64,000 nt of DNA from Sphingobacteriales bacterium. GTDB taxonomy: Bacteria; Bacteroidota; Bacteroidia; Sphingobacteriales; Sphingobacteriaceae. Shown here piece by piece: positions 1-64,000 of the stretch. A program made the translations under genes and the position numbers. Location: the NCBI GenBank assembly GCA_025353765.1, contig JANXOD010000002.1:1-64000 (forward strand), given 5' to 3'. The notes under the pieces were generated by a model. The model did not search any database. It had not been told where the DNA came from and saw only the letters and a program-made list of their open reading frames with translations. Numbering within the stretch: position 1 is the stretch's first letter; the number at the start of each line of letters is the position of its first letter.

Positions 1-1
1 A

Positions 2-1024
2 CTGGGCAGTAAAAATATTATTGAGGACATCGTACTGAAGGATGGAAGGAGTACGTATGTACAGACCTATAAAGCCCTGGGCCAAGGTCAGGATTTTTTA
101 AGTGAGTACCATGCCTCCGAAAACCCGAATGAATTCCATGACCTGGCGTCCAATCCAAACGGTTACGAAGTGCAGGTTCAGGCTTTTGCCAATGCGAATG
201 CCTTTGGGGGTGAGGCAGCTATTTCCGGTTACGATGTAAAGCCAGGAGCTGCGGAGATTTTGACACCGGGGGATAAGCAAGTGCTGGATGTACAGAGTAT
301 TCAAAACAAGCAAACCTATTATGAATTACAATGTATGTATGCTCCTTTTGGCTGGGACTTTAAAGTGGGGCTTAAGGAAGCTAACGGGGAGGTTACGGAC
401 TTGCTTACGCCAGGTAAAAAACCTATTTTCCTGGATCCGGAGAACGACCCGAATAATTTGTATGGCTTTACCGACCCGCTGTCTGTACTTCCATTTGATA
501 CGGATATCTTTGCCCAGTTTATTGCCCGTGGCCGGGTGGGGAGTGGCTTATCGGGGAGTGCTCCTATACGCCATTTCAGAACACCTAAAAATCCGACTTC
601 AACCCCGGCTGTTCCTGCAGTAGGAAGTATTCCTGTAAAATTCTCTATAGATAATAATACCCCTGCCACACTTCAGGTGAAGCTGGTTAACCCGTCTGAT
701 GGTACAGAAATTACAAGTTTTGATGTGATAGATGAGAATGATCAAGTGATTGGGGTTGGAACGGGAGGCACCTTTGCACCCTTTAATAAGGATTTAAAAA
801 GAACCTCAAAAGGAATGCTTACTCCGGGTAACTGGGAGATCCATTTAACGATCAGCTTACTTGACGCCCATGCAGGAACTTATACCAGTGGTAATGGAAA
901 TCAGATCTACGGTAATATCTATATTCAGGATGTTTTAAATCAGAAAGTGTTGGGTGATATTTCCATAGATCAAACCAATTATGCTTTAGGGAAGGAATTT
1001 ATCATTAAGTATCTTGTTAACTAA
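2..1024 (+). CDS. Secreted-type protein of unknown function, 5'-truncated by window edge
   Basis: The frame is open from base 2, so the GTG at 170 used by the ORF track is not the real start; the gene begins outside the window. About 340 residues are visible. The sequence is rich in Asn, Gly, Thr and Pro, has no membrane segment and reads like an extracellular beta-rich protein (for example a GNWEIHLTI stretch near the end). I do not recognise a catalytic motif or a named domain. It is followed after 22 bp by a T9SS-tailed protein on the same strand, so the two are probably co-transcribed and the product is probably exported. GC looks a little higher than in the following genes. Function unknown. 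Confidence 0.7.
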   Translation: MGSKNIIEDIVLKDGRSTYVQTYKALGQGQDFLSEYHASENPNEFHDLASNPNGYEVQVQAFANANAFGGEAAISGYDVKPGAAEILTPGDKQVLDVQSIQNKQTYYELQCMYAPFGWDFKVGLKEANGEVTDLLTPGKKPIFLDPENDPNNLYGFTDPLSVLPFDTDIFAQFIARGRVGSGLSGSAPIRHFRTPKNPTSTPAVPAVGSIPVKFSIDNNTPATLQVKLVNPSDGTEITSFDVIDENDQVIGVGTGGTFAPFNKDLKRTSKGMLTPGNWEIHLTISLLDAHAGTYTSGNGNQIYGNIYIQDVLNQKVLGDISIDQTNYALGKEFIIKYLVN

Positions 1025-1046
1025 ATAATACCATAGAGAAAAAATT

Positions 1047-1559
1047 ATGAAACAGATCTTAAAAAAATTAGCTTTTATCCTACTGGGGATATGTATATTC
1101 TATTCTGTTACAGAAGGGCAATCCAAAGAAGGCACAGGCAAGGGTACTACCCTGACCATCAGTAAACTGTACGATACGGTCATAATTAATAACAATATCA
1201 ACCAAAAACAGAGTGGGGTGCCCCTAGTAAGACAGGTTTCTGAAGTACGAATGAGTACGATTCAAGGAAAAGAAGTTACAAGTGCATTAGGTTTTCAGGT
1301 TGATCAACCCTATCCGAATCCCTTCAATAAAGAAATATCGATCAGTTACCGCCTTCCGCAGGAGGGAAAGGTCAATACCCAAATTACAGACCTGAGCGGC
1401 CAAGTATTGAAAACCTGGTTGGAGTATCAAAGCAGTGGGAATCAAATTTTGGTTTGGAATGGAACGGATTCCGCTGGCAATGAACTGAAGCCCGGAATCT
1501 ATTTCTGCATAATTAATTATAAGGGATTGAGAAAAGTCTGTAAGCTAATCAAAAATTGA
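1047..1559 (+). CDS. Small secreted protein with T9SS type A sorting domain
   Basis: 170 residues. An N-terminal signal peptide (hydrophobic stretch ending near VTEGQS, residues 1-25) is followed by a short Thr/Asn-rich linker. The last 80 or so residues form a typical type IX secretion C-terminal domain: YPNPFN motif near residue 90, then ISYRLPQEGKV, an LSGQVLKTW strand and the GIYF motif before a basic end. In this family the tail carries proteins across the outer membrane and is usually removed at the surface. Almost no cargo is left between the signal peptide and the tail, so it may be a structural partner of the protein encoded just upstream. Confidence 0.8.
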   Translation: MKQILKKLAFILLGICIFYSVTEGQSKEGTGKGTTLTISKLYDTVIINNNINQKQSGVPLVRQVSEVRMSTIQGKEVTSALGFQVDQPYPNPFNKEISISYRLPQEGKVNTQITDLSGQVLKTWLEYQSSGNQILVWNGTDSAGNELKPGIYFCIINYKGLRKVCKLIKN

Positions 1560-1744
1560 TATAGCAGTAATATCATAATTAATAATGCCAGTGATTTGTT
1601 ACAGGTTCGGACTGCAAACTGCGATTTATTCTTTTTCCGGTTAACTTATACAGGGTGCTAAGGTTTATGTAACATTGTCGTCTCTTCATTCTTCATTAGG
1701 GTTACTTTTTTGCTTTTATTTAATTAAGAGTAAAACTTAATCAC

Positions 1745-2623
1745 ATGAAAAATAAATATTTTTATCTTTTGTTGTTAGGCAGTCTTGTAATAGCAGCTTG
1801 TAGTCAATCCCGAAGAGATCAAACTTCAGCCACTGAAGATCACATTATAGCTGATGATGCTAAGGATAATCCCAGCCCTAACTCTGTAGAAAACTCCGCA
1901 GCAAAACTGGTTAAAACTGCTGATATGCGCTTTAAAGTACAGAACGTACAAAAAGCCAACACTGATATTTCTAATCTTGCCCATTCGATGAATGGAATGT
2001 TGATGGATCATACCATGGAATCATCTATTGAAAATAGTGAAATTACTCCTATATCAAATGACTCGATGATGGTTATCTCATCATATATTACTCACTCGGA
2101 TATGACGGTAAGAGTTCCTTCTGAAAGGATGGAAGAATTTTTAAATGCTGTAGGTAAACTGGCTGCATTTATTAATTTTCGCCATATGCATATTGATGAT
2201 AAAAGGCTGGATTATTTAGCTGCGAAGATGAAAAGTATGAATCGTAGCCAATTTGTTAAAGATCAACAAAAAAGGACACGGGCAAACATTGAAGATGGTA
2301 CAGAAGTATTAAATGTAAAGGATGAATTAATTGATCATAATATTAATAATATGAAAATTGATGATTCGGTAAAGTATAGCACCATTAACTTAAATTTATA
2401 TCAGAACAGTGTTGTAAGTAAAGAGGTAACAGTCAATAATAATTTGTCAAATTACCAATTGCCGTTCTTTATGCGTGTTGGAAATGCGTTTACTGATGGA
2501 TGTATTTTATTTAAAGATTTTTTAATAGCCCTAACTCATATTTGGATATTTATAGGGTTAGGTATTTTCATTTGGATAACGATTAAATATAGAGTAAAGA
2601 AATCTAAGCTGGCATCCAAATAG
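1745..2623 (+). CDS. DUF4349 lipoprotein
   Basis: 292 residues. The N-terminus has a lipoprotein signal peptide with lipobox IAAC (Cys at about 19). A polar linker follows, then a DUF4349-like domain starting around KLVKTADMRFKVQNV, and a single C-terminal membrane helix (about residues 255-280) followed by basic residues. DUF4349 proteins are envelope proteins of unknown function, often with a coiled coil before the last helix. The gene stands alone with a 185-bp upstream gap and ends at a hairpin shared with the convergent DUF6496 gene. Confidence 0.8.
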   Translation: MKNKYFYLLLLGSLVIAACSQSRRDQTSATEDHIIADDAKDNPSPNSVENSAAKLVKTADMRFKVQNVQKANTDISNLAHSMNGMLMDHTMESSIENSEITPISNDSMMVISSYITHSDMTVRVPSERMEEFLNAVGKLAAFINFRHMHIDDKRLDYLAAKMKSMNRSQFVKDQQKRTRANIEDGTEVLNVKDELIDHNINNMKIDDSVKYSTINLNLYQNSVVSKEVTVNNNLSNYQLPFFMRVGNAFTDGCILFKDFLIALTHIWIFIGLGIFIWITIKYRVKKSKLASK

Positions 2624-2630
2624 GAAATGC

Positions 2631-2667
2631 AAGCGAGTTCTCATCTTTAATCCAAGAGAACTCGTTT
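2631..2667. terminator. Bidirectional hairpin terminator between convergent genes
   Basis: CGAGTTCTC and GAGAACTCG form a perfect 9-bp stem, extendable by A-T and G-T pairs, around a 13-nt loop. It sits between the stops of the DUF4349 gene (+) and the DUF6496 gene (-), with a T-rich stretch on the plus-strand side. Confidence 0.7.
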
Positions 2668-2668
2668 C

Positions 2669-2854
2669 TTACTTATTTTTAGACTTCTTTTTGGGAACTT
2701 TTGCCCCTTCCTTACGGGCCTCAGAAAGACCAATGGCAACAGCTTGTTTCGGATTGGTTACTTTCTTACCACTTCCGCTTTTAAGCTTGCCTTCTTTCAT
2801 TTCATGCATCGTTTCCTCTACTTTTTCCTGGGCTTTTTTGGGATACTTTGCCAT
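2669..2854 (-). CDS. DUF6496 small basic protein
   Basis: 61 residues, very Lys-rich, starting MAKYPKKAQEKVEETMHEMK and ending in a run of lysines. The AIGLSEARKEGAKVPKK segment is the recognisable core of the DUF6496 family, small cytoplasmic proteins of unknown function, reminiscent of plasmid-stabilisation/DNA-binding basic peptides. Convergent with the DUF4349 gene and divergent from the next small membrane protein gene. Confidence 0.75.
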   Translation of the reverse strand: MAKYPKKAQEKVEETMHEMKEGKLKSGSGKKVTNPKQAVAIGLSEARKEGAKVPKKKSKNK

Positions 2855-2956
2855 AGTATTAGTTTTTATATGGATTTATTATTTAAACAAATGAAAACAG
2901 AAATGTTTTTAAATTGGAGAAATAGATTTGTAATTTAGCCCCTTCAAAATTATAAT

Positions 2957-3175
2957 ATGGAGAACGCAACAGAAACACCTAATAAAATTGAAAGCACTAA
3001 TAATGCTAATTCAGTAAGTCATTATAAATTAATAGCTGTTGGCATATTTATAGGCCTTATAGGTGTGTTTTTAAGATTTGTAACTCCATGGGCTCTTATG
3101 GATATGGTATCAAATATCATCTTTATTATAGGTACTGTGATCTGCCTAAAAGCTGTTTTTAATATTTTGAAGTAA
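2957..3175 (+). CDS. Small two-helix membrane protein, unknown function
   Basis: 72 residues. A polar N-terminal 25 residues is followed by two predicted membrane helices (about 26-44 and 48-68) separated by FVTPWALMD. No Cys or lipobox. Codon use matches its neighbours and the reading frame has a good ATG 100 bp after the divergent DUF6496 start, so I think it is real. No function can be assigned. Confidence 0.6.
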   Translation: MENATETPNKIESTNNANSVSHYKLIAVGIFIGLIGVFLRFVTPWALMDMVSNIIFIIGTVICLKAVFNILK

Positions 3176-3193
3176 ATAAAGTTTACAAAAGCA

Positions 3194-3991
3194 TCATTTT
3201 AGTGCTTTTTCTCGAATAGTAATTCTATTTTTTATTTCAATCAGTTTTTGATCAGTTTTTAACTGCTTTAGAGTTTCCTCATAAGCTATCCAGTAAATTT
3301 CTTCGGCTTTTTTAATATCGAAAACACTGGTCTCACCCATTCCTTTGGGCTCTATAAATACATCACAAAGTTTTCTTTTCATATCAATATCTGCACTAAT
3401 TGATATCATTGCCGCCCGTTCGGCCATTTTACGGAAATTAGTGATCTTACTTACCACGGGGAGATAATTACAGGATGAGCCAATAATCAAATCGCAATCA
3501 TTCAGTAAGGGTTCTACCGGGAAATTATTTAATACTCCGCCATCCATATATATATCGTTGTTTATGATAATGGGTTTAAAAACCCCCGGAATAGCACATG
3601 AAGCCTGAATAGCCTCTATTAGATTGCCGGATGAAAAATAAACCAACTTGCCTGCGCTGAAATTAGTCGCAGCTATAACAAGTGGTATTTTTAATTCCGA
3701 AAATGAATCATGAGGCAAATATTCTTTAAATAAAGGTGTCGTATTTTTAAGAGATAATAAGCCACTTACTCCAATGGATGGCCTGATATATTTTAACAAC
3801 CTGGTTTTTAAAAAAAGCTGCAATATTTCATAAGGATCAACACCTTGTGCAAACAAAGCACCAACAATAGTTCCGGCACTGGCCCCGCTAATTTTAGAGA
3901 ATGTAATTCCTGCCGAAGACAAGGCTTTTAAAACTCCCAAATGTGCAATACCACGTACACCACCACCCGAAAGTACAATACCGATTTTCAT
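3194..3991 (-). CDS. Patatin-like phospholipase family protein
   Basis: 265 residues, no signal peptide. It has the oxyanion-hole motif GGGVRG (residues 9-14), the nucleophile elbow GASAG (about 36-40, Ser-Asp dyad serine) and the DGG motif (YMDGG, about 149-153) carrying the catalytic Asp. This matches the short bacterial patatin/RssA-type serine acyl hydrolases. The lipid substrate cannot be told from sequence. Its start is about 1.1 kb from gldB and it follows that gene on the same strand with a 54-bp gap, so co-transcription is possible. Confidence 0.85.
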   Translation of the reverse strand: MKIGIVLSGGGVRGIAHLGVLKALSSAGITFSKISGASAGTIVGALFAQGVDPYEILQLFLKTRLLKYIRPSIGVSGLLSLKNTTPLFKEYLPHDSFSELKIPLVIAATNFSAGKLVYFSSGNLIEAIQASCAIPGVFKPIIINNDIYMDGGVLNNFPVEPLLNDCDLIIGSSCNYLPVVSKITNFRKMAERAAMISISADIDMKRKLCDVFIEPKGMGETSVFDIKKAEEIYWIAYEETLKQLKTDQKLIEIKNRITIREKALK

Positions 3992-4045
3992 TTTTATAAA
4001 ATTTTGATGTATATGTTAAGCAACAGTAAAACTCAATTAACGGTA

Positions 4046-5110
4046 TTATTTCGGTTTGTATTTTGATGCCGTTAGAATTTTTTGAGGGTCTTTTTCCAGC
4101 ATAAGTTGCTGTAAGGTAATACCCGGATTTTTATCCATGTACTTTTTTACAATCTGCCATCCTGTCCATACACCCAGTTTTGGAGCAGATTCTGAGGCTT
4201 CTCCAATACCGGGTGTAAATGGTGCTTCGGTAAGATATTTTTGAATTTTCAGATAATCTGTGTTATAAAGCAGGTCATTTTCCAGGTAATAAGCCCAGAT
4301 ATCTGCTTCAAATTTTTTGCACCATTCTATCTGCTTGTTGGTGTAGCCTATTTTTAAAGTGTCTGCCATATCAGGCATAAGCGCATCCATAAAATATAAA
4401 ATCTTTCCGTTATAAACCATTTTAGCAAGGAGTGATTTGTCTTTATCTTCATCGGGGAACATATCTTCTCTGATAAAAGCCTCCATCACACGTGGAGTAA
4501 GATTTTCGGGCGTAAACCTTCTGGATATATATTGCGGTATACTTTCTCTCAAAGCCGGATAAAATTTAGAATCTGCTCCCAAAAACATGTCTAAACCTAT
4601 CCCAATATAATCATTGCCAATGGGTGTTTGTACAGCAAAACCGGAAAGAAAAGTAATTAATCGCGGTAGTTTTTGCTTGGGATAATAAAACCGGACATGT
4701 TTAAAGGCATCTGTTAATTCTTCCTGCGTTTTCTTTAAATCAGGAAATTTGGCTGCTACCGATGATCTTAACTCCAGATAATCTTTATTTTGAAGTACCG
4801 TTCGTAATGAATTATAATAATTTGTATCCCTTGTTGAACCTACAGAAATTAATTTCTCCATATAATCCTCATAAAAACGACCATATTTCCTTTGTAATGC
4901 AGGAATTTTCTGGGATAAGTTTTGAGGTGTAAGGATATCCACATCCTGATCAAACCGCTGGATAGGAATACTCAGAGAAATTTTACTTACGTCAGCCTGC
5001 TTTTTGCTATTACACGATACTGTAACGGAGCTAATTAAAATCAAAAAAAACAGATAAGTTTGCACACGTTTGCAGATCCTTATGGCTTCAGTATATTTGT
5101 AGCAATTCAT
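4046..5110 (-). CDS. gldB: Gliding motility lipoprotein GldB
   Basis: 354 residues as drawn. The N-terminus has a hydrophobic segment and a lipobox-like VTVSC, then the GldB family core: IQRFDQDV, GRFYEDYM, the FLSGFAVQTP stretch and IGLDMFLG. In Flavobacterium, GldB is a cell-envelope lipoprotein needed for gliding and linked to the T9SS machinery. The ATG start gives an unusually long 20-residue n-region before the hydrophobic core, and a promoter for the divergent operon lies inside it. A GTG at 5065 would give a conventional signal peptide (MQTYLFFLI), so that may be the true start. In many Bacteroidota gldB lies beside nadE, as here. Confidence 0.88.
   Translation of the reverse strand: MNCYKYTEAIRICKRVQTYLFFLILISSVTVSCNSKKQADVSKISLSIPIQRFDQDVDILTPQNLSQKIPALQRKYGRFYEDYMEKLISVGSTRDTNYYNSLRTVLQNKDYLELRSSVAAKFPDLKKTQEELTDAFKHVRFYYPKQKLPRLITFLSGFAVQTPIGNDYIGIGLDMFLGADSKFYPALRESIPQYISRRFTPENLTPRVMEAFIREDMFPDEDKDKSLLAKMVYNGKILYFMDALMPDMADTLKIGYTNKQIEWCKKFEADIWAYYLENDLLYNTDYLKIQKYLTEAPFTPGIGEASESAPKLGVWTGWQIVKKYMDKNPGITLQQLMLEKDPQKILTASKYKPK
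5070..5099 (+). promoter_or_regulatory. Bacteroidota-type promoter for the barrel-nadE operon
   Basis: TTG at 5070-5072, a 19-nt spacer and TATATTTG at 5092-5099 match the Bacteroidota -33/-7 consensus (TTG...TAnnTTTG). It is 31 bp before the ATG at 5131. It overlaps the 5' end of gldB as drawn from its ATG. Confidence 0.6.
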
Positions 5111-5130
5111 TTTAAATAAAAAACTAAATT

Positions 5131-5775
5131 ATGATAAAAAAACGCTTTCTGGTTCCTATACTTTTAATATTACCCTTTGCTATACACGCACAATCCATAA
5201 AGGAAAGCAGTTTCAGTCTGGGTTTTACCACTTCACCTAATTTTGGATGGTTAACCTTTCCATCCGAACAAATTCCTGCTACGAGTTCAGACGGATTTCG
5301 TACTGGCTTTTCTTATGGAGTTTTAGGTGATTTTGCTTTTTCAAGTAATTATTATTTTTCGACCGCCTTCACCGTAACCAGTATGAATGCAAATACCAAA
5401 ACAGATGCTAATACGGCTGCTTTCAAACTTCAATATGTTGAAATTCCACTTACGCTGAAGCTTAAGAGTAACGAGCAGAATGGTAAACTATTTTATGGCC
5501 AGTTTGGTTTAAGTACAGATATTAAAATTGCTGCTAAACAAGATGTGCAATTTACAGATACAGCAATACCATCCACAAAGAACGCGGATATATCAAGCAG
5601 CATTAATACATTCCGACTTGGTTTATTATTTGGCGGCGGTGCCGAATGGAAAATAGGAGAGAACCTGCATTTGCTTACTGGGCTTTCTTATAACAATGGT
5701 TTAACAGATGTGTTAGATACAAAGGAGAAAGCTAAGAATTCTTATGTCTCTTTAAATTTAGGAGTATACTTTTAA
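5131..5775 (+). CDS. Outer membrane beta-barrel protein
   Basis: 214 residues. A signal peptide ends at IHAQ (about residue 21); the rest shows alternating amphipathic strands ending in the aromatic C-terminus NLGVYF, typical of an outer-membrane barrel assembled by BamA. Size and pattern match the small 8-10 strand barrel group of Bacteroidota. The stop codon directly abuts the nadE ATG, so the two are co-transcribed. A PorT identity was considered but the sequence does not clearly support it. Function unknown. Confidence 0.75.
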   Translation: MIKKRFLVPILLILPFAIHAQSIKESSFSLGFTTSPNFGWLTFPSEQIPATSSDGFRTGFSYGVLGDFAFSSNYYFSTAFTVTSMNANTKTDANTAAFKLQYVEIPLTLKLKSNEQNGKLFYGQFGLSTDIKIAAKQDVQFTDTAIPSTKNADISSSINTFRLGLLFGGGAEWKIGENLHLLTGLSYNNGLTDVLDTKEKAKNSYVSLNLGVYF

Positions 5776-7422
5776 ATGAAAATCGCATTAGCGCAATTAA
5801 ATTATCATATTGGAAATTTTGAAGCCAATACCCAAAAAATCATTCAGGCTATTTATGAGGCAAAGCAGCAGAATGCTGACTTGGTTGTATTTTCAGAATT
5901 AGCTGTTTGCGGTTATCCGGCATCAGATTTTTTAGAGTTTAGCGAATTTATAGCGCTCTGCGAACAATCTGTAAAAGAAATTACTAAAGTCTGTACAGAT
6001 ACAGATATAGCTTGTATTATCGGTTTACCTACTAAAAACCCCAAGGTTAAAGGGAAAGACCTTTATAATGCTGCCTATTTTATTGAGAAAGGAGAAGTTA
6101 AAGCAGTAGTTAATAAAGCGCTTTTACCCAATTATGATGTATTTGATGAATACCGTTATTTTGAACCGGCAACTTCTTTTAAGTGCATTGATTTCATGGG
6201 ACAAAAGATCGCTTTGACCATTTGCGAAGATCTTTGGAATATTAATGATAATCCCATGTACGTGGATTGCCCGATGGATGTGTTGATGCAGGAAAAGCCT
6301 GATTTGATGATTAATATTGCCGCATCACCTTTTTCATACAATCATGATGAAGAACGGGTATTAATTTTGGGGGATAATTGCAAAAAGTATAAACTGCCGC
6401 TATTTTATGTAAATCAGATAGGCGCACAAACAGAAATTATATTTGATGGCGGATCTTTAGTATTTGATAAAGATGGTTCATTGATGGATGAAATGCCTTA
6501 TTTCAGCGAAGCATTGAAGGTATATGAGTTTAAAGATGGGAAAGTTCAGGGGCTTTCGCCGATAATACATAATCCGCAAAATGATGTGGAACAAATTTAT
6601 GATGCACTGATTTTAGGTATTAAAGATTATTTCCAAAAATCAGGCTTCAGTAAAGCAGTTTTAGGTTTATCCGGCGGCATTGATTCGGCTGTGGTTTGTG
6701 CCTTGGCCAGCGAGGCTTTAGGTGTCGATAATGTGATGGCGGTTTTAATGCCATCTGAATATTCTACAGATCATTCTATAAAAGATGCGCTTGATTTGGT
6801 GAAGAATTCGGGATGCAAACATGAAATCATCCCGATAAAGGAAGCCACGGTAGCATTTGAAAATATGATGGACCCTGTGTTTCAAGATCTTCCTTTTAAC
6901 CTGACCGAAGAAAATATACAGGCTCGTTGCAGGGCTATTGTTGTAATGGCCATCTCTAATAAGTTTGGTTATATTTTGCTCAATACATCTAATAAAAGTG
7001 AGTGTGCAGTTGGTTATGGTACACTTTATGGAGATATGGCCGGAGCCATAGGCGTATTAGGCGATGTATATAAAACCCAGGTTTATAAACTTGCAGAATA
7101 TATAAATCGAAAACATGAGATCATTCCGCAAAATAGTATTCTAAAACCACCATCTGCAGAACTCCGTCCGGGTCAAAAAGACTCCGACTCTTTACCCGAA
7201 TATGATGTTTTGGATAAAATCTTATTTCAATACATCGAACTCCAAAAAAGTTCATCTGCTATTATTGCACAAGGTTTTGATGAGGCATTGGTATACTGCA
7301 TATTAAAGATGGTTAACAATGCCGAGTTTAAGCGTTATCAAACACCACCCATTCTACGAGTTTCTCCAAAAGCATTCGGTACCGGAAGAAGAATGCCGAT
7401 AGTAGGGAAGTACTTGTCTTAA
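5776..7422 (+). CDS. nadE: Glutamine-hydrolysing NAD+ synthetase
   Basis: 548 residues. It makes NAD+ from deamido-NAD+, ATP and glutamine (or ammonia). The N-terminal nitrilase-fold glutaminase (1-265) shows the triad Glu41 (FSELAVCGYP), Lys114 (VNKALLPNY) and Cys150 (TICEDLW). The C-terminal synthetase has the PP-loop SGGIDSA (299-305) and the NKSE motif followed by GTLYGDMAG. Length is normal for the two-domain type. The start abuts the stop of the barrel gene. Cytoplasmic. Confidence 0.97.
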   Translation: MKIALAQLNYHIGNFEANTQKIIQAIYEAKQQNADLVVFSELAVCGYPASDFLEFSEFIALCEQSVKEITKVCTDTDIACIIGLPTKNPKVKGKDLYNAAYFIEKGEVKAVVNKALLPNYDVFDEYRYFEPATSFKCIDFMGQKIALTICEDLWNINDNPMYVDCPMDVLMQEKPDLMINIAASPFSYNHDEERVLILGDNCKKYKLPLFYVNQIGAQTEIIFDGGSLVFDKDGSLMDEMPYFSEALKVYEFKDGKVQGLSPIIHNPQNDVEQIYDALILGIKDYFQKSGFSKAVLGLSGGIDSAVVCALASEALGVDNVMAVLMPSEYSTDHSIKDALDLVKNSGCKHEIIPIKEATVAFENMMDPVFQDLPFNLTEENIQARCRAIVVMAISNKFGYILLNTSNKSECAVGYGTLYGDMAGAIGVLGDVYKTQVYKLAEYINRKHEIIPQNSILKPPSAELRPGQKDSDSLPEYDVLDKILFQYIELQKSSSAIIAQGFDEALVYCILKMVNNAEFKRYQTPPILRVSPKAFGTGRRMPIVGKYLS

Positions 7423-7470
7423 TTTGTTGCTTATATAGATTTTATTTAACTAACCTTAAATCAAAAATGT

Positions 7471-8157
7471 ATGAAAAAACTAGCTCTATTACTTTTCATC
7501 TTGCCTTTATTACACGCATGTAAAAAGGAACCCAAAATTTCTACACCGCCATTAACCGTAACTGATGTGGATGGCAACGTATACAAAACAGTAAAAATAG
7601 GCACCCAGACTTGGATGGTAGAGAATCTAAAAACTACCCATTATAGCGATGGCATTGGTATTACCACAATAACTAATGGAAACGATGTTGGTGTATGGCC
7701 AAACAATACAACCGGTGCTTATTGTGATTATGGTGGGGACGCTAATAATGCTAAAATCTACGGTCATTTGTATAACTGGTATGCTGTTGCAAATACTAAG
7801 CATTTAGCACCTATAGGTTGGCATATTCCAACTCCTGCAGAATTTTCAACCTTGTTCACGTATTTATCGGCAAATGGCTTAACTGCCTCTCAAATGAGCG
7901 ATAAGTTAAGAGAAACAACGGATACATACTGGCTTAACAATAATGGAGCTACTAATAGTACTGGTTTTAAGGCCTTATCAGGGGGTACCCGTGCACCTGC
8001 TGGTATGTTTAATGGTTTAACCGCAGACAGTTTTTTTTGGTTATCTACCCAAGCTAATGCTAGCAATGGAGATATATATGAAATCAAAGTTGGAGGTTTT
8101 AATAGTGGTACGCTTAACAAAAATCAGGGATGTTCTATTCGCTGTATTAAAGATTAG
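7471..8157 (+). CDS. FISUMP-domain lipoprotein (copy 1)
   Basis: 228 residues. A lipoprotein signal peptide with LLHAC precedes the Fibrobacter succinogenes major paralogous (FISUMP, TIGR02145) domain. Visible hallmarks are VKIGTQTWMVENLKTTHYSDG, YGHLYNWYAV, GWHIPTPAEF, FKALSGGTRAPAG, FFWLSTQ and the terminal SIRCIKD. The fold resembles sulfatase-modifying/C-type-lectin-like surface domains; the role is unknown. A paralog lies at 26712. The gene is followed by a hairpin and then the 21-bp repeat array. Confidence 0.85.
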   Translation: MKKLALLLFILPLLHACKKEPKISTPPLTVTDVDGNVYKTVKIGTQTWMVENLKTTHYSDGIGITTITNGNDVGVWPNNTTGAYCDYGGDANNAKIYGHLYNWYAVANTKHLAPIGWHIPTPAEFSTLFTYLSANGLTASQMSDKLRETTDTYWLNNNGATNSTGFKALSGGTRAPAGMFNGLTADSFFWLSTQANASNGDIYEIKVGGFNSGTLNKNQGCSIRCIKD

Positions 8158-8208
8158 ATAATCTAGATGTTGTCTGCCATATCTAACTACAAAGTATTTG
8201 TTAGCTAT

Positions 8209-8239
8209 AGAAAACCTGCTTTTTTAAGGTAGGTTTTCT
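8209..8239 (+). terminator. Hairpin after FISUMP copy 1
   Basis: AGAAAACCT and AGGTTTTCT form a perfect 9-bp stem around a 13-nt T-rich loop, 51 bp after the stop. The run of T is inside the loop instead of after the stem, so termination efficiency is uncertain. Confidence 0.5.
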
Positions 8240-8299
8240 AATATCCCAGAATAAGTAATCTTCCTCAGATATGCTATTTCCTTCCTCATCAAAAACATT

Positions 8300-8537
8300 T
8301 TCGAAGTTATAGAGTAGAACTTCGAAGTCATAGAAATTTCTTCGGAGCCATCAAAATGAATTTCTATGTCATCAAAATGACTTTCTAAGGCATCAAAATA
8401 AACTTCTATATCATCAAAATAAGTTTCTATGTCATCAAAATGAGTTGTGAAGGCATCAAGTGAAATTTCTATGTCATTAAAATAAGTTGTGAAGGCATCA
8501 AGTGAAATTTCTATGTCATCAAAATAAGTTTCGGAGT
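8300..8537. repeat. 21-bp tandem repeat array
   Basis: Nine clear copies of a 21-bp unit run without gaps from 8349 (consensus catcaaaatgaatttctatg plus t), with more diverged copies (ttcgaagtcatagaaatt type) back to about 8300. Variants alternate between ctatgtcat and gaaggcat at the unit boundary. On the minus strand one frame stays open through the array and reads as seven-residue units such as IETYFDD and IEIHFDD, but no ATG starts it, and a TAA precedes it. It lies 58 bp beyond the stop of the minus-strand WG-repeat gene. The rest of the 8158-8594 gap holds only the hairpin above. Confidence 0.85.
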
Positions 8538-8594
8538 AAATGTGCTTCTGTTAATCTCAGCAGTTAAGCCCATGCATGATCAACCATAAACAGG

Positions 8595-9704
8595 TTATTT
8601 TAAAGATACTTCCAAAAGCTTATATCCATTGGCAGTTCTGATAAATTCAAGATGTTCCTGATAATCTAAGTCTTTGTTTTCGTGTTCAGAAGTAATTACT
8701 ACATCAAAAAGAGGATATTTTTCTGCTTTATGTTCGCCGCAGGAGTTATAAAATAGCTTATACTGCTCTGCTGCATATATATATGGGTTCAGGCTTTCCT
8801 GGGATACGGCAAAATTAGCGAAATTCTTATCTATATGTTGGAATCTTTTTAAAAGTGCGGGAACAGGATATTTTTTAAGAAAAACCTCTTTTGTTACAAT
8901 CTTCCATTCACTTTCTTTTTCAGACCAGTATGTAATTGTTGAAAAGTATGTATTTTTTATTTTCTCTGCATTGTTTGATTTTAGGATTGGAATAAATGCA
9001 GAAAAAAACCAGTTCTTAAATTCTTTAGCATAGTCTGTAAATGAATAAATATTGCCCTTCTCTCCTTTAAAGCTAACCGTGTTAGAAGTATCGGATTGAA
9101 GACTGTTTACTTTCATGGAGTACCAGTTGATTGACTGATTATAATCAATCTTAAAGCTGTCGACTAATATTTCATTCTTTTCATTAATAAGCATGTTTTT
9201 TCCGCCTTCCCAACCCCAGTGTTCGCAATTGAGTGTATCTTTTTCACCACTATAACATTTCCGTTTAGCATTGATATGAGCTATAGATAGGTTGTTATGA
9301 AAAGGTGTGGCATAGTTATACATAGCAGGAATAATAATTTTTCCATTTTTATCAAAAAAACCAACCCGGTCTGTTTTGGGTGCTCTGAACACTATTTTTC
9401 CCTCACTTTCACATTCGAAATGCCAATCGGAAGTATACACACTATCCAAACCTACTTTGGTGCCATTTTTTAAAAGGTAGTAAAACTGAGAATGATTTTT
9501 TCCATCTTCCTGTACTGCAATGATATTATAAAAGGTTTGGGCAGATGCATAATTGAATTTAGCAGGAATTTTAATTTTTCCGGTTAGATCTTTATATCCA
9601 TATAATTCTGTTTTCTTATCCATAAAACGAACCCATACATTTGTTTGTGCAAATAAAGAGCTGCTGAGAAAAAGGCAGAATAAGAGAAAGAATCTAAAAA
9701 TCAT
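8595..9704 (-). CDS. WG-repeat-containing secreted protein
   Basis: 369 residues with a clear signal peptide ending SLFAQ. The N-terminal half has WG/KWG-type repeats: LYGYKDLTGKIKIPAKFNYA and GFFDKNGKIIIPAMYNYA, each the 'Y/F-x-D-x-x-G-K-I-I-IPA-x-Y' pattern of these beta repeats. The C-terminal half (from about 215) is a separate mixed alpha/beta region I do not recognise. WG-repeat proteins are extracytoplasmic and mostly uncharacterised. It is 10 bp downstream of the AHSA1 gene, so likely co-transcribed. Confidence 0.75.
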   Translation of the reverse strand: MIFRFFLLFCLFLSSSLFAQTNVWVRFMDKKTELYGYKDLTGKIKIPAKFNYASAQTFYNIIAVQEDGKNHSQFYYLLKNGTKVGLDSVYTSDWHFECESEGKIVFRAPKTDRVGFFDKNGKIIIPAMYNYATPFHNNLSIAHINAKRKCYSGEKDTLNCEHWGWEGGKNMLINEKNEILVDSFKIDYNQSINWYSMKVNSLQSDTSNTVSFKGEKGNIYSFTDYAKEFKNWFFSAFIPILKSNNAEKIKNTYFSTITYWSEKESEWKIVTKEVFLKKYPVPALLKRFQHIDKNFANFAVSQESLNPYIYAAEQYKLFYNSCGEHKAEKYPLFDVVITSEHENKDLDYQEHLEFIRTANGYKLLEVSLK

Positions 9705-9714
9705 TTGATATTGG

Positions 9715-10170
9715 CTAATTTGCTTCCACTAATGCTTTTATTGCAATCAATATTGGATTCCAGCCTTCGCCATTATTATAAGCTTCCTGGTATCTTTTTT
9801 CTCCGTTTGCAACTGTATTATAATCGCCTTGGGTTACTGTGAAAATCGTCTGTCCATTTTGAGTTGCTAAATCATAAGTTACGGTAAGATAGTTTTCGGG
9901 AATATCTTCTATTATTGAATTTGGGTCAATGGTGGTGTATGCTAAAAACTTTCCAGGTTCAATAGCTACAATAGTACCTTTTACTGCAACAAAATCTTTT
10001 CCTTCATAATCCATTCTCCATAATAAAGGGCTGCCTACTTTCCAGTCGGAAACGGTTTCGCAACCAAACATATATTTTTTTGTTTGTTCCGGATTTGTCA
10101 AAGCATCCCAAACTTTTGAAGCTGATGCATTAATAGTGATCATGCTTGTTACGACTAATGGTTTATTCAT
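9715..10170 (-). CDS. SRPBCC (AHSA1-type) protein
   Basis: 151 residues. The START/Bet v1-like fold is recognised by the N-terminal strand followed by ASKVWDALTNPEQTKKYMF, the GSPLLWR strand, EPGKFLAYT and a long C-terminal helix (YNNGEGWNPILIAIKALV). AHSA1-like proteins bind small hydrophobic ligands or act as Hsp90 co-chaperone relatives; the ligand is not known. A second, distinct AHSA1 member is in the ArsR cassette at 57586. Confidence 0.85.
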   Translation of the reverse strand: MNKPLVVTSMITINASASKVWDALTNPEQTKKYMFGCETVSDWKVGSPLLWRMDYEGKDFVAVKGTIVAIEPGKFLAYTTIDPNSIIEDIPENYLTVTYDLATQNGQTIFTVTQGDYNTVANGEKRYQEAYNNGEGWNPILIAIKALVEAN

Positions 10171-10275
10171 TTCTGATTTGTTTTATAATTGAGATATTTT
10201 CAATCTGTTATTGTTTATAAAATTCTGCTAAATAACATAAGGCTCACCACCTCCGCCGTCTTGTTCCGCTTCGCT

Positions 10276-11964
10276 TCACAATTCACATCCCCCAGCGGAG
10301 GAGATGCTTTTGCCCTCCGGCTGGCGGGGGTGCTTATTCCGTTTTTTAAATATCCCAATAAATAACAGTATTCCAAAAATGCCACTTCCAAAACATCCCA
10401 TTAAGGCAATATAGTCTCCATATTTAACATAAAAAGTTAGGTTTTCATTGAGGTTAATATCTTCTTTTAAAGCTGTTGGAACCCACCATTTAGATTGCTT
10501 TACAATATCGCCACGCTGGTTAATAAAAGCAGAAATACCCGTATTTGCAGATCGGGCAATCCAGCGCCGGGTTTCAATGGCTCTCAACTTTGCATATTCC
10601 AGATGCTGGTCTTTACCCGAGGTATTTCCCCACCAGCCATCGTTGGTAACAATGGCTATAAACTGGGCTCCTTTTTTAACGTAGTCTGCAACATAATTAC
10701 CCCAAATCGATTCGTAGCAAATAACAGGAGCGGCACCAACTCCGCTTTGAGAATAAAATACAGATGGTTCTTTTTGCTTTCCATAACCCCCTGTTGAACC
10801 CCCAAACCCTGCAAATATAGGTTTCATAAAGGCTAAAACGGATGCAAAAGGCAATTGCTCCACACCCGGAACTAATTTTGATTTATGATAAAACTGGACC
10901 TTTGGAGAGTTTTCTATCTGGATAGCCGCGTTAAAATTATCAAAATACAGTTTGGAGTTTTGATCAAAATTGGCTGTTTGGGTTTTTGCAGTATCATAAA
11001 CTGCATAGCTGGAAATACCGGATAATACATTGCCGTTTTTGTATTTTGAAAGAAACTGTTGGATCGACAAAAAATCAGGATCTGTTCTAATCTGTGCTTC
11101 ATCTTTATTTTCGGAAATAGCAGTTTCCGGCCAGATGAAATATTCGGTATTAACTTGTCCTGCAGAATCAGATAAACGGATCAATTGCTGTATCTGTGCA
11201 GATGAGGACATTAAGCCAAATTTGGCATAAGGATCAATATTGGGTTGTACTACTACCACATTCGCCGGATTCAGTTTTTCTTGATACCGATAATACATAA
11301 TAAGCGATATCGTTATTGGAATAAGAATATAAGTCCCTAATCCGGCTGTAAGTATCCATTTGGAAGCCCCCTTATCCAAAGAAGATTTAGGAGAGGTTTT
11401 AAAAGCAAGATACGTTTCAAAAACTAAAATATTCGAAACCAGCACCCAAAGTGTACCACCATAAACTCCTGTATATTCATACCATTGAACCAGGTAATGA
11501 GCTTGTGCGAAACCATTGCCTAAATTCATCCAGGGAAAAGCCAGATCCCAGGTTTGATGTAAATACTCATAAGCTATCCAGAAACAAACCAAGCCTGTGT
11601 AACTCCAAAATCGTGTACTTATCCGCCGAAGGCGATAGTATAACCAAAATGCAGAGGTCATTAATAGAGCAGCTAATCCGAAAGGAATTAAGGATATTAA
11701 AACAGCTACCCAGCTCGGCATTACTGCGTTTAAGGAGTTGAATACCCAATAAATACTGGCTGTATTCCAGATAAAAAAACACAGGCCACAAAGCCAGAAT
11801 ATATTTTTTCCTTTTTTGAGTTTATTAGAATTGATGACATTTTCTACTGCTAATAATAAGGGCACCAATGCGATTAATAAGGCTGGTGCTGTGAAAGGTA
11901 TGGGTGGCCAGGCAGACCATAATAGAAAAGCACTTAAAAGTGTCAGCAGTTGATTTTTGTTCAC
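10276..11964 (-). CDS. lnt: Apolipoprotein N-acyltransferase
   Basis: 562 residues. It adds the third acyl chain to lipoproteins at the inner membrane. Six to seven N-terminal helices (to about 228) are followed by a periplasmic nitrilase domain with Glu280 (WPETA), Lys361 (HKSKLVPGVEQ) and Cys416 (VICYES), then NDGWWG and a last membrane helix near 525. The lipoprotein-rich window fits its role. The last 20 or so residues (RQPEGKSISSAGG) come from a GC-rich inverted repeat that overlaps the 3' end; the natural stop was probably displaced by that element. Confidence 0.95.
   Translation of the reverse strand: MNKNQLLTLLSAFLLWSAWPPIPFTAPALLIALVPLLLAVENVINSNKLKKGKNIFWLCGLCFFIWNTASIYWVFNSLNAVMPSWVAVLISLIPFGLAALLMTSAFWLYYRLRRISTRFWSYTGLVCFWIAYEYLHQTWDLAFPWMNLGNGFAQAHYLVQWYEYTGVYGGTLWVLVSNILVFETYLAFKTSPKSSLDKGASKWILTAGLGTYILIPITISLIMYYRYQEKLNPANVVVVQPNIDPYAKFGLMSSSAQIQQLIRLSDSAGQVNTEYFIWPETAISENKDEAQIRTDPDFLSIQQFLSKYKNGNVLSGISSYAVYDTAKTQTANFDQNSKLYFDNFNAAIQIENSPKVQFYHKSKLVPGVEQLPFASVLAFMKPIFAGFGGSTGGYGKQKEPSVFYSQSGVGAAPVICYESIWGNYVADYVKKGAQFIAIVTNDGWWGNTSGKDQHLEYAKLRAIETRRWIARSANTGISAFINQRGDIVKQSKWWVPTALKEDINLNENLTFYVKYGDYIALMGCFGSGIFGILLFIGIFKKRNKHPRQPEGKSISSAGGCEL
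10289..10330. repeat. GC-rich imperfect inverted repeat overlapping lnt 3' end
   Basis: CCCCCAGCGGAGG and CCTCCGGCTGGCGGGGG form an imperfect hairpin around agatgcttttgc. The block from about 10245 to 10330 is far more GC-rich than the surrounding DNA. It looks like a dispersed intergenic palindrome (REP-like); only one copy is in this window. Confidence 0.5.
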
Positions 11965-11966
11965 GT

Positions 11967-12557
11967 TTATAATTGCGATAAGATATCTGCTTTTTTAGTT
12001 TCGTATTCTTCCTGAGTGATCAATTGTTTTTCAAAAAGGATTTTTAACTTCTTTAATTTTAAAGTTACCTCATCTTCAGGAGATGCTTCTTCCATTTTTG
12101 TACGTTCGGGAGCTATTGCGTTACCTGATGCAGGCATTTTTTCATCAAAAGTTTGATTACGATCCAGCTCTTTCAGTTTTTCTAATTGCTCATTACAAAA
12201 CTGGTAAAGTTTGCGTGCCTGTATTTTTGGAATATAATCAGTAGCTACATTTTCGCCTTTTTGTGGGATGGCAATAAATTTAGCTCCGAAAAATTCTTCT
12301 TTGAAGGATACTTCTTTAATATCATCCCATTTAAAAGCAATAAAATTTGTAGTGAGGCCTAAATTGCCTGGTATACAAAATACAATGCGTTTGTTAGTTA
12401 CCGCAATGCAATCGGGAATAAGAGTAACAGCCGGTTTTTTTTGAATAGCTAAATACACTATCGCCTCACCTGAAGTAAGCATATCACGCAATTTCCCCAA
12501 AATCTTCTCCGATGTTTTTGGGTCCTGCTCATCTGTTAAATATTGTTCAATCCACAT
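11967..12557 (-). CDS. PH-domain and SHOCT-domain protein
   Basis: 196 residues, cytoplasmic. The first 130 residues resemble a bacterial PH domain: VTNKRIVFCIP, FKWDDIKEVSFKEEFFGAKF. After a linker, residues 165-196 form a SHOCT motif (LKKLKILFEKQLITQEEYETKKADIL), a short module found at protein ends and thought to help oligomerisation. It ends 2 bp before the lnt start, so it heads an operon with lnt. A TACTAAGTACT-type repeat stands just before its ATG. Confidence 0.8.
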   Translation of the reverse strand: MWIEQYLTDEQDPKTSEKILGKLRDMLTSGEAIVYLAIQKKPAVTLIPDCIAVTNKRIVFCIPGNLGLTTNFIAFKWDDIKEVSFKEEFFGAKFIAIPQKGENVATDYIPKIQARKLYQFCNEQLEKLKELDRNQTFDEKMPASGNAIAPERTKMEEASPEDEVTLKLKKLKILFEKQLITQEEYETKKADILSQL

Positions 12558-12590
12558 GTTTTTTAGTACTTAGTATTAAGTATATAGTTT
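12558..12590 (-). repeat. Start-proximal AGTACTTAGTATTAAGTAT repeat
   Basis: ttagtacttagtattaagta lies directly before the ATG of the PH-SHOCT gene. Very similar sequence precedes der (55639-55660) and metH (49673-49708), all in the same orientation relative to the start codon. Confidence 0.55.
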
Positions 12591-12622
12591 AGACATTTAT
12601 CTTTGCTCTTGTATCCCAATCT

Positions 12623-13294
12623 TCATTTTCCCGCCACACAAATTACGAACTCTCCTTTTAACGTATGAGTTTCAAAATGTATTTTAATCTCGTTTAAAGT
12701 TCCGCGTACTGTTTCTTCAAAAAGTTTAGTTAGCTCCCGCGATACAGATGCTTCCCGGTCTGCACCTAAGTATTGGCTTAATTCTTCTAATGTTTTTAAT
12801 ATGCGATGTGGAGATTCATAAAAAATCATCGTACGCTCTTCATTAACTAATTCTTTTAAACGGGTTTGGCGACCTTTTTTCACAGGTAAAAATCCTTCAA
12901 AAATAAATCTATCAGCCGAAAGGCCAGAATTAACCAATGCCGGAACAAAAGCAGTTGCACCGGGTAAACATTCTACAGCAAGTTCATTTTTTAAAGCCTC
13001 CCGAACCAATAAAAATCCGGGGTCTGAAATTGCTGGAGTTCCGGCATCAGATATTAAGGCAATTTGCTGTCCTTCTTTTAAAAAGCGAATAATTTCTGTA
13101 ACTGATTTATGTTCATTATGCTGATGATGGGAAAACACTTTTTTGTTTATCCCAAAATGCTTTAATAAAGGTGCGCTTGTCCTTGTATCTTCGGCTAAGA
13201 TTAAATCAACCTCTTTAAGTATACGAATTGCTCTGAAAGTCATATCTTCCAGATTGCCGATGGGGGTAGGTACAAGGTAGAGTTTACCGGTCAT
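12623..13294 (-). CDS. rsmI: 16S rRNA (cytidine1402-2'-O)-methyltransferase
   Basis: 223 residues of the tetrapyrrole-methylase superfamily. Hallmarks are the N-terminal LYLVPTPIGNLEDMTFRAI, LAEDTRTS, the SDAGTPAISDPG glycine-rich loop and LPGATAFVPALVNSGL for SAM binding. RsmI methylates the ribose of C1402 in the 16S decoding centre. Shorter than the E. coli protein, as is usual in Bacteroidota, which often lack the C-terminal extension. Divergent from serS. Confidence 0.95.
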   Translation of the reverse strand: MTGKLYLVPTPIGNLEDMTFRAIRILKEVDLILAEDTRTSAPLLKHFGINKKVFSHHQHNEHKSVTEIIRFLKEGQQIALISDAGTPAISDPGFLLVREALKNELAVECLPGATAFVPALVNSGLSADRFIFEGFLPVKKGRQTRLKELVNEERTMIFYESPHRILKTLEELSQYLGADREASVSRELTKLFEETVRGTLNEIKIHFETHTLKGEFVICVAGK

Positions 13295-13348
13295 TTTTAT
13301 GAATGTGAGTTTTAATTTTCAGGGATGAATTAGGAAAATATCCAAACT

Positions 13349-13370
13349 CCAAACCTCAAACTCCAAACTG
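13349..13370 (+). repeat. CCAAACTCCAAACCTC short-period repeat upstream of serS
   Basis: The run ccaaactccaaacctcaaac continues to ccaaact; it is a degenerate 7-8 nt period repeat 35-55 bp before the serS ATG and partly covers the expected -33 region of its promoter. Confidence 0.5.
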
Positions 13371-13402
13371 TTTATATCTTTGTGACAAATACATATTTAA
13401 AG

Positions 13403-14674
13403 ATGCTGCAAGTTAATTATATCCGCGAAAATAGGGAACAAGTTTTAGAACGTTTAGCTGTTAAAAATTTCAAACAACCAGAACTGGTAGATCAGATCAT
13501 TCAATTGGATGAAGACCGCCGGCAAACACAGAATTTGTTAGACTCCGTTTTGGCAGAAGCTAATTCTACAGCTAAACAAATTGGCGACTTAATGCGCCAG
13601 GGCAAAAAAGATGAAGCAGAAGCTGTAAAGGCAAAATCTTCTTCTTTTAAAGATCAGACTAAAACCTTAGGAGATAAGTTAACAGCCATTGAAACACTTT
13701 TACAAGTTGAATTGATTTTATTGCCAAATCTACCACATCAAACCGTTCCAAAAGGAAGTACGCCTGAAGAAAATGAAGTGGTTTTGGAGCATGGTATTAT
13801 GCCAAAATTATTTGCTAATGCTTTACCCCATTGGGAACTTGCCGCAAAGTATGATATTATAGATTTTGAGCTTGGCAATAAAATAGCAGGTGCAGGTTTC
13901 CCTGTTTACAAAGGCAAAGGAGCCAAACTACAGCGTGCTTTAATCAATTTTTTTTTAGATGAAGCAGAAAAAGCCGGCTATCGAGAAATGCAACCGCCTA
14001 TTGTAGTAAATGAAGCTTCGGGTTTTGGTACTGGCCAGCTTCCAGATAAGGAAGGGCAAATGTACCACATAGGTATGGATAATCTTTATTTGATACCAAC
14101 TGCAGAAGTTCCACTTACTAATTTATACCGGGATGTAGTTGTAAAAGAAGAAGAATTGCCTATTAAAAACTGTGGTTATACGCCTTGTTTTCGCCGGGAG
14201 GCCGGATCATATGGTGCTCACGTTCGCGGATTGAATCGTTTGCATCAGTTTGATAAAGTTGAAATCGTTCAGATAGCTCATCCTGAAAAGTCATATAAGA
14301 TTTTAGAAGAAATGAGCACTTACGTGCAATCCTTATTGCAGGCTTTAGAACTACCTTATCGGGTACTTAGTTTATGCGGAGGCGATATGAGTTTTACCTC
14401 TGCTAAAACCTATGATATGGAAGTTTGGTGTGCTGCACAGGCTCGATGGTTGGAAGTGTCTTCAGTATCAAACTTCGAAACCTACCAAAGTAACCGCTTA
14501 AAACTCCGCTATAAAGGAAAAGAAGGAAAAGCGCAACTGGCTCACACATTAAATGGGAGTGCTTTAGCATTGCCACGTATTGTAGCCTCACTTTTAGAAA
14601 ATAATCAAACAGAAAAAGGTATTCGTATACCTAAAGTATTAGTCCCCTACACTAAGTTTGAGTGTATAGAATGA
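13403..14674 (+). CDS. serS: Seryl-tRNA synthetase
   Basis: 423 residues. I place the start at the ATG at 13403 (MLQVNYIREN) because that matches the family N-terminus, while the GTG at 13382 overlaps a TATCTTTG -7 box (13375-13382). The N-terminal coiled-coil arm (about 27-100) binds the long variable arm of tRNA-Ser. The class II core follows with TAEVPLTN (motif region), CFRREAGSYGAHVRGLNRLHQFDKVE (motif 2) and the C-terminal LNGSALALPR motif 3. An AC-rich CCAAACTCC repeat precedes the promoter. Confidence 0.97.
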   Translation: MLQVNYIRENREQVLERLAVKNFKQPELVDQIIQLDEDRRQTQNLLDSVLAEANSTAKQIGDLMRQGKKDEAEAVKAKSSSFKDQTKTLGDKLTAIETLLQVELILLPNLPHQTVPKGSTPEENEVVLEHGIMPKLFANALPHWELAAKYDIIDFELGNKIAGAGFPVYKGKGAKLQRALINFFLDEAEKAGYREMQPPIVVNEASGFGTGQLPDKEGQMYHIGMDNLYLIPTAEVPLTNLYRDVVVKEEELPIKNCGYTPCFRREAGSYGAHVRGLNRLHQFDKVEIVQIAHPEKSYKILEEMSTYVQSLLQALELPYRVLSLCGGDMSFTSAKTYDMEVWCAAQARWLEVSSVSNFETYQSNRLKLRYKGKEGKAQLAHTLNGSALALPRIVASLLENNQTEKGIRIPKVLVPYTKFECIE

Positions 14675-14790
14675 TTTATGTAAGAAATAAATTTTCAGTA
14701 CGATCAAACAAAACTACTATATAATTGGTATATGGTTGTATCAGTCAGTTTCCATAAATATTGGGAAATCCTCTGAAACATCCTTATATT

Positions 14791-15171
14791 ATGATAAAAC
14801 GAATTTTAATATTAGATGACGATCCTGGGGTATTAGAAGTTATTGATTTAGCACTTACGTATTCTGGTTTTCAGGTTAGGCCTTTGCTTGTAAGTGAGAA
14901 TATATTTCAAATGGTTAATGATTTTGAACCCCATCTAATTATTATAGATTATATACTGCGGGGAACCAATGGCGGGGAAGTTTGCAGGCAATTGAAAAAT
15001 GATCCATCCACAAAACAGATTCCTATTATTATGCTATCTGCATATGTAGAATTAGATCAAGCTATTGATGATAGTTATGGTCATACCGTTTTTATATCTA
15101 AGCCTTTTGATTTGTCTTATCTTTTGAGTAAAATTAATGAGTGTACCCAATCCTTACCGCCAGTAATTTAG
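14791..15171 (+). CDS. Receiver-only response regulator
   Basis: 126 residues from the ATG at 14791 (MIKRILILDDD); the TTG at 14761 in the ORF track adds a non-homologous leader. It is a single CheY-like receiver: acidic pair DDD near residue 8-10, phospho-acceptor Asp in LIIIDYIL (about 53), conserved Ser in IPIIMLSAY and Lys in FISKPFDL. There is no output domain, so it probably acts by protein contact or in a phosphorelay. It is followed by a NarL-type regulator and a multi-PAS kinase that may belong to the same pathway. Confidence 0.85.
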   Translation: MIKRILILDDDPGVLEVIDLALTYSGFQVRPLLVSENIFQMVNDFEPHLIIIDYILRGTNGGEVCRQLKNDPSTKQIPIIMLSAYVELDQAIDDSYGHTVFISKPFDLSYLLSKINECTQSLPPVI

Positions 15172-15269
15172 ACTCAATGTATATATTGTCTAGGCTTTTA
15201 TAATAAATGCAAGTAGTTTCCTAGTTATTAATCCGTATCTATACCCCATAGACGTATTTAAAAAGTTAC

Positions 15270-15300
15270 AGACATTTGTTTTATAGTTAAGTATATTTAT
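15270..15300 (+). promoter_or_regulatory. AGACATTTGT...TATA...GTTAAG element upstream of the NarL-type regulator
   Basis: AGACATTTGT, then TATAGTTAAG and ATTTAT lie about 50-75 bp before the ATG at 15347. The same order of words (AGACATTTGT, TATA, GTTAAG, ATTTAT) occurs before the 103-aa gene at 19452, which suggests a shared promoter or operator. Confidence 0.35.
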
Positions 15301-15346
15301 CATAATAAATTAAATAGAATACACATATTAATAGATATTAGAGTTT

Positions 15347-16018
15347 ATGGCATTATCACCTATCATTTCAATTAAAGTTTTGTTAGTAGAGGACCATACT
15401 ATCGTTCGAAATGGTATTAAATCTTTATTGAATAATGAATCTAATATCCAAGTAGTTGCAGAAGCAGTAAATGGCCGTGAAGCTCTTCAAATTCTTGAAA
15501 AAAATGCAGATATCGATGTTATTCTTTTAGATCTTAATATGCCTGAAATGGGTGGAATGGAGCTGCTGAAAAATTTAACGCAATTATTTCCTTCTAAAAA
15601 GGTAATTATACTTTCTATGTTAGATCATGAAAATTATGTTTGGGAAGGATTGAGTTTAGGCGCAATGGGTTATCTTCTTAAAAATATTAGCAATGAGGAA
15701 CTTATGTTTGCGATTAACCACATATCTGTGGGAGGTAAATATATTTGCAGTGAACTGGCATTTAAAATGATGGCCAGGACACCTCAGTTGTCAGAATCTA
15801 TAGATGGATATGATGGAGCGCATATAGACTTATCTAAACGTGAAATAGAAGTACTTAAACTTATAGCTGAAGGATATACTAATCATGAAATAGCGGATAA
15901 ACTTTTTACAAGCAGACGTACGGTTGAAGGCCATCGTCAAAACTTGATTGAAAAAACAGGCGTCAAAAATTCGGCAGCATTAATTCTTCATGCTGTACGT
16001 GTAGGCATACTTAAATAA
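15347..16018 (+). CDS. NarL/LuxR-family response regulator
   Basis: 223 residues. The receiver domain (1-125) has VEDH, phospho-acceptor Asp in VILLDLNMPEMGG (about 61) and the Lys in YLLKNIS. The LuxR-type HTH (about 160-220) shows LSKREIEVLKLIAEGYTNHEIA and RTVEGHRQNLIEKTGV, the recognition helix region. This type is usually phosphorylated by HisKA_3 kinases, such as the one encoded convergently; the two genes overlap by 8 bp at their 3' ends. Confidence 0.93.
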   Translation: MALSPIISIKVLLVEDHTIVRNGIKSLLNNESNIQVVAEAVNGREALQILEKNADIDVILLDLNMPEMGGMELLKNLTQLFPSKKVIILSMLDHENYVWEGLSLGAMGYLLKNISNEELMFAINHISVGGKYICSELAFKMMARTPQLSESIDGYDGAHIDLSKREIEVLKLIAEGYTNHEIADKLFTSRRTVEGHRQNLIEKTGVKNSAALILHAVRVGILK

Positions 16019-19000
16019 TCGCTTGGAGTTCAGCTATAGGTATATCAATCAATACACTTGTTCCTTTACCTTTAGCTGTTTCTATATTAAATTGACCATT
16101 AAGTAGTTTTACCCTATTACTAATGCTACGCAATCCAAAACCTTTTGTTTTTGAAGTTAATGCAGTATTAAATCCTAAGCCATTATCTTTAAATTGTACA
16201 GAAATATAATCTGAACTTTTATTGATAGAAATATATGCACTAGTTGCCTGCGAATGTTTTAATAAATTATTGATAAGTTCTTGTACAATTCTAAAAATAG
16301 CTACTTCTAAATCTGGCTTCATTCTTACTTTTAAGCCGGATAAACTTAGATTATATTTTATAGATGCTTTAAAGAGTGTTTTCCTTAAAAGATCTCTTAG
16401 CACTGTCTCTAAACCAAAATCTTGCAATATAACTGGCATTAACTCAAAAGAGATAGTTTTTGTTGCTTCAATAGCATCATCTAATAGTCTATTAGTTATG
16501 GTCTTAATCTCTACATTGTCTTTTTTTGAATCACTTTTATCCGGATCTAATATATTCAGGCTTAATTTTGCCCCATACAAAACTTGTCCCAGCCCATTAT
16601 GAAGTGCTTCTGCAATGCGTTTTCGTTCCTCTTCCTGAGTTTGCAAAATGGCATTTGATATTTCCTTTTGCTGCATTAATTTTAAATTAATACTCTCCTC
16701 TTCTAATTTCTTGCTTTCTGTAATATCCTGTGCAATGCCAATTATCTGTATAGGGTTTCCTTTTTCATCCCGTTTAAAAATGGCTGTTCTGCACTTAATC
16801 CAATGCCAATTACCATAAGTATCTTGAAGGCGATATTTCATTTCCCTTAATTCATTATCTTTTGCTTCCAGGGAAGATGCAAGACTTTGGTGAACTATTT
16901 CCTGATCATCGGGATGAATCAATAACTCTATGAACTGATCTCTCATATCTATTACATCCTGTGGAGAATAATTGAGAATTTCGTAAACTGCCTGGTTCAT
17001 ATAAATGATTCTTATTTCTCTAAGATCAAGTACATACAATACATCAGGTGTGGAATCAGTAATGTGTTCAATAAAGTGTTGGCTTTCTTTTAATTGCTCT
17101 TCTGCCTTTTTTTGCTCAGTAATAAGCTGACTTATACCAATTACTTGCCAAACTCTTCCGTCTTCTGTCTTTTTAAATATCGTGTCTCTTCTGCGAAACC
17201 ATTGCCAAACTCCTTCTATATCTTTTATTCTGAATTCAAATTGTCGTATTTCATTATCCTTTAGTGTAAATAAACTATTTTTGTATTTAAGACTTGCAGA
17301 TAAATCATCCGGGTGCATCATTATTTTGACTACATCCCGTCCATATTCAGCAATAGATTGTTTTGTGTATCCTAATACTGTATAAGGATCTCTGTTTATA
17401 AAAAAAGTTCGTCTATCTGTAACATCAAATACATCAATAATATCAGGTGTAGTGTCTGTTATATGTTGTATAAAATGTTGGTTTTCCTTCAAACGTTCTT
17501 CTGCAAGTTTTTTATCATGTATGTCGGTAGCGGTACCTACCCATGAAATAATCCGGCCATTTTCATCTTCCATAGGTACGGCTCTGGCCAGATGCCAACG
17601 ATATTCATTATCATACCGTTTTGCTTTAAATTCCAACTCATAAGGCTCGCCACTTTTCACCGCATGTAGCCAAAGCTTTATAGCTTTTTTCTGAAAATCA
17701 GCATGTATGGTTTGTGCCCATCCAGAGCCTTTCATTTCCTCGGAGCTTAAACCGGTATATTCATAGGTTCTGTCATTAAAATAATCATAATATCCATTAG
17801 GCAGAGATGTCCATGCCATTTGAGGAAGAGCATTAATTAGTAGTCTGAATCTCGACTCGCTATCTACTAGTTTTTGTTCAGCGAGTTTTTGTTCGGTTAT
17901 GTCTTGTGCTGTACCAATGATTGTTAAAGAATTAGTCTTCTTATCAATTTCAATATTGCCTCGACAGTAAACATATCGTATATCACCGTTCTTTCTAACA
18001 ATACGCATACTATATGGCTTAAATTTATGATTGGTTAAAGCTTCCTCATTCGTTTTTTTTACTAATTCCAAATCATCAGGATGAATTAAAGAATAAAACA
18101 TTTCAAACGTAGGGGCAGAGCCTTGTGGTTTAAGACCATAAATACAATATAATTCATCTGACCAAGAGATTTTATCTGTGGCCAATTGATGCTCCCAGCT
18201 ACCAATATGTGCAATAGCTTCAGCTTGTTTAAATAGAGATTCACTTTTTTGTAAAATTTCTTTTGCCTGTACTTGTTCAGTAATATTCTGCGTAGCGCCC
18301 CTTAGAAAAAGCGGTTGGCCATTGTCGCCCTTAATTACTTCTGCTAATGCCCGCACCCATTTTTTTTCTCCTTTAGAAGTTGTGATCAGGCTTGTTTTGT
18401 CATAAGATTCCCCGGTTTTTAAAGCTCTTTTTACCAGGTTATTAAGTGATCTTACATCTTTCCGTTGGAAAAAGCTGACTGCTTTTTTATATGTTATTTC
18501 ACATTCTTGGGGTTGTAATCCATGCATTTGGTATAGTTCGTCCGTCCAGGAAACTTTATTATTTTCTATATCCCATTCCCAGCTTCCTATCTGTGCTATT
18601 TGTTGTGCTCCTGTAAGCCTTTGATATTCTAATTTAAATTTCTCTTCTATGAGTTTCTGTTGTGTGATATCCTGTATTGATCCTATGAATAGGTTTTCAT
18701 CTGAGGGGGGTGACATTAACTTATTCTTAATTTTTAAATGCCTTAATTCACCATCAGGCTGATATATTCTATATTCTATCTCAATAATTTGCTGTTGGTG
18801 AAGTATTTTTTGAATAGCCTGAGCTACTTTATTACGATCTTGCGGATGTATATATGTAGAAAATGCCTCCCAACCAGCACTTATTGATTGTGGTTCTATA
18901 CCATATATTGAATAAACATTATCCGAAAATGAAATTTCTTCAGTATTTAAATTCCAACTCCAACTTCCTATTCCTGATAACTGCTCTGCCTGCTTGAATA

Positions 19001-19076
19001 ATTCATTTTGTAAGACAATTTGTTCATGTGTTGTTTCAAATTGGCTGTAACTTATTTTGTGATCACTGATTTTCAT
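16011..19076 (-). CDS. Six-PAS sensor histidine kinase (HisKA_3 type)
   Basis: 1021 residues with no membrane segment or signal peptide, so it is a cytoplasmic sensor. Six consecutive PAS/PAC modules run from about 30 to 790; the first three share IGSW and the D/S-D-x-x-Y-x-I/M-YGLxPQ pattern, the last two share QHFI-HIT-TPD. The dimerisation/phospho-acceptor helix has EEERKRIAEALHNGLGQ with His826. The ATPase domain has QELINN (N box, Asn near 937), DNGLGF and GFGLRSI. The expected partner is the convergent NarL-type regulator. Repeated PAS units point to internal duplication. Ligand unknown. Confidence 0.93.
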   Translation of the reverse strand: MKISDHKISYSQFETTHEQIVLQNELFKQAEQLSGIGSWSWNLNTEEISFSDNVYSIYGIEPQSISAGWEAFSTYIHPQDRNKVAQAIQKILHQQQIIEIEYRIYQPDGELRHLKIKNKLMSPPSDENLFIGSIQDITQQKLIEEKFKLEYQRLTGAQQIAQIGSWEWDIENNKVSWTDELYQMHGLQPQECEITYKKAVSFFQRKDVRSLNNLVKRALKTGESYDKTSLITTSKGEKKWVRALAEVIKGDNGQPLFLRGATQNITEQVQAKEILQKSESLFKQAEAIAHIGSWEHQLATDKISWSDELYCIYGLKPQGSAPTFEMFYSLIHPDDLELVKKTNEEALTNHKFKPYSMRIVRKNGDIRYVYCRGNIEIDKKTNSLTIIGTAQDITEQKLAEQKLVDSESRFRLLINALPQMAWTSLPNGYYDYFNDRTYEYTGLSSEEMKGSGWAQTIHADFQKKAIKLWLHAVKSGEPYELEFKAKRYDNEYRWHLARAVPMEDENGRIISWVGTATDIHDKKLAEERLKENQHFIQHITDTTPDIIDVFDVTDRRTFFINRDPYTVLGYTKQSIAEYGRDVVKIMMHPDDLSASLKYKNSLFTLKDNEIRQFEFRIKDIEGVWQWFRRRDTIFKKTEDGRVWQVIGISQLITEQKKAEEQLKESQHFIEHITDSTPDVLYVLDLREIRIIYMNQAVYEILNYSPQDVIDMRDQFIELLIHPDDQEIVHQSLASSLEAKDNELREMKYRLQDTYGNWHWIKCRTAIFKRDEKGNPIQIIGIAQDITESKKLEEESINLKLMQQKEISNAILQTQEEERKRIAEALHNGLGQVLYGAKLSLNILDPDKSDSKKDNVEIKTITNRLLDDAIEATKTISFELMPVILQDFGLETVLRDLLRKTLFKASIKYNLSLSGLKVRMKPDLEVAIFRIVQELINNLLKHSQATSAYISINKSSDYISVQFKDNGLGFNTALTSKTKGFGLRSISNRVKLLNGQFNIETAKGKGTSVLIDIPIAELQAII

Positions 19077-19451
19077 TGGAATAGTATTTTTAAATTTTAC
19101 TAGTTAGGTAGTATTATAATAGTTTAAATATAAACAACAAGTATTTTAAACCCTATAACGAAAGAATAAAATACGTATTTATAACAAAGAATTGCGTAGT
19201 TATTCCCTCCTCAAGTCCACACTTTATTAACTTATTTATATATTCTTAAATAATTAAATAAAATTAATGTAAATCTTAGATACCTACTTATTTAAGGAAT
19301 ATTTTATTCCTCTATAAAAGCTATCATATGAGGAATATAAGTAGACTAAAGAAAAACACGTACTTATTTTCGCTCATTTAGGTATTATTACCCTTTTAGA
19401 TATTTATACATTCAAAGACATTTGTAGTATAATGTTAAGAAATTTATAATT
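19077..19451. other. AT-rich intergenic region
   Basis: A 375-bp gap between divergent genes, very AT-rich, without an ORF worth calling. Apart from the AGACATTTGT element at 19416 I see no repeat or hairpin in it. It must carry the promoters of both the histidine kinase and the 103-residue protein. Confidence 0.5.
19416..19447 (+). promoter_or_regulatory. AGACATTTGT...TATA...GTTAAG element upstream of the 103-aa gene
   Basis: AGACATTTGT followed by agTATAatGTTAAG and ATTTAT ends 5 bp before the ATG at 19452. It matches the element before the NarL-type regulator at 15270. Confidence 0.35.
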
Positions 19452-19763
19452 ATGGAAACAATTTTAACACCTCATGTATTAGGACTCTTAATCGAACAAG
19501 GGTATACGTATGTATTGGCAAAAACAAAAAATGTAATTAAAAAAAATACTTCAGTCAGCATTATGCTTACGCCTGTTAGAAATAAGCCTCGTCTGGAAGA
19601 ATTACCTCTGGAATATGATACTTATTTTAAAATAACGCGGGAACCTATGCAGATGGCTTGCGGAATTGACGATACCGAGATTCTCTTAATTAAATCGGGA
19701 GAGGCATCTCAAAGTCTAAATGATTATAGTTTTTCTACTAAAGAAGCAAATGGAATTTTATAG
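19452..19763 (+). CDS. Hypothetical protein, 103 residues
   Basis: No recognised family. The protein is soluble, starts METILTPHVLGLLIEQGYTYVLAKT and contains a run LEELPLEYDTYFKITREPMQM, with a Ser-rich end. It has its own upstream motif and is followed by a good terminator, so it is probably a real monocistronic gene. The position next to a sensor kinase and the shared upstream element suggest a link to that signalling block, but nothing in the protein itself shows this. Confidence 0.6.
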   Translation: METILTPHVLGLLIEQGYTYVLAKTKNVIKKNTSVSIMLTPVRNKPRLEELPLEYDTYFKITREPMQMACGIDDTEILLIKSGEASQSLNDYSFSTKEANGIL

Positions 19764-19803
19764 TATGTAAATAAGATCTTAATAGTACCCTACTCTATTT
19801 ATG

Positions 19804-19847
19804 AAAACAAGAGGCCTTTGGATTAACCCAGAGGCTTTCTTGTTTTT
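19804..19847 (+). terminator. Rho-independent-type terminator
   Basis: AAAACAAGAGGCCTTTGG pairs imperfectly with CCAGAGGCTTTCTTGTTTT around a short attaac loop and ends in a T run, 40 bp after the stop of the 103-aa gene. It may also serve the convergent YfhO gene. Confidence 0.7.
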
Positions 19848-19919
19848 ATAAATAAATCGTTCTAATTTCTAATATTATTGTCCTGTAAAGAAGTGTGTTG
19901 ATTGAGCGTAAAGACAGGC

Positions 19920-22379
19920 TTACCGAGGCACTTTAAATTCCCGGTAAATAGCAAAAGCTAATCCTAAAATCAAAATAACAGATGCAATTAGAGAAATGGT
20001 TTCGCCTGTATAGTAAGATTTCGGTTCAAATTTAAATTCCAGTTTATGATTTCCGCCAGGCAACTCGGCTGCCCGTAAAATATAATCAGCTCTGAAATAA
20101 GGAATTTTTTCGCCGTCTACATAGGCATCCCAGCCTTTATCATACCAAATCTCAGAAAATACCGCCACCATATCCCGACCGGCAGAATATTCATACATTA
20201 AATGATCAGGATGATAATCAATTAATTTAATGGTGGAGTTAGGTTCATATCCTACTTTTTTGTCATCGATCAATGATTTAAATTTCTCATCTACAAAAGC
20301 TACTTTTCTGGGATCAAAACTATTTATGGCAGCCATTTCCTCATCCGCATTTTTTACATAAATAATATTTTGAACAAACCACACAGGGCCACAAGCAGAA
20401 CTTCTGTTCTGTATTTTTTGCGACTGGCTGGAGTCCTGCGAGGTAGTGATCACATATTTAGTGTTCAGCATATCCAAAACGTCCTCATTAATGGCATTAT
20501 TGAACTGCTTATCTAACACCTCTTGGAAACGCTTCAATTTAGCAGCATGATAACCACCAATTGTTTTGTGAAAATAAGATGCTGTTGCATTTTGAAAAGT
20601 GGAAACTGTTAGATCTAAAACTCTATAATCTAAACTGGTATCCCGCATAATAAATTGGTCAACTTCACGGGGTTGGAATTGTTGTTCGAGCATATTTCTC
20701 TCAACAAAATTTTCGTTATTTAAATATCTTCTGTCAACGCTCCATAGATCAATTAGAATAACTCCTGCCAATAGAATAAATGCTAACTGCGGGTTTATTT
20801 TCTTTTTAATCAATGCCCAAATTAACGCGGCTCCAAGCAGCACAAATACTAGCGATCGAATGGCATCCATGCGGGCGAGGCTAATTCTATCCTGAACTAA
20901 AGCGTTGCCAATAGAGTTTGCAAAACTATGGTCATTACCTGTTACCTGTAATAATTGATTTACAAAGGCTTCATGGTTTGGAGCCTTAAAGCTGAATAAT
21001 AAGGTTGGAAAAATAATTAAAATCAACAGCAAACTACCTGTTATCCATAATGAGTATTTTAACTTCTTGAATAATAATTTGGGTTCCTGGGTAGAAGATG
21101 CAACTTCTTTTACCGCTAAAATAGCTAACAATGGGAAAAGAAAGCCGGCAATAACTAATATAGATTCAACTGCTCTAAATTTATTATAAAGTGGGAAATA
21201 ATTAAAAAAGATATCGGATATAAATGGCCAATTTTTACCGAATGAAAGAAATAATACTAAAATACATGCGCTTAGTATCCACCACTTCAACCGGTCTTTT
21301 ACAATAAATAATCCCAAAATAAAAAGAAAGCATACAATGGCCCCGAAGTAAAAAGGGCCTGATGTAAATGGCTTTTCACCCCAATAAGTGGGTAATTGCT
21401 TAGCAAAACCTACTGCTTGCTCTGCCGGGATTCCGCGTTGAGCGAGGGTTTTTACTACTTCTGAATTTTCATCTAATTGGGGAGATGATGCACCGCCGTA
21501 AGCATTAGGAACAAGAAAAGTGATATTTTCGCCCACACCCTGGCTCCATTGGTATGCATATGCTTTGTCTAAACCATTATTTGGCTGAGATTTTTCAGTT
21601 TTTAAATTAGATTTCCCCCGAATTGATTCCTGTCCATATTCATAGGTTGTCCATAATGCGCCGGCGTTTACAGCAACAGCAAGTATTACAGCAACAGCCA
21701 GATAACCAAATGATTTAGCAAAATCTTTTGCAGTTTTATTTTTTAGGGCATGATATAATTCTATCCCAACAAAAATTAATAAAGCGATGAACAGGTAATA
21801 AGTCATCTGGATATGATTAGCTCTAATTTCTAGAGCTAAAAATAAGGAGGTTAATATGGCACCAATGAGATATTGCTTTCGGAAGGTTAAAATAATACCT
21901 GCTAAAATCGGGGCAAAAAAGGCAATGGCCATCGCTTTATTGCCATGTCCGGCTTCTATAATAATAAAATTGTATGATGAAAAAGCAAAGGCAATAGCTC
22001 CCGCAGCAGCTAACCAAGGGCTCATACGTAAAACACTAAATAATAAATATGCTCCTAATAGATAAAGCAAAACGATATTAATTGGGTTTGGAAACGTAGC
22101 GTTAAAAGAGGATAGAATATAGGTTGTCACATTCTTTGGATATTGTGTCCATATCTGGTAAGCAGGCATTCCGCCAAACATGGAATTGGTCCAAAGTGGG
22201 GCTTTCCCATCTTTAGCTTTAAAATCCATAATCTCTTTTTGCATGGCCTGTGCTTGCAACACATCTTGCTGCATGAGTGATTTACCCTGCAAAGCCGGAC
22301 TGAAATACACAAAACACAGAGCTATAAAAATCCCAATAATGGCGAGGTGAATGCCATTGTTTTTAAACCAGTTATTCAT
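19920..22379 (-). CDS. YfhO-family polytopic membrane protein
   Basis: 819 residues with about 12-13 membrane helices and a large extracytoplasmic C-terminal domain before a final helix near 795. Early motifs such as ALQGKSLMQQDVLQAQAMQKE and SMFGGMPAYQIW are typical of the Bacteroidota YfhO branch. YfhO proteins are GT-C-like membrane proteins implicated in lipoteichoic acid glycosylation in Firmicutes; in Bacteroidota the role is unknown and probably concerns envelope glycans. The gene is separated by 251 bp from the DUF4834 gene upstream. Confidence 0.85.
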   Translation of the reverse strand: MNNWFKNNGIHLAIIGIFIALCFVYFSPALQGKSLMQQDVLQAQAMQKEIMDFKAKDGKAPLWTNSMFGGMPAYQIWTQYPKNVTTYILSSFNATFPNPINIVLLYLLGAYLLFSVLRMSPWLAAAGAIAFAFSSYNFIIIEAGHGNKAMAIAFFAPILAGIILTFRKQYLIGAILTSLFLALEIRANHIQMTYYLFIALLIFVGIELYHALKNKTAKDFAKSFGYLAVAVILAVAVNAGALWTTYEYGQESIRGKSNLKTEKSQPNNGLDKAYAYQWSQGVGENITFLVPNAYGGASSPQLDENSEVVKTLAQRGIPAEQAVGFAKQLPTYWGEKPFTSGPFYFGAIVCFLFILGLFIVKDRLKWWILSACILVLFLSFGKNWPFISDIFFNYFPLYNKFRAVESILVIAGFLFPLLAILAVKEVASSTQEPKLLFKKLKYSLWITGSLLLILIIFPTLLFSFKAPNHEAFVNQLLQVTGNDHSFANSIGNALVQDRISLARMDAIRSLVFVLLGAALIWALIKKKINPQLAFILLAGVILIDLWSVDRRYLNNENFVERNMLEQQFQPREVDQFIMRDTSLDYRVLDLTVSTFQNATASYFHKTIGGYHAAKLKRFQEVLDKQFNNAINEDVLDMLNTKYVITTSQDSSQSQKIQNRSSACGPVWFVQNIIYVKNADEEMAAINSFDPRKVAFVDEKFKSLIDDKKVGYEPNSTIKLIDYHPDHLMYEYSAGRDMVAVFSEIWYDKGWDAYVDGEKIPYFRADYILRAAELPGGNHKLEFKFEPKSYYTGETISLIASVILILGLAFAIYREFKVPR

Positions 22380-22630
22380 TCTAAACTTAAATTAGTGGAG
22401 GTCAAAAATAGAAAAAAGATTAAAGGTACAATCAACAGAATGTAGCTAACGTAAATGAAAACAAAAAAATAGGGTTTAATTTGAAAATGTGTTGATGTGA
22501 AAACGGACACCAGAACTTCTTCTTTGAGTCTTTCCCAATTTTTTCAACGAATAGGATTTAAGTTGACTCTAAATAAATAAAACAACTGCCCAATTAAATA
22601 ATTAACAATTTGAACGAATTGCAGGGATTT

Positions 22631-22876
22631 TTACTTAATTTCTTCGTAATCTATAAAATCACCAGCTTTATTTCCCTTTTCATTTTTCCCTTTGGGTGGA
22701 ACATAATCAACTCGAAGACGCCCATCCGGGTGACTTTGCTGCTGATATTTTTGATTGGACTGGTTCTGAGCTTTATTAACCATACTCTGAAAAAGCATGG
22801 GTAAAAATATACGTGCCAGCATTTTTATAAGCCATAGCACACAAATAATAATAAATAAGATTCTTAATAATAGCAT
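22631..22876 (-). CDS. DUF4834-family small membrane protein
   Basis: 81 residues: one or two N-terminal hydrophobic segments (to about 32), then a polar tail with Gln-rich NQSNQKYQQQ and the family-typical ending GEFIDYEEI-like (here GDFIDYEEIK). DUF4834 proteins are short membrane proteins of unknown function common in Bacteroidota. Confidence 0.75.
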   Translation of the reverse strand: MLLLRILFIIICVLWLIKMLARIFLPMLFQSMVNKAQNQSNQKYQQQSHPDGRLRVDYVPPKGKNEKGNKAGDFIDYEEIK

Positions 22877-22985
22877 AAGTATGAAAATTCAGTACAAATA
22901 TAGACGATATTTTTAGAGATTTGTTTCAGTCCAATTGTAAAAACTATGCCATCAAATGAAAAGTTCGGCAGGACTAATTTATGAA

Positions 22986-23183
22986 TTAAACCTCTACAAT
23001 TTCAATTACTCGTCCAACCTGGCCATCTTCTAAATGCACTTTAATTCCCCTGGAATGAAATGCAGAGCTGGTTAACAAAGATTGTACAATTCCGCGTGTT
23101 CTTTTTCCGCTCCGCTGATCTTTTTTTAAAATAACATCAACTTCTAAACCGGGGTAAATATCTTTTCTGTTTTGTCCGTTCAT
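22986..23183 (-). CDS. YwbE-family (DUF2196) protein
   Basis: 65 residues. RKDIYPGLEVDVILKKDQRSGKRTRGIVQ followed by HSRGIKVHLEDGQVGRV is the whole of the YwbE family, a small KOW/SH3-like basic domain of unknown function. It starts 7 bp from the uvrB stop, so it is the last gene of a uvrB-led transcript. Confidence 0.9.
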   Translation of the reverse strand: MNGQNRKDIYPGLEVDVILKKDQRSGKRTRGIVQSLLTSSAFHSRGIKVHLEDGQVGRVIEIVEV

Positions 23184-23190
23184 GATGCAC

Positions 23191-25221
23191 CTATTTAAAT
23201 CTTTCTTCCATCACTTTTTCCAATGCAAACATTTCATCACGTAGTTTGGCAGCTAATAGAAAATCCATGTCTTTGGCAGCAATAGCCATATCTTTCTTGG
23301 TTTTATCAATAGATTTTTGAAGCTCGGGTTTGGTCATGTATTGTACAATTGGATCTGCTGCCAAGCTATCAGTCATCTCTTTCTCTACATAAGCTTTTTG
23401 AACACCGCCTTTAAAATCCATTACTGATGTTTGCTCTATAATTTCATTTCTGGTTTTACCAATAGTTGTGGGTGTAATGCCATGCTCTAGGTTATAGGCA
23501 ATTTGCTTATCACGACGGCGGTTGGTTTCATCAATGGTTATCCGCATGCTGTTTGTAATGGTATCCGCATACATAATTACACGCCCGCGATCATTACGGG
23601 CAGCACGTCCAATGGTTTGGATTAATGACCGCTCAGAGCGTAAAAACCCTTCTTTGTCAGCATCTAATATCGCTACAAGTGAAACTTCGGGTAAATCCAA
23701 ACCTTCGCGAAGTAAATTGATCCCAATTAAAACATCAAATACACCTAATCTTAAATCACGAAGTATTTCTACACGATCCAGGGTTTTAACTTCCGAGTGA
23801 ATGTATCTCACTTTTATGCCTAAACGATCCATGTATTTGGTCAGCTCCTCAGACATTCGTTTAGTAAGTGTGGTAACCAATACCCGATCGCCCAGTTTAA
23901 CTATTTTATCTATCTCATCTAATAAATCATCTACCTGATTAATCACAGGCCTGATCTCAATAACCGGGTCTAATAATCCTGTTGGACGAATAATTTGTTC
24001 TATAAAAACACCTTCCGTTTTTTCCAATTCATAATCTCCAGGAGTAGCGCTTACGTAAATAGTTTGTGGTGCAAGTGCTTCAAATTCGTTGAAGTTTAAA
24101 GGGCGATTATCTAATGCAGCCGGCAGCCGGAAACCATACTCAACTAAAGCCAGTTTTCGAGATCTGTCACCGCCGTACATGGCTCTAATTTGAGGTACTG
24201 TTGCATGACTTTCATCGATCACCATTAAATAATCTTCGGGAAAATAATCTAATAAACAGAAAGGACGCATGCCCGGGGTTCTGCCATCAAAAAAGCGGGA
24301 ATAATTTTCAATACCACTGCAATAACCTAATTCGCGGATCATCTCCAGATCGTAATTGACCCGTTCTTCCAGTCGTTTAGCTTCTAAAAAGCGTTGTTCA
24401 TTTATAAACTGTTGTTTACGACTCTCCAATTCTTCTTGAATAGACCATATAGATTGCGTAAAACGATCCTTTGGGGTAACAAATAAATTGGCAGGAAAGA
24501 TAGCCAAATGGCTCATTTTTTCAATGGTTTTACCGGATGCCGGATCAATAGCTGTTAGTTCTTCAATGTCATCGCCAAAAAAAGAAACCCGGTAAGCGAA
24601 ATCCATATAAGCAGGATAAATATCTACGGTATCGCCTTTAACCCGAAAGGTTCCCCTACGAAAATCTGTAGTTGTTCTGGAATATAAAATCTCAACCAAG
24701 CGATGTAAAAAAGCATTTCGGGTAATTTTGGTACCCACTGCAAAACGGAAAATAGAGTTTGAAAAATCTTCAGGATTCCCCATGCCATAAATACAGGATA
24801 TAGAAGAAACAACAATTACATCACGTCTTCCAGACATTAAGGATGATGTGGTTCTTAACCGCAGTTTTTCAATCTCTTCATTGATTTGTAAATCTTTTTC
24901 AATATAGGTATTGGATGAAGCCATATATGCTTCAGGTTGGTAATAATCATAATAAGAAACAAAGTAATTAACCGCGTTTTCAGGAAAAAACTGCTTAAAC
25001 TCGCCATATAGCTGAGCTGCCAATGTTTTATTATGACTTAATACCAAAGTCGGCTTTTGAGTTTGCTGTATGACGTTGGCAATAGAAAAGGTTTTGCCCG
25101 AGCCTGTAACACCTAAAAGCGTTTGATAATGTTCATCATTATTAACGCCTTCTACCAATTGACGTATAGCTTCTGGTTGATCTCCGGAAGGTTGATATTC
25201 TGAGGTTAACTTAAATTCCAT
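23191..25221 (-). CDS. uvrB: Excinuclease ABC subunit B
   Basis: 676 residues from the ATG at 25221 (MEFKLTSEYQPSGDQPEAI); the ORF track adds 64 upstream codons with no family similarity. UvrB is the damage-verifying helicase of nucleotide excision repair. Visible motifs are Walker A GVTGSGKT, the beta-hairpin region YYDYYQPEAY, DESH (motif II), the helicase C-terminal QTIGRAARN and a C-terminal UVR motif (KDMDFLLAAKLRDEMFALE) that binds UvrC. Divergent from the deacetylase-like gene. Confidence 0.97.
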   Translation of the reverse strand: MEFKLTSEYQPSGDQPEAIRQLVEGVNNDEHYQTLLGVTGSGKTFSIANVIQQTQKPTLVLSHNKTLAAQLYGEFKQFFPENAVNYFVSYYDYYQPEAYMASSNTYIEKDLQINEEIEKLRLRTTSSLMSGRRDVIVVSSISCIYGMGNPEDFSNSIFRFAVGTKITRNAFLHRLVEILYSRTTTDFRRGTFRVKGDTVDIYPAYMDFAYRVSFFGDDIEELTAIDPASGKTIEKMSHLAIFPANLFVTPKDRFTQSIWSIQEELESRKQQFINEQRFLEAKRLEERVNYDLEMIRELGYCSGIENYSRFFDGRTPGMRPFCLLDYFPEDYLMVIDESHATVPQIRAMYGGDRSRKLALVEYGFRLPAALDNRPLNFNEFEALAPQTIYVSATPGDYELEKTEGVFIEQIIRPTGLLDPVIEIRPVINQVDDLLDEIDKIVKLGDRVLVTTLTKRMSEELTKYMDRLGIKVRYIHSEVKTLDRVEILRDLRLGVFDVLIGINLLREGLDLPEVSLVAILDADKEGFLRSERSLIQTIGRAARNDRGRVIMYADTITNSMRITIDETNRRRDKQIAYNLEHGITPTTIGKTRNEIIEQTSVMDFKGGVQKAYVEKEMTDSLAADPIVQYMTKPELQKSIDKTKKDMAIAAKDMDFLLAAKLRDEMFALEKVMEERFK

Positions 25222-25320
25222 GGATATCAAAGATACAAAATAGAGATTTCTTAAAATGTAATGAATAAATCCAGGATTAAACTTTTTTAAGCGAATAGGT
25301 TTTAGCATATTCGCTAATAC

Positions 25321-26622
25321 ATGATCTTGCTCATTTATACACCGGTAATTACTAACCGAATTAAATATATTTTCAATTTTATTTTTAAGGATATACTTCA
25401 GCTTTCTTATCAACTTACAAATGATATAACTGCTTTTACTGATTATCCATATTCTAAAATTAGTTATACAGATAATCCTGTTGGTGATGAACTATTTTTT
25501 AAATCCTCATCATTATTATTGGAGAAAAATATTGCAAAACAGGAACAAAATTCACAGGAATATAAAGGTTATACAATATGTTATTCCGTTCAGAATTCGG
25601 CACTTCCATTTGATGTTTTTGCTGCTTCTTTTTACCTGTTAAGCCGTTATGAAGAATATTTACCATCTGTATTAGATAGCCATTTACGTTTCCAGGCAGA
25701 GAATAGTTATGCGTTTAAGCATGGCTTTTTAAACCATCCTGTAATTGACGAATGGGCGTTTGAGATTAAGGAAATGTTAAAATCCCGGTCTCCCAATCTT
25801 AATTTTAAGGGGCGCAACTACCTTTTTTTGCCAACTATTGATATCGACAGAGCCTATGCATACCAATCTTCTGGCTTAATGAAAAATACGATGCGCTTTG
25901 GCAAGGCATTGTTAAAAGGTGATATTGAAAAGGCTCAATCTATTATAAAAGTGGGATTAGGTAAGAGTAAAGACCCATTTGATACCTATTTATACATGAA
26001 CCGTGTGCATCAAAAAATTGAAAGTAAACCAATTTACTTTTTTTTGTTAGGTGATGCAGGTAAGTATGATGTTAATTTGCATTTCGAAAAAAGCAGGCTT
26101 CAAAAACTTATTCAAAAAGTATCAAACTATGCGAAAGTGGGCATTCATCCATCCTACCATTCTAATCATAAAAAGGAATGGATAATAAAAGAAAAACACA
26201 GGCTTGAAGAAATTATAAATGCACCGGTTAAATTATCGCGACAGCATTATTTACGTCTGCACTTACCTTATACCTACCATGACCTGTTACAAGCAGGTAT
26301 CAGCGATGATTATTCGATGGGTTATGCATCTCAAATCGGTTTTCGGGCAAGTACCTGTACTTCTTTTACCTGGTATGATTTAGCTAATGATAGAGAAACA
26401 GAACTAACCGTACATCCCTTTGTAGTGATGGATGTCACTTTACTACGCTATTTAAAATTGTCTATTTCTGAAGCTTTAGCTCAGGTTAAACAATTAAGTG
26501 ATTACGTTCGTGCCGTTAATGGGACTTTTACAACGTTATGGCATAATGAGAGTATATCTGATATAAATGATTGGAAAGGCTGGCGCAAAATGTATCAGAA
26601 TATGGTAATTTATTGTTGCTAA
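25321..26622 (+). CDS. Polysaccharide deacetylase-like protein with DUF7033-type N-terminus
   Basis: 433 residues. The N-terminal third resembles the DUF7033 region that precedes NodB-like domains in Bacteroidota (FDVFAASFYLLSRYEEYL). The second part starts with FLPTIDIDRAYAY, where the Asp-Ile-Asp matches the first NodB motif, and has GIHPSYHSN, the H-x3-H metal motif. LRLHLPYTYHDLLQAGISDDYSMGYASQIGFRASTC is the typical later segment. It probably acts on a cell-surface glycan in the cytoplasm or periplasm; no signal peptide is evident. Confidence 0.8.
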   Translation: MILLIYTPVITNRIKYIFNFIFKDILQLSYQLTNDITAFTDYPYSKISYTDNPVGDELFFKSSSLLLEKNIAKQEQNSQEYKGYTICYSVQNSALPFDVFAASFYLLSRYEEYLPSVLDSHLRFQAENSYAFKHGFLNHPVIDEWAFEIKEMLKSRSPNLNFKGRNYLFLPTIDIDRAYAYQSSGLMKNTMRFGKALLKGDIEKAQSIIKVGLGKSKDPFDTYLYMNRVHQKIESKPIYFFLLGDAGKYDVNLHFEKSRLQKLIQKVSNYAKVGIHPSYHSNHKKEWIIKEKHRLEEIINAPVKLSRQHYLRLHLPYTYHDLLQAGISDDYSMGYASQIGFRASTCTSFTWYDLANDRETELTVHPFVVMDVTLLRYLKLSISEALAQVKQLSDYVRAVNGTFTTLWHNESISDINDWKGWRKMYQNMVIYCC

Positions 26623-26711
26623 AGCCCTTGATTAAATTTTAGATAAATTTATTTTTTACAATATTTTATTTTTGGTATAAAATTTGCTTTATAGTATAAA
26701 ATTTAAATACT

Positions 26712-27425
26712 ATGAAAAATAAATCAAAAATTAGAATGGCCATTTTAGCTATACTAGGTATAGCTTTAATAGGCACAAGCAGTTGTAAAAAAAACAAAAC
26801 CGTTAAACTAACACCTAATGATGGAACTGTAAAAGATGCTGACGGAAATGTGTACCATACGGCAAAAATAGGTGAACAAGTATGGATGCTAGAAAATCTC
26901 AAAACTACTAAATACAATGATGGTACCCCTATTACCAATGTAACAGACAATATGGCTTGGGGAAATCTGACAACAGGAGCCTATTGCTGGTATAATAATG
27001 ATGATAAAAACAAAACTCCCTATGGCGCATTATATAACTTTTATGCGGTAAAAACCGGCAAACTTTGCCCCACCGGCTGGCATGTACCGAGTGATGCAGA
27101 ATGGAAAACCCTGGAAACATTTCTTGGAGGTGCAGATATAGCTGGTGGACAGTTAAAAGAAATTGGTACAGTTCATTGGGAAGCCCCTAATTCCGATGCA
27201 ACTAATAGTAGTGGCTTTACAGCCCTTCCCGGTGGCGTTCGCACTGGCAAGAATACCAATGGGGCTTTCAACAGCTTAAATACAAGAGGCTTCTGGTGGT
27301 CCTCTACACCTTCTTCAGCAACAAATGCAATTTTACGCGTGCTAGTTTACAATGTTGCCGACATTGGAGTGCCCATTGACACAAAATCCGGCGGCACTTC
27401 AGTTAGATGTATTAAGGATAAATAG
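26712..27425 (+). CDS. FISUMP-domain lipoprotein (copy 2)
   Basis: 237 residues, a paralog of the protein at 7471. Signal peptide with a cysteine in GTSSCKKN, then the same landmarks: AKIGEQVWMLENLKTTKYNDG, YGALYNFYAV, GWHVPSDAEWKTLETFLGG, GFTALPGGVRT, GFWWSSTPSS and SVRCIKD. This copy has the canonical W-W-S-S version of the C-terminal motif, while copy 1 has a variant (FFWLSTQ). Surface-exposed, role unknown. Confidence 0.87.
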   Translation: MKNKSKIRMAILAILGIALIGTSSCKKNKTVKLTPNDGTVKDADGNVYHTAKIGEQVWMLENLKTTKYNDGTPITNVTDNMAWGNLTTGAYCWYNNDDKNKTPYGALYNFYAVKTGKLCPTGWHVPSDAEWKTLETFLGGADIAGGQLKEIGTVHWEAPNSDATNSSGFTALPGGVRTGKNTNGAFNSLNTRGFWWSSTPSSATNAILRVLVYNVADIGVPIDTKSGGTSVRCIKDK

Positions 27426-27553
27426 GTTACCTAAATTATAGTCTAAAAATAAATTTAATTAGGAGCAGTGTTTTAGCTCATAAAATCACTACTCCTAATT
27501 TTAAAAGAAAAAATATTTAAGTTTATATTTGCTTCTCATTACTAATACTTTCT

Positions 27554-28261
27554 GTGCCAAACGCCAACTCCCAAATTAAACACCTCTTTTTCGATCTGGA
27601 TCATACCATCTGGGATTTTGACAAGAATGCCGAAGAAACTCTTCATGAGCTTTATCATTCCTATAACTTAAAAGAATTGGGCCTATACTCAGCAGACCTT
27701 TTTATTGAAATTTATACACAAAATAACCATCAGCTTTGGGCCGATTACCATTTAGGTAAAATTACCAGACAGGTATTAAGAGAAACCCGTTTTTCAAAAA
27801 CATTTATTGATTTAGGCGTATCTCCGGATTGTATTCCCGTTGATTTTGAAGATGATTATGTAAACATCTGTCCTACTAAAACTAACCTTTTTCCACAGGC
27901 ACATGAAACGTTAAATTATTTAGATAAAAAATATACTCTCCATCTTATTTCAAACGGTTTTAAAGAATCTACAGAAATGAAGATTGAAAGAACAGACCTA
28001 GGAAAATATTTTGTAACGGTTACTATATCAGAAATTGCCGGTTATAGCAAACCAGATAAAGCTATATTTGAGTATGCTTTAAAAGGAGCTAATGCTAAAG
28101 TGCATGAATCGCTAATGATTGGCGATAGTCTTGAAGCAGATATACGCGGCGCACAAGATTTTGGAATGAAAGCCATTTATTTTAATCCTGAAAGAAAAGA
28201 AAAACCTGATGATGTAGAATTCCAAATCATAGAGTTAAGTGAGTTAATGCAATTATTATGA
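27554..28261 (+). CDS. YjjG-family HAD nucleotidase
   Basis: 235 residues from a GTG start; no ATG is available near the N-terminus. HAD motifs are FFDLDHTIWDF (motif I with the nucleophile Asp), HLISNGF (motif II), KPDKAIFEYAL (motif III Lys) and MIGDSLEADIRGA (motif IV). The -DLDHTIWDF- form with Trp is typical of YjjG, which dephosphorylates pyrimidine nucleoside monophosphates including non-canonical ones. Its stop overlaps the DinB gene start (ATGA). Confidence 0.88.
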   Translation: MPNANSQIKHLFFDLDHTIWDFDKNAEETLHELYHSYNLKELGLYSADLFIEIYTQNNHQLWADYHLGKITRQVLRETRFSKTFIDLGVSPDCIPVDFEDDYVNICPTKTNLFPQAHETLNYLDKKYTLHLISNGFKESTEMKIERTDLGKYFVTVTISEIAGYSKPDKAIFEYALKGANAKVHESLMIGDSLEADIRGAQDFGMKAIYFNPERKEKPDDVEFQIIELSELMQLL

Positions 28262-28770
28262 GTTTAGCCAGTAAGCAAACTTCTTTGCTCAATTCTATAG
28301 CAGAGTACGAAAAACTGCTTGGCACATTAACTGAAGAAGATTTTTTGTGCAGCCCTGCGGATGGTGTTTGGTCATATTCTGAAGTGTATTCGCATATTTT
28401 TCAGGCAAACCTGGGATCGTCGATAGCTTTAGAAAAATGCATTAATGGAACGGCTATTGAAAGCTATAAATCTGATCATTGGTTAGCATGGAGTATTTTA
28501 TTTTTTGGACGGTTTCCTCCCGGTAAGATCAAAGCGCCCAAGCGAATTGCGGCTATGGTAAAGAAAATAAGTAGAGAAGAAGCTGGAAATCTTATCGTCA
28601 AATTTAAAAAACGGGTATCCGAATTATATCCGCAAATAAAGAAAGCATCTCCTGCACAGAAAATACAACATCCAAGATTAGGCTTATTAAATTCTACTCA
28701 ATGGTTTCGATTTATCGAAATTCATACACGTCATCATCAAAAACAATTACAGCGTATTCTAAGCTGCTAA
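28258..28770 (+). CDS. DinB-family protein
   Basis: 170 residues, four-helix bundle type. The metal-binding histidines are suggested by EVYSHIFQAN and IHTRHHQKQLQRIL at the C-terminus, the usual DinB_2 signature. Members are thiol-dependent transferases or damage-induced proteins; the substrate is unknown. It overlaps the HAD gene by 4 bp and is translationally coupled to it. Confidence 0.85.
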   Translation: MSLASKQTSLLNSIAEYEKLLGTLTEEDFLCSPADGVWSYSEVYSHIFQANLGSSIALEKCINGTAIESYKSDHWLAWSILFFGRFPPGKIKAPKRIAAMVKKISREEAGNLIVKFKKRVSELYPQIKKASPAQKIQHPRLGLLNSTQWFRFIEIHTRHHQKQLQRILSC

Positions 28771-28856
28771 AATAATTCTTATAGTATTAGTTGTTGTTAG
28801 TTTTTTCTACCATCCTTTTGTCTTAATATTGCTACTATAAACTCCGCACTATAAGC

Positions 28857-29837
28857 ATGATTAAACTATTTAGAAGCCATAATCCTCTTAACTTAATTTT
28901 AATGGCTGGTATAGCTTTAATTTTAAGAACGGGAATGCTTTACAATACGCCTGAAAAGCTGAGTTTTGATTTTATTGAACCTTTTACCAAGTTGCTAATT
29001 GCAATACCTCTTGAAAATGCCTTTTCGCCGATTGCCAATATTTTTATCGCTTTATTTTTAATGCTAATACAGGCATTTATTTTCAATAAAGTGGTGAATG
29101 ATTATAACCTGTTAGGTAAACCTAGTTTTTTACCGGCATTAATGTATGTTACAACTTGCAGCCTGCTGAAACCCTTTCTAGTATTAAGCCCGGCTCTAAT
29201 TTGTAATTTTTTAATTATATGGATGATTGAAAAATTTCTGAGCGTTTACCGCCGAGATGATGTGCGTTCGGTAATGTTTGATTTGGGGATGATCGTTGCA
29301 TTAGGCACATTAATCTATTTCCCATTTATTGCCATGTTGCCATTGTTATGGATAGGACTTGTAATTTTTCGGCCGTTTAGCTGGCGTGAGTGGATTATTG
29401 GTCTTATTGGATTCCTTACCATTTTCTTCTTTTTAGGCGTTTTCTATTACTGGAATAATTCACTGGATCAATTTTACAATATCTGGCTTCCGCTTGCTAC
29501 GAAATTTCCAACTAACTTAAAAATAGACCTGTATAATTATCTGGTTTTAATACCCATCGTCATTGTGATTTTATTAGGCATTCTTCAGTTGAGGAATAAT
29601 TTTTTCAGAAGCTTTGTGCAGGTACGAAAATCTTTTCAATTACTATTTTTTATGTTTTTATTGAGGATGATTTCCTTCTACTTTAAACCTGATTTTCCAG
29701 TATATCATTTTCTGCTTTGTGCTCCGCCAGTCTCTGTGTTAATGGCCTATTATTTTCTCAATGCGGGTAAACGCTGGATTTATGAAAGCCTGTATTTGTT
29801 TTTAATAGTATTTATTATTTATTTCCAGCTATTCTGA
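28857..29837 (+). CDS. DUF6427 polytopic membrane protein
   Basis: 326 residues with about eight to nine membrane helices. Family landmarks are the N-terminal FRSHNPLNLILM and the central FRPFSWREWIIGLIGF loop. DUF6427 proteins are Bacteroidota-specific and uncharacterised; they are often found near purQ or glycosyltransferases. It begins 86 bp after the DinB stop. Confidence 0.8.
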   Translation: MIKLFRSHNPLNLILMAGIALILRTGMLYNTPEKLSFDFIEPFTKLLIAIPLENAFSPIANIFIALFLMLIQAFIFNKVVNDYNLLGKPSFLPALMYVTTCSLLKPFLVLSPALICNFLIIWMIEKFLSVYRRDDVRSVMFDLGMIVALGTLIYFPFIAMLPLLWIGLVIFRPFSWREWIIGLIGFLTIFFFLGVFYYWNNSLDQFYNIWLPLATKFPTNLKIDLYNYLVLIPIVIVILLGILQLRNNFFRSFVQVRKSFQLLFFMFLLRMISFYFKPDFPVYHFLLCAPPVSVLMAYYFLNAGKRWIYESLYLFLIVFIIYFQLF

Positions 29838-29962
29838 TTCAGAGTAAACGAACTTCTTTAACCTTTTTTAACACATATAAAGTTTAGCAATCTTAAAATT
29901 TAAATAGCTTTGTAATGTGAACAGAACTTCTCCTCTGATATTCATACCATAAAACAAATAAA

Positions 29963-30655
29963 ATGAAGTTTGGCGTTGTCATTTTTCCTGGCTCTAACTG
30001 TGATGAAGATATCATCTACGTTCTAGAAAAGATCATGGGGCAAGGGGTTGTAAGGTTATGGCATAAAGACCATGATTTACAGAATGTTGATTTTATAATA
30101 TTGCCCGGAGGTTTTTCTTTTGGAGATTATTTGCGTTCGGGTGCTATTGCTAAATTTTCACCCATCATGCAAGAGGTTATTCACTTTGCAAATAAAGGTG
30201 GTTATGTGATGGGCATTTGTAATGGATTTCAAATTCTTGCAGAAGCCGGCTTGGTTCCAGGCGCATTCTTGCATAACAGCAGGCGCAAATTTATTTGCCG
30301 TAATATTTACTTAAAACCAGAAACAACAAATTCGCTGATCACCTCTCTATTGGATACTCAAAAAGCATTAAAAATTCCAATTGCGCATGGCGAAGGGAAT
30401 TATTTTGCATCTGCTGATGTATTGAAAAAAATGAAGGATCATGATCAGATACTATTCCGTTATTGCGATGAAACTGGTAATGTAACACCAGATTCCAATC
30501 CAAACGGTTCGCTGGAAAATATAGCCGGTATTTGTAACCAAACGCGTAATGTTTTCGGTTTAATGCCTCATCCCGAACGTGCTTCCGATGCACTTTTATC
30601 CAATCAGGATGGTCTTGGAATTTTCGAATCCATACTTCAAACAGTGAAGGCTTAA
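29963..30655 (+). CDS. purQ: Phosphoribosylformylglycinamidine synthase subunit PurQ
   Basis: 230 residues. A class I glutamine amidotransferase that feeds ammonia to PurL in step four of purine synthesis. The nucleophile is Cys86 in GICNGFQ; the His-Glu pair is H203/E205 in [16 protein letters not shown] at the N-terminus and [14 protein letters not shown] are family marks. A TAGCTTTG -7-like box lies at 29905-29912. The stop and the coaX start share one base (TAATG). Confidence 0.96.
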
Positions 30656-31401
30656 TGGCAAACCTTGTAATTGATATTGGCAATAGCCGAATAAAAGTTG
30701 CCATATTTAATGATCGTCAGCTTATTAAACAAGAATCAATTACTAAACTCACCTTAGATTATTTACAGCATCTTTTATCAACCCATCAACTTACAAACAC
30801 CATTGTTTCATCTGTAAAAAGGGACGAGGAATTTGAATTTGAAAACCTCCTGAAACAAGAAACATCTTATTTAAAGTTTAGCACAGCGCTTAAAACATCT
30901 ATCAACAATAAATATAAAGGCATTTATACCTTAGGTTTAGACAGGTTCGCCGGAATAATAGGAGCGCAGACTCTGTTTCCCAACACCAATTGTTTAGTTA
31001 TAGATGCGGGTACTTGCATTACTTACGACGCCTTGGATACACAAAGTATTTATTATGGGGGAAGTATATCTCCGGGCCTGCATATGCGGTTAAATGCGCT
31101 ACATACTTTTACAGGCAAGTTGCCGTTAGTTGATTTAGATGAGCAATTTATTGATTGGGAAGGTTATGATACTCGTTCTTCCATTCTTTCGGGAGTTGTA
31201 AATGGAGCAGTTTCCGAAATAGTGGGATTTATAAAAAAATATAGTTCACGTTATTTAAATCTGCAGATAATTCTCTGCGGTGGCGATGCGAATTTTTTTG
31301 ATACTCGCTTGAAAAATAGCATCTTTGCCCACGCTTTAAAAATCGAACCTCATTTGGTTCTTATCGGATTAAACGAAGTTATACACCAACATAATGATTA
31401 A
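30655..31401 (+). CDS. coaX: Type III pantothenate kinase
   Basis: 248 residues. First step of coenzyme A synthesis. The N-terminal NLVIDIGNSRIKVAIF is the ASKHA phosphate-binding motif, GLDRFAGIIGA and LVIDAGTCITYD are the other nucleotide/pantothenate motifs, and SPGLHMRLNALHTFTGKLP is typical of CoaX. No classic Walker motif, as expected. It overlaps its neighbours on both sides, so it is within an operon. Confidence 0.95.
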   Translation: MANLVIDIGNSRIKVAIFNDRQLIKQESITKLTLDYLQHLLSTHQLTNTIVSSVKRDEEFEFENLLKQETSYLKFSTALKTSINNKYKGIYTLGLDRFAGIIGAQTLFPNTNCLVIDAGTCITYDALDTQSIYYGGSISPGLHMRLNALHTFTGKLPLVDLDEQFIDWEGYDTRSSILSGVVNGAVSEIVGFIKKYSSRYLNLQIILCGGDANFFDTRLKNSIFAHALKIEPHLVLIGLNEVIHQHND

Positions 31402-32701
31402 ATTTTTTAAATATATATTAGCTTGTACATTGTTTTTTACAGTAGTTTCAGCAAGTGCACAAAGCAATTCAACTTCACCTTATTCACAATTTGGATTAGG
31501 AGATTTAAAGGGCTCTTTATTACCTCAAAACAGAGCTATGGGTGGCATCAGTATGGGTTTGCGCAAACCAGGGCCTTATAACAATATCAATCTGGCTAAT
31601 CCGGCATCGTATTCTGCTATCCAATTAACTATTTTTGATATAGGCGCCTATACAGACCTCCGCCAGCTGAGTAAATCTGGGACGTCACAAAATACATTTA
31701 GTTCTACTCTAAGCCATATCACATTTGGTATTCCTGTTAGCAAAAACTCTGCTTTAAGTTTTGGCATACTTCCTTTTAGTAGTTTAGGTTATCAATATAA
31801 AAATTCCTCACAGATTGTGGTTTCACCAACAGAAACAACTCCTGTAAATTATATTTATGCCGGTGATGGAGGATTATCTAAAGCATATTTAGGCTATGGT
31901 TTTAAGGTAGTTCCAAATTTGAGTGCAGGGTTTAATGTATCCTATGTTTTTGGAAATTTGAAAGATAGCCGCTCTGCCGAATTTCCTGAAGAACCGGGAG
32001 CATTAAACTCTCGGACAGAAGAAAGTAAAAGTATTGGCGGCTTAAGTTATGATTATGGATTACAATATGCCGCCAATGTGTCAAAAAACACAAAACTAAT
32101 TATTGGTTATACAGGCAATGCCGGAACTCATTTAAATTTCACTAAAACTGTAGTAACAACCAGATATCAGAAAAATTTCACTTCGGAAGATGAATCAACT
32201 CCGGTTGATACAACTTTCTTTTCTGAAAATGCTAAGGTAAAATTAAGCATGCCAATGACGCATACTTTTGGTTTTGCCTTCGAAAAAACAAACAGCTGGC
32301 TTGTTGGTGCAGATGTATCTTATAGTAATTGGTCCGACTATCGGGAAGATAATGTAAATCCCGGATTAAACAATAGCTATGGAGTAGGAGTGGGCGGACA
32401 ATTTACACCAGATATTACTGCGGTTTCTAATTATTTTAAGCTAGTTGATTATCGTTTTGGATTTAAATATGATAAAACCTATGTTCGCCTGAATAATACG
32501 GATATCAAACAATATGCTATTACATTCGGTTTTGGCTTGCCTTTACAATCTAATCGATCAACAGCATATAAAATAAATGTATCTGCAGAATTAGGACAGC
32601 GAGGGACATTGAGTAATAACCTGATACGTGAACATTATGTTAATATTAACCTTGGTTTTACGCTCAATGACAAATGGTTCGTAAAGCCTAAATTCGATTA
32701 A
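31394..32701 (+). CDS. Outer membrane beta-barrel protein (FadL/OmpP1-like)
   Basis: 435 residues. A signal peptide ends VSASAQ (about 23), followed by STSPYSQFGLGDL, RAMGGISMG and NINLANPASYSAI, the usual start of a Bacteroidota barrel group related to FadL-type transporters. Alternating strands run to the aromatic end (FVKPKFD). It overlaps coaX by 8 bp and is followed by lptC; the order coaX, barrel, lptC, PpiD-like recurs in Bacteroidota (from memory), hinting at a role in envelope assembly. Confidence 0.8.
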   Translation: MIKFFKYILACTLFFTVVSASAQSNSTSPYSQFGLGDLKGSLLPQNRAMGGISMGLRKPGPYNNINLANPASYSAIQLTIFDIGAYTDLRQLSKSGTSQNTFSSTLSHITFGIPVSKNSALSFGILPFSSLGYQYKNSSQIVVSPTETTPVNYIYAGDGGLSKAYLGYGFKVVPNLSAGFNVSYVFGNLKDSRSAEFPEEPGALNSRTEESKSIGGLSYDYGLQYAANVSKNTKLIIGYTGNAGTHLNFTKTVVTTRYQKNFTSEDESTPVDTTFFSENAKVKLSMPMTHTFGFAFEKTNSWLVGADVSYSNWSDYREDNVNPGLNNSYGVGVGGQFTPDITAVSNYFKLVDYRFGFKYDKTYVRLNNTDIKQYAITFGFGLPLQSNRSTAYKINVSAELGQRGTLSNNLIREHYVNINLGFTLNDKWFVKPKFD

Positions 32702-32708
32702 CTAGGTC

Positions 32709-33272
32709 ATGAAACTTTTATCCTGCATTGCTTACGGCTTCTTTTTAGCAGGAATTATAACACTAACTGGTTGTGAAAATGACCTGAAAGATGTAGAACA
32801 AGTTTCCTCCAGAAAATTAAATATTCCGGTTGATAAATCAACCGGTGTTGTTTTGATTTATAGCGACTCTGCTATTGTAAAAGCCAAGTTAATAACTCCA
32901 GAATTGCTTCATTTTAAAATAGCCAAGCCTTATTATGAGATGAAAAAAGGTGTTATGGTTATTTTTTTTGATGCAAAACAGAATGAAACAAACCGGATTA
33001 AAGCCGATTACGCTATACAACGTGAAAATGAAAAGCTAATTGAGTTAAAAAAAAATGTAGTGGCAACCACTGTTAAGGGAGAAACCTTTAAATCAGATGA
33101 ATTAATTTGGGATCAAACTAAAAAACGTTTTTACTCTAATAAATTAGTCAGCATAACTTCTAAAGGAAATATATTATATGGTACAAGCTTTTGGGCTAAT
33201 GAAAATTTCTCTTATTATGAGATTACACAATCTACAGGAGATTTGAGTTTAACAGAAAAACAAGGATTTTAA
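32709..33272 (+). CDS. lptC: LPS export protein LptC-like lipoprotein
   Basis: 187 residues. It has a lipobox (TLTGC, Cys at about 21) and a single beta-jellyroll OstA-like domain with VVLIYSDSAIVKAKLITPELLHF and RIKADYAI, typical of the Bacteroidota LptC branch, which is lipoprotein-anchored. LptC links the LptBFG transporter to LptA in LPS transport. It is 7 bp after the barrel gene. Confidence 0.85.
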   Translation: MKLLSCIAYGFFLAGIITLTGCENDLKDVEQVSSRKLNIPVDKSTGVVLIYSDSAIVKAKLITPELLHFKIAKPYYEMKKGVMVIFFDAKQNETNRIKADYAIQRENEKLIELKKNVVATTVKGETFKSDELIWDQTKKRFYSNKLVSITSKGNILYGTSFWANENFSYYEITQSTGDLSLTEKQGF

Positions 33273-33406
33273 TAAGCATTAGTACTTTACTATGCAATAA
33301 AGCATAATTTTAAAATTAAAAAACTAAGGATAATAATTTTGTCTTAGTATTTTTTTTAAAAATTGTATCTTGCGCCCTCTTTTGAAATAATATAAAGTTT
33401 GAGTAT

Positions 33407-35518
33407 ATGGGAATAATGAGTTTTTTGCGAAACCGTGCAGGTATTATCATCGTTGGGGTGATTGGTTTTGCAATTGTCGCTTTTTTAGTAAGTGATGCAG
33501 TACGTTTAGGAACTCCTTTTTGGAAAGCACATCAAAATGAAGTGGGAGAAGTTGCAGGTGAGACTATTCCTATACAGGACTTTCAAAGTAAAGTAGAGGT
33601 AAACACCAATAATTTTAAGCAGCAAATGGGTCAGGGTAATTTAAATCCTCAAATGGCAGCTTACGTAATTGAAAATACCTGGAACCAAACAGTATCCCAA
33701 ATACTGATGGATAAGGAAATTAACCGCCTGGGATTACAGGTAAGCAAGAATGAACTTAACGATCTTATTACCGGAAAAAAGCCAGATCCCCAAATTATTC
33801 AAAATTTTGGTGATCCTAAAACAGGTACGATTAATCGTGCGCAACTTAATTCCTTTTTAGAAAAGGTAAGAACTGAAGATCCTTCGAGCCAACTTAGCCA
33901 GCAATGGACTTCTTTTTTATTGAATATTCGTCAGAATCGTTTAACTGAGAAGTATAATAATCTGATTAAAAACAGCATGTATGTAACCTCATTAGAAGCA
34001 CGTGAAGATTATAATCAACGTAATAAACTGGCTAATTTCCAATATGTAACGCTTGATTATGCTTCAATCCCGGATAATCAGATAAAAATCACGGATGAAG
34101 ATTACAAAAAATATTACAACGAGAATAAGTTCAAATTTAAAAATCCGGATGAAAATCGCACGTTTGAATATGTGGTATTTGATGCCAATCCTTCAAAAGC
34201 AGACTCTGCCGATTTAAAAGCCGCCATAACAAAATTAGCTGCGGATTTTAAAGCTAGTAATAATGACTCTTTATTTGTAAGTATAAATTCTGATACAAAA
34301 ACTCCATTAAAATATGTTCATAAAGGGCAATTAGATCCGGCAGTAGATTCTGTAGTATTTAAATCAGAAAAAGGTGCTTTTATAGGCCCGGTATTTAGTA
34401 ATGGAACTTACAAAATGGCCAAAGTATTAGACGTAAAAATGAGTCCGGATTCGGTTAAAGCTAGCCATATTTTAATTAACCCGGCAACAGAAGGGGGTTT
34501 GGATAAAGCAAAAGCAAAAGCAGATTCCATTAAAAACTTGATTCAGAAAGGTGCAAGTTTTGCAGATTTAGCTAAGAAATTTGGTACAGACGGCACGAAA
34601 GATAAAGGTGGTGATTTAGGAATATTTGCACGTGGTTCTATGATACCTGTTTTTGAAGATGCTGTTTTTGATGGTAAAACAGGAGACTTAAAAGTAATTA
34701 CCACACAATATGGTGTACATGTAATTAGAATTGAAGCTCAAAAAGGAGCATCAAAAGTAGCTAAAGTAGCCCTAATTGATAAAGCATTAACCAGTAGCAA
34801 TAAAACGCAGCAAGAGGCCTACGCAAAAGCATCCGCCTTTTTAAGTGTTGCTACTAATGCAAAAGCATTTGATGAAGATGCGAAAAAAATGAATTACACT
34901 AAGCTAATAGCAGAGAATATAACTCCAATGCAGGGCTCAGTGCAAGGTTTAGATAATCCTCGTGAACTTATACGTTGGGCATTTAAAGCAGATGAAGGTG
35001 ATATTTCCAATCAGGTATTTGAAATAGGAACTAAATTCGCCATTGCAAAATTAGTTAGCATTCGTGAAAAAGGAACATTAACCTTAGACCAGGTGAAAAA
35101 ACAAATAGAGCCAATGGTGCGTAATCAGATAAAAGCTAAAATGCAATCAGATAAATTAAATAAAGCTTTATCTGGCTCATCCAATATAGCCCAAGTCGCT
35201 CAAAAGGTAGGTAAAACTGCTACACCTGTACAAAATATAGTTTTTGCTAATCCGGTAATTCCAGGAATTGCGCAAGAAAATAAAGTGGTAGGATCAGTAT
35301 TTGGGTCGCAGCCTGGTAAGCTTTCTAAAGTAATTGAAGGTGATCGTGGTGTCTATGTTTTTGTAGTCAATGGGTTTACAAATCCGGCTCCTTTAACCAA
35401 TGCATTTAAGCAAAAGCAACAAATAGCACAAGGTTTAACACAACGTGCCCCTGGCGAAGCCTTTAAAGCATTGCGTGATAAAGCCGATATCAAAGACAAT
35501 CGGGTAAGGTTTTTTTAA
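33407..35518 (+). CDS. PpiD/SurA-like periplasmic peptidyl-prolyl isomerase
   Basis: 703 residues. One N-terminal membrane helix (about 12-28, RAGIIIVGVIGFAIVAFLV) anchors it to the inner membrane with the rest in the periplasm. A SurA_N-like chaperone region (about 40-240) precedes a parvulin domain (about 345-445, ASHILINP, GASFADLAKKFGTDGTKDKGGDLGIF, YGVHVIRI). A long C-terminal region completes the PpiD-type layout. The start fits MGIMSFLRNRAG. It ends at a strong terminator. Confidence 0.9.
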   Translation: MGIMSFLRNRAGIIIVGVIGFAIVAFLVSDAVRLGTPFWKAHQNEVGEVAGETIPIQDFQSKVEVNTNNFKQQMGQGNLNPQMAAYVIENTWNQTVSQILMDKEINRLGLQVSKNELNDLITGKKPDPQIIQNFGDPKTGTINRAQLNSFLEKVRTEDPSSQLSQQWTSFLLNIRQNRLTEKYNNLIKNSMYVTSLEAREDYNQRNKLANFQYVTLDYASIPDNQIKITDEDYKKYYNENKFKFKNPDENRTFEYVVFDANPSKADSADLKAAITKLAADFKASNNDSLFVSINSDTKTPLKYVHKGQLDPAVDSVVFKSEKGAFIGPVFSNGTYKMAKVLDVKMSPDSVKASHILINPATEGGLDKAKAKADSIKNLIQKGASFADLAKKFGTDGTKDKGGDLGIFARGSMIPVFEDAVFDGKTGDLKVITTQYGVHVIRIEAQKGASKVAKVALIDKALTSSNKTQQEAYAKASAFLSVATNAKAFDEDAKKMNYTKLIAENITPMQGSVQGLDNPRELIRWAFKADEGDISNQVFEIGTKFAIAKLVSIREKGTLTLDQVKKQIEPMVRNQIKAKMQSDKLNKALSGSSNIAQVAQKVGKTATPVQNIVFANPVIPGIAQENKVVGSVFGSQPGKLSKVIEGDRGVYVFVVNGFTNPAPLTNAFKQKQQIAQGLTQRAPGEAFKALRDKADIKDNRVRFF

Positions 35519-35540
35519 CAGGTTAATTCCTTAACTTTAT

Positions 35541-35577
35541 ATCCGGAAAAGATAACCTCTTTTCCGGATTTTTTTTG
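35541..35577 (+). terminator. Strong intrinsic terminator after the PpiD-like gene
   Basis: ATCCGGAAAAGA and TCTTTTCCGGAT form a perfect 12-bp stem with a 5-nt loop, followed by an uninterrupted T tract. The T tract ends one base before the ATG at 35579. Confidence 0.9.
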
Positions 35578-35578
35578 G

Positions 35579-36103
35579 ATGCTAGTTATGGATGTACAGG
35601 AAAATATTATTAATAAAGTAGCTCAAAGTGGATTAATTAGTTTTGATCTGGCTGAATTATATCCTCAGGGAGAACGGGTTCTGTATGATATGAAAGATAA
35701 CCTGTTTCATGGATTGATATTAAAAGAAAAGGATTTTCGCGAATTTGTTAAAGAGCATAATTGGGCTTCGTATACAGATAAACATGTAGCTATTGTATGC
35801 TCAACCGATGCTATTGTTCCAACCTGGGCTTATATGTTGTTGGCAAATAAATTATCTCCATTCGCTAAAACAGTTGTCTTTGGCGATTTAAATATCTTGG
35901 AAACTATATTATTCGAACGTGAAATAGAACACTTGGATATGGAGAAATATAGAGATCAGCGTGTAGTCATCAAAGGCTGTGGCGATATTGCTATTCCTGT
36001 TTCAGCTTATGTACAATTAACTGTAAAATTAACAGGAGTAGTAAAAAGTATCATGTACGGTGAGCCATGTTCTACCGTTCCAATTTATAAGCGTAGAGAT
36101 TAA
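35579..36103 (+). CDS. DUF2480-family protein
   Basis: 174 residues, cytoplasmic. Family marks: IINKVAQSGLISFDLAELYPQGER, KDNLFHGLILKEKDFREF, CSTDAIVPTWAYMLLA and GCGDIAIPVSAYVQLT. Function unknown, conserved across Bacteroidota. The ATG at 35588 (MDVQENIINK) fits the family better than that at 35579. Either start is directly behind a terminator stem, so the mRNA is leaderless, has a very short leader, or comes from read-through. Confidence 0.85.
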   Translation: MLVMDVQENIINKVAQSGLISFDLAELYPQGERVLYDMKDNLFHGLILKEKDFREFVKEHNWASYTDKHVAIVCSTDAIVPTWAYMLLANKLSPFAKTVVFGDLNILETILFEREIEHLDMEKYRDQRVVIKGCGDIAIPVSAYVQLTVKLTGVVKSIMYGEPCSTVPIYKRRD

Positions 36104-36130
36104 AGGTTCAATTTTTGCAATATCTATTTT

Positions 36131-36904
36131 ATGAAAATATCAATTTTTACATTTTTCCTTTATATTATTTCTTCTCAGCTTCTGGCTCAGGAACTTCAGA
36201 ATACGAAAGAACCTGTTTTCCAAGTGGGAGAACAATTAAAATATCGTTTGCGATATGGCATCTTCACCGCTGCAGAGGCTAATATTAGAGTGGAGGAAAC
36301 AGATATTAAATTCGATAATCATCCTGTTTTTCATTTAGTTGCCGAAGGACGTACCGCGGGTGCATTTAATATTCTGTACAAAGTGCGTAATCGTTATGAT
36401 TCGTATATTGATAAAACAGATTTAGCACCCTATCTATATACAGAAGATATCCATGAGTCTAAGTATAAACGTACTGACAAAGCTCGTTTTTATCAGGATC
36501 AAAAGAAAATTGTATCTAATAAAGGTACTTTTAAAGGTGATGGACAGACATTTGATGTATTATCTGCCTATTATTTTGCCCGCAGCATAGATATTTCAAA
36601 ACTAAAGCTGGGCGATACATTTAATATGGATTATTTCTTAGATGATGGAGTCTCAAAGCTGCAAGTGAAATATGTGGGTAAAGAAAAGGTTAAAACTGCA
36701 TTAGGATATTTTAACTGTTTAAAATTTAGTCCATCCATACAACCCGGCCGTATTTTTAGAAAGGATAGCAAACTTTATTTATGGATAACCGATGATGGAA
36801 ACCGGATACCTGTAAAAGCCCAGGTAGAGATTTTAGTAGGATCTGTAACCATGGAATTAATTAGTGTAAACGGTTTAAAATTCCCATTACTCGCAAAAAA
36901 TTAA
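36131..36904 (+). CDS. DUF3108 secreted protein
   Basis: 257 residues with a signal peptide ending SSQLLAQ. The core FQVGEQLKYRLRYGIFTAAEANI and the ending FRKDSKLYLWITDDGNRIPVKAQVEI match DUF3108, a periplasmic beta-rich family of unknown function. It lies between DUF2480 and DUF3109 genes with short gaps (27 and 5 bp), so the three are probably one transcript. Confidence 0.88.
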   Translation: MKISIFTFFLYIISSQLLAQELQNTKEPVFQVGEQLKYRLRYGIFTAAEANIRVEETDIKFDNHPVFHLVAEGRTAGAFNILYKVRNRYDSYIDKTDLAPYLYTEDIHESKYKRTDKARFYQDQKKIVSNKGTFKGDGQTFDVLSAYYFARSIDISKLKLGDTFNMDYFLDDGVSKLQVKYVGKEKVKTALGYFNCLKFSPSIQPGRIFRKDSKLYLWITDDGNRIPVKAQVEILVGSVTMELISVNGLKFPLLAKN

Positions 36905-36909
36905 ATAGA

Positions 36910-37473
36910 ATGATTGAGGTACAGCATACATTGGTGCATGAGGATGTGGTTAAAGAAAATTTTGTATGCAATCTAAATAAATGCAAGGGTGCCTGCTGTA
37001 TTGAAGGAGATTCCGGAGCACCTCTTGAACGTTCTGAATTAGCTGTCCTGAAGGAAGTCTATCCTCATGTTAAACCCTATATGACACAAAAGGGCATTGA
37101 TACCGTAGAGCAGGTTGGGACCCATGTGAAAGATTTTGAAGGAGATTATACTACTCCATGCATAGATACTTACAAAGAGTGTGCTTACGTAACCTTTGAA
37201 AATGGCATCTCCAAATGTGCTATTGAAAAAGCTCACGAAGATGGTAAGATAGCCTGGAAGAAACCCATTTCCTGCCATTTATATCCTATACGCATTACAA
37301 ATTACCCCGAGTTTGATGTGTTGCATTATGATCGTTGGAATATCTGTAGTCCTGCTTGTGCTTTGGGTAATGAGGTTAAAGTTTCTGTTTACGAATTCTT
37401 AAAAGAACCGCTTATTCGCAAATATGGAGCAGAATGGTACCAGGAATTAGAAACTAAGGTCCAGTTTCTCTAA
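36910..37473 (+). CDS. DUF3109 cysteine-rich protein
   Basis: 187 residues. Two Cys clusters stand out: CNLNKCKGACC near residues 20-30 and CAYVTFENGISKCAIE, then ISCHLYPIR and NICSPACALG. This is the DUF3109/YkgJ-like pattern, probably binding an iron-sulfur cluster or zinc. Function unknown. The ATG is 5 bp after the DUF3108 stop. Confidence 0.9.
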   Translation: MIEVQHTLVHEDVVKENFVCNLNKCKGACCIEGDSGAPLERSELAVLKEVYPHVKPYMTQKGIDTVEQVGTHVKDFEGDYTTPCIDTYKECAYVTFENGISKCAIEKAHEDGKIAWKKPISCHLYPIRITNYPEFDVLHYDRWNICSPACALGNEVKVSVYEFLKEPLIRKYGAEWYQELETKVQFL

Positions 37474-37515
37474 AACAAGTAATTGTTTACATTTGCAACA
37501 ACCTAAAATTAGTAC

Positions 37516-38379
37516 TTGAAAGGAATTATATTAGCAGGCGGTTCTGGCACCAGGTTGCACCCGCTTACTCTGGCCATGAGTAAACAAATGATGCCGGTTT
37601 ATGATAAACCGATGATCTATTATCCATTATCAATTTTGATGCTGGCTGGCATAAATGAAATTCTCATTATTTCTACTCCGCATGATCTCCCGCATTTCGA
37701 AAAATTGCTTGGTAATGGTAGCCAGATAGGATGCAAATTCTCTTATAAAGTTCAGGAAGAGCCAAACGGATTGGCACAGGCATTTGTAATTGGTGCCGAT
37801 TTTATAGGAACAGATAAAGTAGCACTCATATTAGGAGATAATATTTTTTATGGTGATGGATTACCAAGATTACTACAAACTATGGGCGAGCCGGAAGGCG
37901 GTGTTGTTTTTGCCTACCCGGTATCAGATCCTGAACGTTATGGAGTAGTAGAATTTGATGGAGATTATCATGTGCTTTCCATTGAAGAAAAACCCGCTAA
38001 GCCTAAATCAAACTATGCTGTACCGGGGTTATATTTTTATGATAACTCTGTTGTTGAGATCTCCAAAAACATCCAGCCATCGCTACGTGGTGAATATGAA
38101 ATTACAGATGTCAATAAAGAATATTTAAAACAAGGCAAACTAAAGGTTGGAGTACTAAGTCGCGGTACGGCCTGGCTGGATACCGGAACCTTCAACTCTT
38201 TAATGCAGGCCGGACTTTTTGTACAGGTTATTGAAGAACGACAGGGTTTAAAAATCGGCTGTATTGAAGAAGTAGCCTATCGTATGGGGTATATCAATGC
38301 TAAAGAGTTGCGTAAGGTGGCAGAATCTCTTTGTAAAAGCGGCTATGGGCAATATTTGCTGAAATTGATTAAAGAATAG
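37516..38379 (+). CDS. rmlA: Glucose-1-phosphate thymidylyltransferase
   Basis: 287 residues from a TTG start ([18 protein letters not shown]). It makes dTDP-glucose, the first step to dTDP-rhamnose and related sugars for surface polysaccharide. GGSGTRL is the nucleotide-binding loop; [27 protein letters not shown] and the EEKP motif are typical of RmlA/RfbA. The short form length (about 290) is normal. No other rml gene is near. A TACATTTG -7 box (37488-37495) is 20 bp before the start. Confidence 0.95.
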
Positions 38380-38533
38380 ATATTTTTCTTTGCCCTAAGA
38401 TTTAACCGCACAAGGCATAAAGAATTAGAAAAAGCTTTAACAGGTGTTTCTTCATGGGCATTTGCAAACCTGCGGAGTATTGTGCGAAATTTTACCCTGC
38501 CATTTCTAAACTTTGGAAGTGCATCAACGTTTC

Positions 38534-40042
38534 TTAATACCGGCCCTGGTTATCTTCTAGATCTTCATCCTCATCGCCAAATTCTGTACTAAACAAGCTA
38601 TTAAACATATCTGCAAAAGCAAATCCATTATCTAAAAATGATTTACTAAGCTGAGAGAACTCTGCCAGGCCATGCAATAAAAATTCCATTAATAACAGGC
38701 TCTGATTTTCACTGAGGCGTTGATGAAATTGCTTTACTATACTCTTTAAACCAGGAATAGAGTTTAAGGTTGTTTTATAATCCTGCTGAGAAAGGTTATC
38801 TAATAAATTTGCAGTATTGCCTGCACCAAACCAGTTCACAGTTTCTAAATAAGGATTTACGCCTTTAGATTTTTTAAGTTTTTCGGGATCGGGAAAATAG
38901 GTGATCATTAAGGTTTTAATGGCTTTTCCTACTAATATGTTGGCTACTGTGGCCGGACCTTCCAATTCTCCTTCATAAACCAATTCAATTTTTCCGGTTA
39001 TAGCCGGGATCACACCCAGAAAATCTGAAATGCGAACGAAAGTTTGTTTTTCATTATTAATCAGCATCCTGCGCTCGGCATTGCTGATCAAATTTTCATA
39101 AGCAGAAATAGTTAAACGGGCAGAAACGCCGGATTTTTTATCAATATATTCTGAGTTTCTGGCTTCAAAAGCGATTTGTTCAACCAGATCTTTTACCAGT
39201 CCGTCGGCTTCTATCTTTTCTTTTTGAGATGGAGTTAAGCGGGCTTCCTGCTGCGTTATTTTTCGTGATATTTCCACACTTCGCGGATAATGTGTTAATA
39301 TCTGGCTTTCAATGCGATCTTTCAAAGGTGTTACAATGGCACCACGATTGGTATAATCCTCCGGATTTGCAGTAAATACAAATTGAATATCCAGCGGTAA
39401 TCTTAATTTAAATCCACGAATTTGAATATCTTTTTCTTGCAAAATGTTGAAGAGTGCAACTTGTATGCGGGCTTGTAAATCTGGCAATTCATTGATCACA
39501 AAAATACCTCGATGTGCCCGGGGAATTAATCCGAAATGAATGACTCGTTCATCCGAGTAAGTAAGTTTCATCGTTGCCGCTTTAATCGGATCAACATCAC
39601 CAATTAAATCAGCAACCGTCACATCAGGAGTGGCCAACTTTTCGGTATAACGTTCGGAGCGATGAAGCCAGGCAATCGGAGTATCATCGCCTTTTATTGA
39701 AAGTATATGATGACCAAACCACGAAATTGGGTTTAAAGGATCTTCAAATAGCTCTGATCCTTCAATATAAGGAACATATTCATCCAATAAATTGATCATT
39801 AAACGGGCGATCCGGGTTTTTGCCTGTCCGCGTAGGCCAAGTAATAAGATATTATGTTGAGATAAAATGGCCGTTTGAAGATCAGGAATGACAGTATCTT
39901 CATAACCAATAATACCTTCAAAACCGGCATCTTTATTTTTTAGTTGCTTAATCAGATTTTCACGCAACTCTTCCTTTACAGATCGTGCCCGGTAACCCGA
40001 TGCTTTTAATTCCTTAAGTGTTTTTATGTTGTTATTGCTCAT
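38534..40042 (-). CDS. MoxR-like AAA+ ATPase (magnesium-chelatase-I-like)
   Basis: 502 residues. The AAA+ core has a Walker A variant LLGLRGQAKTR (about 70), Walker B GIFVINELPDL, sensor 1 VFTANPEDY with TNRG and the arginine LKDRIESQI. This resembles BchI/ChlI and MoxR ATPases, but no chelatase or bacteriochlorophyll gene is present. The canonical GKT/S is replaced by AKT. It is paired with a vWA protein upstream on the same strand. MoxR-vWA pairs usually act as metal-insertion or assembly chaperones. Confidence 0.87.
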   Translation of the reverse strand: MSNNNIKTLKELKASGYRARSVKEELRENLIKQLKNKDAGFEGIIGYEDTVIPDLQTAILSQHNILLLGLRGQAKTRIARLMINLLDEYVPYIEGSELFEDPLNPISWFGHHILSIKGDDTPIAWLHRSERYTEKLATPDVTVADLIGDVDPIKAATMKLTYSDERVIHFGLIPRAHRGIFVINELPDLQARIQVALFNILQEKDIQIRGFKLRLPLDIQFVFTANPEDYTNRGAIVTPLKDRIESQILTHYPRSVEISRKITQQEARLTPSQKEKIEADGLVKDLVEQIAFEARNSEYIDKKSGVSARLTISAYENLISNAERRMLINNEKQTFVRISDFLGVIPAITGKIELVYEGELEGPATVANILVGKAIKTLMITYFPDPEKLKKSKGVNPYLETVNWFGAGNTANLLDNLSQQDYKTTLNSIPGLKSIVKQFHQRLSENQSLLLMEFLLHGLAEFSQLSKSFLDNGFAFADMFNSLFSTEFGDEDEDLEDNQGRY

Positions 40043-40053
40043 GTTTATTTGTT

Positions 40054-40155
40054 AGTCCGGAAGTCGGAAAAGTCCGAAAGTCCGCTTTGTTTTTTGTTAG
40101 TATGAAATTGGAGTATAAAACGAATAATCTTCCGGTCTTTTCTGACTTTCCGACT
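40054..40155. repeat. Inverted pair of AGTCGGAAAGTCCG-type repeats
   Basis: agtccggaagtcggaaaagt with a further ccgaaagtccg at 40054-40084 and, in the opposite orientation, tccggtcttttctgactttc at 40131-40150. The first block is a short-period (8-9 nt) repeat 11 bp before the MoxR ATG; the two blocks could fold into a long imperfect stem in the vWA-MoxR transcript. Confidence 0.6.
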
Positions 40156-40169
40156 ATTAATCTTCCCAA

Positions 40170-41270
40170 CTATCGCACCGTCCTTCTCCTATTCTTAATA
40201 TAATCCTCAAAAATGTATTCTCCTAATCCGTTAAGAGAACTATAAAATGCTTTACCGCCATTAATTTCAGTAAACTGACGAACAAATTGTTGTAAATAGG
40301 GATCTTTAGCAATCATAAAGGTAGTAATCGGAATTCCTAAACGTTTACATTGCGCAGCCATATTTAAGGTTTTACTGACCACTTTACGGTCGAGCCCGAT
40401 GCTGTTTTTATAGTATTTAGTTCCTTCTTTCAAGCAGGTTGGTTTACCATCGGTAATCATAAAGATCTGCTTATTATGGGTTTTACGACGGCGCAATAAA
40501 TCTACCGCTAGTTCTAAACCTGCATAGGTATTGGTATGAAAAGGCCCAACTTGCAGATAAGGAAGATCTTTGATAGAAATAGGCCAGGCATCATTACCAA
40601 AAACCACAATGTCCAAGGTGTCTTTTGGGTATTTAGTACGAATTAACTCAGCTAAAGCCATAGCTACTTTTTTAGCAGGTGTGATCCGGTCTTCGCCATA
40701 TAAGATCATAGAATGTGAAATATCAATCATTAAAACCGTAGATGTAATGGTTTTATAATCTTTTTCTTCCACTTCCAAATCACGTTCGGTCATGGTAAAA
40801 TCAGCAATACCATGATTGATTTGAGCATTATGGATAGAAGCCGTCATATCAATCTGATCCAGGCTATCGCCAAACTGAAACTCTCTGCGATCTGCATTTT
40901 TCTCTTCGCCTAAGCCCGAAATATTGGTGTTATGATTTCCTTCTCCAGATTTTTTTAGCTTCCCAAAAATCTCTTCCAATGCTGATTGGCGAATACTCTG
41001 CTCTGTTTTGGCAGTAATTTTAAAACCTCCAGAATTTTGGTCATCATTACCTAAATAACCTTTCTTTTTCAGGTCATCAATAAAATCCCCCATTCCGTAC
41101 TCATCTGTTGTAAGCTTGTATTGCTTATCTAATTCGTTCATCCAAGCAATTGCTTCATTCGCATCACCTGCTGTGTAATTGAGCAATTCAAGAAATAGTT
41201 TTAGCAGTTCATCAAACCCGCCTTTCGGGAGTTCATTGGGTATAAATTTTGAGAATTCGTGTCCCCGCAT
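40170..41270 (-). CDS. vWA-domain protein partner of the MoxR ATPase
   Basis: 366 residues. An N-terminal helical region (about 1-180) is followed by a von Willebrand A domain with the MIDAS motif in LMIDISHSMILYGEDR (DxSxS at about 187-191), VVFGNDAW, THNKQIFMITDGKPT and a Thr in TNTYAG. This pattern matches metal-dependent vWA adaptors that work with MoxR ATPases. It precedes the MoxR gene with a 127-bp gap containing an inverted repeat. Confidence 0.85.
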   Translation of the reverse strand: MRGHEFSKFIPNELPKGGFDELLKLFLELLNYTAGDANEAIAWMNELDKQYKLTTDEYGMGDFIDDLKKKGYLGNDDQNSGGFKITAKTEQSIRQSALEEIFGKLKKSGEGNHNTNISGLGEEKNADRREFQFGDSLDQIDMTASIHNAQINHGIADFTMTERDLEVEEKDYKTITSTVLMIDISHSMILYGEDRITPAKKVAMALAELIRTKYPKDTLDIVVFGNDAWPISIKDLPYLQVGPFHTNTYAGLELAVDLLRRRKTHNKQIFMITDGKPTCLKEGTKYYKNSIGLDRKVVSKTLNMAAQCKRLGIPITTFMIAKDPYLQQFVRQFTEINGGKAFYSSLNGLGEYIFEDYIKNRRRTVR

Positions 41271-41435
41271 AGTATGTGCCTTTCCAGATAATTAACGAGA
41301 AATCGAAGATAAAAGTTTGGAATGCTATGTATGTTAAGGATATGTCAAATTACGCTTCAGATACCTTTTGCAGGATAGAGAATGTTATTGTTAATCTACT
41401 AATGATGATTACTTTTAGAAACTTAAATCCATCAA

Positions 41436-41882
41436 ATGAAAAAGTATCTTCTTTTATTATTCTTGTTTCTTTTTACGGCTTTTGCCGGATATGGACAACC
41501 TGCTAAAAATCAAGCCGCAAAAAATACATCAGCTATTTTAAAGGTTCTCGAAGATCAACGCCTGGCATGGAATCGCGGTAACATTGAAGAATATATGCAG
41601 GGTTACTGGCAATCCGATTCACTTTTATTTGTGGGAAAAAACGGACCGAAATACGGCTGGCAAAACACATTGGATAATTATAAAAAAGCATATCCCAATA
41701 AGGAAACTATGGGATTTTTAACCTTTGATATTAAAGAAGTGAGAATGATGGATAAGCAAAATGCCTTTGTTTTAGGCGCATGGTATTTAAAGAGGGAAAA
41801 AGACGAACCACAAGGATTTTTTACTTTGCTGCTTAAGAAGGTAAAAGGAGAATGGAGGGTTATAGCAGATCATTCATCTTAA
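41436..41882 (+). CDS. Secreted NTF2-like (DUF4440/SnoaL) protein
   Basis: 148 residues with a signal peptide ending AGYGQ. The rest is a cone-shaped NTF2-like fold: ILKVLEDQRLAWNRGNIEEYMQGYW, SLLFVGKNGPKYGW and the closing FFTLLLKKVKGEWRVIADHSS, the usual DUF4440 ending. Such proteins bind small molecules or are hydrolases/isomerases; the ligand is unknown. A weak ORF at 41276 overlaps it and is rejected. Confidence 0.85.
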   Translation: MKKYLLLLFLFLFTAFAGYGQPAKNQAAKNTSAILKVLEDQRLAWNRGNIEEYMQGYWQSDSLLFVGKNGPKYGWQNTLDNYKKAYPNKETMGFLTFDIKEVRMMDKQNAFVLGAWYLKREKDEPQGFFTLLLKKVKGEWRVIADHSS

Positions 41883-41999
41883 TGATTGAGGCAAAATATA
41901 ATTCGGCTAATCGTTATTTTGTATGTATTAGGGTAAACAAAAAATATACTTTATAGGTTGTCTAAAGTAGGCTTTTTAGTAATATTAAAATTTAGAGTT

Positions 42000-42524
42000 A
42001 TGGAAAGATTAGTAATTATGTACGTGTTTGTGCTAGCGTCTTTTTTAATAGCTTGTACCAGCGGCAATAAACAAAAGGATGAGTCTTCATCTACTATTGA
42101 TACTGCAACTCAATCCGAATCACCTGCACCTTCTACTGATAATGCTGCTGTTTCTAATAACATTGAACTGACTGGCAATGATCAGATGAAATACAATATA
42201 AATCTGATAAGAGTTAAGGCTGGTGATAAGGTAACACTTACTTTAAAAAATATCGGTACTATGCCTAAAGAAGCTATGGCGCATAATTTTATACTCTTAG
42301 CACTAGGTACAGATATAGAAAAATTTGCCATGAAAGCTATGGTAAGTAAAGAGACTGATTACATTCCTTCCACAGAGAAATCAGCTGTATTAGCACATAC
42401 TAAATTAAATGGTCCGGGAGAATCGGACACCATTGAATTCACTGCGCCTAAAGGCGAGTACGATTATATTTGTAGTTTCCCAGGGCATTATGCAACAATG
42501 AAAGGTAAATTGATTGCTGAGTAG
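42000..42524 (+). CDS. Azurin-like cupredoxin lipoprotein
   Basis: 174 residues from the ATG at 42000 (MERLVIMYVF), which gives a proper lipobox LIAC at about 20; the ORF track start at 41958 adds a spurious leader. The Ser/Thr-rich linker (about 22-55) is followed by a type 1 copper domain. Ligands are His in AMAHNF and the C-x4-H-x4-M set in ICSFPGHYATM, with azurin spacing. It probably carries electrons at the outer or cell-surface membrane, for example to a cytochrome oxidase or peroxidase; no such partner is nearby. Confidence 0.9.
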   Translation: MERLVIMYVFVLASFLIACTSGNKQKDESSSTIDTATQSESPAPSTDNAAVSNNIELTGNDQMKYNINLIRVKAGDKVTLTLKNIGTMPKEAMAHNFILLALGTDIEKFAMKAMVSKETDYIPSTEKSAVLAHTKLNGPGESDTIEFTAPKGEYDYICSFPGHYATMKGKLIAE

Positions 42525-42625
42525 GTTGCTGCATGACATTAATGGTCATAATTGGGCGATTTTACTTTGAATGGAGTTGTAATGAGCTATTTGAGAACGA
42601 GATTTAACTACATAATAGTTAATTG

Positions 42626-42952
42626 CTATTTCAACTTCTCATTATTCTTATGCCGTTCAGCATCCCGGATATTTTTCTTTTCCAGGTTTTTTTGAAGCGC
42701 TTCAGTTAAATCAATGCCAGTTTGATTTGCCAGACAAATTAAAACGAAAAGTACATCCGCAAGTTCATCTCCAAGGTCAGCACCTTCATCTGATTTTTTG
42801 AAAGATTGCTCTCCATATTTTCTGGCCATGATACGGGCTACTTCGCCTACTTCTTCCATTAAAATAGCAGTATTCGTTAATTCATTAAAGTAACGAACTC
42901 CTGTTGTACTGATCCAATTATCAACTAATTTTTGAGCCTGTTCTATTGTCAT
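42626..42952 (-). CDS. MazG-like nucleotide pyrophosphohydrolase
   Basis: 108 residues. The EEVGEVARI helix and DELADVLFVL helix hold the acidic Mg2+ site (E-x-x-E and E/D-x-x-D) of the all-alpha NTP pyrophosphatase superfamily. It probably removes aberrant nucleotides. It follows dtd with 3 bp, so the two are co-transcribed. Confidence 0.88.
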   Translation of the reverse strand: MTIEQAQKLVDNWISTTGVRYFNELTNTAILMEEVGEVARIMARKYGEQSFKKSDEGADLGDELADVLFVLICLANQTGIDLTEALQKNLEKKNIRDAERHKNNEKLK

Positions 42953-42955
42953 TTG

Positions 42956-43408
42956 TTATTCTCTGTTCTTTGTATCAATGCATATAGTTACTGGTCCATC
43001 ATTTAGTAAGCTTACTTTCATATCTGCACCAAATATGCCAGTTTGAGTTTTTTTGCTCGTATAATTTTCTAATTTTAAAATCATCATCTCATATAAGGGG
43101 ATCGCTTTTTCAGGTCTTGCAGCACGGGTAAATCCCGGACGATTTCCTTTTTTAGTTTGAGCAAATAAGGTGAATTGGGAGATTAAAAGTATGGAGCCAT
43201 CTACATTTGCAAGAGATTTATTCATTTGCCCGTTTTCATCATCAAAAATACGCATGTTGGCAATTTTTTGCGACAGCCATTCAGCATCTTCTTCTGTATC
43301 TGCATCTTCAATCCCAATTAAAACTAAAAATCCTGTTTTAATGTGTCCGATAATTTCTCCATTAACTTTTACAGAAGCTTCAGAAACACGCTGGATAACT
43401 ACTCTCAT
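42956..43408 (-). CDS. dtd: D-aminoacyl-tRNA deacylase
   Basis: 150 residues. MRVVIQRVSEASVKVNGE at the N-terminus, SQFTLFAQTKKGNRPGF and the C-terminal NDGPVTI (Gly-cisPro-type) are the DTD signature. It hydrolyses D-aminoacyl- and mischarged glycyl-tRNA. A short TTTAGTTATTTAATCG-type repeat lies directly before its start codon (43411-43442). Confidence 0.95.
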   Translation of the reverse strand: MRVVIQRVSEASVKVNGEIIGHIKTGFLVLIGIEDADTEEDAEWLSQKIANMRIFDDENGQMNKSLANVDGSILLISQFTLFAQTKKGNRPGFTRAARPEKAIPLYEMMILKLENYTSKKTQTGIFGADMKVSLLNDGPVTICIDTKNRE

Positions 43409-43410
43409 AA

Positions 43411-43442
43411 CTGTTTAGTTATTTAATCGTTTAGATGTTTAA
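43411..43442 (-). repeat. Start-proximal GTTTAGTTATTTAATCGTTTA repeat before dtd
   Basis: tgtttagttatttaatcgtt, then tagatgtttaa, a period of about 8 nt, immediately before the dtd ATG. It belongs to the same kind of start-adjacent short-period repeats seen at PH-SHOCT, MoxR, metH and der. Confidence 0.5.
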
Positions 43443-43470
43443 CTGGTTTCTCTATTTTCAAATTGACACA

Positions 43471-44391
43471 TTAACTTCTCGTTTCATTTCCATGATAAAT
43501 GCTCAGGTAACTCTCATAACGGGATATTTCAATTTCATCATTTTCAAGGGCTTTTAAAATGGCACAGCCTGGTTCATTTATATGCCGACAATTATGAAAC
43601 CTGCAGCTACTCATCAGTTGTCGTATTTCGGGAAACAAAGGGCCTAAATCTTGTTTCTCAATATCAAATACACCCAATTCTCGTATTCCCGGCGTATCTA
43701 TCAAATATCCGCCGAAAGGCAATGGGAACATTTCTGCAAAGGTGGTGGTGTGTTTTCCCTTATCACTCCAATCGGAAATTTCTCCTGTTTTAAGTCCGGA
43801 GCCTGGTAGTAATGCATTAATTAAAGTAGATTTTCCTACACCCGAGTGCCCGGTTACTAAAGTTACTTTATCTTTTAGTAGTTCTTTAACTTCATCAATA
43901 TGAGTTCCTGCTAATGCTGAAACTCCATAGCATGGATAGCCAATATTTTCATAAATGGATTGATATTCAGAAAGAACTTCCAGACCTTCATCACTGAAAA
44001 GATCCAATTTATTGAATACTAACTTTGCAGGAATATCGTAGGCTTCGGCTGTAACCAAAAAGCGGTCAATAAACCCCAATGAAGTACGGGGAGATGCCAG
44101 GGTAATAATCAGAAATGCCTGATCTAGATTTGCGGCTATAATTTGAGCCTGTTTGGAGAGATTAACAGATTTGCGTATAATATAATTTTTACGCGGATGA
44201 AGATTGGTAATAATTCCGGTATCCTGATCGGGTTCCTGATCCAATTCAACCTGATCGCCAACAGCAATGGGATTGGTTGTTTTGATATCCAGAGTTCGGA
44301 ATTTTCCTTTGATCCGGCAGTTTATAGTTTGGCCTTGATCGGTTAATACTTCGTACCAGCTACCTGTAGATTTTATGACTAAGCCCTGCAT
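43471..44391 (-). CDS. rsgA: Ribosome small subunit-dependent GTPase A
   Basis: 306 residues from the ATG at 44391 (MQGLVIKSTGSWYEV), the family-like start; 44412 adds seven residues. A circularly permuted GTPase that checks late 30S maturation. An N-terminal OB fold (to about 70) is followed by G4 FNKLD before G1 GHSGVGKST and G3 DTPGI. The C-terminal zinc site is CRFHNCRHINEPGC. Cytoplasmic. Confidence 0.95.
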   Translation of the reverse strand: MQGLVIKSTGSWYEVLTDQGQTINCRIKGKFRTLDIKTTNPIAVGDQVELDQEPDQDTGIITNLHPRKNYIIRKSVNLSKQAQIIAANLDQAFLIITLASPRTSLGFIDRFLVTAEAYDIPAKLVFNKLDLFSDEGLEVLSEYQSIYENIGYPCYGVSALAGTHIDEVKELLKDKVTLVTGHSGVGKSTLINALLPGSGLKTGEISDWSDKGKHTTTFAEMFPLPFGGYLIDTPGIRELGVFDIEKQDLGPLFPEIRQLMSSCRFHNCRHINEPGCAILKALENDEIEISRYESYLSIYHGNETRS

Positions 44392-44458
44392 TGGGGGATA
44401 AAGATAAAACAAGCAAAATTAGAATCAATAATCCGATAGCTAAAATATGCCAATAACT

Positions 44459-44587
44459 TTAAAAGCATTTTAATATATCGCATAAACTCCGCATAACATT
44501 AAATACCAGTTTTACTATGTGGATAAAATCTGCCATAGCATCAAACAGAGGTTTTGCTATATGGCTGAAACTTGCTATGGCATTCTG
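44459..44587 (-). repeat. Degenerate 21/42-bp repeat directly after the metF stop
   Basis: Copies such as ttttactatgtggataaaat and ttttgctatatggctgaaac are 42 bp apart with related half-units between (atctgccatagcatc, cttgctatggcat). On the minus strand, exactly in frame after the metF TAA, 42 sense codons run to a TAA and split into heptads such as AIASFSH, IAKPLFD, AMADFIH, IVKLVFN, VMRSLCD. Confidence 0.65.
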
Positions 44588-45544
44588 TTAAAAAATAGCT
44601 TCCGCAATCTTTTTAGTAGGGCCCGGATTGCTCATGGTATAAAAATGCAATACTGGTGCGCCAAACTTTATTAATTCTTTGCACTGGTTAATCATAAACT
44701 CTATCCCAACCTCTTTTACTTCTTTTTCAGATTTGCATTTTGATACTGCATCACTGAGCTCTTCAGGAATATCAATATGGAATATTTTTGGCAGATTAAT
44801 TAATTGCTTTGAACCTGTAATGGGTTTTAATCCGGGAATGATAGGTACGTGGATATCATTTTGCCTACACAGGTTTACAAATTCGAAATATTTAGCATTA
44901 TCAAAAAACATTTGAGTAACAATAAATTCAGCTCCCATATCTACTTTTTTCTTCAAAAATTTGAAATCAGCTTTTAAGTTTGGAGCTTCAAAATGCTTTT
45001 CAGGATATCCGGCAACGCCAATACAAAAGTTAGTTTTAAAGGATGTGTCATGGTCTTCATGCAAATAGATGCCATTGTTCATGCCTGTAACCTGCTCCAA
45101 TAAATCTATAGCATAAGCATGTCCGTTGGGTGTAGAAATAAAGCCTGCATCTGCTTTGCGGGCATCCCCACGTAAAACTAAAACATTTTCAATCCCAAGA
45201 AATTGAAGATCGATTAAGGCATTTTCAGTTTCTTCTTTTGTAAATCCGCCACAAATTAAATGAGGTACTGCATCCACTTTATAACGGTTCATAATTGCGG
45301 CACAAATGGCTACAGTCCCGGGACGTTTACGATAGGATACTTTTTCCAGCAATCCGTTATCATGTTGTTTATAGATGTAATCTTCACGATGATATGTAAC
45401 ATCAATAAATGGTGGTTTGAATTCCATTAAAGGGTCTATGGCATCGTATATTCCCTGAATGCTTTGCCCTTTTATTGGCGGAAGCAATTCGAAAGAAAAT
45501 AGAGTTTTGCCATTTGCATTTTGTATGTGTTCGGTTATTTTCAT
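44588..45544 (-). CDS. metF: Methylenetetrahydrofolate reductase
   Basis: 318 residues, FAD-dependent TIM barrel. It makes 5-methyl-THF, the methyl donor for MetH. Family marks: FSFELLPPIKGQS with the catalytic Glu, FIDVTYHREDY, VLRGDARK, the GVAGYPEKH loop, EFIVTQMFFDNAKYFEF and PVLHFYTM near the end. It lies downstream of metH on the same strand, with one small membrane protein gene between, and so is probably in the SAM-riboswitch transcript. Confidence 0.96.
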   Translation of the reverse strand: MKITEHIQNANGKTLFSFELLPPIKGQSIQGIYDAIDPLMEFKPPFIDVTYHREDYIYKQHDNGLLEKVSYRKRPGTVAICAAIMNRYKVDAVPHLICGGFTKEETENALIDLQFLGIENVLVLRGDARKADAGFISTPNGHAYAIDLLEQVTGMNNGIYLHEDHDTSFKTNFCIGVAGYPEKHFEAPNLKADFKFLKKKVDMGAEFIVTQMFFDNAKYFEFVNLCRQNDIHVPIIPGLKPITGSKQLINLPKIFHIDIPEELSDAVSKCKSEKEVKEVGIEFMINQCKELIKFGAPVLHFYTMSNPGPTKKIAEAIF

Positions 45545-45565
45545 TTGAGAATGGTGTGTTGAAAG

Positions 45566-45904
45566 TTATAAGTCATGATTTACAAGACTTAGCATAAACA
45601 AAATGTATCCTATTAATATTGCTATCTCTGTAGTAGTTATTATTAAGATATACTTTAAACGATCTTTAATTGATGAATATGGTAAAAAAGCTTTTATAAT
45701 CAGATTTAATGTCAGGTAATAGGATAAAGGAAGTATAAGCCAAAGTAAATAAGGTAAGATTTGCGAAATATCTAATGTAGACCATCCTATAAGATGGAAG
45801 AAACTATTAACCAAATGAAAAAATGCATAACTAAAAAACGGAATCCATACAGTAACTATTAAAAAAGCTACTAACCAGTTTTTATTTATTTTAGAAATAT
45901 TCAT
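45566..45904 (-). CDS. Small membrane protein, unknown function
   Basis: 112 residues with three hydrophobic segments (about 11-33, 46-70 and 84-106). AT-rich and without recognised motifs. It lies between metH and metF on the same strand (45 and 21 bp gaps), so it would be co-transcribed with them; this looks like an insertion into an otherwise paired metH-metF unit. It may be a methionine-unrelated passenger. Confidence 0.55.
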   Translation of the reverse strand: MNISKINKNWLVAFLIVTVWIPFFSYAFFHLVNSFFHLIGWSTLDISQILPYLLWLILPLSYYLTLNLIIKAFLPYSSIKDRLKYILIITTTEIAILIGYILFMLSLVNHDL

Positions 45905-45949
45905 AAATTTTATTTTTTATAAATCAGTCTCAACACTCATATCTAGAAA

Positions 45950-48900
45950 TCAATATCCCAAATTTGGACTTAACCACCTCTCCACATCTTCTATACTCAT
46001 CTTTTTACGGATAGCATAATCTTCAACCTGGTCTTTGCTCATCTTTCCTAAACCAAAATAACGTGAATCGGGGTGAGCAAAATAGAAACCGCTTACTGCT
46101 GCAGTTGGATACATGGCAAAATTTTCGGTTAATTTTAATCCTATATTTTGCTCTACATTCAATAAATTAAAAAGAGTTTCTTTTTCGGTATGATCCGGAC
46201 AAGCGGGATAACCGGGTGCCGGACGAATTCCTGCATATTTCTCTTTAATCAGTTCTTCACTGCTGAGATTTTCTTGAGGAGCATAAGCCCAATATTCTTT
46301 TCTTACCAGTTCATGCATCCTTTCCGCAAAAGCTTCGGCTAAACGATCTGCTAATGCTTTAACCATAATGCTGTTATAATCATCATGATCTTTTTCAAAT
46401 CGAGCCACCAATTCATCACAACCTATCCCGGTGGTAACCGCAAAGCCGCCAAAATAATCCTGAATTCCGGTTTCTTTTTGAGCTACAAAATCCGCCAAAG
46501 CATAATAAGGTTCACCTACTACTTTTTCTGCCTGTTGACGAAGGGTGTGTATGGTTACTTGTTGTGTATTTTTTAGTTGTAAGTTGTGAGTTGTGGGTTG
46601 TAAGCCTTCAATCTTCAACTTTGAACGTTCAACTTCTAATAAAATATCATCTCCAACTGCATTTGCCGGCCAGAAACCGATTACACCTTTAGCGGCTAGT
46701 AATTTTTCGTCTACAATTTTTTTAAGTAAGACTTGTGCTTCGTCAAATAACTTTTTAGCCTCAACACCTACATACTTATCTTCAAAAATCCGGGGATAAC
46801 TTCCTCTTAATTCCCAGGTATGGAAAAATGGTGTCCAATCAATATATGGTACCAATTCTTCTAAAGAGAAATCTTCAAATACTTTTGTACCTATAAAAGC
46901 AGGTTTGGATGGGAGAGCACCGTTTAAATTGATCTGGAATTTATTTTTACGGGCTTCTTCAATGGTTTTATAACGCTTGTCAGAACGTTTGTTCAAATGG
47001 GCTTCGCGGGCTTTGTCATATTCGTCCCGGATAGTAGCAATATATCCATCCCGGTTTTCGTCACTCATTAACGTACTGCAAACGGTTACACTTCTGGATG
47101 CATCCAAAATGTGAACAGCTGGCCCGGAATAGTTGGGTGCAATTTTAACAGCGGCATGAATACGTGAGGTTGTTGCTCCTCCAATAATTAAGGGAATTGT
47201 AAATTCCTGGCGCTCCATCTCCTTGGCAAAATGAACCATTTCATCGAGAGACGGCGTAATTAATCCGCTTAAACCGATAATATCTACATTATGTTTTTTA
47301 GCTTCCTCAATAATGCGTTGTGCCGGAACCATCACACCCAGATCAATAACCTCAAAATTATTACAGGCAAGTACTACGCCTACAATGTTTTTACCTATAT
47401 CATGAACATCACCTTTTACAGTTGCCAATAATATTTTTCCTGCATTTTTTCGCTGATTACTATCGGCATTATTACGCTTTTCTTCTTCAATAAATGGCAA
47501 TAAATAAGCCACGGCCTTTTTCATTACCCGTGCAGACTTAACAACTTGCGGCAAAAACATTTTCCCCTGGCCAAACAGATCGCCTACTATTCCCATTCCA
47601 TCCATCAACGGACCTTCGATTACTTCCAAGGGTTTTGCATATTGCTGACGGGCTTCTTCTACATCATCATCCAAATAATCGATAATGCCTTTTACAAGAG
47701 AATGCGATAAACGTTCTTCTACACTTCCTTTACGCCATTCTTCATCTTTAACTAAAACTTTTCCTTTAGTTTTGATGGTTTCAGCAAAATCTACAAGCCG
47801 TTCTGTAGCATCTGGCCGACGATTTAATAGAACATCTTCTACAAGTTCTAATAGGTCTTTTGGGATCTCTTCATACACTTCCAGCATTCCTGCGTTCACA
47901 ATGCCCATATCTAAACCAGCTTTTATAGCGTGGTAAAGAAAAGCGGAGTGCATGGCTTCGCGAACAGTGTTATTTCCCCGGAAGGAAAAAGAAATATTAC
48001 TAACTCCTCCACTAACCTTGGCTAAAGGCAAATTTTGCTTGATCCAGCAGGTTGCTTCAATAAAATCTACCGCATAATTATTATGTTCTTCTAATCCGGT
48101 GGCAACCGTTAAAATATTAGGATCGAAAATAATATCCTGTGGAGGGAAATTTACTTCATGAACCAAAATATCATAAGAACGTTTGCAGATCTTTTTCCGG
48201 CGTTCTAATGAATCGGCCTGACCGCTCTCATCAAAAGCCATAACTACTACCGCAGCGCCGTATTGTTTAATTTTATTGGCGTATTCTTTAAATTTTTCTT
48301 CGCCTTCTTTTAGAGAGATGGAATTCACAATTCCTTTACCTTGCAAGCATTTTAATCCGGCTTCAATAACGGTCCATTTAGATGAATCGATCATGATGGG
48401 AAGTTTGGAAATATCTGGTTCTGAAGCAATTAGGTTTAAAAACTTAATCATTGCCGCTTCAGAATCCAACATTCCTTCATCCATATTTACATCGATGATC
48501 TGGGCGCCACCTTCCACCTGCTGACGGGCTACAGATAAAGCTGCTTCAAAATCACCGCTTAAAATAAGTTTGGAAAATTTAGGGGATCCGGTAACGTTGG
48601 TTCGTTCTCCAATATTTGCAAAGTTTGCTGCCGGCGTTAATGTTACGGGTTCCAGTCCGCTTAACCTGAGAAAAGGCTCTATTATTGGAGCTATTCTGGG
48701 AGAATATTTTGCTGCCTTTTCGGCGATGCATTGGATATGATCCGGTGTAGTGCCGCAACAACCACCTACAATATTTACAAATCCGCTTTTTATAAAATCT
48801 TCAACTAAATGTGCCGTTTCATGCGGAACTTCATCATAAGCTCCAAACTCATTAGGCAAGCCGGCATTGGGATATGCAGAAATAAAACAAGTTGATTTGG

Positions 48901-49672
48901 CAGATAATTCCTCAATATGCGGCCGCATATCTTTGGCACCTAAAGCACAGTTCAAACCAATGCTTAACAGACTTGCATGATTTACAGAATTAAGAAAAGC
49001 TTCAACGGTTTGACCGGATAAAGTACGTCCACTGGCATCTGTAATTGTACCAGAAATCATAATGTCAAGTTTGCGACCAATTTCGGCTTCATATTTCTTG
49101 ATGGCGAAAATTGCAGCTTTTGCATTAAGCGTATCAAAAATAGTTTCCACTAATAAAAGGTCGGATCCTCCATCAACTAAGCCTCTAACCTGTTCATAAT
49201 AGGCTTCAACCAAATCATCAAAGGTGACTGCCCGATAACCAGGATCGTTTACATCAGGAGATAAAGATGCTGTTCGGTTTGTTGGTCCAACAGCTCCGGC
49301 AACAAAACGAGGTTTACCCGGGTTGTCGCGGGTGAATTCTTCTGCAACTTCTTTAGCTAAACGAGCTCCTTCAAAACTTAATTCATAAGCTAAGGATTCC
49401 ATTTGGTAATCTGCCAAAGAAATTTTTTGTGTACTAAAGGTATTGCTTTCAATAATATCGGCACCTGCTTTAAGATATTCAGCATGTATAGATTTAATAA
49501 CATCAGGCCGTGTAAGATTTAATAAATCATTATTTCCCTGCACATCACAGGGGTGATCTTTAAAGCGCTCTCCACGAAAATCTGCTTCCGTTAACTGATA
49601 GCGCTGGATCATTGTACCCATTGCCCCATCAATAACCAGAATGCGTTTTTTTAATTCTTCTCTAATATCCAT
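45950..49672 (-). CDS. metH: Cobalamin-dependent methionine synthase
   Basis: 1240 residues from the ATG at 49672 ([12 protein letters not shown]); the upstream ATG at 49690 lies in a repeat. Four modules in order: homocysteine binding (zinc Cys in GLNCALG and GGCCGTTP), pterin binding ([13 protein letters not shown]), B12 binding with [11 protein letters not shown] and its axial His, and the SAM-binding reactivation domain near the C-terminus ([24 protein letters not shown]). About 20 extra residues ([16 protein letters not shown]) lie at the start of the reactivation domain and are encoded by a repeat that looks intergenic. A SAM-I riboswitch precedes the gene. Confidence 0.96.
46569..46638. 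repeat. Intergenic-type short-period repeat lying in frame inside metH
   Basis: gttgtaagttgtgagttgtg, then ggttgtaagcc and a second block cttcaactttgaacgttcaa. Repeats like these are usually found between genes. Here they are translated as [18 protein letters not shown] within metH with no frameshift or stop. Confidence 0.65.
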
Positions 49673-49708
49673 AGTAGTATTAAGTCGCAAGTATCAAGTC
49701 GCAAGTAA
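49673..49708 (-). repeat. Start-proximal TAGTATTAAGTCGCAAGTATC repeat before metH
   Basis: tagtattaagtcgcaagtat followed by caagtcgcaagt is directly before the metH ATG. It has an interlocked GTCGCAAGTATCAA period and resembles the repeats before der and PH-SHOCT. Confidence 0.55.
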
Positions 49709-49766
49709 AAATTTTCAATGACTTAGTAAAGTCTTTATACCTGATACTAAAAATGGCTTATCTTCG

Positions 49767-49791
49767 AAAAGTCGGTATTCGATTGACTTTT
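49767..49791 (-). promoter_or_regulatory. Putative expression-platform hairpin of the metH leader
   Basis: AAAAGTC and GACTTTT pair (7 bp, 11-nt loop) immediately 3' of the SAM-I aptamer in the metH leader. It is a weak stem; whether it acts as terminator or sequesters downstream sequence is inference. A second AGATAAG just beyond it could compete for the P1 strand. Confidence 0.45.
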
Positions 49792-49792
49792 A

Positions 49793-49890
49793 CTTATCTG
49801 TTCCGCCTTTTGGCGAATAGAATGTAGCACCTTGTAAGCACAGGTTGCTAAGACTTCGCAGGGTCTAATCCCTCCGTCTTTCTGAATAAG
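49793..49890 (-). promoter_or_regulatory. SAM-I (S-box) riboswitch upstream of metH
   Basis: Read on the minus strand, the leader has every conserved block of the SAM-I aptamer in order: CTTATTCAGA (P1 and P2 start), GGAGGGATTAGACCC (P2/J), GAAGTCTTAGCAACC, a variable P3, GGTGCTACATTC, a small hairpin and GGAACAGATAAG closing P1. It is about 120 nt before the metH ATG. SAM-I aptamers bind S-adenosylmethionine and shut off methionine synthesis genes, which fits metH and downstream metF. Confidence 0.93.
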
Positions 49891-50006
49891 CAATGCAAAA
49901 ATGCGAGATAATTTAATAGAATGCAAATAATTAAGGATACTTTCAAAATTTTCTTTTGTTGGTACCCCTTAATATCAAAGTTTGTAGAATAATATTTGGA
50001 AGAATG

Positions 50007-50723
50007 TTATTTTCTGCCTCCCATTAAGCGTAATAACATTAAGAAAAGATTGATAAAATCAAGATATAAAGTTAAAGCGCCCATGATTACCATTTTTTTG
50101 GCAGGAGCATCTCCATATTCAATGCCTTCGCCAATGCGTTTTAAGCGCTGAACGTCATAAGCTGTTAATCCTACGAATACGGCAACTCCAATAAAACTGA
50201 TAATATAGTCTAATTGGCTACTGTTTAAGAACCAGTTTACTACGCTGGCAATTACAATACCTATCAAAAACATGATTAAGATTGAACCAAATTTTGTTAG
50301 ATCCTGGTTGGTGGTATAACCTGCGATGGCCATTACTGCAAACAATATAGATGCGGAAATAAAGCAACCTAATACAGACGATGAGGTGTAAATTAATAAT
50401 ATAAAGCTTAAGCTGATACCTGTAATTGCTGCATAAAGGACAAATAGCAGTGCAAGAACAGGGAAAGACAAGCGGTTCATGCCAAATGACATAATGAGTA
50501 CGAATGCCAATGGCGAAAACATAGTTACTGTTCCCAATAGGGTTCTGCTGCCTGTTTCAGTATTTATCAATAATCTTAATAAGGTATCATCGGTTGAAAA
50601 TAAATATGCAAACCCAGCTGATAAACCAAGGGCTACAAACATCCACAGGAATACATTGGGTAAAAAGTTTCTGGAAGTTATGCCGGAAGTTTCATTGATT
50701 TGATAGATTTGTTGATTTGACAT
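50007..50723 (-). CDS. Bax inhibitor-1/YccA family membrane protein
   Basis: 238 residues with seven predicted helices. Family marks: NVFLWMFVALGLSAGFAYLF, AITGISLSF, VGLTAYDVQRLK and the C-terminal ALTLYLDFINLFLMLLRLMG. These proteins are Ca2+-leak-like channels or protease regulators (YccA modulates FtsH). Closely follows the gene upstream on the same strand (19 bp). Confidence 0.93.
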   Translation of the reverse strand: MSNQQIYQINETSGITSRNFLPNVFLWMFVALGLSAGFAYLFSTDDTLLRLLINTETGSRTLLGTVTMFSPLAFVLIMSFGMNRLSFPVLALLFVLYAAITGISLSFILLIYTSSSVLGCFISASILFAVMAIAGYTTNQDLTKFGSILIMFLIGIVIASVVNWFLNSSQLDYIISFIGVAVFVGLTAYDVQRLKRIGEGIEYGDAPAKKMVIMGALTLYLDFINLFLMLLRLMGGRK

Positions 50724-50742
50724 CTTAAATATTTTTAATGTG

Positions 50743-51309
50743 TTAAGTTAATCGCTTTGTTAATTGTTCTTCTACTTTTCTGAATACCTGGATAGGCTTT
50801 AGATTTCGCCATGCAATATCATCTAAAACACCACCAAAATTAATAAAATAATCAATGTTATTTCGCTTAAACTCGTTAATAACATGTTCCCGAAAGTTTA
50901 CACCTGCTATCCATCCATCTTCTATATCCTGAAACCATTCCTCATAGTAACAATCATCAGAAGAGTGAAAATTAAGAACATTTTCTCCAATCAGAATAAA
51001 CTTATTAATTCCTTCATCTATCATAAGTTCTAAAATTTCACGCTTTAACAGCATGATATCATTATGCAGGGCATCATTCCATTCGCCCATAAATTCTATA
51101 ATTGAATAGCCGTGTTCATAATCTACAAACAGCACTTTCATATATAAAGTTTGCGAACCAAAGAAATCCCATTGCGGATGAATAAGGTAATTGTATATCT
51201 GCTTATCGAACTCAAATTCGCTATACTGAGTTTCAAAAAAAGGGGAACGATTATCTTCTGAAGCGATATAATCATCACGCCAACGGTAATATGGCTCTAT
51301 TTCGTGCAT
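50743..51309 (-). CDS. Conserved hypothetical protein, 188 residues
   Basis: Soluble, acidic and aromatic-rich (YYRWRDDYIA, QYSEFEFDKQIYNYLIHPQWDFFGS, KFILIGENVLNFHSSDDCYYEEWFQD). I recall related proteins only in Bacteroidota, with no known function. It sits between murQ and the Bax-inhibitor gene with 12- and 19-bp gaps, so it is part of a three-gene unit led by murQ. Confidence 0.75.
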   Translation of the reverse strand: MHEIEPYYRWRDDYIASEDNRSPFFETQYSEFEFDKQIYNYLIHPQWDFFGSQTLYMKVLFVDYEHGYSIIEFMGEWNDALHNDIMLLKREILELMIDEGINKFILIGENVLNFHSSDDCYYEEWFQDIEDGWIAGVNFREHVINEFKRNNIDYFINFGGVLDDIAWRNLKPIQVFRKVEEQLTKRLT

Positions 51310-51321
51310 AAGTTCCCTTCC

Positions 51322-52137
51322 TTAATGGTTCAATTTCTGATAATTTTCAATGGCTTTTCTAACATTACCATATTGATCCAATAATTTCCGGGCAGTTTCG
51401 GGATTTACATCTATTGATTGCATGACCATGTTTACAGCACGGTCTATCAATTTGTAATTAGATAATTGCATATCAATCATTTTATTTCCTTTAACCCGGC
51501 CAAGGCTTATCATAACAGTTGTACTAATCATATTGAGGACAAGCTTTTGAGCTGTTCCGGATTTCATGCGGGTAGATCCTGTTACAAACTCCGGTCCTAC
51601 AATTACTTCAACAGGGTATTTTGCTTCTTTTGCTATCGGACTGTTTTCATTACAAACTATGCAAGCTGTTCCTAAACCCATTTCATTCGCCTTACGTAAG
51701 CCCCCAATAACATAAGGTGTAGTGCCCGATGCTGCTATGCCTACCAATACATCTTTCTTATTAATATTGTATTTTACAAGATCTTTCCAGGCTTGTTCCA
51801 TATCATCCTCAGCAAATTCAACTGCTTTTCTAATTGCCGTATCCCCGCCTGCAATAATGCCTACAACCAAGTTAAAAGGAACACCGTATGTTGGCGGGCA
51901 TTCTGATGCATCTAAAATACCCAAGCGGCCGCTTGTCCCAGCTCCAATATAAAATAACCTTCCACCGGCTTTCAAATTCCTCACAATAACATGCACCAAT
52001 TTTTCAATTTGTGGTATAGCCTTTTCAACTGCACCAGGCACTGTTTTATCTTCCTTGTTAATGCCATTGAGCACTTCTGCTACAGACATTTTTTCAAGGT
52101 TGTTATAATGAGAATCCTGTTCGGTTGTTCTTTTCAT
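51322..52137 (-). CDS. murQ: N-acetylmuramic acid 6-phosphate etherase
   Basis: 271 residues. It cleaves the lactyl ether of MurNAc-6-P to give GlcNAc-6-P during peptidoglycan recycling. SIS-domain marks: FYIGAGTSGRLGILDASECPPTYG, VGIAASGTTPYVIGGL and EFVTGSTRMKSGTAQKL; the catalytic Glu is in AEDDMEQ. Slightly shorter than the E. coli enzyme but complete, lacking the UBA-like tail. Starts 321 bp from the divergent S41 protease. Confidence 0.95.
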   Translation of the reverse strand: MKRTTEQDSHYNNLEKMSVAEVLNGINKEDKTVPGAVEKAIPQIEKLVHVIVRNLKAGGRLFYIGAGTSGRLGILDASECPPTYGVPFNLVVGIIAGGDTAIRKAVEFAEDDMEQAWKDLVKYNINKKDVLVGIAASGTTPYVIGGLRKANEMGLGTACIVCNENSPIAKEAKYPVEVIVGPEFVTGSTRMKSGTAQKLVLNMISTTVMISLGRVKGNKMIDMQLSNYKLIDRAVNMVMQSIDVNPETARKLLDQYGNVRKAIENYQKLNH

Positions 52138-52458
52138 TTTCAGGAATTATTGGTGCAAAAATCGGATAATTATACGGGATTTTAAATAAAATAACACCTG
52201 CACTTCCATGATGCCTGATTTATTAACTGAAGTTTGATTTTAAAGAATGAGGCTGGTACCTTATAATAATTTTTTGCATAAATGGGGTTTTGCGTTAGGG
52301 TTGTAGTGGAAATCCTTTTTTCTTTTGGAGCAAAAAGATTGTAACGAAAACCTGCCCGAACGCCCGAATTATTATCTTAAAATCATTTATTAATGGAATT
52401 CAGGTTATTAGCATGTGAATTAAGCCTAAGTTCTTACTTTTGAATTTTAATACCACTA
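52138..52458. other. Intergenic region with a palindromic element
   Basis: The 321-bp gap between divergent murQ and the S41 protease holds a hairpin element (52311-52340, AATCC-TTTTT and AAAAA-GATT arms) embedded in gggttgtagtggaaatcc and attgtaacgaaaacc. I recall similar intergenic stretches from other Sphingobacteriales, so it may be a dispersed element. A TACTTTTG -7 box (52435-52442) is 16 bp before the protease ATG. No ORF seen. Confidence 0.5.
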
Positions 52459-54069
52459 ATGAAACCCACAACGAGTAAGAATATTTGGATAGCTGCAGGA
52501 TATGCGGGTGTATTGATTTTGGGTATGCTGATCGGGCCGAAATTTGCCCGTGAGAATGTTAGCTCAAAAAGTGGCTCATTTTTGTCATTTAGCATGGATG
52601 GCAGATATGAAAAAGTGGATAAAGTTATACAGATCATTAATGACCATTATGTGGATTCGGTGAAAACAGATACCATAGAAGAGCTGGCAATTGAAGAGGT
52701 TTTAAAGCATCTTGATCCTCATTCTAAGTATTTAAAGCCAACAGAAGCATCTTTGTTATCTGAAGATCTGGAAGGAAATTTTGATGGTATTGGGATTGAA
52801 TATTTTCTTTTGAATGATACGTTATTGGTTACTGCTGTTACTCCCAATGGTCCGGCCTATAAAGCCGGATTATTGCATGGCGATAAAATAATCAAGATAA
52901 ATAATTCATCGTCAGCGGGTGCAAAACTTGCCAATAAACAAGTAGTAGAAGCTATACGTGGCAAAAAGGGCACAACTGTAGATTTGCTTATAAAGCGTGA
53001 TGACCAGTTAAAAAACGTAAAGGTTATACGAGATCAAATTAATATCAGCAGTATTGACGCTGCGTATCTTTTAAATAACGAAGCAGGATATATTAAGATC
53101 AGCAAGTTTGGGGCTAATACGGATCGGGATTTTGCAGAATCGTTAAAAAAATTAAAACAAGCCGGGATGAAAAACCTGGTTTTAGACCTTAGAGAAAACG
53201 GTGGCGGATATTTAAATTCTGCAACAGCTTTGGCAGATGAGTTTTTGGGTTATAAGCAATTAATTGTATATACCGAAGGCTTGCATGAGCCTCGAACTAA
53301 TTATTACGCCACCGAAGAAGGGGGTTTTGAGAATGGGAAACTAGTGGTATTGATCGATGAAAATAGTGCTTCTGCAAGTGAAATTGTTGCCGGAGCCGTA
53401 CAGGATTTGGATAGAGGAACTATTATTGGTCGCCGGTCATTTGGTAAGGGTTTAGTACAGGAACCATTTAGTTTTGGTGATGGTTCTGTTTTAAATTTAA
53501 CTATTTCACGCTATTATACCCCTTCGGGCAGGTCTATTCAAAAATCTTATAAAAATGGGATTGATGCTTATTATGATGAAGTAGGCAGCAGGTATAAAAA
53601 TGGAGAGTTATCATCAGATGGAAGAAGCCTAAATGATACACTCTATAACAAGCAAAAAACATACACTACAAAATCTGGTAAAGTGCTTTATGGAGGAGGA
53701 GGGATTATGCCGGATATCTATATTCCCATTGATACCAGCGGATATACTACGTATTACCGCAATATAAATCGGACTGAGATTTTAAATGATTTCCTGTTTA
53801 ATTACCTGGTTAAAAGAATACACTTTTCTGATTTAAACAATTTGATCAAGAATTTTAAATTATCAGATGAGGATTTTAGAATCTTTGTAAAAATAGCTTC
53901 CGCAAAAGGAATAAAACCATCAGCCTTGCAGTTAGAGTTATCCAGAAAAGAAATTCAAAAAGATCTAAAAGCCGTATTAGCACGTTATAGTTTCGGCGAT
54001 GAAGGATTTTATCGAGTGCTTAATGCAGAAGACCGGGCTATAACCCGGTCTTTGGAAGTATTTAAATAA
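52459..54069 (+). CDS. S41-family C-terminal processing peptidase
   Basis: 536 residues. An N-terminal signal anchor (about 10-28) places it in the periplasm. A PDZ domain (about 108-190, GIGIEYFLLND) precedes the peptidase core. The Ser-Lys dyad is Ser305 in ENSASASE and Lys330 in RSFGKG, spaced 25 apart as in Tsp, with Asp316 between. It degrades or trims periplasmic proteins from the C-terminus, possibly affecting peptidoglycan hydrolases or lipoproteins. Single gene. Confidence 0.93.
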   Translation: MKPTTSKNIWIAAGYAGVLILGMLIGPKFARENVSSKSGSFLSFSMDGRYEKVDKVIQIINDHYVDSVKTDTIEELAIEEVLKHLDPHSKYLKPTEASLLSEDLEGNFDGIGIEYFLLNDTLLVTAVTPNGPAYKAGLLHGDKIIKINNSSSAGAKLANKQVVEAIRGKKGTTVDLLIKRDDQLKNVKVIRDQINISSIDAAYLLNNEAGYIKISKFGANTDRDFAESLKKLKQAGMKNLVLDLRENGGGYLNSATALADEFLGYKQLIVYTEGLHEPRTNYYATEEGGFENGKLVVLIDENSASASEIVAGAVQDLDRGTIIGRRSFGKGLVQEPFSFGDGSVLNLTISRYYTPSGRSIQKSYKNGIDAYYDEVGSRYKNGELSSDGRSLNDTLYNKQKTYTTKSGKVLYGGGGIMPDIYIPIDTSGYTTYYRNINRTEILNDFLFNYLVKRIHFSDLNNLIKNFKLSDEDFRIFVKIASAKGIKPSALQLELSRKEIQKDLKAVLARYSFGDEGFYRVLNAEDRAITRSLEVFK

Positions 54070-54082
54070 GTTAAAAAACTAA

Positions 54083-54301
54083 TTACTTTTTAGAAGTATC
54101 TGCTTTAACAGTATCTTTTTTTGCTTTAAGCGTATCATGGCTTAAGGTGTCAGATTTCAGTGCATCCTGTAATAAAGAATCAGCGGAAGCTGCGGCTTTA
54201 ATGGAATCTTGTTTTTCTTTGGCTGCTTTGTCAGCATTACTATTACACGCACCTAAAATTAGGGTAGCTGTTAAAATGGATAGTAAAAGAGTTCTTTTCA
54301 T
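54083..54301 (-). CDS. Small lipoprotein, unknown function
   Basis: 72 residues. Signal peptide with lipobox LGAC (Cys 19), then a Lys/Asp/Ser-rich low-complexity tail (DTLSHDTLKAKKDTVKADTSKK). The mature part is short and disordered. It lies 31 bp downstream of der on the same strand and converges on the S41 protease gene. Function unknown. Confidence 0.75.
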   Translation of the reverse strand: MKRTLLLSILTATLILGACNSNADKAAKEKQDSIKAAASADSLLQDALKSDTLSHDTLKAKKDTVKADTSKK

Positions 54302-54332
54302 ATTGTTTTAAGTTTAAATACAAGTTTACAAA

Positions 54333-55634
54333 TTATTTTTGTCGGAAGTAGATTTGTATTGGTACACCGGTAAAATCAAAGTGTTCTCTTAGTTTGTTTT
54401 CAACGAAGCGCTTGTAAGGTTCCTTTACATACTGAGGTAAATTACAGAAGAAAGCAAACATCGGCGATGAAGCATTGATCTGGGTAATATATTTAATCTT
54501 CACATACTTACCTTTTACAGCTGGTGGTGGAAAATTTTCTATAATGGGTAGCATCACATCATTTAGTTTTGATGTAGGTATTTTCTTGAGTTTATTTTCA
54601 TACACTTTTGATGCTGCTTCCAGAGCTTTAAAGATGCGTTGTTTTTCTGTTACGGATGTAAAGACAATGGGAACATCATTAAAGGGAGCTAATTTTTCAT
54701 AAATTAATTCTTCAAAAACTTTAGTCGTTTTGGTATTCTTCTCAATTAAATCCCACTTATTAACTAAAATAACCACCCCTTTTTTGTTCTTCTCAGCTAA
54801 ATGAAAAATATTAATATCCTGAGATTCTATCCCATCTACTGCATCAATCATTAAGATGACCACATCTGCTTCTTCCAAAGCTTTAATGGTACGCATCACA
54901 GAATAAAATTCTATATTCTCTTTAACTTTTGTCTTTTTACGTAGCCCGGCGGTATCGATCAGCATAAACTCATGCCCGAACTGATTGTAATGGATATGAA
55001 TAGAATCGCGTGTAGTACCAGCAATCGGAGTTACAATATTACGTTCTTTACCTATCAGTGCATTAATTAAGGATGATTTACCCACATTCGGACGGCCAAC
55101 AATGGCATATTTAGGCAATTGATTTTCGTCTTCGGGTTCTTCTTCAAAGTGTTTGATCACTTCATCCAGTAATTCTCCGGTACCAGAGCCAGACATAGAT
55201 GAAAGCGGATAAATCTCACCTAAACCTAAACTGTAAAATATACTGGCATCGGTTAACCGCTGATTGTTATCTACTTTATTAACCACCACAAAAACTGGTT
55301 TCTGGCTTCTGCGAAGTAATTTGGCAATATCATCATCCAGATCTGTTATTCCAGTTACTACATCCACCATAAAAAGAATGACGGTTGCTTCTTCAATGGC
55401 GATAACCACCTGCTCCCGTATGGCTGCTTCAAACACATCTTCAGAGTGCGCAACATAGCCACCGGTATCAATTACTGTAAAGTTCTTACCAACCCATTCT
55501 GCTATGCCGTAATGCCTGTCGCGAGTAACACCACTATAATCATCTACTATGGCTTTGCGTGTTTCGGTTAATCTGTTATATAAAGTTGATTTTCCTACAT
55601 TCGGGCGGCCAACTATTGCTACTATATTGCTCAT
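54333..55634 (-). CDS. der: Ribosome biogenesis GTPase Der (EngA)
   Basis: 433 residues. Two tandem G domains: G1 [14 protein letters not shown] with DTGGY and NKVD, then [14 protein letters not shown] with DTAGLRKK and NKWD. A C-terminal KH-like domain follows (from about 350, [25 protein letters not shown]). Der assists 50S assembly. A TTAGTATTTAGTATCAAGTAT repeat stands directly before the ATG. The era gene lies upstream on the same strand. Confidence 0.97.
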
Positions 55635-55638
55635 TTTT

Positions 55639-55660
55639 TAGTATTTAGTATCAAGTATTC
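55639..55660 (-). repeat. Start-proximal TTAGTATTTAGTATCAAGTA repeat before der
   Basis: tagtatttagtatcaagtat lies 4 bp from the der start codon. A second, related block (gatactaaatactatgtact with cttaatacttctc) sits at 55840-55867, next to the era stop, in the opposite orientation. The der-era gap of 237 bp holds little else. Confidence 0.55.
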
Positions 55661-55871
55661 TTTAAGGAGACTATCAACTTCAGTACAATTAATACTTTTT
55701 TGTTTAATTATTGTATAAGGATATGCTTTCTCTAGGAGAATATTATTCATTGCATATCAGATATTTTATCATTTAATTCTTTTTATCAGTTTATTCCTTT
55801 TATTATATACCTGATACTTCTCTAATGGGCATTTTTTTGATACTAAATACTATGTACTTAATACTTCTCTT

Positions 55872-56750
55872 CTAACCTTCATATCCAAATTGTTTCAGAT
55901 AGTTTTTACGATTACGCCAATCAGGAATAACTTTTACAAACATTTCTAGAAACACCTTTTTCTGTAAAAACTCTTCCATGTCTTTGCGGGCGTATGTACC
56001 CACTTTTTTTAACATTTCGCCTGCCTTACCAATGATGATATTTTTTTGCGAATCCCGCTCTACAATAATTTCAGAGCTGATTCGGATGATTTTAGGCTCA
56101 TCTTTAAAAGCCGTGATGATGATCTCTGTACTATAGGGGATCTCTTTATCATACAATTTGAAAACCTTTTCCCGGATTATTTCTGAAACGAAAAATCGTT
56201 CGTTTCTATCAGTAAGTACATCCTTATCATAATAAGCCGGATGCTCTGGCAAATTATCCATAATGAACTGCATTACTGCCGGAACATTATGATCATGCAA
56301 AGCTGATACTGCAAAAACAGCTTGAGGTTTTAAGGTTTCCTGCCAGTAGATTATTTTTTCTTTAACCAGGTCTTCATTTGATTTATCAATCTTATTAATG
56401 ATCACGGCAATGGGCGATGTTGTTTTTGACAGCTTCTCCAGCACATCGTTCTCATCGTATTTTTCATTAATATCAGTTACAAAAAGAATGATATCAGCAT
56501 CAACTAATGATCCATTTACAAAACTCATCATAGATTCCTGCATCCCGTACACCGGTTTAATCACTCCGGGAGTATCAGAAAATACAATTTGGTAGCCATC
56601 TTCATTCACAATGCCTAAAATGCGGTGACGTGTAGTTTGCGCTTTAGCAGTAATGATAGAAAGCTTTTCACCTACCAGGGCATTCATTAGGGTAGATTTT
56701 CCAACATTGGGTTTCCCGATCAGACTAACAAATCCGGCTTTATGAGACAT
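55872..56750 (-). CDS. era: GTPase Era
   Basis: 292 residues. G1 [15 protein letters not shown]3 DTPGVI, G4 NKIDKS, and a C-terminal KH type 2 domain with IIIGKAGEMLKKVG that binds the 3' end of 16S rRNA. Era supports 30S maturation. It is divergent from the tRNA pair, with the tRNA promoter palindrome 24 bp before its start codon. Confidence 0.97.
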   Translation of the reverse strand: MSHKAGFVSLIGKPNVGKSTLMNALVGEKLSIITAKAQTTRHRILGIVNEDGYQIVFSDTPGVIKPVYGMQESMMSFVNGSLVDADIILFVTDINEKYDENDVLEKLSKTTSPIAVIINKIDKSNEDLVKEKIIYWQETLKPQAVFAVSALHDHNVPAVMQFIMDNLPEHPAYYDKDVLTDRNERFFVSEIIREKVFKLYDKEIPYSTEIIITAFKDEPKIIRISSEIIVERDSQKNIIIGKAGEMLKKVGTYARKDMEEFLQKKVFLEMFVKVIPDWRNRKNYLKQFGYEG

Positions 56751-56773
56751 GTAAAATTTATTTTGAAATTTAT

Positions 56774-56812
56774 TTGGACTGCAAAGAAACGAAATATATC
56801 TTTGCAGTCCAA
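56774..56812. promoter_or_regulatory. tRNA promoter embedded in a perfect 13-bp inverted repeat
   Basis: TTGGACTGCAAAG (56774-56786) and CTTTGCAGTCCAA (56800-56812) are perfect inverted repeats with a 13-nt spacer. Within them, TTG (56774-56776), a 20-nt spacer and TATCTTTG (56797-56804) match the Bacteroidota promoter. The transcript would start close to the right arm, 50 bp before tRNA-fMet. The same palindrome is between the tRNA pair and the divergent era gene, so a regulator binding it could affect both. Confidence 0.65.
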
Positions 56813-56858
56813 TTTAAAAGCAACCAACACTGTTCTTTAAAGCTTTAAATTGTTACAG

Positions 56859-56931
<73 letters not shown>

Positions 56932-56975
56932 CCTAAGATTGATTGTTTTTAATGCAATCAATCTTTTTATTGAAT

Positions 56976-57047
56976 GGCCCGTTCGTCTAGGGGTGAGGAC
57001 GTTAGATTTTCATTCTAGAAACAGGGGTTCGATTCCCCTACGGGCTA
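56976..57047 (+). tRNA. tRNA-Glu (TTC)
   Basis: A 72-nt cloverleaf starting GGCCCGTTCGTCTAGGGG, anticodon TTC in GATTTTCATTC, T arm AGGGGTTCGATTCCCCT and acceptor end ACGGGCTA. CCA is not encoded. It is 44 nt after the initiator tRNA, so both come from one transcript that ends at the terminator at 57058. Confidence 0.95.
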
Positions 57048-57057
57048 CAAAGTAAAG

Positions 57058-57101
57058 AAAAAGTTGGTTTAAGGCGATACCGCTGGACACCAACTTTTTT
57101 T
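57058..57101 (+). terminator. Terminator after tRNA-Glu
   Basis: AAAAAGTTGGT and ACCAACTTTTT form an 11-bp stem followed by T and C, with a long 20-nt loop (ttaaggcgataccgctggac). Placed 10 bp after the tRNA-Glu end. Confidence 0.75.
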
Positions 57102-57206
57102 CGTTTACGGATATCGGTTAAGTATCTTCCACTTTACTAGTTTTGTTCCCTCTACATTCCTCTGAATATAAAAATTGCTATTGCTTTAGGAAAATCACAG
57201 GAAAAA

Positions 57207-57237
57207 TTGTGTAGTTAAATAACTACGTTTATATTTG
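57207..57237 (+). promoter_or_regulatory. Promoter of the ArsR cassette
   Basis: TTG (57207-57209), a 20-nt spacer and TATATTTG (57230-57237), an excellent match to the Bacteroidota -33/-7 consensus, 18 bp before the ATG at 57256. The spacer is covered by operator 1 and the -7 box touches operator 2. Confidence 0.75.
57211..57226. promoter_or_regulatory. Operator 1 of the ArsR cassette
   Basis: GTAGTTAAATAACTAC, a palindrome with 6-bp arms GTAGTT/AACTAC, in the promoter spacer. Its near copy is 26 bp downstream. Expected autorepression site for the ArsR-type regulator. Confidence 0.65.
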
Positions 57238-57252
57238 TAGTCAAATAACTAC
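57237..57252. promoter_or_regulatory. Operator 2 of the ArsR cassette
   Basis: GTAGTCAAATAACTAC, one base different from operator 1, between the -7 box and the start codon. Centre-to-centre distance of the two palindromes is 26 bp, about two and a half helical turns. Confidence 0.65.
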
Positions 57253-57255
57253 GCA

Positions 57256-57579
57256 ATGAACTTAAGACGAGATGTATTTCAAGCCATCGCAGATCCGACA
57301 AGAAGAGCTATACTTCTCTTGGTTGCTTCGCAATCCATGACAGCAGGTGCAATAGCTTCAAACTTTGACACAGCAAGACCAACCGTTTCAAAACACTTGC
57401 AAATACTCACCGAATGTGAATTGCTTCAACAAGAGCACAACGGCAGAGAAATTTCCTATTACATCAATGCAAAACAAATGAAAGAAGTAGCCGACTTTAT
57501 TGAACCATTCCGCAAAATGTGGGATGACAGGTTTAATAAATTAGAAAGCATAATGAAAAAATACAAATCAAAAAAATAG
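57256..57579 (+). CDS. ArsR/SmtB-like winged-helix repressor
   Basis: 107 residues. [19 protein letters not shown] is the ArsR-family first helix pair and [33 protein letters not shown] is the recognition helix plus wing. No CxC metal-binding motif is present, so it is the non-metal subtype that often precedes AHSA1 proteins. It probably represses its own operon through the two GTAGTYAAATAACTAC palindromes. Confidence 0.93.
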
Positions 57580-57585
57580 AATAGT

Positions 57586-58053
57586 ATGGAACAAAAAACT
57601 AAGATCAATGCTGAAGACGGTAAACAGGAAATAGTGATCACAAGGGAATTTGATCTGCCATTGGAATTACTTTTTAAAGCGTATGTAGAGCCCGGGATTG
57701 TTGAGCAATGGATGGGAACGAAAGTGCTGAAACTGGAAAGTAAAAAGCACGGCAGTTACCAATTTGAAACAAGCGATGCAAAAGGAAATATAGTATTTCG
57801 GGCCAATGGTGTGATCCCTGAGTTTGTAACTAACCAGAAGATCACACGAACATTTGAAATGGAGAATACTCCTTTTGCCGTTCAGCTTGAGTTCATGGAA
57901 TTTGAGAAACTTACTAATGACACCAGTAAACTCACTATGCATATAGTTTATAAATCTGTCGCACTTCGCGATCAAATGCTAGCTTTACCCTTTGCTCAAG
58001 GCATCAATATGGCGCATAACCGACTACAAGACATCCTAAACAAATTAAAATAA
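57586..58053 (+). CDS. SRPBCC (AHSA1-type) protein of the ArsR cassette
   Basis: 155 residues. REFDLPLELLFKAYVEPGIVEQWMG is the AHSA1 start, with the GSYQFETSDAKGNIVFRANGVI strand pair and a C-terminal helix GINMAHNRLQDILNKL. ArsR-AHSA1 gene pairs are widespread. It is 6 bp after the regulator gene. Confidence 0.92.
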   Translation: MEQKTKINAEDGKQEIVITREFDLPLELLFKAYVEPGIVEQWMGTKVLKLESKKHGSYQFETSDAKGNIVFRANGVIPEFVTNQKITRTFEMENTPFAVQLEFMEFEKLTNDTSKLTMHIVYKSVALRDQMLALPFAQGINMAHNRLQDILNKLK

Positions 58054-58059
58054 CATACC

Positions 58060-58446
58060 ATGGAAAAGAAAAAATTAATTACCTATTGGGTTGCAACAAT
58101 TTTATTGTCTTTTGGTATGTTGGGGAGTGGATTGTCGCAAATATTTCATGCAAAAGGGATGATTGACTTAATTACTCCTTTAGGTTATCCATTATATTTT
58201 CTATACATCATTGGTGTCTGGAAAATACTTGGAATAATAGCTATTTTAATTCCACGGTTTAAACTTGTTAAAGAATGGGCTTATGCAGGTTTCTTTTTTG
58301 TTATGACTGGGGCTCTTGTTTCGCATTTGGCAAGCGGCGATGATAGCTTAAAGGGAATTATTAGGCCATTTATGCAAACTGTTTTTATTATTTTGTCTTG
58401 GTATTTCAGACCTGCTGATAGAAAGATCATTTCAGTTAATCAATAA
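58060..58446 (+). CDS. DoxX-like membrane protein
   Basis: 128 residues with four predicted helices. YWVATILLSFGMLGSGLSQIFHAKGMIDLITPLGYPLYFLYIIGVWKILGIIAILIPRF matches the DoxX-like family; function unknown, possibly redox-linked quinone chemistry. It is 6 bp after the AHSA1 gene and its stop abuts the next ATG. Confidence 0.9.
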   Translation: MEKKKLITYWVATILLSFGMLGSGLSQIFHAKGMIDLITPLGYPLYFLYIIGVWKILGIIAILIPRFKLVKEWAYAGFFFVMTGALVSHLASGDDSLKGIIRPFMQTVFIILSWYFRPADRKIISVNQ

Positions 58447-59013
58447 ATGAATAGTATGAAAAAGGAATTGTCGCCAAAACAACATGGAGAACTCCTCACC
58501 ACATTAAAAGACCGTTTTGAGAAAAACATGAGCCGTCACAAAGGTCTTGAGTGGGCTAAGGTACAAGCCAAGCTCGAAGCTAATTGGGAGAAACTGTGGT
58601 CGCTCAATGAGATGGAAGAAACGCACGGTGAACCGGATGTTGTTGGCCTTGATAAAAAGACAGGTGAATATATTTTTTATGATTGTTCAGCGGAAAGCCC
58701 TAAATGCCGCAGAAGTATTTGTTATGACCATGAAGCGCTGGAGTTAAGGAAAGAAAATAAACCAGAAAACAGTGTTATTGGTATGGCTACTGCCATGGGA
58801 ATTGAGTTGTTAACGGAAGAACAATACCGGGAGCTACAACAACTTGGAAATTTTGATATGAAAACATCGAGTTGGGTAAAAACACCCGGTGATATTAGAA
58901 AACTCGGTGGCGCCCTCTTTTGTGATCGCCGCTATGACACGGTTTTTGTTTATCACAATGGTGCAGAATCTTACTATGCCGCCAGAGGATTTCGTGGATC
59001 GTTAAGGCTCTAA
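58447..59013 (+). CDS. DUF4256 protein
   Basis: 188 residues, cytoplasmic. Family marks: LLTTLKDRFEKNMSRHKGLEW, ETHGEPDVVGLDKKTGEYIFYDCSAESPKCRRS, and GGALFCDRRYDTVFVYHNGAESYYAARGFRG at the end. Function unknown; such genes commonly travel with AHSA1, DoxX and DUF1801/YdeI genes. Its ATG directly follows the DoxX stop. Confidence 0.92.
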   Translation: MNSMKKELSPKQHGELLTTLKDRFEKNMSRHKGLEWAKVQAKLEANWEKLWSLNEMEETHGEPDVVGLDKKTGEYIFYDCSAESPKCRRSICYDHEALELRKENKPENSVIGMATAMGIELLTEEQYRELQQLGNFDMKTSSWVKTPGDIRKLGGALFCDRRYDTVFVYHNGAESYYAARGFRGSLRL

Positions 59014-59026
59014 CAAAATAATATAT

Positions 59027-59623
59027 ATGATAAAGAGAGAAGTAAATCCTAAAGTTGATTTTTATTTTAGTAAAGCCAACAAATGGCAGGAAGAAATTAG
59101 GGAATTGAGAAAGATCGTTCTTGACTGCGGACTGACCGAAGAATTGAAGTGGGGCTGTCCCTGTTATACATTTCAGAAAAGCAACGTTGTTTTAATTCAT
59201 GTATTTAAAGAATACTGTGCATTTCTGTTTTTCAAAGGTGTTTTGTTAAATGATCCCAATGGTATTCTAATCCAACAAACAAAGAATGTGCAGACGGGGC
59301 GCCAGATTCGCTTCACCAATACTCGGGAAATAGTTGAGATGGAACCCATCCTGAAAGCCTATATTTTTGAAGCCCTTGAAGTGGAAAAAGCCGGTTTGAA
59401 AGTAGAACTTAAAAAGCCTGCAGAATATAAAATCCCTGAAGAATTTCAAAAGAAATTAGATAAGATCTCTGTCTTAAAAACTGCTTTTAGTGCATTAACG
59501 CCGGGACGACAAAGAGCATACATTCTTCATTTTTCTGCACCCAAACAATCCAAAACCCGGGAAACGAGAGTTGAAAAATGTATGCAGCAAATTCTCAATG
59601 GAAAGGGATTAAATGATGAGTAA
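59027..59623 (+). CDS. YdeI/DUF1801 family protein
   Basis: 198 residues. An N-terminal DUF1801 region (VDFYFSKANKWQEEIRELRKIVLDCGLTEELKWGCPCYTF) is followed by the YdeI-type C-terminus (FQKKLDKISVLKTAFSALTPGRQRAYILHFSAPKQSKTRETRVEKCMQQIL). This iron/stress-associated family is of unknown function. It is the last gene of the ArsR cassette and converges on the desaturase gene. Confidence 0.92.
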   Translation: MIKREVNPKVDFYFSKANKWQEEIRELRKIVLDCGLTEELKWGCPCYTFQKSNVVLIHVFKEYCAFLFFKGVLLNDPNGILIQQTKNVQTGRQIRFTNTREIVEMEPILKAYIFEALEVEKAGLKVELKKPAEYKIPEEFQKKLDKISVLKTAFSALTPGRQRAYILHFSAPKQSKTRETRVEKCMQQILNGKGLNDE

Positions 59624-59631
59624 ACTCGATT

Positions 59632-60627
59632 TTATTTAACCAACTCCATATCCGGTTTAGATTCATCGGCTAACGATACTTTACCCCGGTTACTTCTTGC
59701 AATCCGGGAGAATAAGGAGATCTCTTTATCAAAAAGAAATCGAAAAAATAATTTTGTCCATGAAGTATGGTAGTATAATGAATTATAAAAAGAAGGAGCC
59801 TGGCTTTTTATCTGGGGCAATTTATTCCATGGAACAGAAGGGAAATCATGGTGTTCATTATGATAACCTACATTAAAGGCTATGGTATTCAGCACGCCGT
59901 AATAACTGTACGTTTCCTGTTCGCCATGTGTGAGGTAATGTTCCTGTATCCAGCGGGCACCTAAGGGGTGAAGACCTACAGAAAAGAAAAAACTTAATAC
60001 CAAAAATGAAAGAGCTTTTGGGCCTAATAGCATGTATATGGCTACACAAGAAATGAGCTGTACTGCCCAGTTTAAGGCTATCCATTTATCAAAAGCCTTA
60101 ATCTCTTTTAATCGGGATATTCTAAACAACTGGAAAAAGGGGTAAAGCAATAACCAGATTACTTTCCCAATGAAATAATTATTAATTAATCTGGCTTCCC
60201 AACGGTTGGGTAAATCGCCATCTAATTCATAAACTCCCTGAAAAGAATGATGTTTCAAATGATAGCGTTCAAAGGAAACGGAACTGGGGAATACTTGCGG
60301 AATATTTGCGAATATACCAGCCAGTCTGTTGGCAGAGCGATGTTTAAATATAAGTTGATGGGTAGATTCATGTATCATCACAAATAAAGAATGATCTGCA
60401 AATGCACCTAAGAAATAAGCTGTTGCCACTATTATCCACCAGGATTGATCAGTTACTAAGTATGCCAATACCAGTTGAAAAGTAACCAGGGCTATGATGG
60501 CAATCATCGTTGCCGGATTTTTGCCAATAAGCTTCCTGATATCCGGGTTTTGTTTTAAAATCGCTTTGGTTCGGGCATGATGAGGTTCACACTCGCTCGA
60601 ATAAATGAAGTCTGTTTTTTTTATCAC
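59632..60627 (-). CDS. DES1-like sphingolipid (dihydroceramide) delta-4 desaturase homolog
   Basis: 331 residues. The full length matches the eukaryotic DEGS/DES1 family as I remember it: N-terminal EPHHARTKAIL, HESTH (86-90), FANIPQVFPSSVSFERYHLKHH with the second His box (123-127), GLHPLGARWIQEHYLTHGEQETYSYYGVLN, NVGYHNEHHDFP with the third His box (256-260), and ISLFSRIAR. It is a membrane di-iron enzyme with several helices (about 42-60, 65-84, 150-170, 185-220). The likely substrate is a dihydroceramide or sphinganine chain, since Sphingobacteriales make sphingolipids, but a related lipid is possible. Confidence 0.85.
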   Translation of the reverse strand: MIKKTDFIYSSECEPHHARTKAILKQNPDIRKLIGKNPATMIAIIALVTFQLVLAYLVTDQSWWIIVATAYFLGAFADHSLFVMIHESTHQLIFKHRSANRLAGIFANIPQVFPSSVSFERYHLKHHSFQGVYELDGDLPNRWEARLINNYFIGKVIWLLLYPFFQLFRISRLKEIKAFDKWIALNWAVQLISCVAIYMLLGPKALSFLVLSFFFSVGLHPLGARWIQEHYLTHGEQETYSYYGVLNTIAFNVGYHNEHHDFPSVPWNKLPQIKSQAPSFYNSLYYHTSWTKLFFRFLFDKEISLFSRIARSNRGKVSLADESKPDMELVK

Positions 60628-60747
60628 AGGGGCAAGCTACAAATAATTGTAGAGCATAAGAAAACCTAAAGGGAGTTTTTCCATGCACCATTTGACGTTT
60701 GAAACAAAAGTCAAGGAAAACTGAAGCAATTCAATTAAACACCTCTA

Positions 60748-63057
60748 TCACTGTTTTATAAACTTGCCGGTAATAGTAGTACTGCCCCTGAGCTTTAACA
60801 AGTATAAGCCGCCAGGTAAATTACTTACCGGCACCGTAAAGGAATTAGATAATGCCGTGTTGCTCATAAATTGTTTACCGCATATATTATATATGGTATA
60901 TGAACAAGGCTTATTCTTCAATTGTTCGGGCAATACAACGGTAATTGCATCAGTTGCGGGGTTTGGATACGTGAATGAAGCTAGCAGATCAGCAGGTTTT
61001 CCTATAGCTTCTGCGGCTTTCACAGCCTCATGAATATCTATTTTACCCCAGCCCCAGGTATTGCTTCCGGCGAAAGGAATATTTCCTGTAAAGTTATCGG
61101 TGCGGGCGGTATTCTTTAAAATAGTGATTACCTGTTGAGGGTCCAATTTGGGATTTGCTTCTAGTATAAGGGCTACCGCTCCTGCTGTTACAGGCGAAGA
61201 CATAGAAGTGCCACTTTCGCTGGCATATTTATAAATTCTTCCATTAAGAGGTGAGATTAGTTTATAAGCAACGGATGTATTCATGTATTCACCTTCATAA
61301 TCCTGCTTAAATGAAGAAATAGAAGAGATAACTTCAAAACCGGGGGCAGTAATGTCGGGTTTAGTGCGTCCATCTACTGTGGGACCCTTACTGGAAAAGT
61401 ATGCAATATTGCCTACTGTTGCTTCATTTTCCAGGCTTATAACCTTATTATAAATATTAGTATACTTATTTCTTGCGGCATAAGCCCCTGCAGCAATCAC
61501 ATTTTCGGCGGTTTGTCCATCTACAATAGTATACAAATCATCCCCATCAATATAACGGGGTTTGCCCCTGCCTAAAAAACTACTCCGGCTCCAGGCATGA
61601 ACAGTAGTATTACTGCCAGCAAAAGCTAATTCAAAACTTAACTGATTAATAGGCGGAGGCATAATATCAATTAGTATATTGGGCTTATGATTATTAGGAT
61701 TAGCTGCTTCGGTAGTTAGTTTTATAGTAACAGCGTTTATTCCATCATTAATAGTTTCGGTTATACTGTTATTTAATGAAGCTGCCACAAATTTAGTTTC
61801 ACCTATCTTAATATCATTTTTATAAGCTATTACTTTCACTGAAAAATCAGTGCCGGCAGAAGCCCAGCAATCAGTCAGATTATCGCCCGGGCCCATACTT
61901 GCATTTACCTTACCTTCTTCTTCAGTTGCCAATAAACTAAAAACAGTATCTGCTGTACTAAAAGAATGCGATAAATGTATTTTTGCACCGCCATCATTTC
62001 CGGCAGCACCCACCATCAGTTTACCTTCACCGGTTAAATTATTGATACCCTGGCAAAGCAGAGAGGTGCCATCATGTGGCCCAATCTGTGTGCCTGCACT
62101 GAAGTTAATTACTGCCGGTTTATGTACAGAAGCAGCGTAATTATAAATGTACTGCATGGCATCCATCACTTTAGAAGCGGATATGGTTTCACTATTCCCG
62201 TCAAATGATACCATCACAATTTCTGCTTTAGGCGCTATGCCCTGGTATTTGCCGTTTGTCTCCCAACCAGAACCGGCAGCAATTCCTGTGGTATGGGTGC
62301 CATGTGTTTCGTCCTGCCCATCGTATAAGTAGAACTTTTTAGCAGGATTTTTATACTCGCTCGTATCAATATTTTTAATGATCTCACCCGGGTTTATGAG
62401 TTCCATTCCGTAATTATATCCTGCGGGCGGAGCAAAACCCAGCCCGGCTTGGGCCTCATTATAGGTTTGGTTCCATACCCGGGATATTCTGCATTGTTTT
62501 GTAAGCGGGTCATAAAAAGTGGGATGGGTATAATCAAAACCGGCATCAATCATTCCCACTACTACGTTCTCTCCAAAATAAGCATGCGATAGATTAAGCC
62601 CCTGGTATACTTCAGCAGCTTTGGTTTCTGTTCGAACCTCGTCCAGCAATAGTTTCATTTTTCCGCCGGTATCTATGGCTTTTATTCCATTCACCTTTGG
62701 GAGTTTAGGGAATGAATGTATAGGTACCTGGACTGTCCAGATGTCTCCGGCTTTAGTATTCGTGATCACACCCAGGTTATTCAAAGCTTTGGTATCAATA
62801 GACACATAGTCCACTTTGATAAGTGCAGCGATATATGGCACCTGGTTATGATGTATAATGCCCAGTTCCTGCTGTACTTGTGCAGTCATTTCAGGGTTTT
62901 TGCCCTTGCCTTGTTTTTCGATGATCTCCAGTACACTTTTTGCACTGGTCGACAAATTATTTTGTGCGCTTGCATAAAAGCATACTTGAACTAAGAGAGT
63001 GGCTATGAACAAGAGCCTTTTGAGACGGGTTTGAGATATTTTAGTAGTGGTCTTCAT
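60748..63057 (-). CDS. T9SS-exported subtilisin-like S8 protease
   Basis: 769 residues. A signal peptide ends YASAQ (about 32). A pro-region (to about 150) is followed by the S8 catalytic domain with Asp171 (GMIDAGFDYTHP), His252 (DETHGTHTTGIAAG) and Ser618 (SGTSMSSP); the long insert between His and Ser holds a beta-rich subdomain. The last 75 or so residues are a T9SS type A domain with YPNPATD and GLYLLKL. Its GC is higher than in the housekeeping genes. Secreted protease. Confidence 0.93.
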   Translation of the reverse strand: MKTTTKISQTRLKRLLFIATLLVQVCFYASAQNNLSTSAKSVLEIIEKQGKGKNPEMTAQVQQELGIIHHNQVPYIAALIKVDYVSIDTKALNNLGVITNTKAGDIWTVQVPIHSFPKLPKVNGIKAIDTGGKMKLLLDEVRTETKAAEVYQGLNLSHAYFGENVVVGMIDAGFDYTHPTFYDPLTKQCRISRVWNQTYNEAQAGLGFAPPAGYNYGMELINPGEIIKNIDTSEYKNPAKKFYLYDGQDETHGTHTTGIAAGSGWETNGKYQGIAPKAEIVMVSFDGNSETISASKVMDAMQYIYNYAASVHKPAVINFSAGTQIGPHDGTSLLCQGINNLTGEGKLMVGAAGNDGGAKIHLSHSFSTADTVFSLLATEEEGKVNASMGPGDNLTDCWASAGTDFSVKVIAYKNDIKIGETKFVAASLNNSITETINDGINAVTIKLTTEAANPNNHKPNILIDIMPPPINQLSFELAFAGSNTTVHAWSRSSFLGRGKPRYIDGDDLYTIVDGQTAENVIAAGAYAARNKYTNIYNKVISLENEATVGNIAYFSSKGPTVDGRTKPDITAPGFEVISSISSFKQDYEGEYMNTSVAYKLISPLNGRIYKYASESGTSMSSPVTAGAVALILEANPKLDPQQVITILKNTARTDNFTGNIPFAGSNTWGWGKIDIHEAVKAAEAIGKPADLLASFTYPNPATDAITVVLPEQLKNKPCSYTIYNICGKQFMSNTALSNSFTVPVSNLPGGLYLLKLRGSTTITGKFIKQ

Positions 63058-63404
63058 AGAATTTGTTGTTGTTACTTTTCAATAAATAGAAATAACAAAG
63101 AATTAACAATTCCTGTAACAACAGTAAAAAACAATAATTGTTTGTAGGTAAATTATACTTGCAGGTAATTTTGCTCTGTCTGCCTTTATTTGCTTAACCA
63201 GCCTTCTATTGTCTTAAAAAGGGCTTATTAATTTTTGTTAGGAAGCTTTTAACTCTCTTCGGGTATCTTTCTATCCCTTCAGAGTTACTTTTAATCCTCT
63301 CCGAGTGTTGGCATAACGGTGGTATGAGGGTGCATATAATGACTCAGCATGCTAATAGAGGAACAAGAAGTTTTATTAAGAATGGAGTACAGATTTAGTT
63401 GAAA
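63058..63404. other. Intergenic region between the subtilase and the 77-aa gene
   Basis: The 347-bp gap contains the 21-bp repeats at 63243-63305. The remainder is AT-rich with no hairpin or ORF that I would call. The subtilase promoter must lie in it. Confidence 0.5.
63243..63305 (-). repeat. Three tandem 21-bp repeat units
   Basis: Minus-strand units ctcggagaggattaaaagta+a, ctctgaagggatagaaagat+a and cccgaagagagttaaaagct+t are contiguous and each 21 bp. One frame reads heptads SERIKSN, SEGIERY, PKRVKSF. The unit differs from that at 8300 but has the same length and orientation, 3' of a minus-strand gene. Confidence 0.65.
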
Positions 63405-63638
63405 TTAACCCGGGTGCCATTGTTCAATGGCCAGACATATATTTTCAAGAAATTCGGGGTCAATAGGATAGTCGTCCATTACCTGCCAGGTGTCATATTT
63501 GTTGGTAATAAAAAAATTAGAGCCGTTTTCATAGACCAGGCGATAGCCTTGTTCTTCCTGGTATTTTTCGGACATGGCCTCTAATTCATGAAGCATGCCG
63601 GTTAAAGGATCTACTACGCTTAATCTCATGATAATCAT
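63405..63638 (-). CDS. Hypothetical protein, 77 residues
   Basis: Small soluble protein, RLSVVDPLTGMLHELEAMSEKYQEEQGYRLVYENGSNFFITN, acidic at the end (DDYPIDPEFLENICLAIEQW). An ATG at 63629 is an equally good start. No family recognised. It is 24 bp after the alpha/beta hydrolase stop, so it is probably in the same transcript. Confidence 0.6.
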   Translation of the reverse strand: MIIMRLSVVDPLTGMLHELEAMSEKYQEEQGYRLVYENGSNFFITNKYDTWQVMDDYPIDPEFLENICLAIEQWHPG

Positions 63639-63662
63639 TTTTAGGTTATAATGATATTGTAC

Positions 63663-63998
63663 TTAATTTGTTTTTGCTGCCTTTAAATATTTATTAAACC
63701 AGGTAATGGCCATATTAGCAACTTTTTCCAGTTTGCCAGGTTCCTCAAATAAGTGGCTCGCCCCTTCAATAAGTATTAATTCTTTCTCTGATTTGAGCAG
63801 TGAAAATGCCTCTTTATTTAGTTGAATTACCTCCTTATCCAAACTGCCAAGAATAAACAGGGTTGGTGCTGTAACTAACGGCAAATTTGCGGCCAAGTCT
63901 GGCCGTCCTCCCCGGGATACGATTGCTTTTATTTTTCCTCCCAGTGTGGCTGCTGCCTCAAGCGTTGCCGCTGCACCGGTGCTTGCACCAAAATATCC
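63663..63998 (-). CDS. Alpha/beta hydrolase, 5' part outside the window
   Basis: The frame is open to the window edge, so the ATG of the ORF track at 63896 is not the start. The visible C-terminal 111 residues start GYFGASTGAAATLEAAA, with the nucleophile elbow G-x-S-x-G (GASTG), then IVSRGGRPDL, the catalytic Asp in LGSLDKEV and the His in GASHLFEEPG. This is the dienelactone-hydrolase-like group often fused to or found beside phosphoribosyltransferases. The substrate is unknown. Confidence 0.85.
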   Translation of the reverse strand, partial: GYFGASTGAAATLEAAATLGGKIKAIVSRGGRPDLAANLPLVTAPTLFILGSLDKEVIQLNKEAFSLLKSEKELILIEGASHLFEEPGKLEKVANMAITWFNKYLKAAKTN

Positions 63999-64000
63999 GA

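Follow-up and report, generated by a model that had tools for sequence, protein, structure and literature searches.

A DES1-type desaturase gene in a Sphingobacteriales genome that encodes SulA/CFAT: a candidate for sulfonolipid desaturation

The window analysed here is a stretch of 64,000 nucleotides from a Sphingobacteriales bacterium (contig JANXOD010000002.1, positions 1 to 64,000). It contains, on the minus strand, a gene for a DES1-type membrane desaturase of 331 aa with a GTG start, located in an open frame of 334 aa (three more open codons lie 5' of the GTG). The gene, its domains and its conserved motifs are as follows.

59632..60627, minus strand: DES1-type membrane desaturase gene, GTG start, 331 aa (open reading frame list and translation)
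60514..60618, minus strand: N-terminal Lipid_DES (sphingolipid delta4-desaturase) domain, residues 4-38 (PF08557, 3.2e-10)
59788..60441, minus strand: FA_desaturase domain, residues 63-280 (PF00487, 4e-27)
60358..60372, minus strand: histidine box 1, HESTH, residues 86-90 (H86, E87 and H90 invariant in 15 homologues)
60247..60261, minus strand: histidine box 2, HLKHH, residues 123-127 (H123, H126 and H127 invariant in 15 homologues)
59896..59916, minus strand: ETYSYYG motif, residues 238-244 (alignment of 15 homologues)
59848..59862, minus strand: histidine box 3, HNEHH, residues 256-260 (all five residues invariant in 15 homologues)

Both Pfam domains exceed their curated cut-offs (39.7 bits vs 23 for Lipid_DES, 3.2e-10; 96 bits vs 29.7 for FA_desaturase, 4e-27). 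The whole-genome profile search places PF08557 at the same position, once in the genome, and it is absent from all 14 control genomes. Among the NCBIfam equivalogs, none fits the protein. The translation contains EPH, HESTH, HLKHH, HNEHH, GLHP, ETYSYYG and NVGYHNEHHDFP, and the metal-ligand motifs are intact; within ETYSYYG, residues E238, T239, S241, Y242, Y243 and G244 are invariant and Y240 is nearly so in the 15 diverse homologues. The AlphaFold model (pLDDT 82.5) resembles AlkB, a di-iron membrane enzyme, and it also matches two chains of a chloroplast membrane motor complex; a PDB sequence search for a DES structure gave no match. The base composition of the gene is unremarkable (38% vs 36%).

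In order to describe the neighbourhood, gene neighbours were clustered across 107 loci, and no conserved lipid-pathway neighbour and no operon evidence was found. In the window, positions 57256-59623 on the opposite strand carry an ArsR regulator, an SRPBCC protein, a DoxX-like protein and two small conserved-domain proteins adjoining the desaturase, and no lipid link was seen in this run when it was read by eye. On the other side lies an S8-type protease (60748-63057), for which no match at 1e-60 was found in 8 genus members, an empty answer that shows little by itself; the empty-site comparison therefore could not be aligned. The protease and the desaturase may form a variable stretch. In one case, in genome G070, a small CrtZ/fatty-acid-hydroxylase-like ORF directly adjoins the desaturase (L166:8102-8605). 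Three similar short lipoproteins with a common domain were also noted, two in the window (7471-8157 and 26712-27425) and one at L096:8137-8814.

The human DEGS1 sequence used in the BLAST comparison and in the trees, where it is the sole eukaryotic row, did not come from a database, and what follows from it counts as a strong lead only. Over 320 aa, identity between the window protein and this DEGS1 is 36.9% (E 6e-73); for 17 paralogous FA_desaturases of similar genomes the E value is 0.06 or worse. In a tree of 74 rows, a branch with SH-aLRT 91 sets all 56 bacterial Lipid_DES proteins and this DEGS1 apart from the other rows, and DEGS1 adjoins three bacterial proteins, L158-L160, with support of 100. 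A more careful tree of 34 rows gives the same placement with support of 100/99; the split between DES and the outgroup is supported at 76/79, and the outgroup branches are long. The topology uniting all bacterial rows to the exclusion of DEGS1 is just short of rejection (p 0.06).

The preliminary description of this DNA had read the gene as a DES1 homologue, and the motifs, the two domains and the identity to the DEGS1 used here bear this out. The tree that it proposed, against DEGS and other desaturases, has now been built with that one eukaryotic sequence, and the protein does not fall among acyl-lipid desaturases that lie beyond the DEGS clade. Judged by profile and tree, the window protein is a true member of the bacterial branch of the DES family. 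It is filed here as a member of this sequence family and not as a proven dihydroceramide desaturase.

The nearest bacterial kin of DEGS1 that we saw are L158:7820-8767, L159:7110-8213 and L160:5143-6120 (family f23), which are 43-49% identical to it (48.7% for L158) and thus nearer than the window protein. Their genomes are SulA-positive and belong to another class than the window genome, and SulA is found in 8 of 8 desaturase-positive f23 genomes. The suggestion that this gene bears on the origin of DES1 is still a live question, but it concerns that other subclade and not the window protein. Viral contigs searched for a eukaryote-like DES gave no relatives.

The long-chain base available to the enzyme was examined in the window genome, which is 99.79% complete. 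A whole-genome PF00155 search returned 10 proteins, and the only AOS-family acyltransferases among them are Kbl, which is far over its own model cut-off, and one further protein:

Contig C35 of the window genome (G000), 53731-54969: SulA/CFAT-type protein, 413 aa (PF00155 search and SulA/CFAT matches)

This protein matches SulA (7u7h, 8.5e-184) and cysteate-C-fatty acyltransferase (CFAT; 28eh, 8e-180), while its match to true SPT is far lower (213 bits) and its score with the SPT model is 284 bits against a cut-off of 640. Lys281, 30 residues past the PLP lysine Lys251, distinguishes SulA from SPT (PMC9304779), and a lysine is conserved at exactly +30 in the protein of the window genome. No SPT was found among the 10 PF00155 proteins with the SPT model. 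Judged from these matches, SulA/CFAT, not SPT, is the sole long-chain-base synthase of the genome, and capnine, not sphinganine, is the predicted long-chain base. An aminotransferase on C20 that adjoins a second desaturase had been suspected to be an SPT and was rejected, since its sequence looks like that of a common class I aminotransferase. A PALP enzyme whose C-terminal part resembles CBS (L220:1483-2844) is a candidate cysteate synthase or cystathionine beta-synthase.

With SulA/CFAT encoded and no SPT, no dihydroceramide is expected in the window strain. The proposal that the strain makes a eukaryote-like 4,5-unsaturated sphingoid base is thus not supported, and nothing points to a host whose ceramides could be mimicked, a possibility that the preliminary description had raised.

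The desaturase gene is no rarity: it is a common gene of Chitinophagaceae and has a patchy occurrence in other Bacteroidota. Of 297 genomes sampled from the phylum, 30 contain PF08557 by the profile search. Most of the best 80 named relatives come from Chitinophagaceae (66-77% identical), and those of Mucilaginibacter stand at 68-72%. The window protein is 77% identical over its full length to homologues of Ferruginibacter and Chitinophaga, while the SulA of the same genome is nearer to Mucilaginibacter/Sphingobacteriaceae (76-79%, vs 62-69% for Chitinophagaceae), which supports placing the genome in Sphingobacteriaceae. Because of this discordance, and because of the 20 genomes of its genus only the window genome has the gene, a recent gain by horizontal transfer is suggested. 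The donor tests rejected neither a grouping with Mucilaginibacter copies (p 0.32) nor one with Ferruginibacter/Chitinophaga (p 0.16).

We also summarized the occurrence of SulA and SPT in desaturase carriers. All 40 of 40 named carrier genomes have SulA, while SPT exceeds the cut-off in 17, with an 18th truncated at a contig end, so that at least 22 lack SPT by the model used. Among 74 sampled genomes of the class, SulA is present in 10 of 10 carriers and 61 of 64 non-carriers, and SPT in 6 of 10 and 4 of 64, respectively. Since SulA is near-universal in the class (71 of 74), its co-occurrence with the desaturase is uninformative (p = 1). The enrichment of the desaturase with SPT (p = 0.0002, with no correction for kinship; one genus accounts for three of the six genomes) indicates that ceramide may be the older substrate, and an ancestral or parallel role of the family on ceramide is well possible. 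As the family persists without SPT, the substrate in about half of the carriers would not be home-made ceramide. Carriers in two families of other classes (f16 and f34) have the desaturase and no SulA at E 1e-100; the SPT-like matches there (about 480-526 bits) are found in non-carriers too.

From the above, N-acyl-capnine, a sulfonolipid, appears to be the most likely substrate in the window strain and about half of its relatives, rather than dihydroceramide, and delta4-unsaturated sulfonolipid the putative product; our confidence in this reading is about even. It is reached by elimination, because the genome has SulA/CFAT and no SPT. SulA/CFAT would join cysteate and a fatty acyl-ACP, and the product would then be reduced to capnine. 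The desaturase would act as a di-iron membrane enzyme with its irons bound by the three histidine boxes. With O2 and a supply of reducing equivalents it would remove two hydrogens from the long-chain base beside the C3 hydroxyl, and a 4,5 double bond in the base of N-acyl-capnine would result. Against this reading speak the enrichment of the desaturase with SPT, the lack of a conserved lipid-pathway neighbourhood and the f16 and f34 carriers in which SulA is missing at E 1e-100. A limited literature search also turned up no capnine with 4,5 unsaturation in organisms of this kind.

The DES1 product has an E double bond, Aequorivita is a genus of Flavobacteriaceae, and we know of no sequence-defined bacterial family of acyl-lipid delta4 desaturases. 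An enzyme of this last kind is a real rival, although the window protein is unlikely to be one. It would introduce a delta4 double bond into iso-branched fatty acids held in ester linkage, such as those found in the lipoamino acids of Bacteroidetes. In its favour, counting the distance from the head group would match, and the gene is widespread in Chitinophagaceae. Such Z-delta4 iso chains are known: (4Z)-13-methyltetradecenoyl lipids of Aequorivita were documented by NMR (PMC6025266), and the delta4 position in a Chitinophaga core lipid was assumed by analogy (PMC8433624). However, the window protein retains the DES N-terminal domain, and PF08557 occurs in 0 of 30 genomes of family f4, whose large genus and universal SulA suggest that it is Flavobacteriaceae. 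Lipids of this type are nevertheless produced by Flavobacteriaceae, which implies that a different enzyme is able to make them. Moreover, the documented acyl double bonds are Z, whereas DES1 makes E.

That the protein is a true dihydroceramide delta4-desaturase, as the preliminary description proposed, acting here on environmental ceramides or recently gained without a native substrate, is quite unlikely with no SPT in a genome of this completeness and, by the model used, in 22 or more of the 40 named carriers, although the enrichment with SPT in the class (6 of 10 vs 4 of 64), the single carrier among 20 genomes of the genus and the resemblance to DES1 as the closest eukaryotic sequence speak for it. 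A DEGS2-like C4-hydroxylase or mixed-function enzyme, whose product from that long-chain base would carry a 4-hydroxyl group in place of the double bond, seems very unlikely, given a third box of HNEHH as in the DEGS1 used here. On its side, desaturation and hydroxylation have chemistry in common, and DEGS2 of the same family has both activities, being a dual desaturase/hydroxylase according to PMC10499023.

Sulfonolipid desaturation, if it takes place as proposed, would be an undescribed tailoring step of capnine. Sulfonolipids are outer-membrane lipids and signals whose tailoring enzymes are largely unknown; for example, the sulfonolipid signal RIF-1 triggers rosettes in choanoflagellates (PMC3463246). 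The gene provides a sequence-defined candidate capnine desaturase, which could be put to the test in cultured carriers that possess SulA but no SPT, among them Sediminibacterium soli, Puia dinghuensis and Flavisolibacter nicotianae, and the bacterial Lipid_DES family supplies sequences for examining the origin of eukaryotic DES1. A wider proposal, in which the Bacteroidota branch is a dedicated N-acyl-capnine delta4-desaturase that yields unsaturated capnines resembling sphingosine and in which eukaryotic DES1 has its origin within the bacterial family, is tentative and rather doubtful.

Compared with known systems, the sulfonolipid pathway (Cys, SulA/CFAT, KCR/CapC) has its SulA/CFAT in common with the window genome, and the literature examined on it describes no desaturase step. 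Acyl-lipid and CrtW/DesA-type FA_desaturases have the same FA_desaturase fold and histidine boxes but form a separate branch of the tree, and the window protein reaches only 30-33 bits with NCBIfam models whose cut-offs are 350-500. The Lipid_DES homologues of Ferruginibacter and Chitinophaga match the window protein over its full length at 77%, but these carriers also have SPT, unlike the window genome. Eukaryotic DES1/DEGS1 differs in sequence (36.9% identity to the DEGS1 used here), and the cell of the window protein makes no known sphingoid base, its substrate being probably sulfonated, whereas the domain order, the histidine boxes, ETYSYYG and NVGYHNEHHDFP, and the tree placement are common to both.
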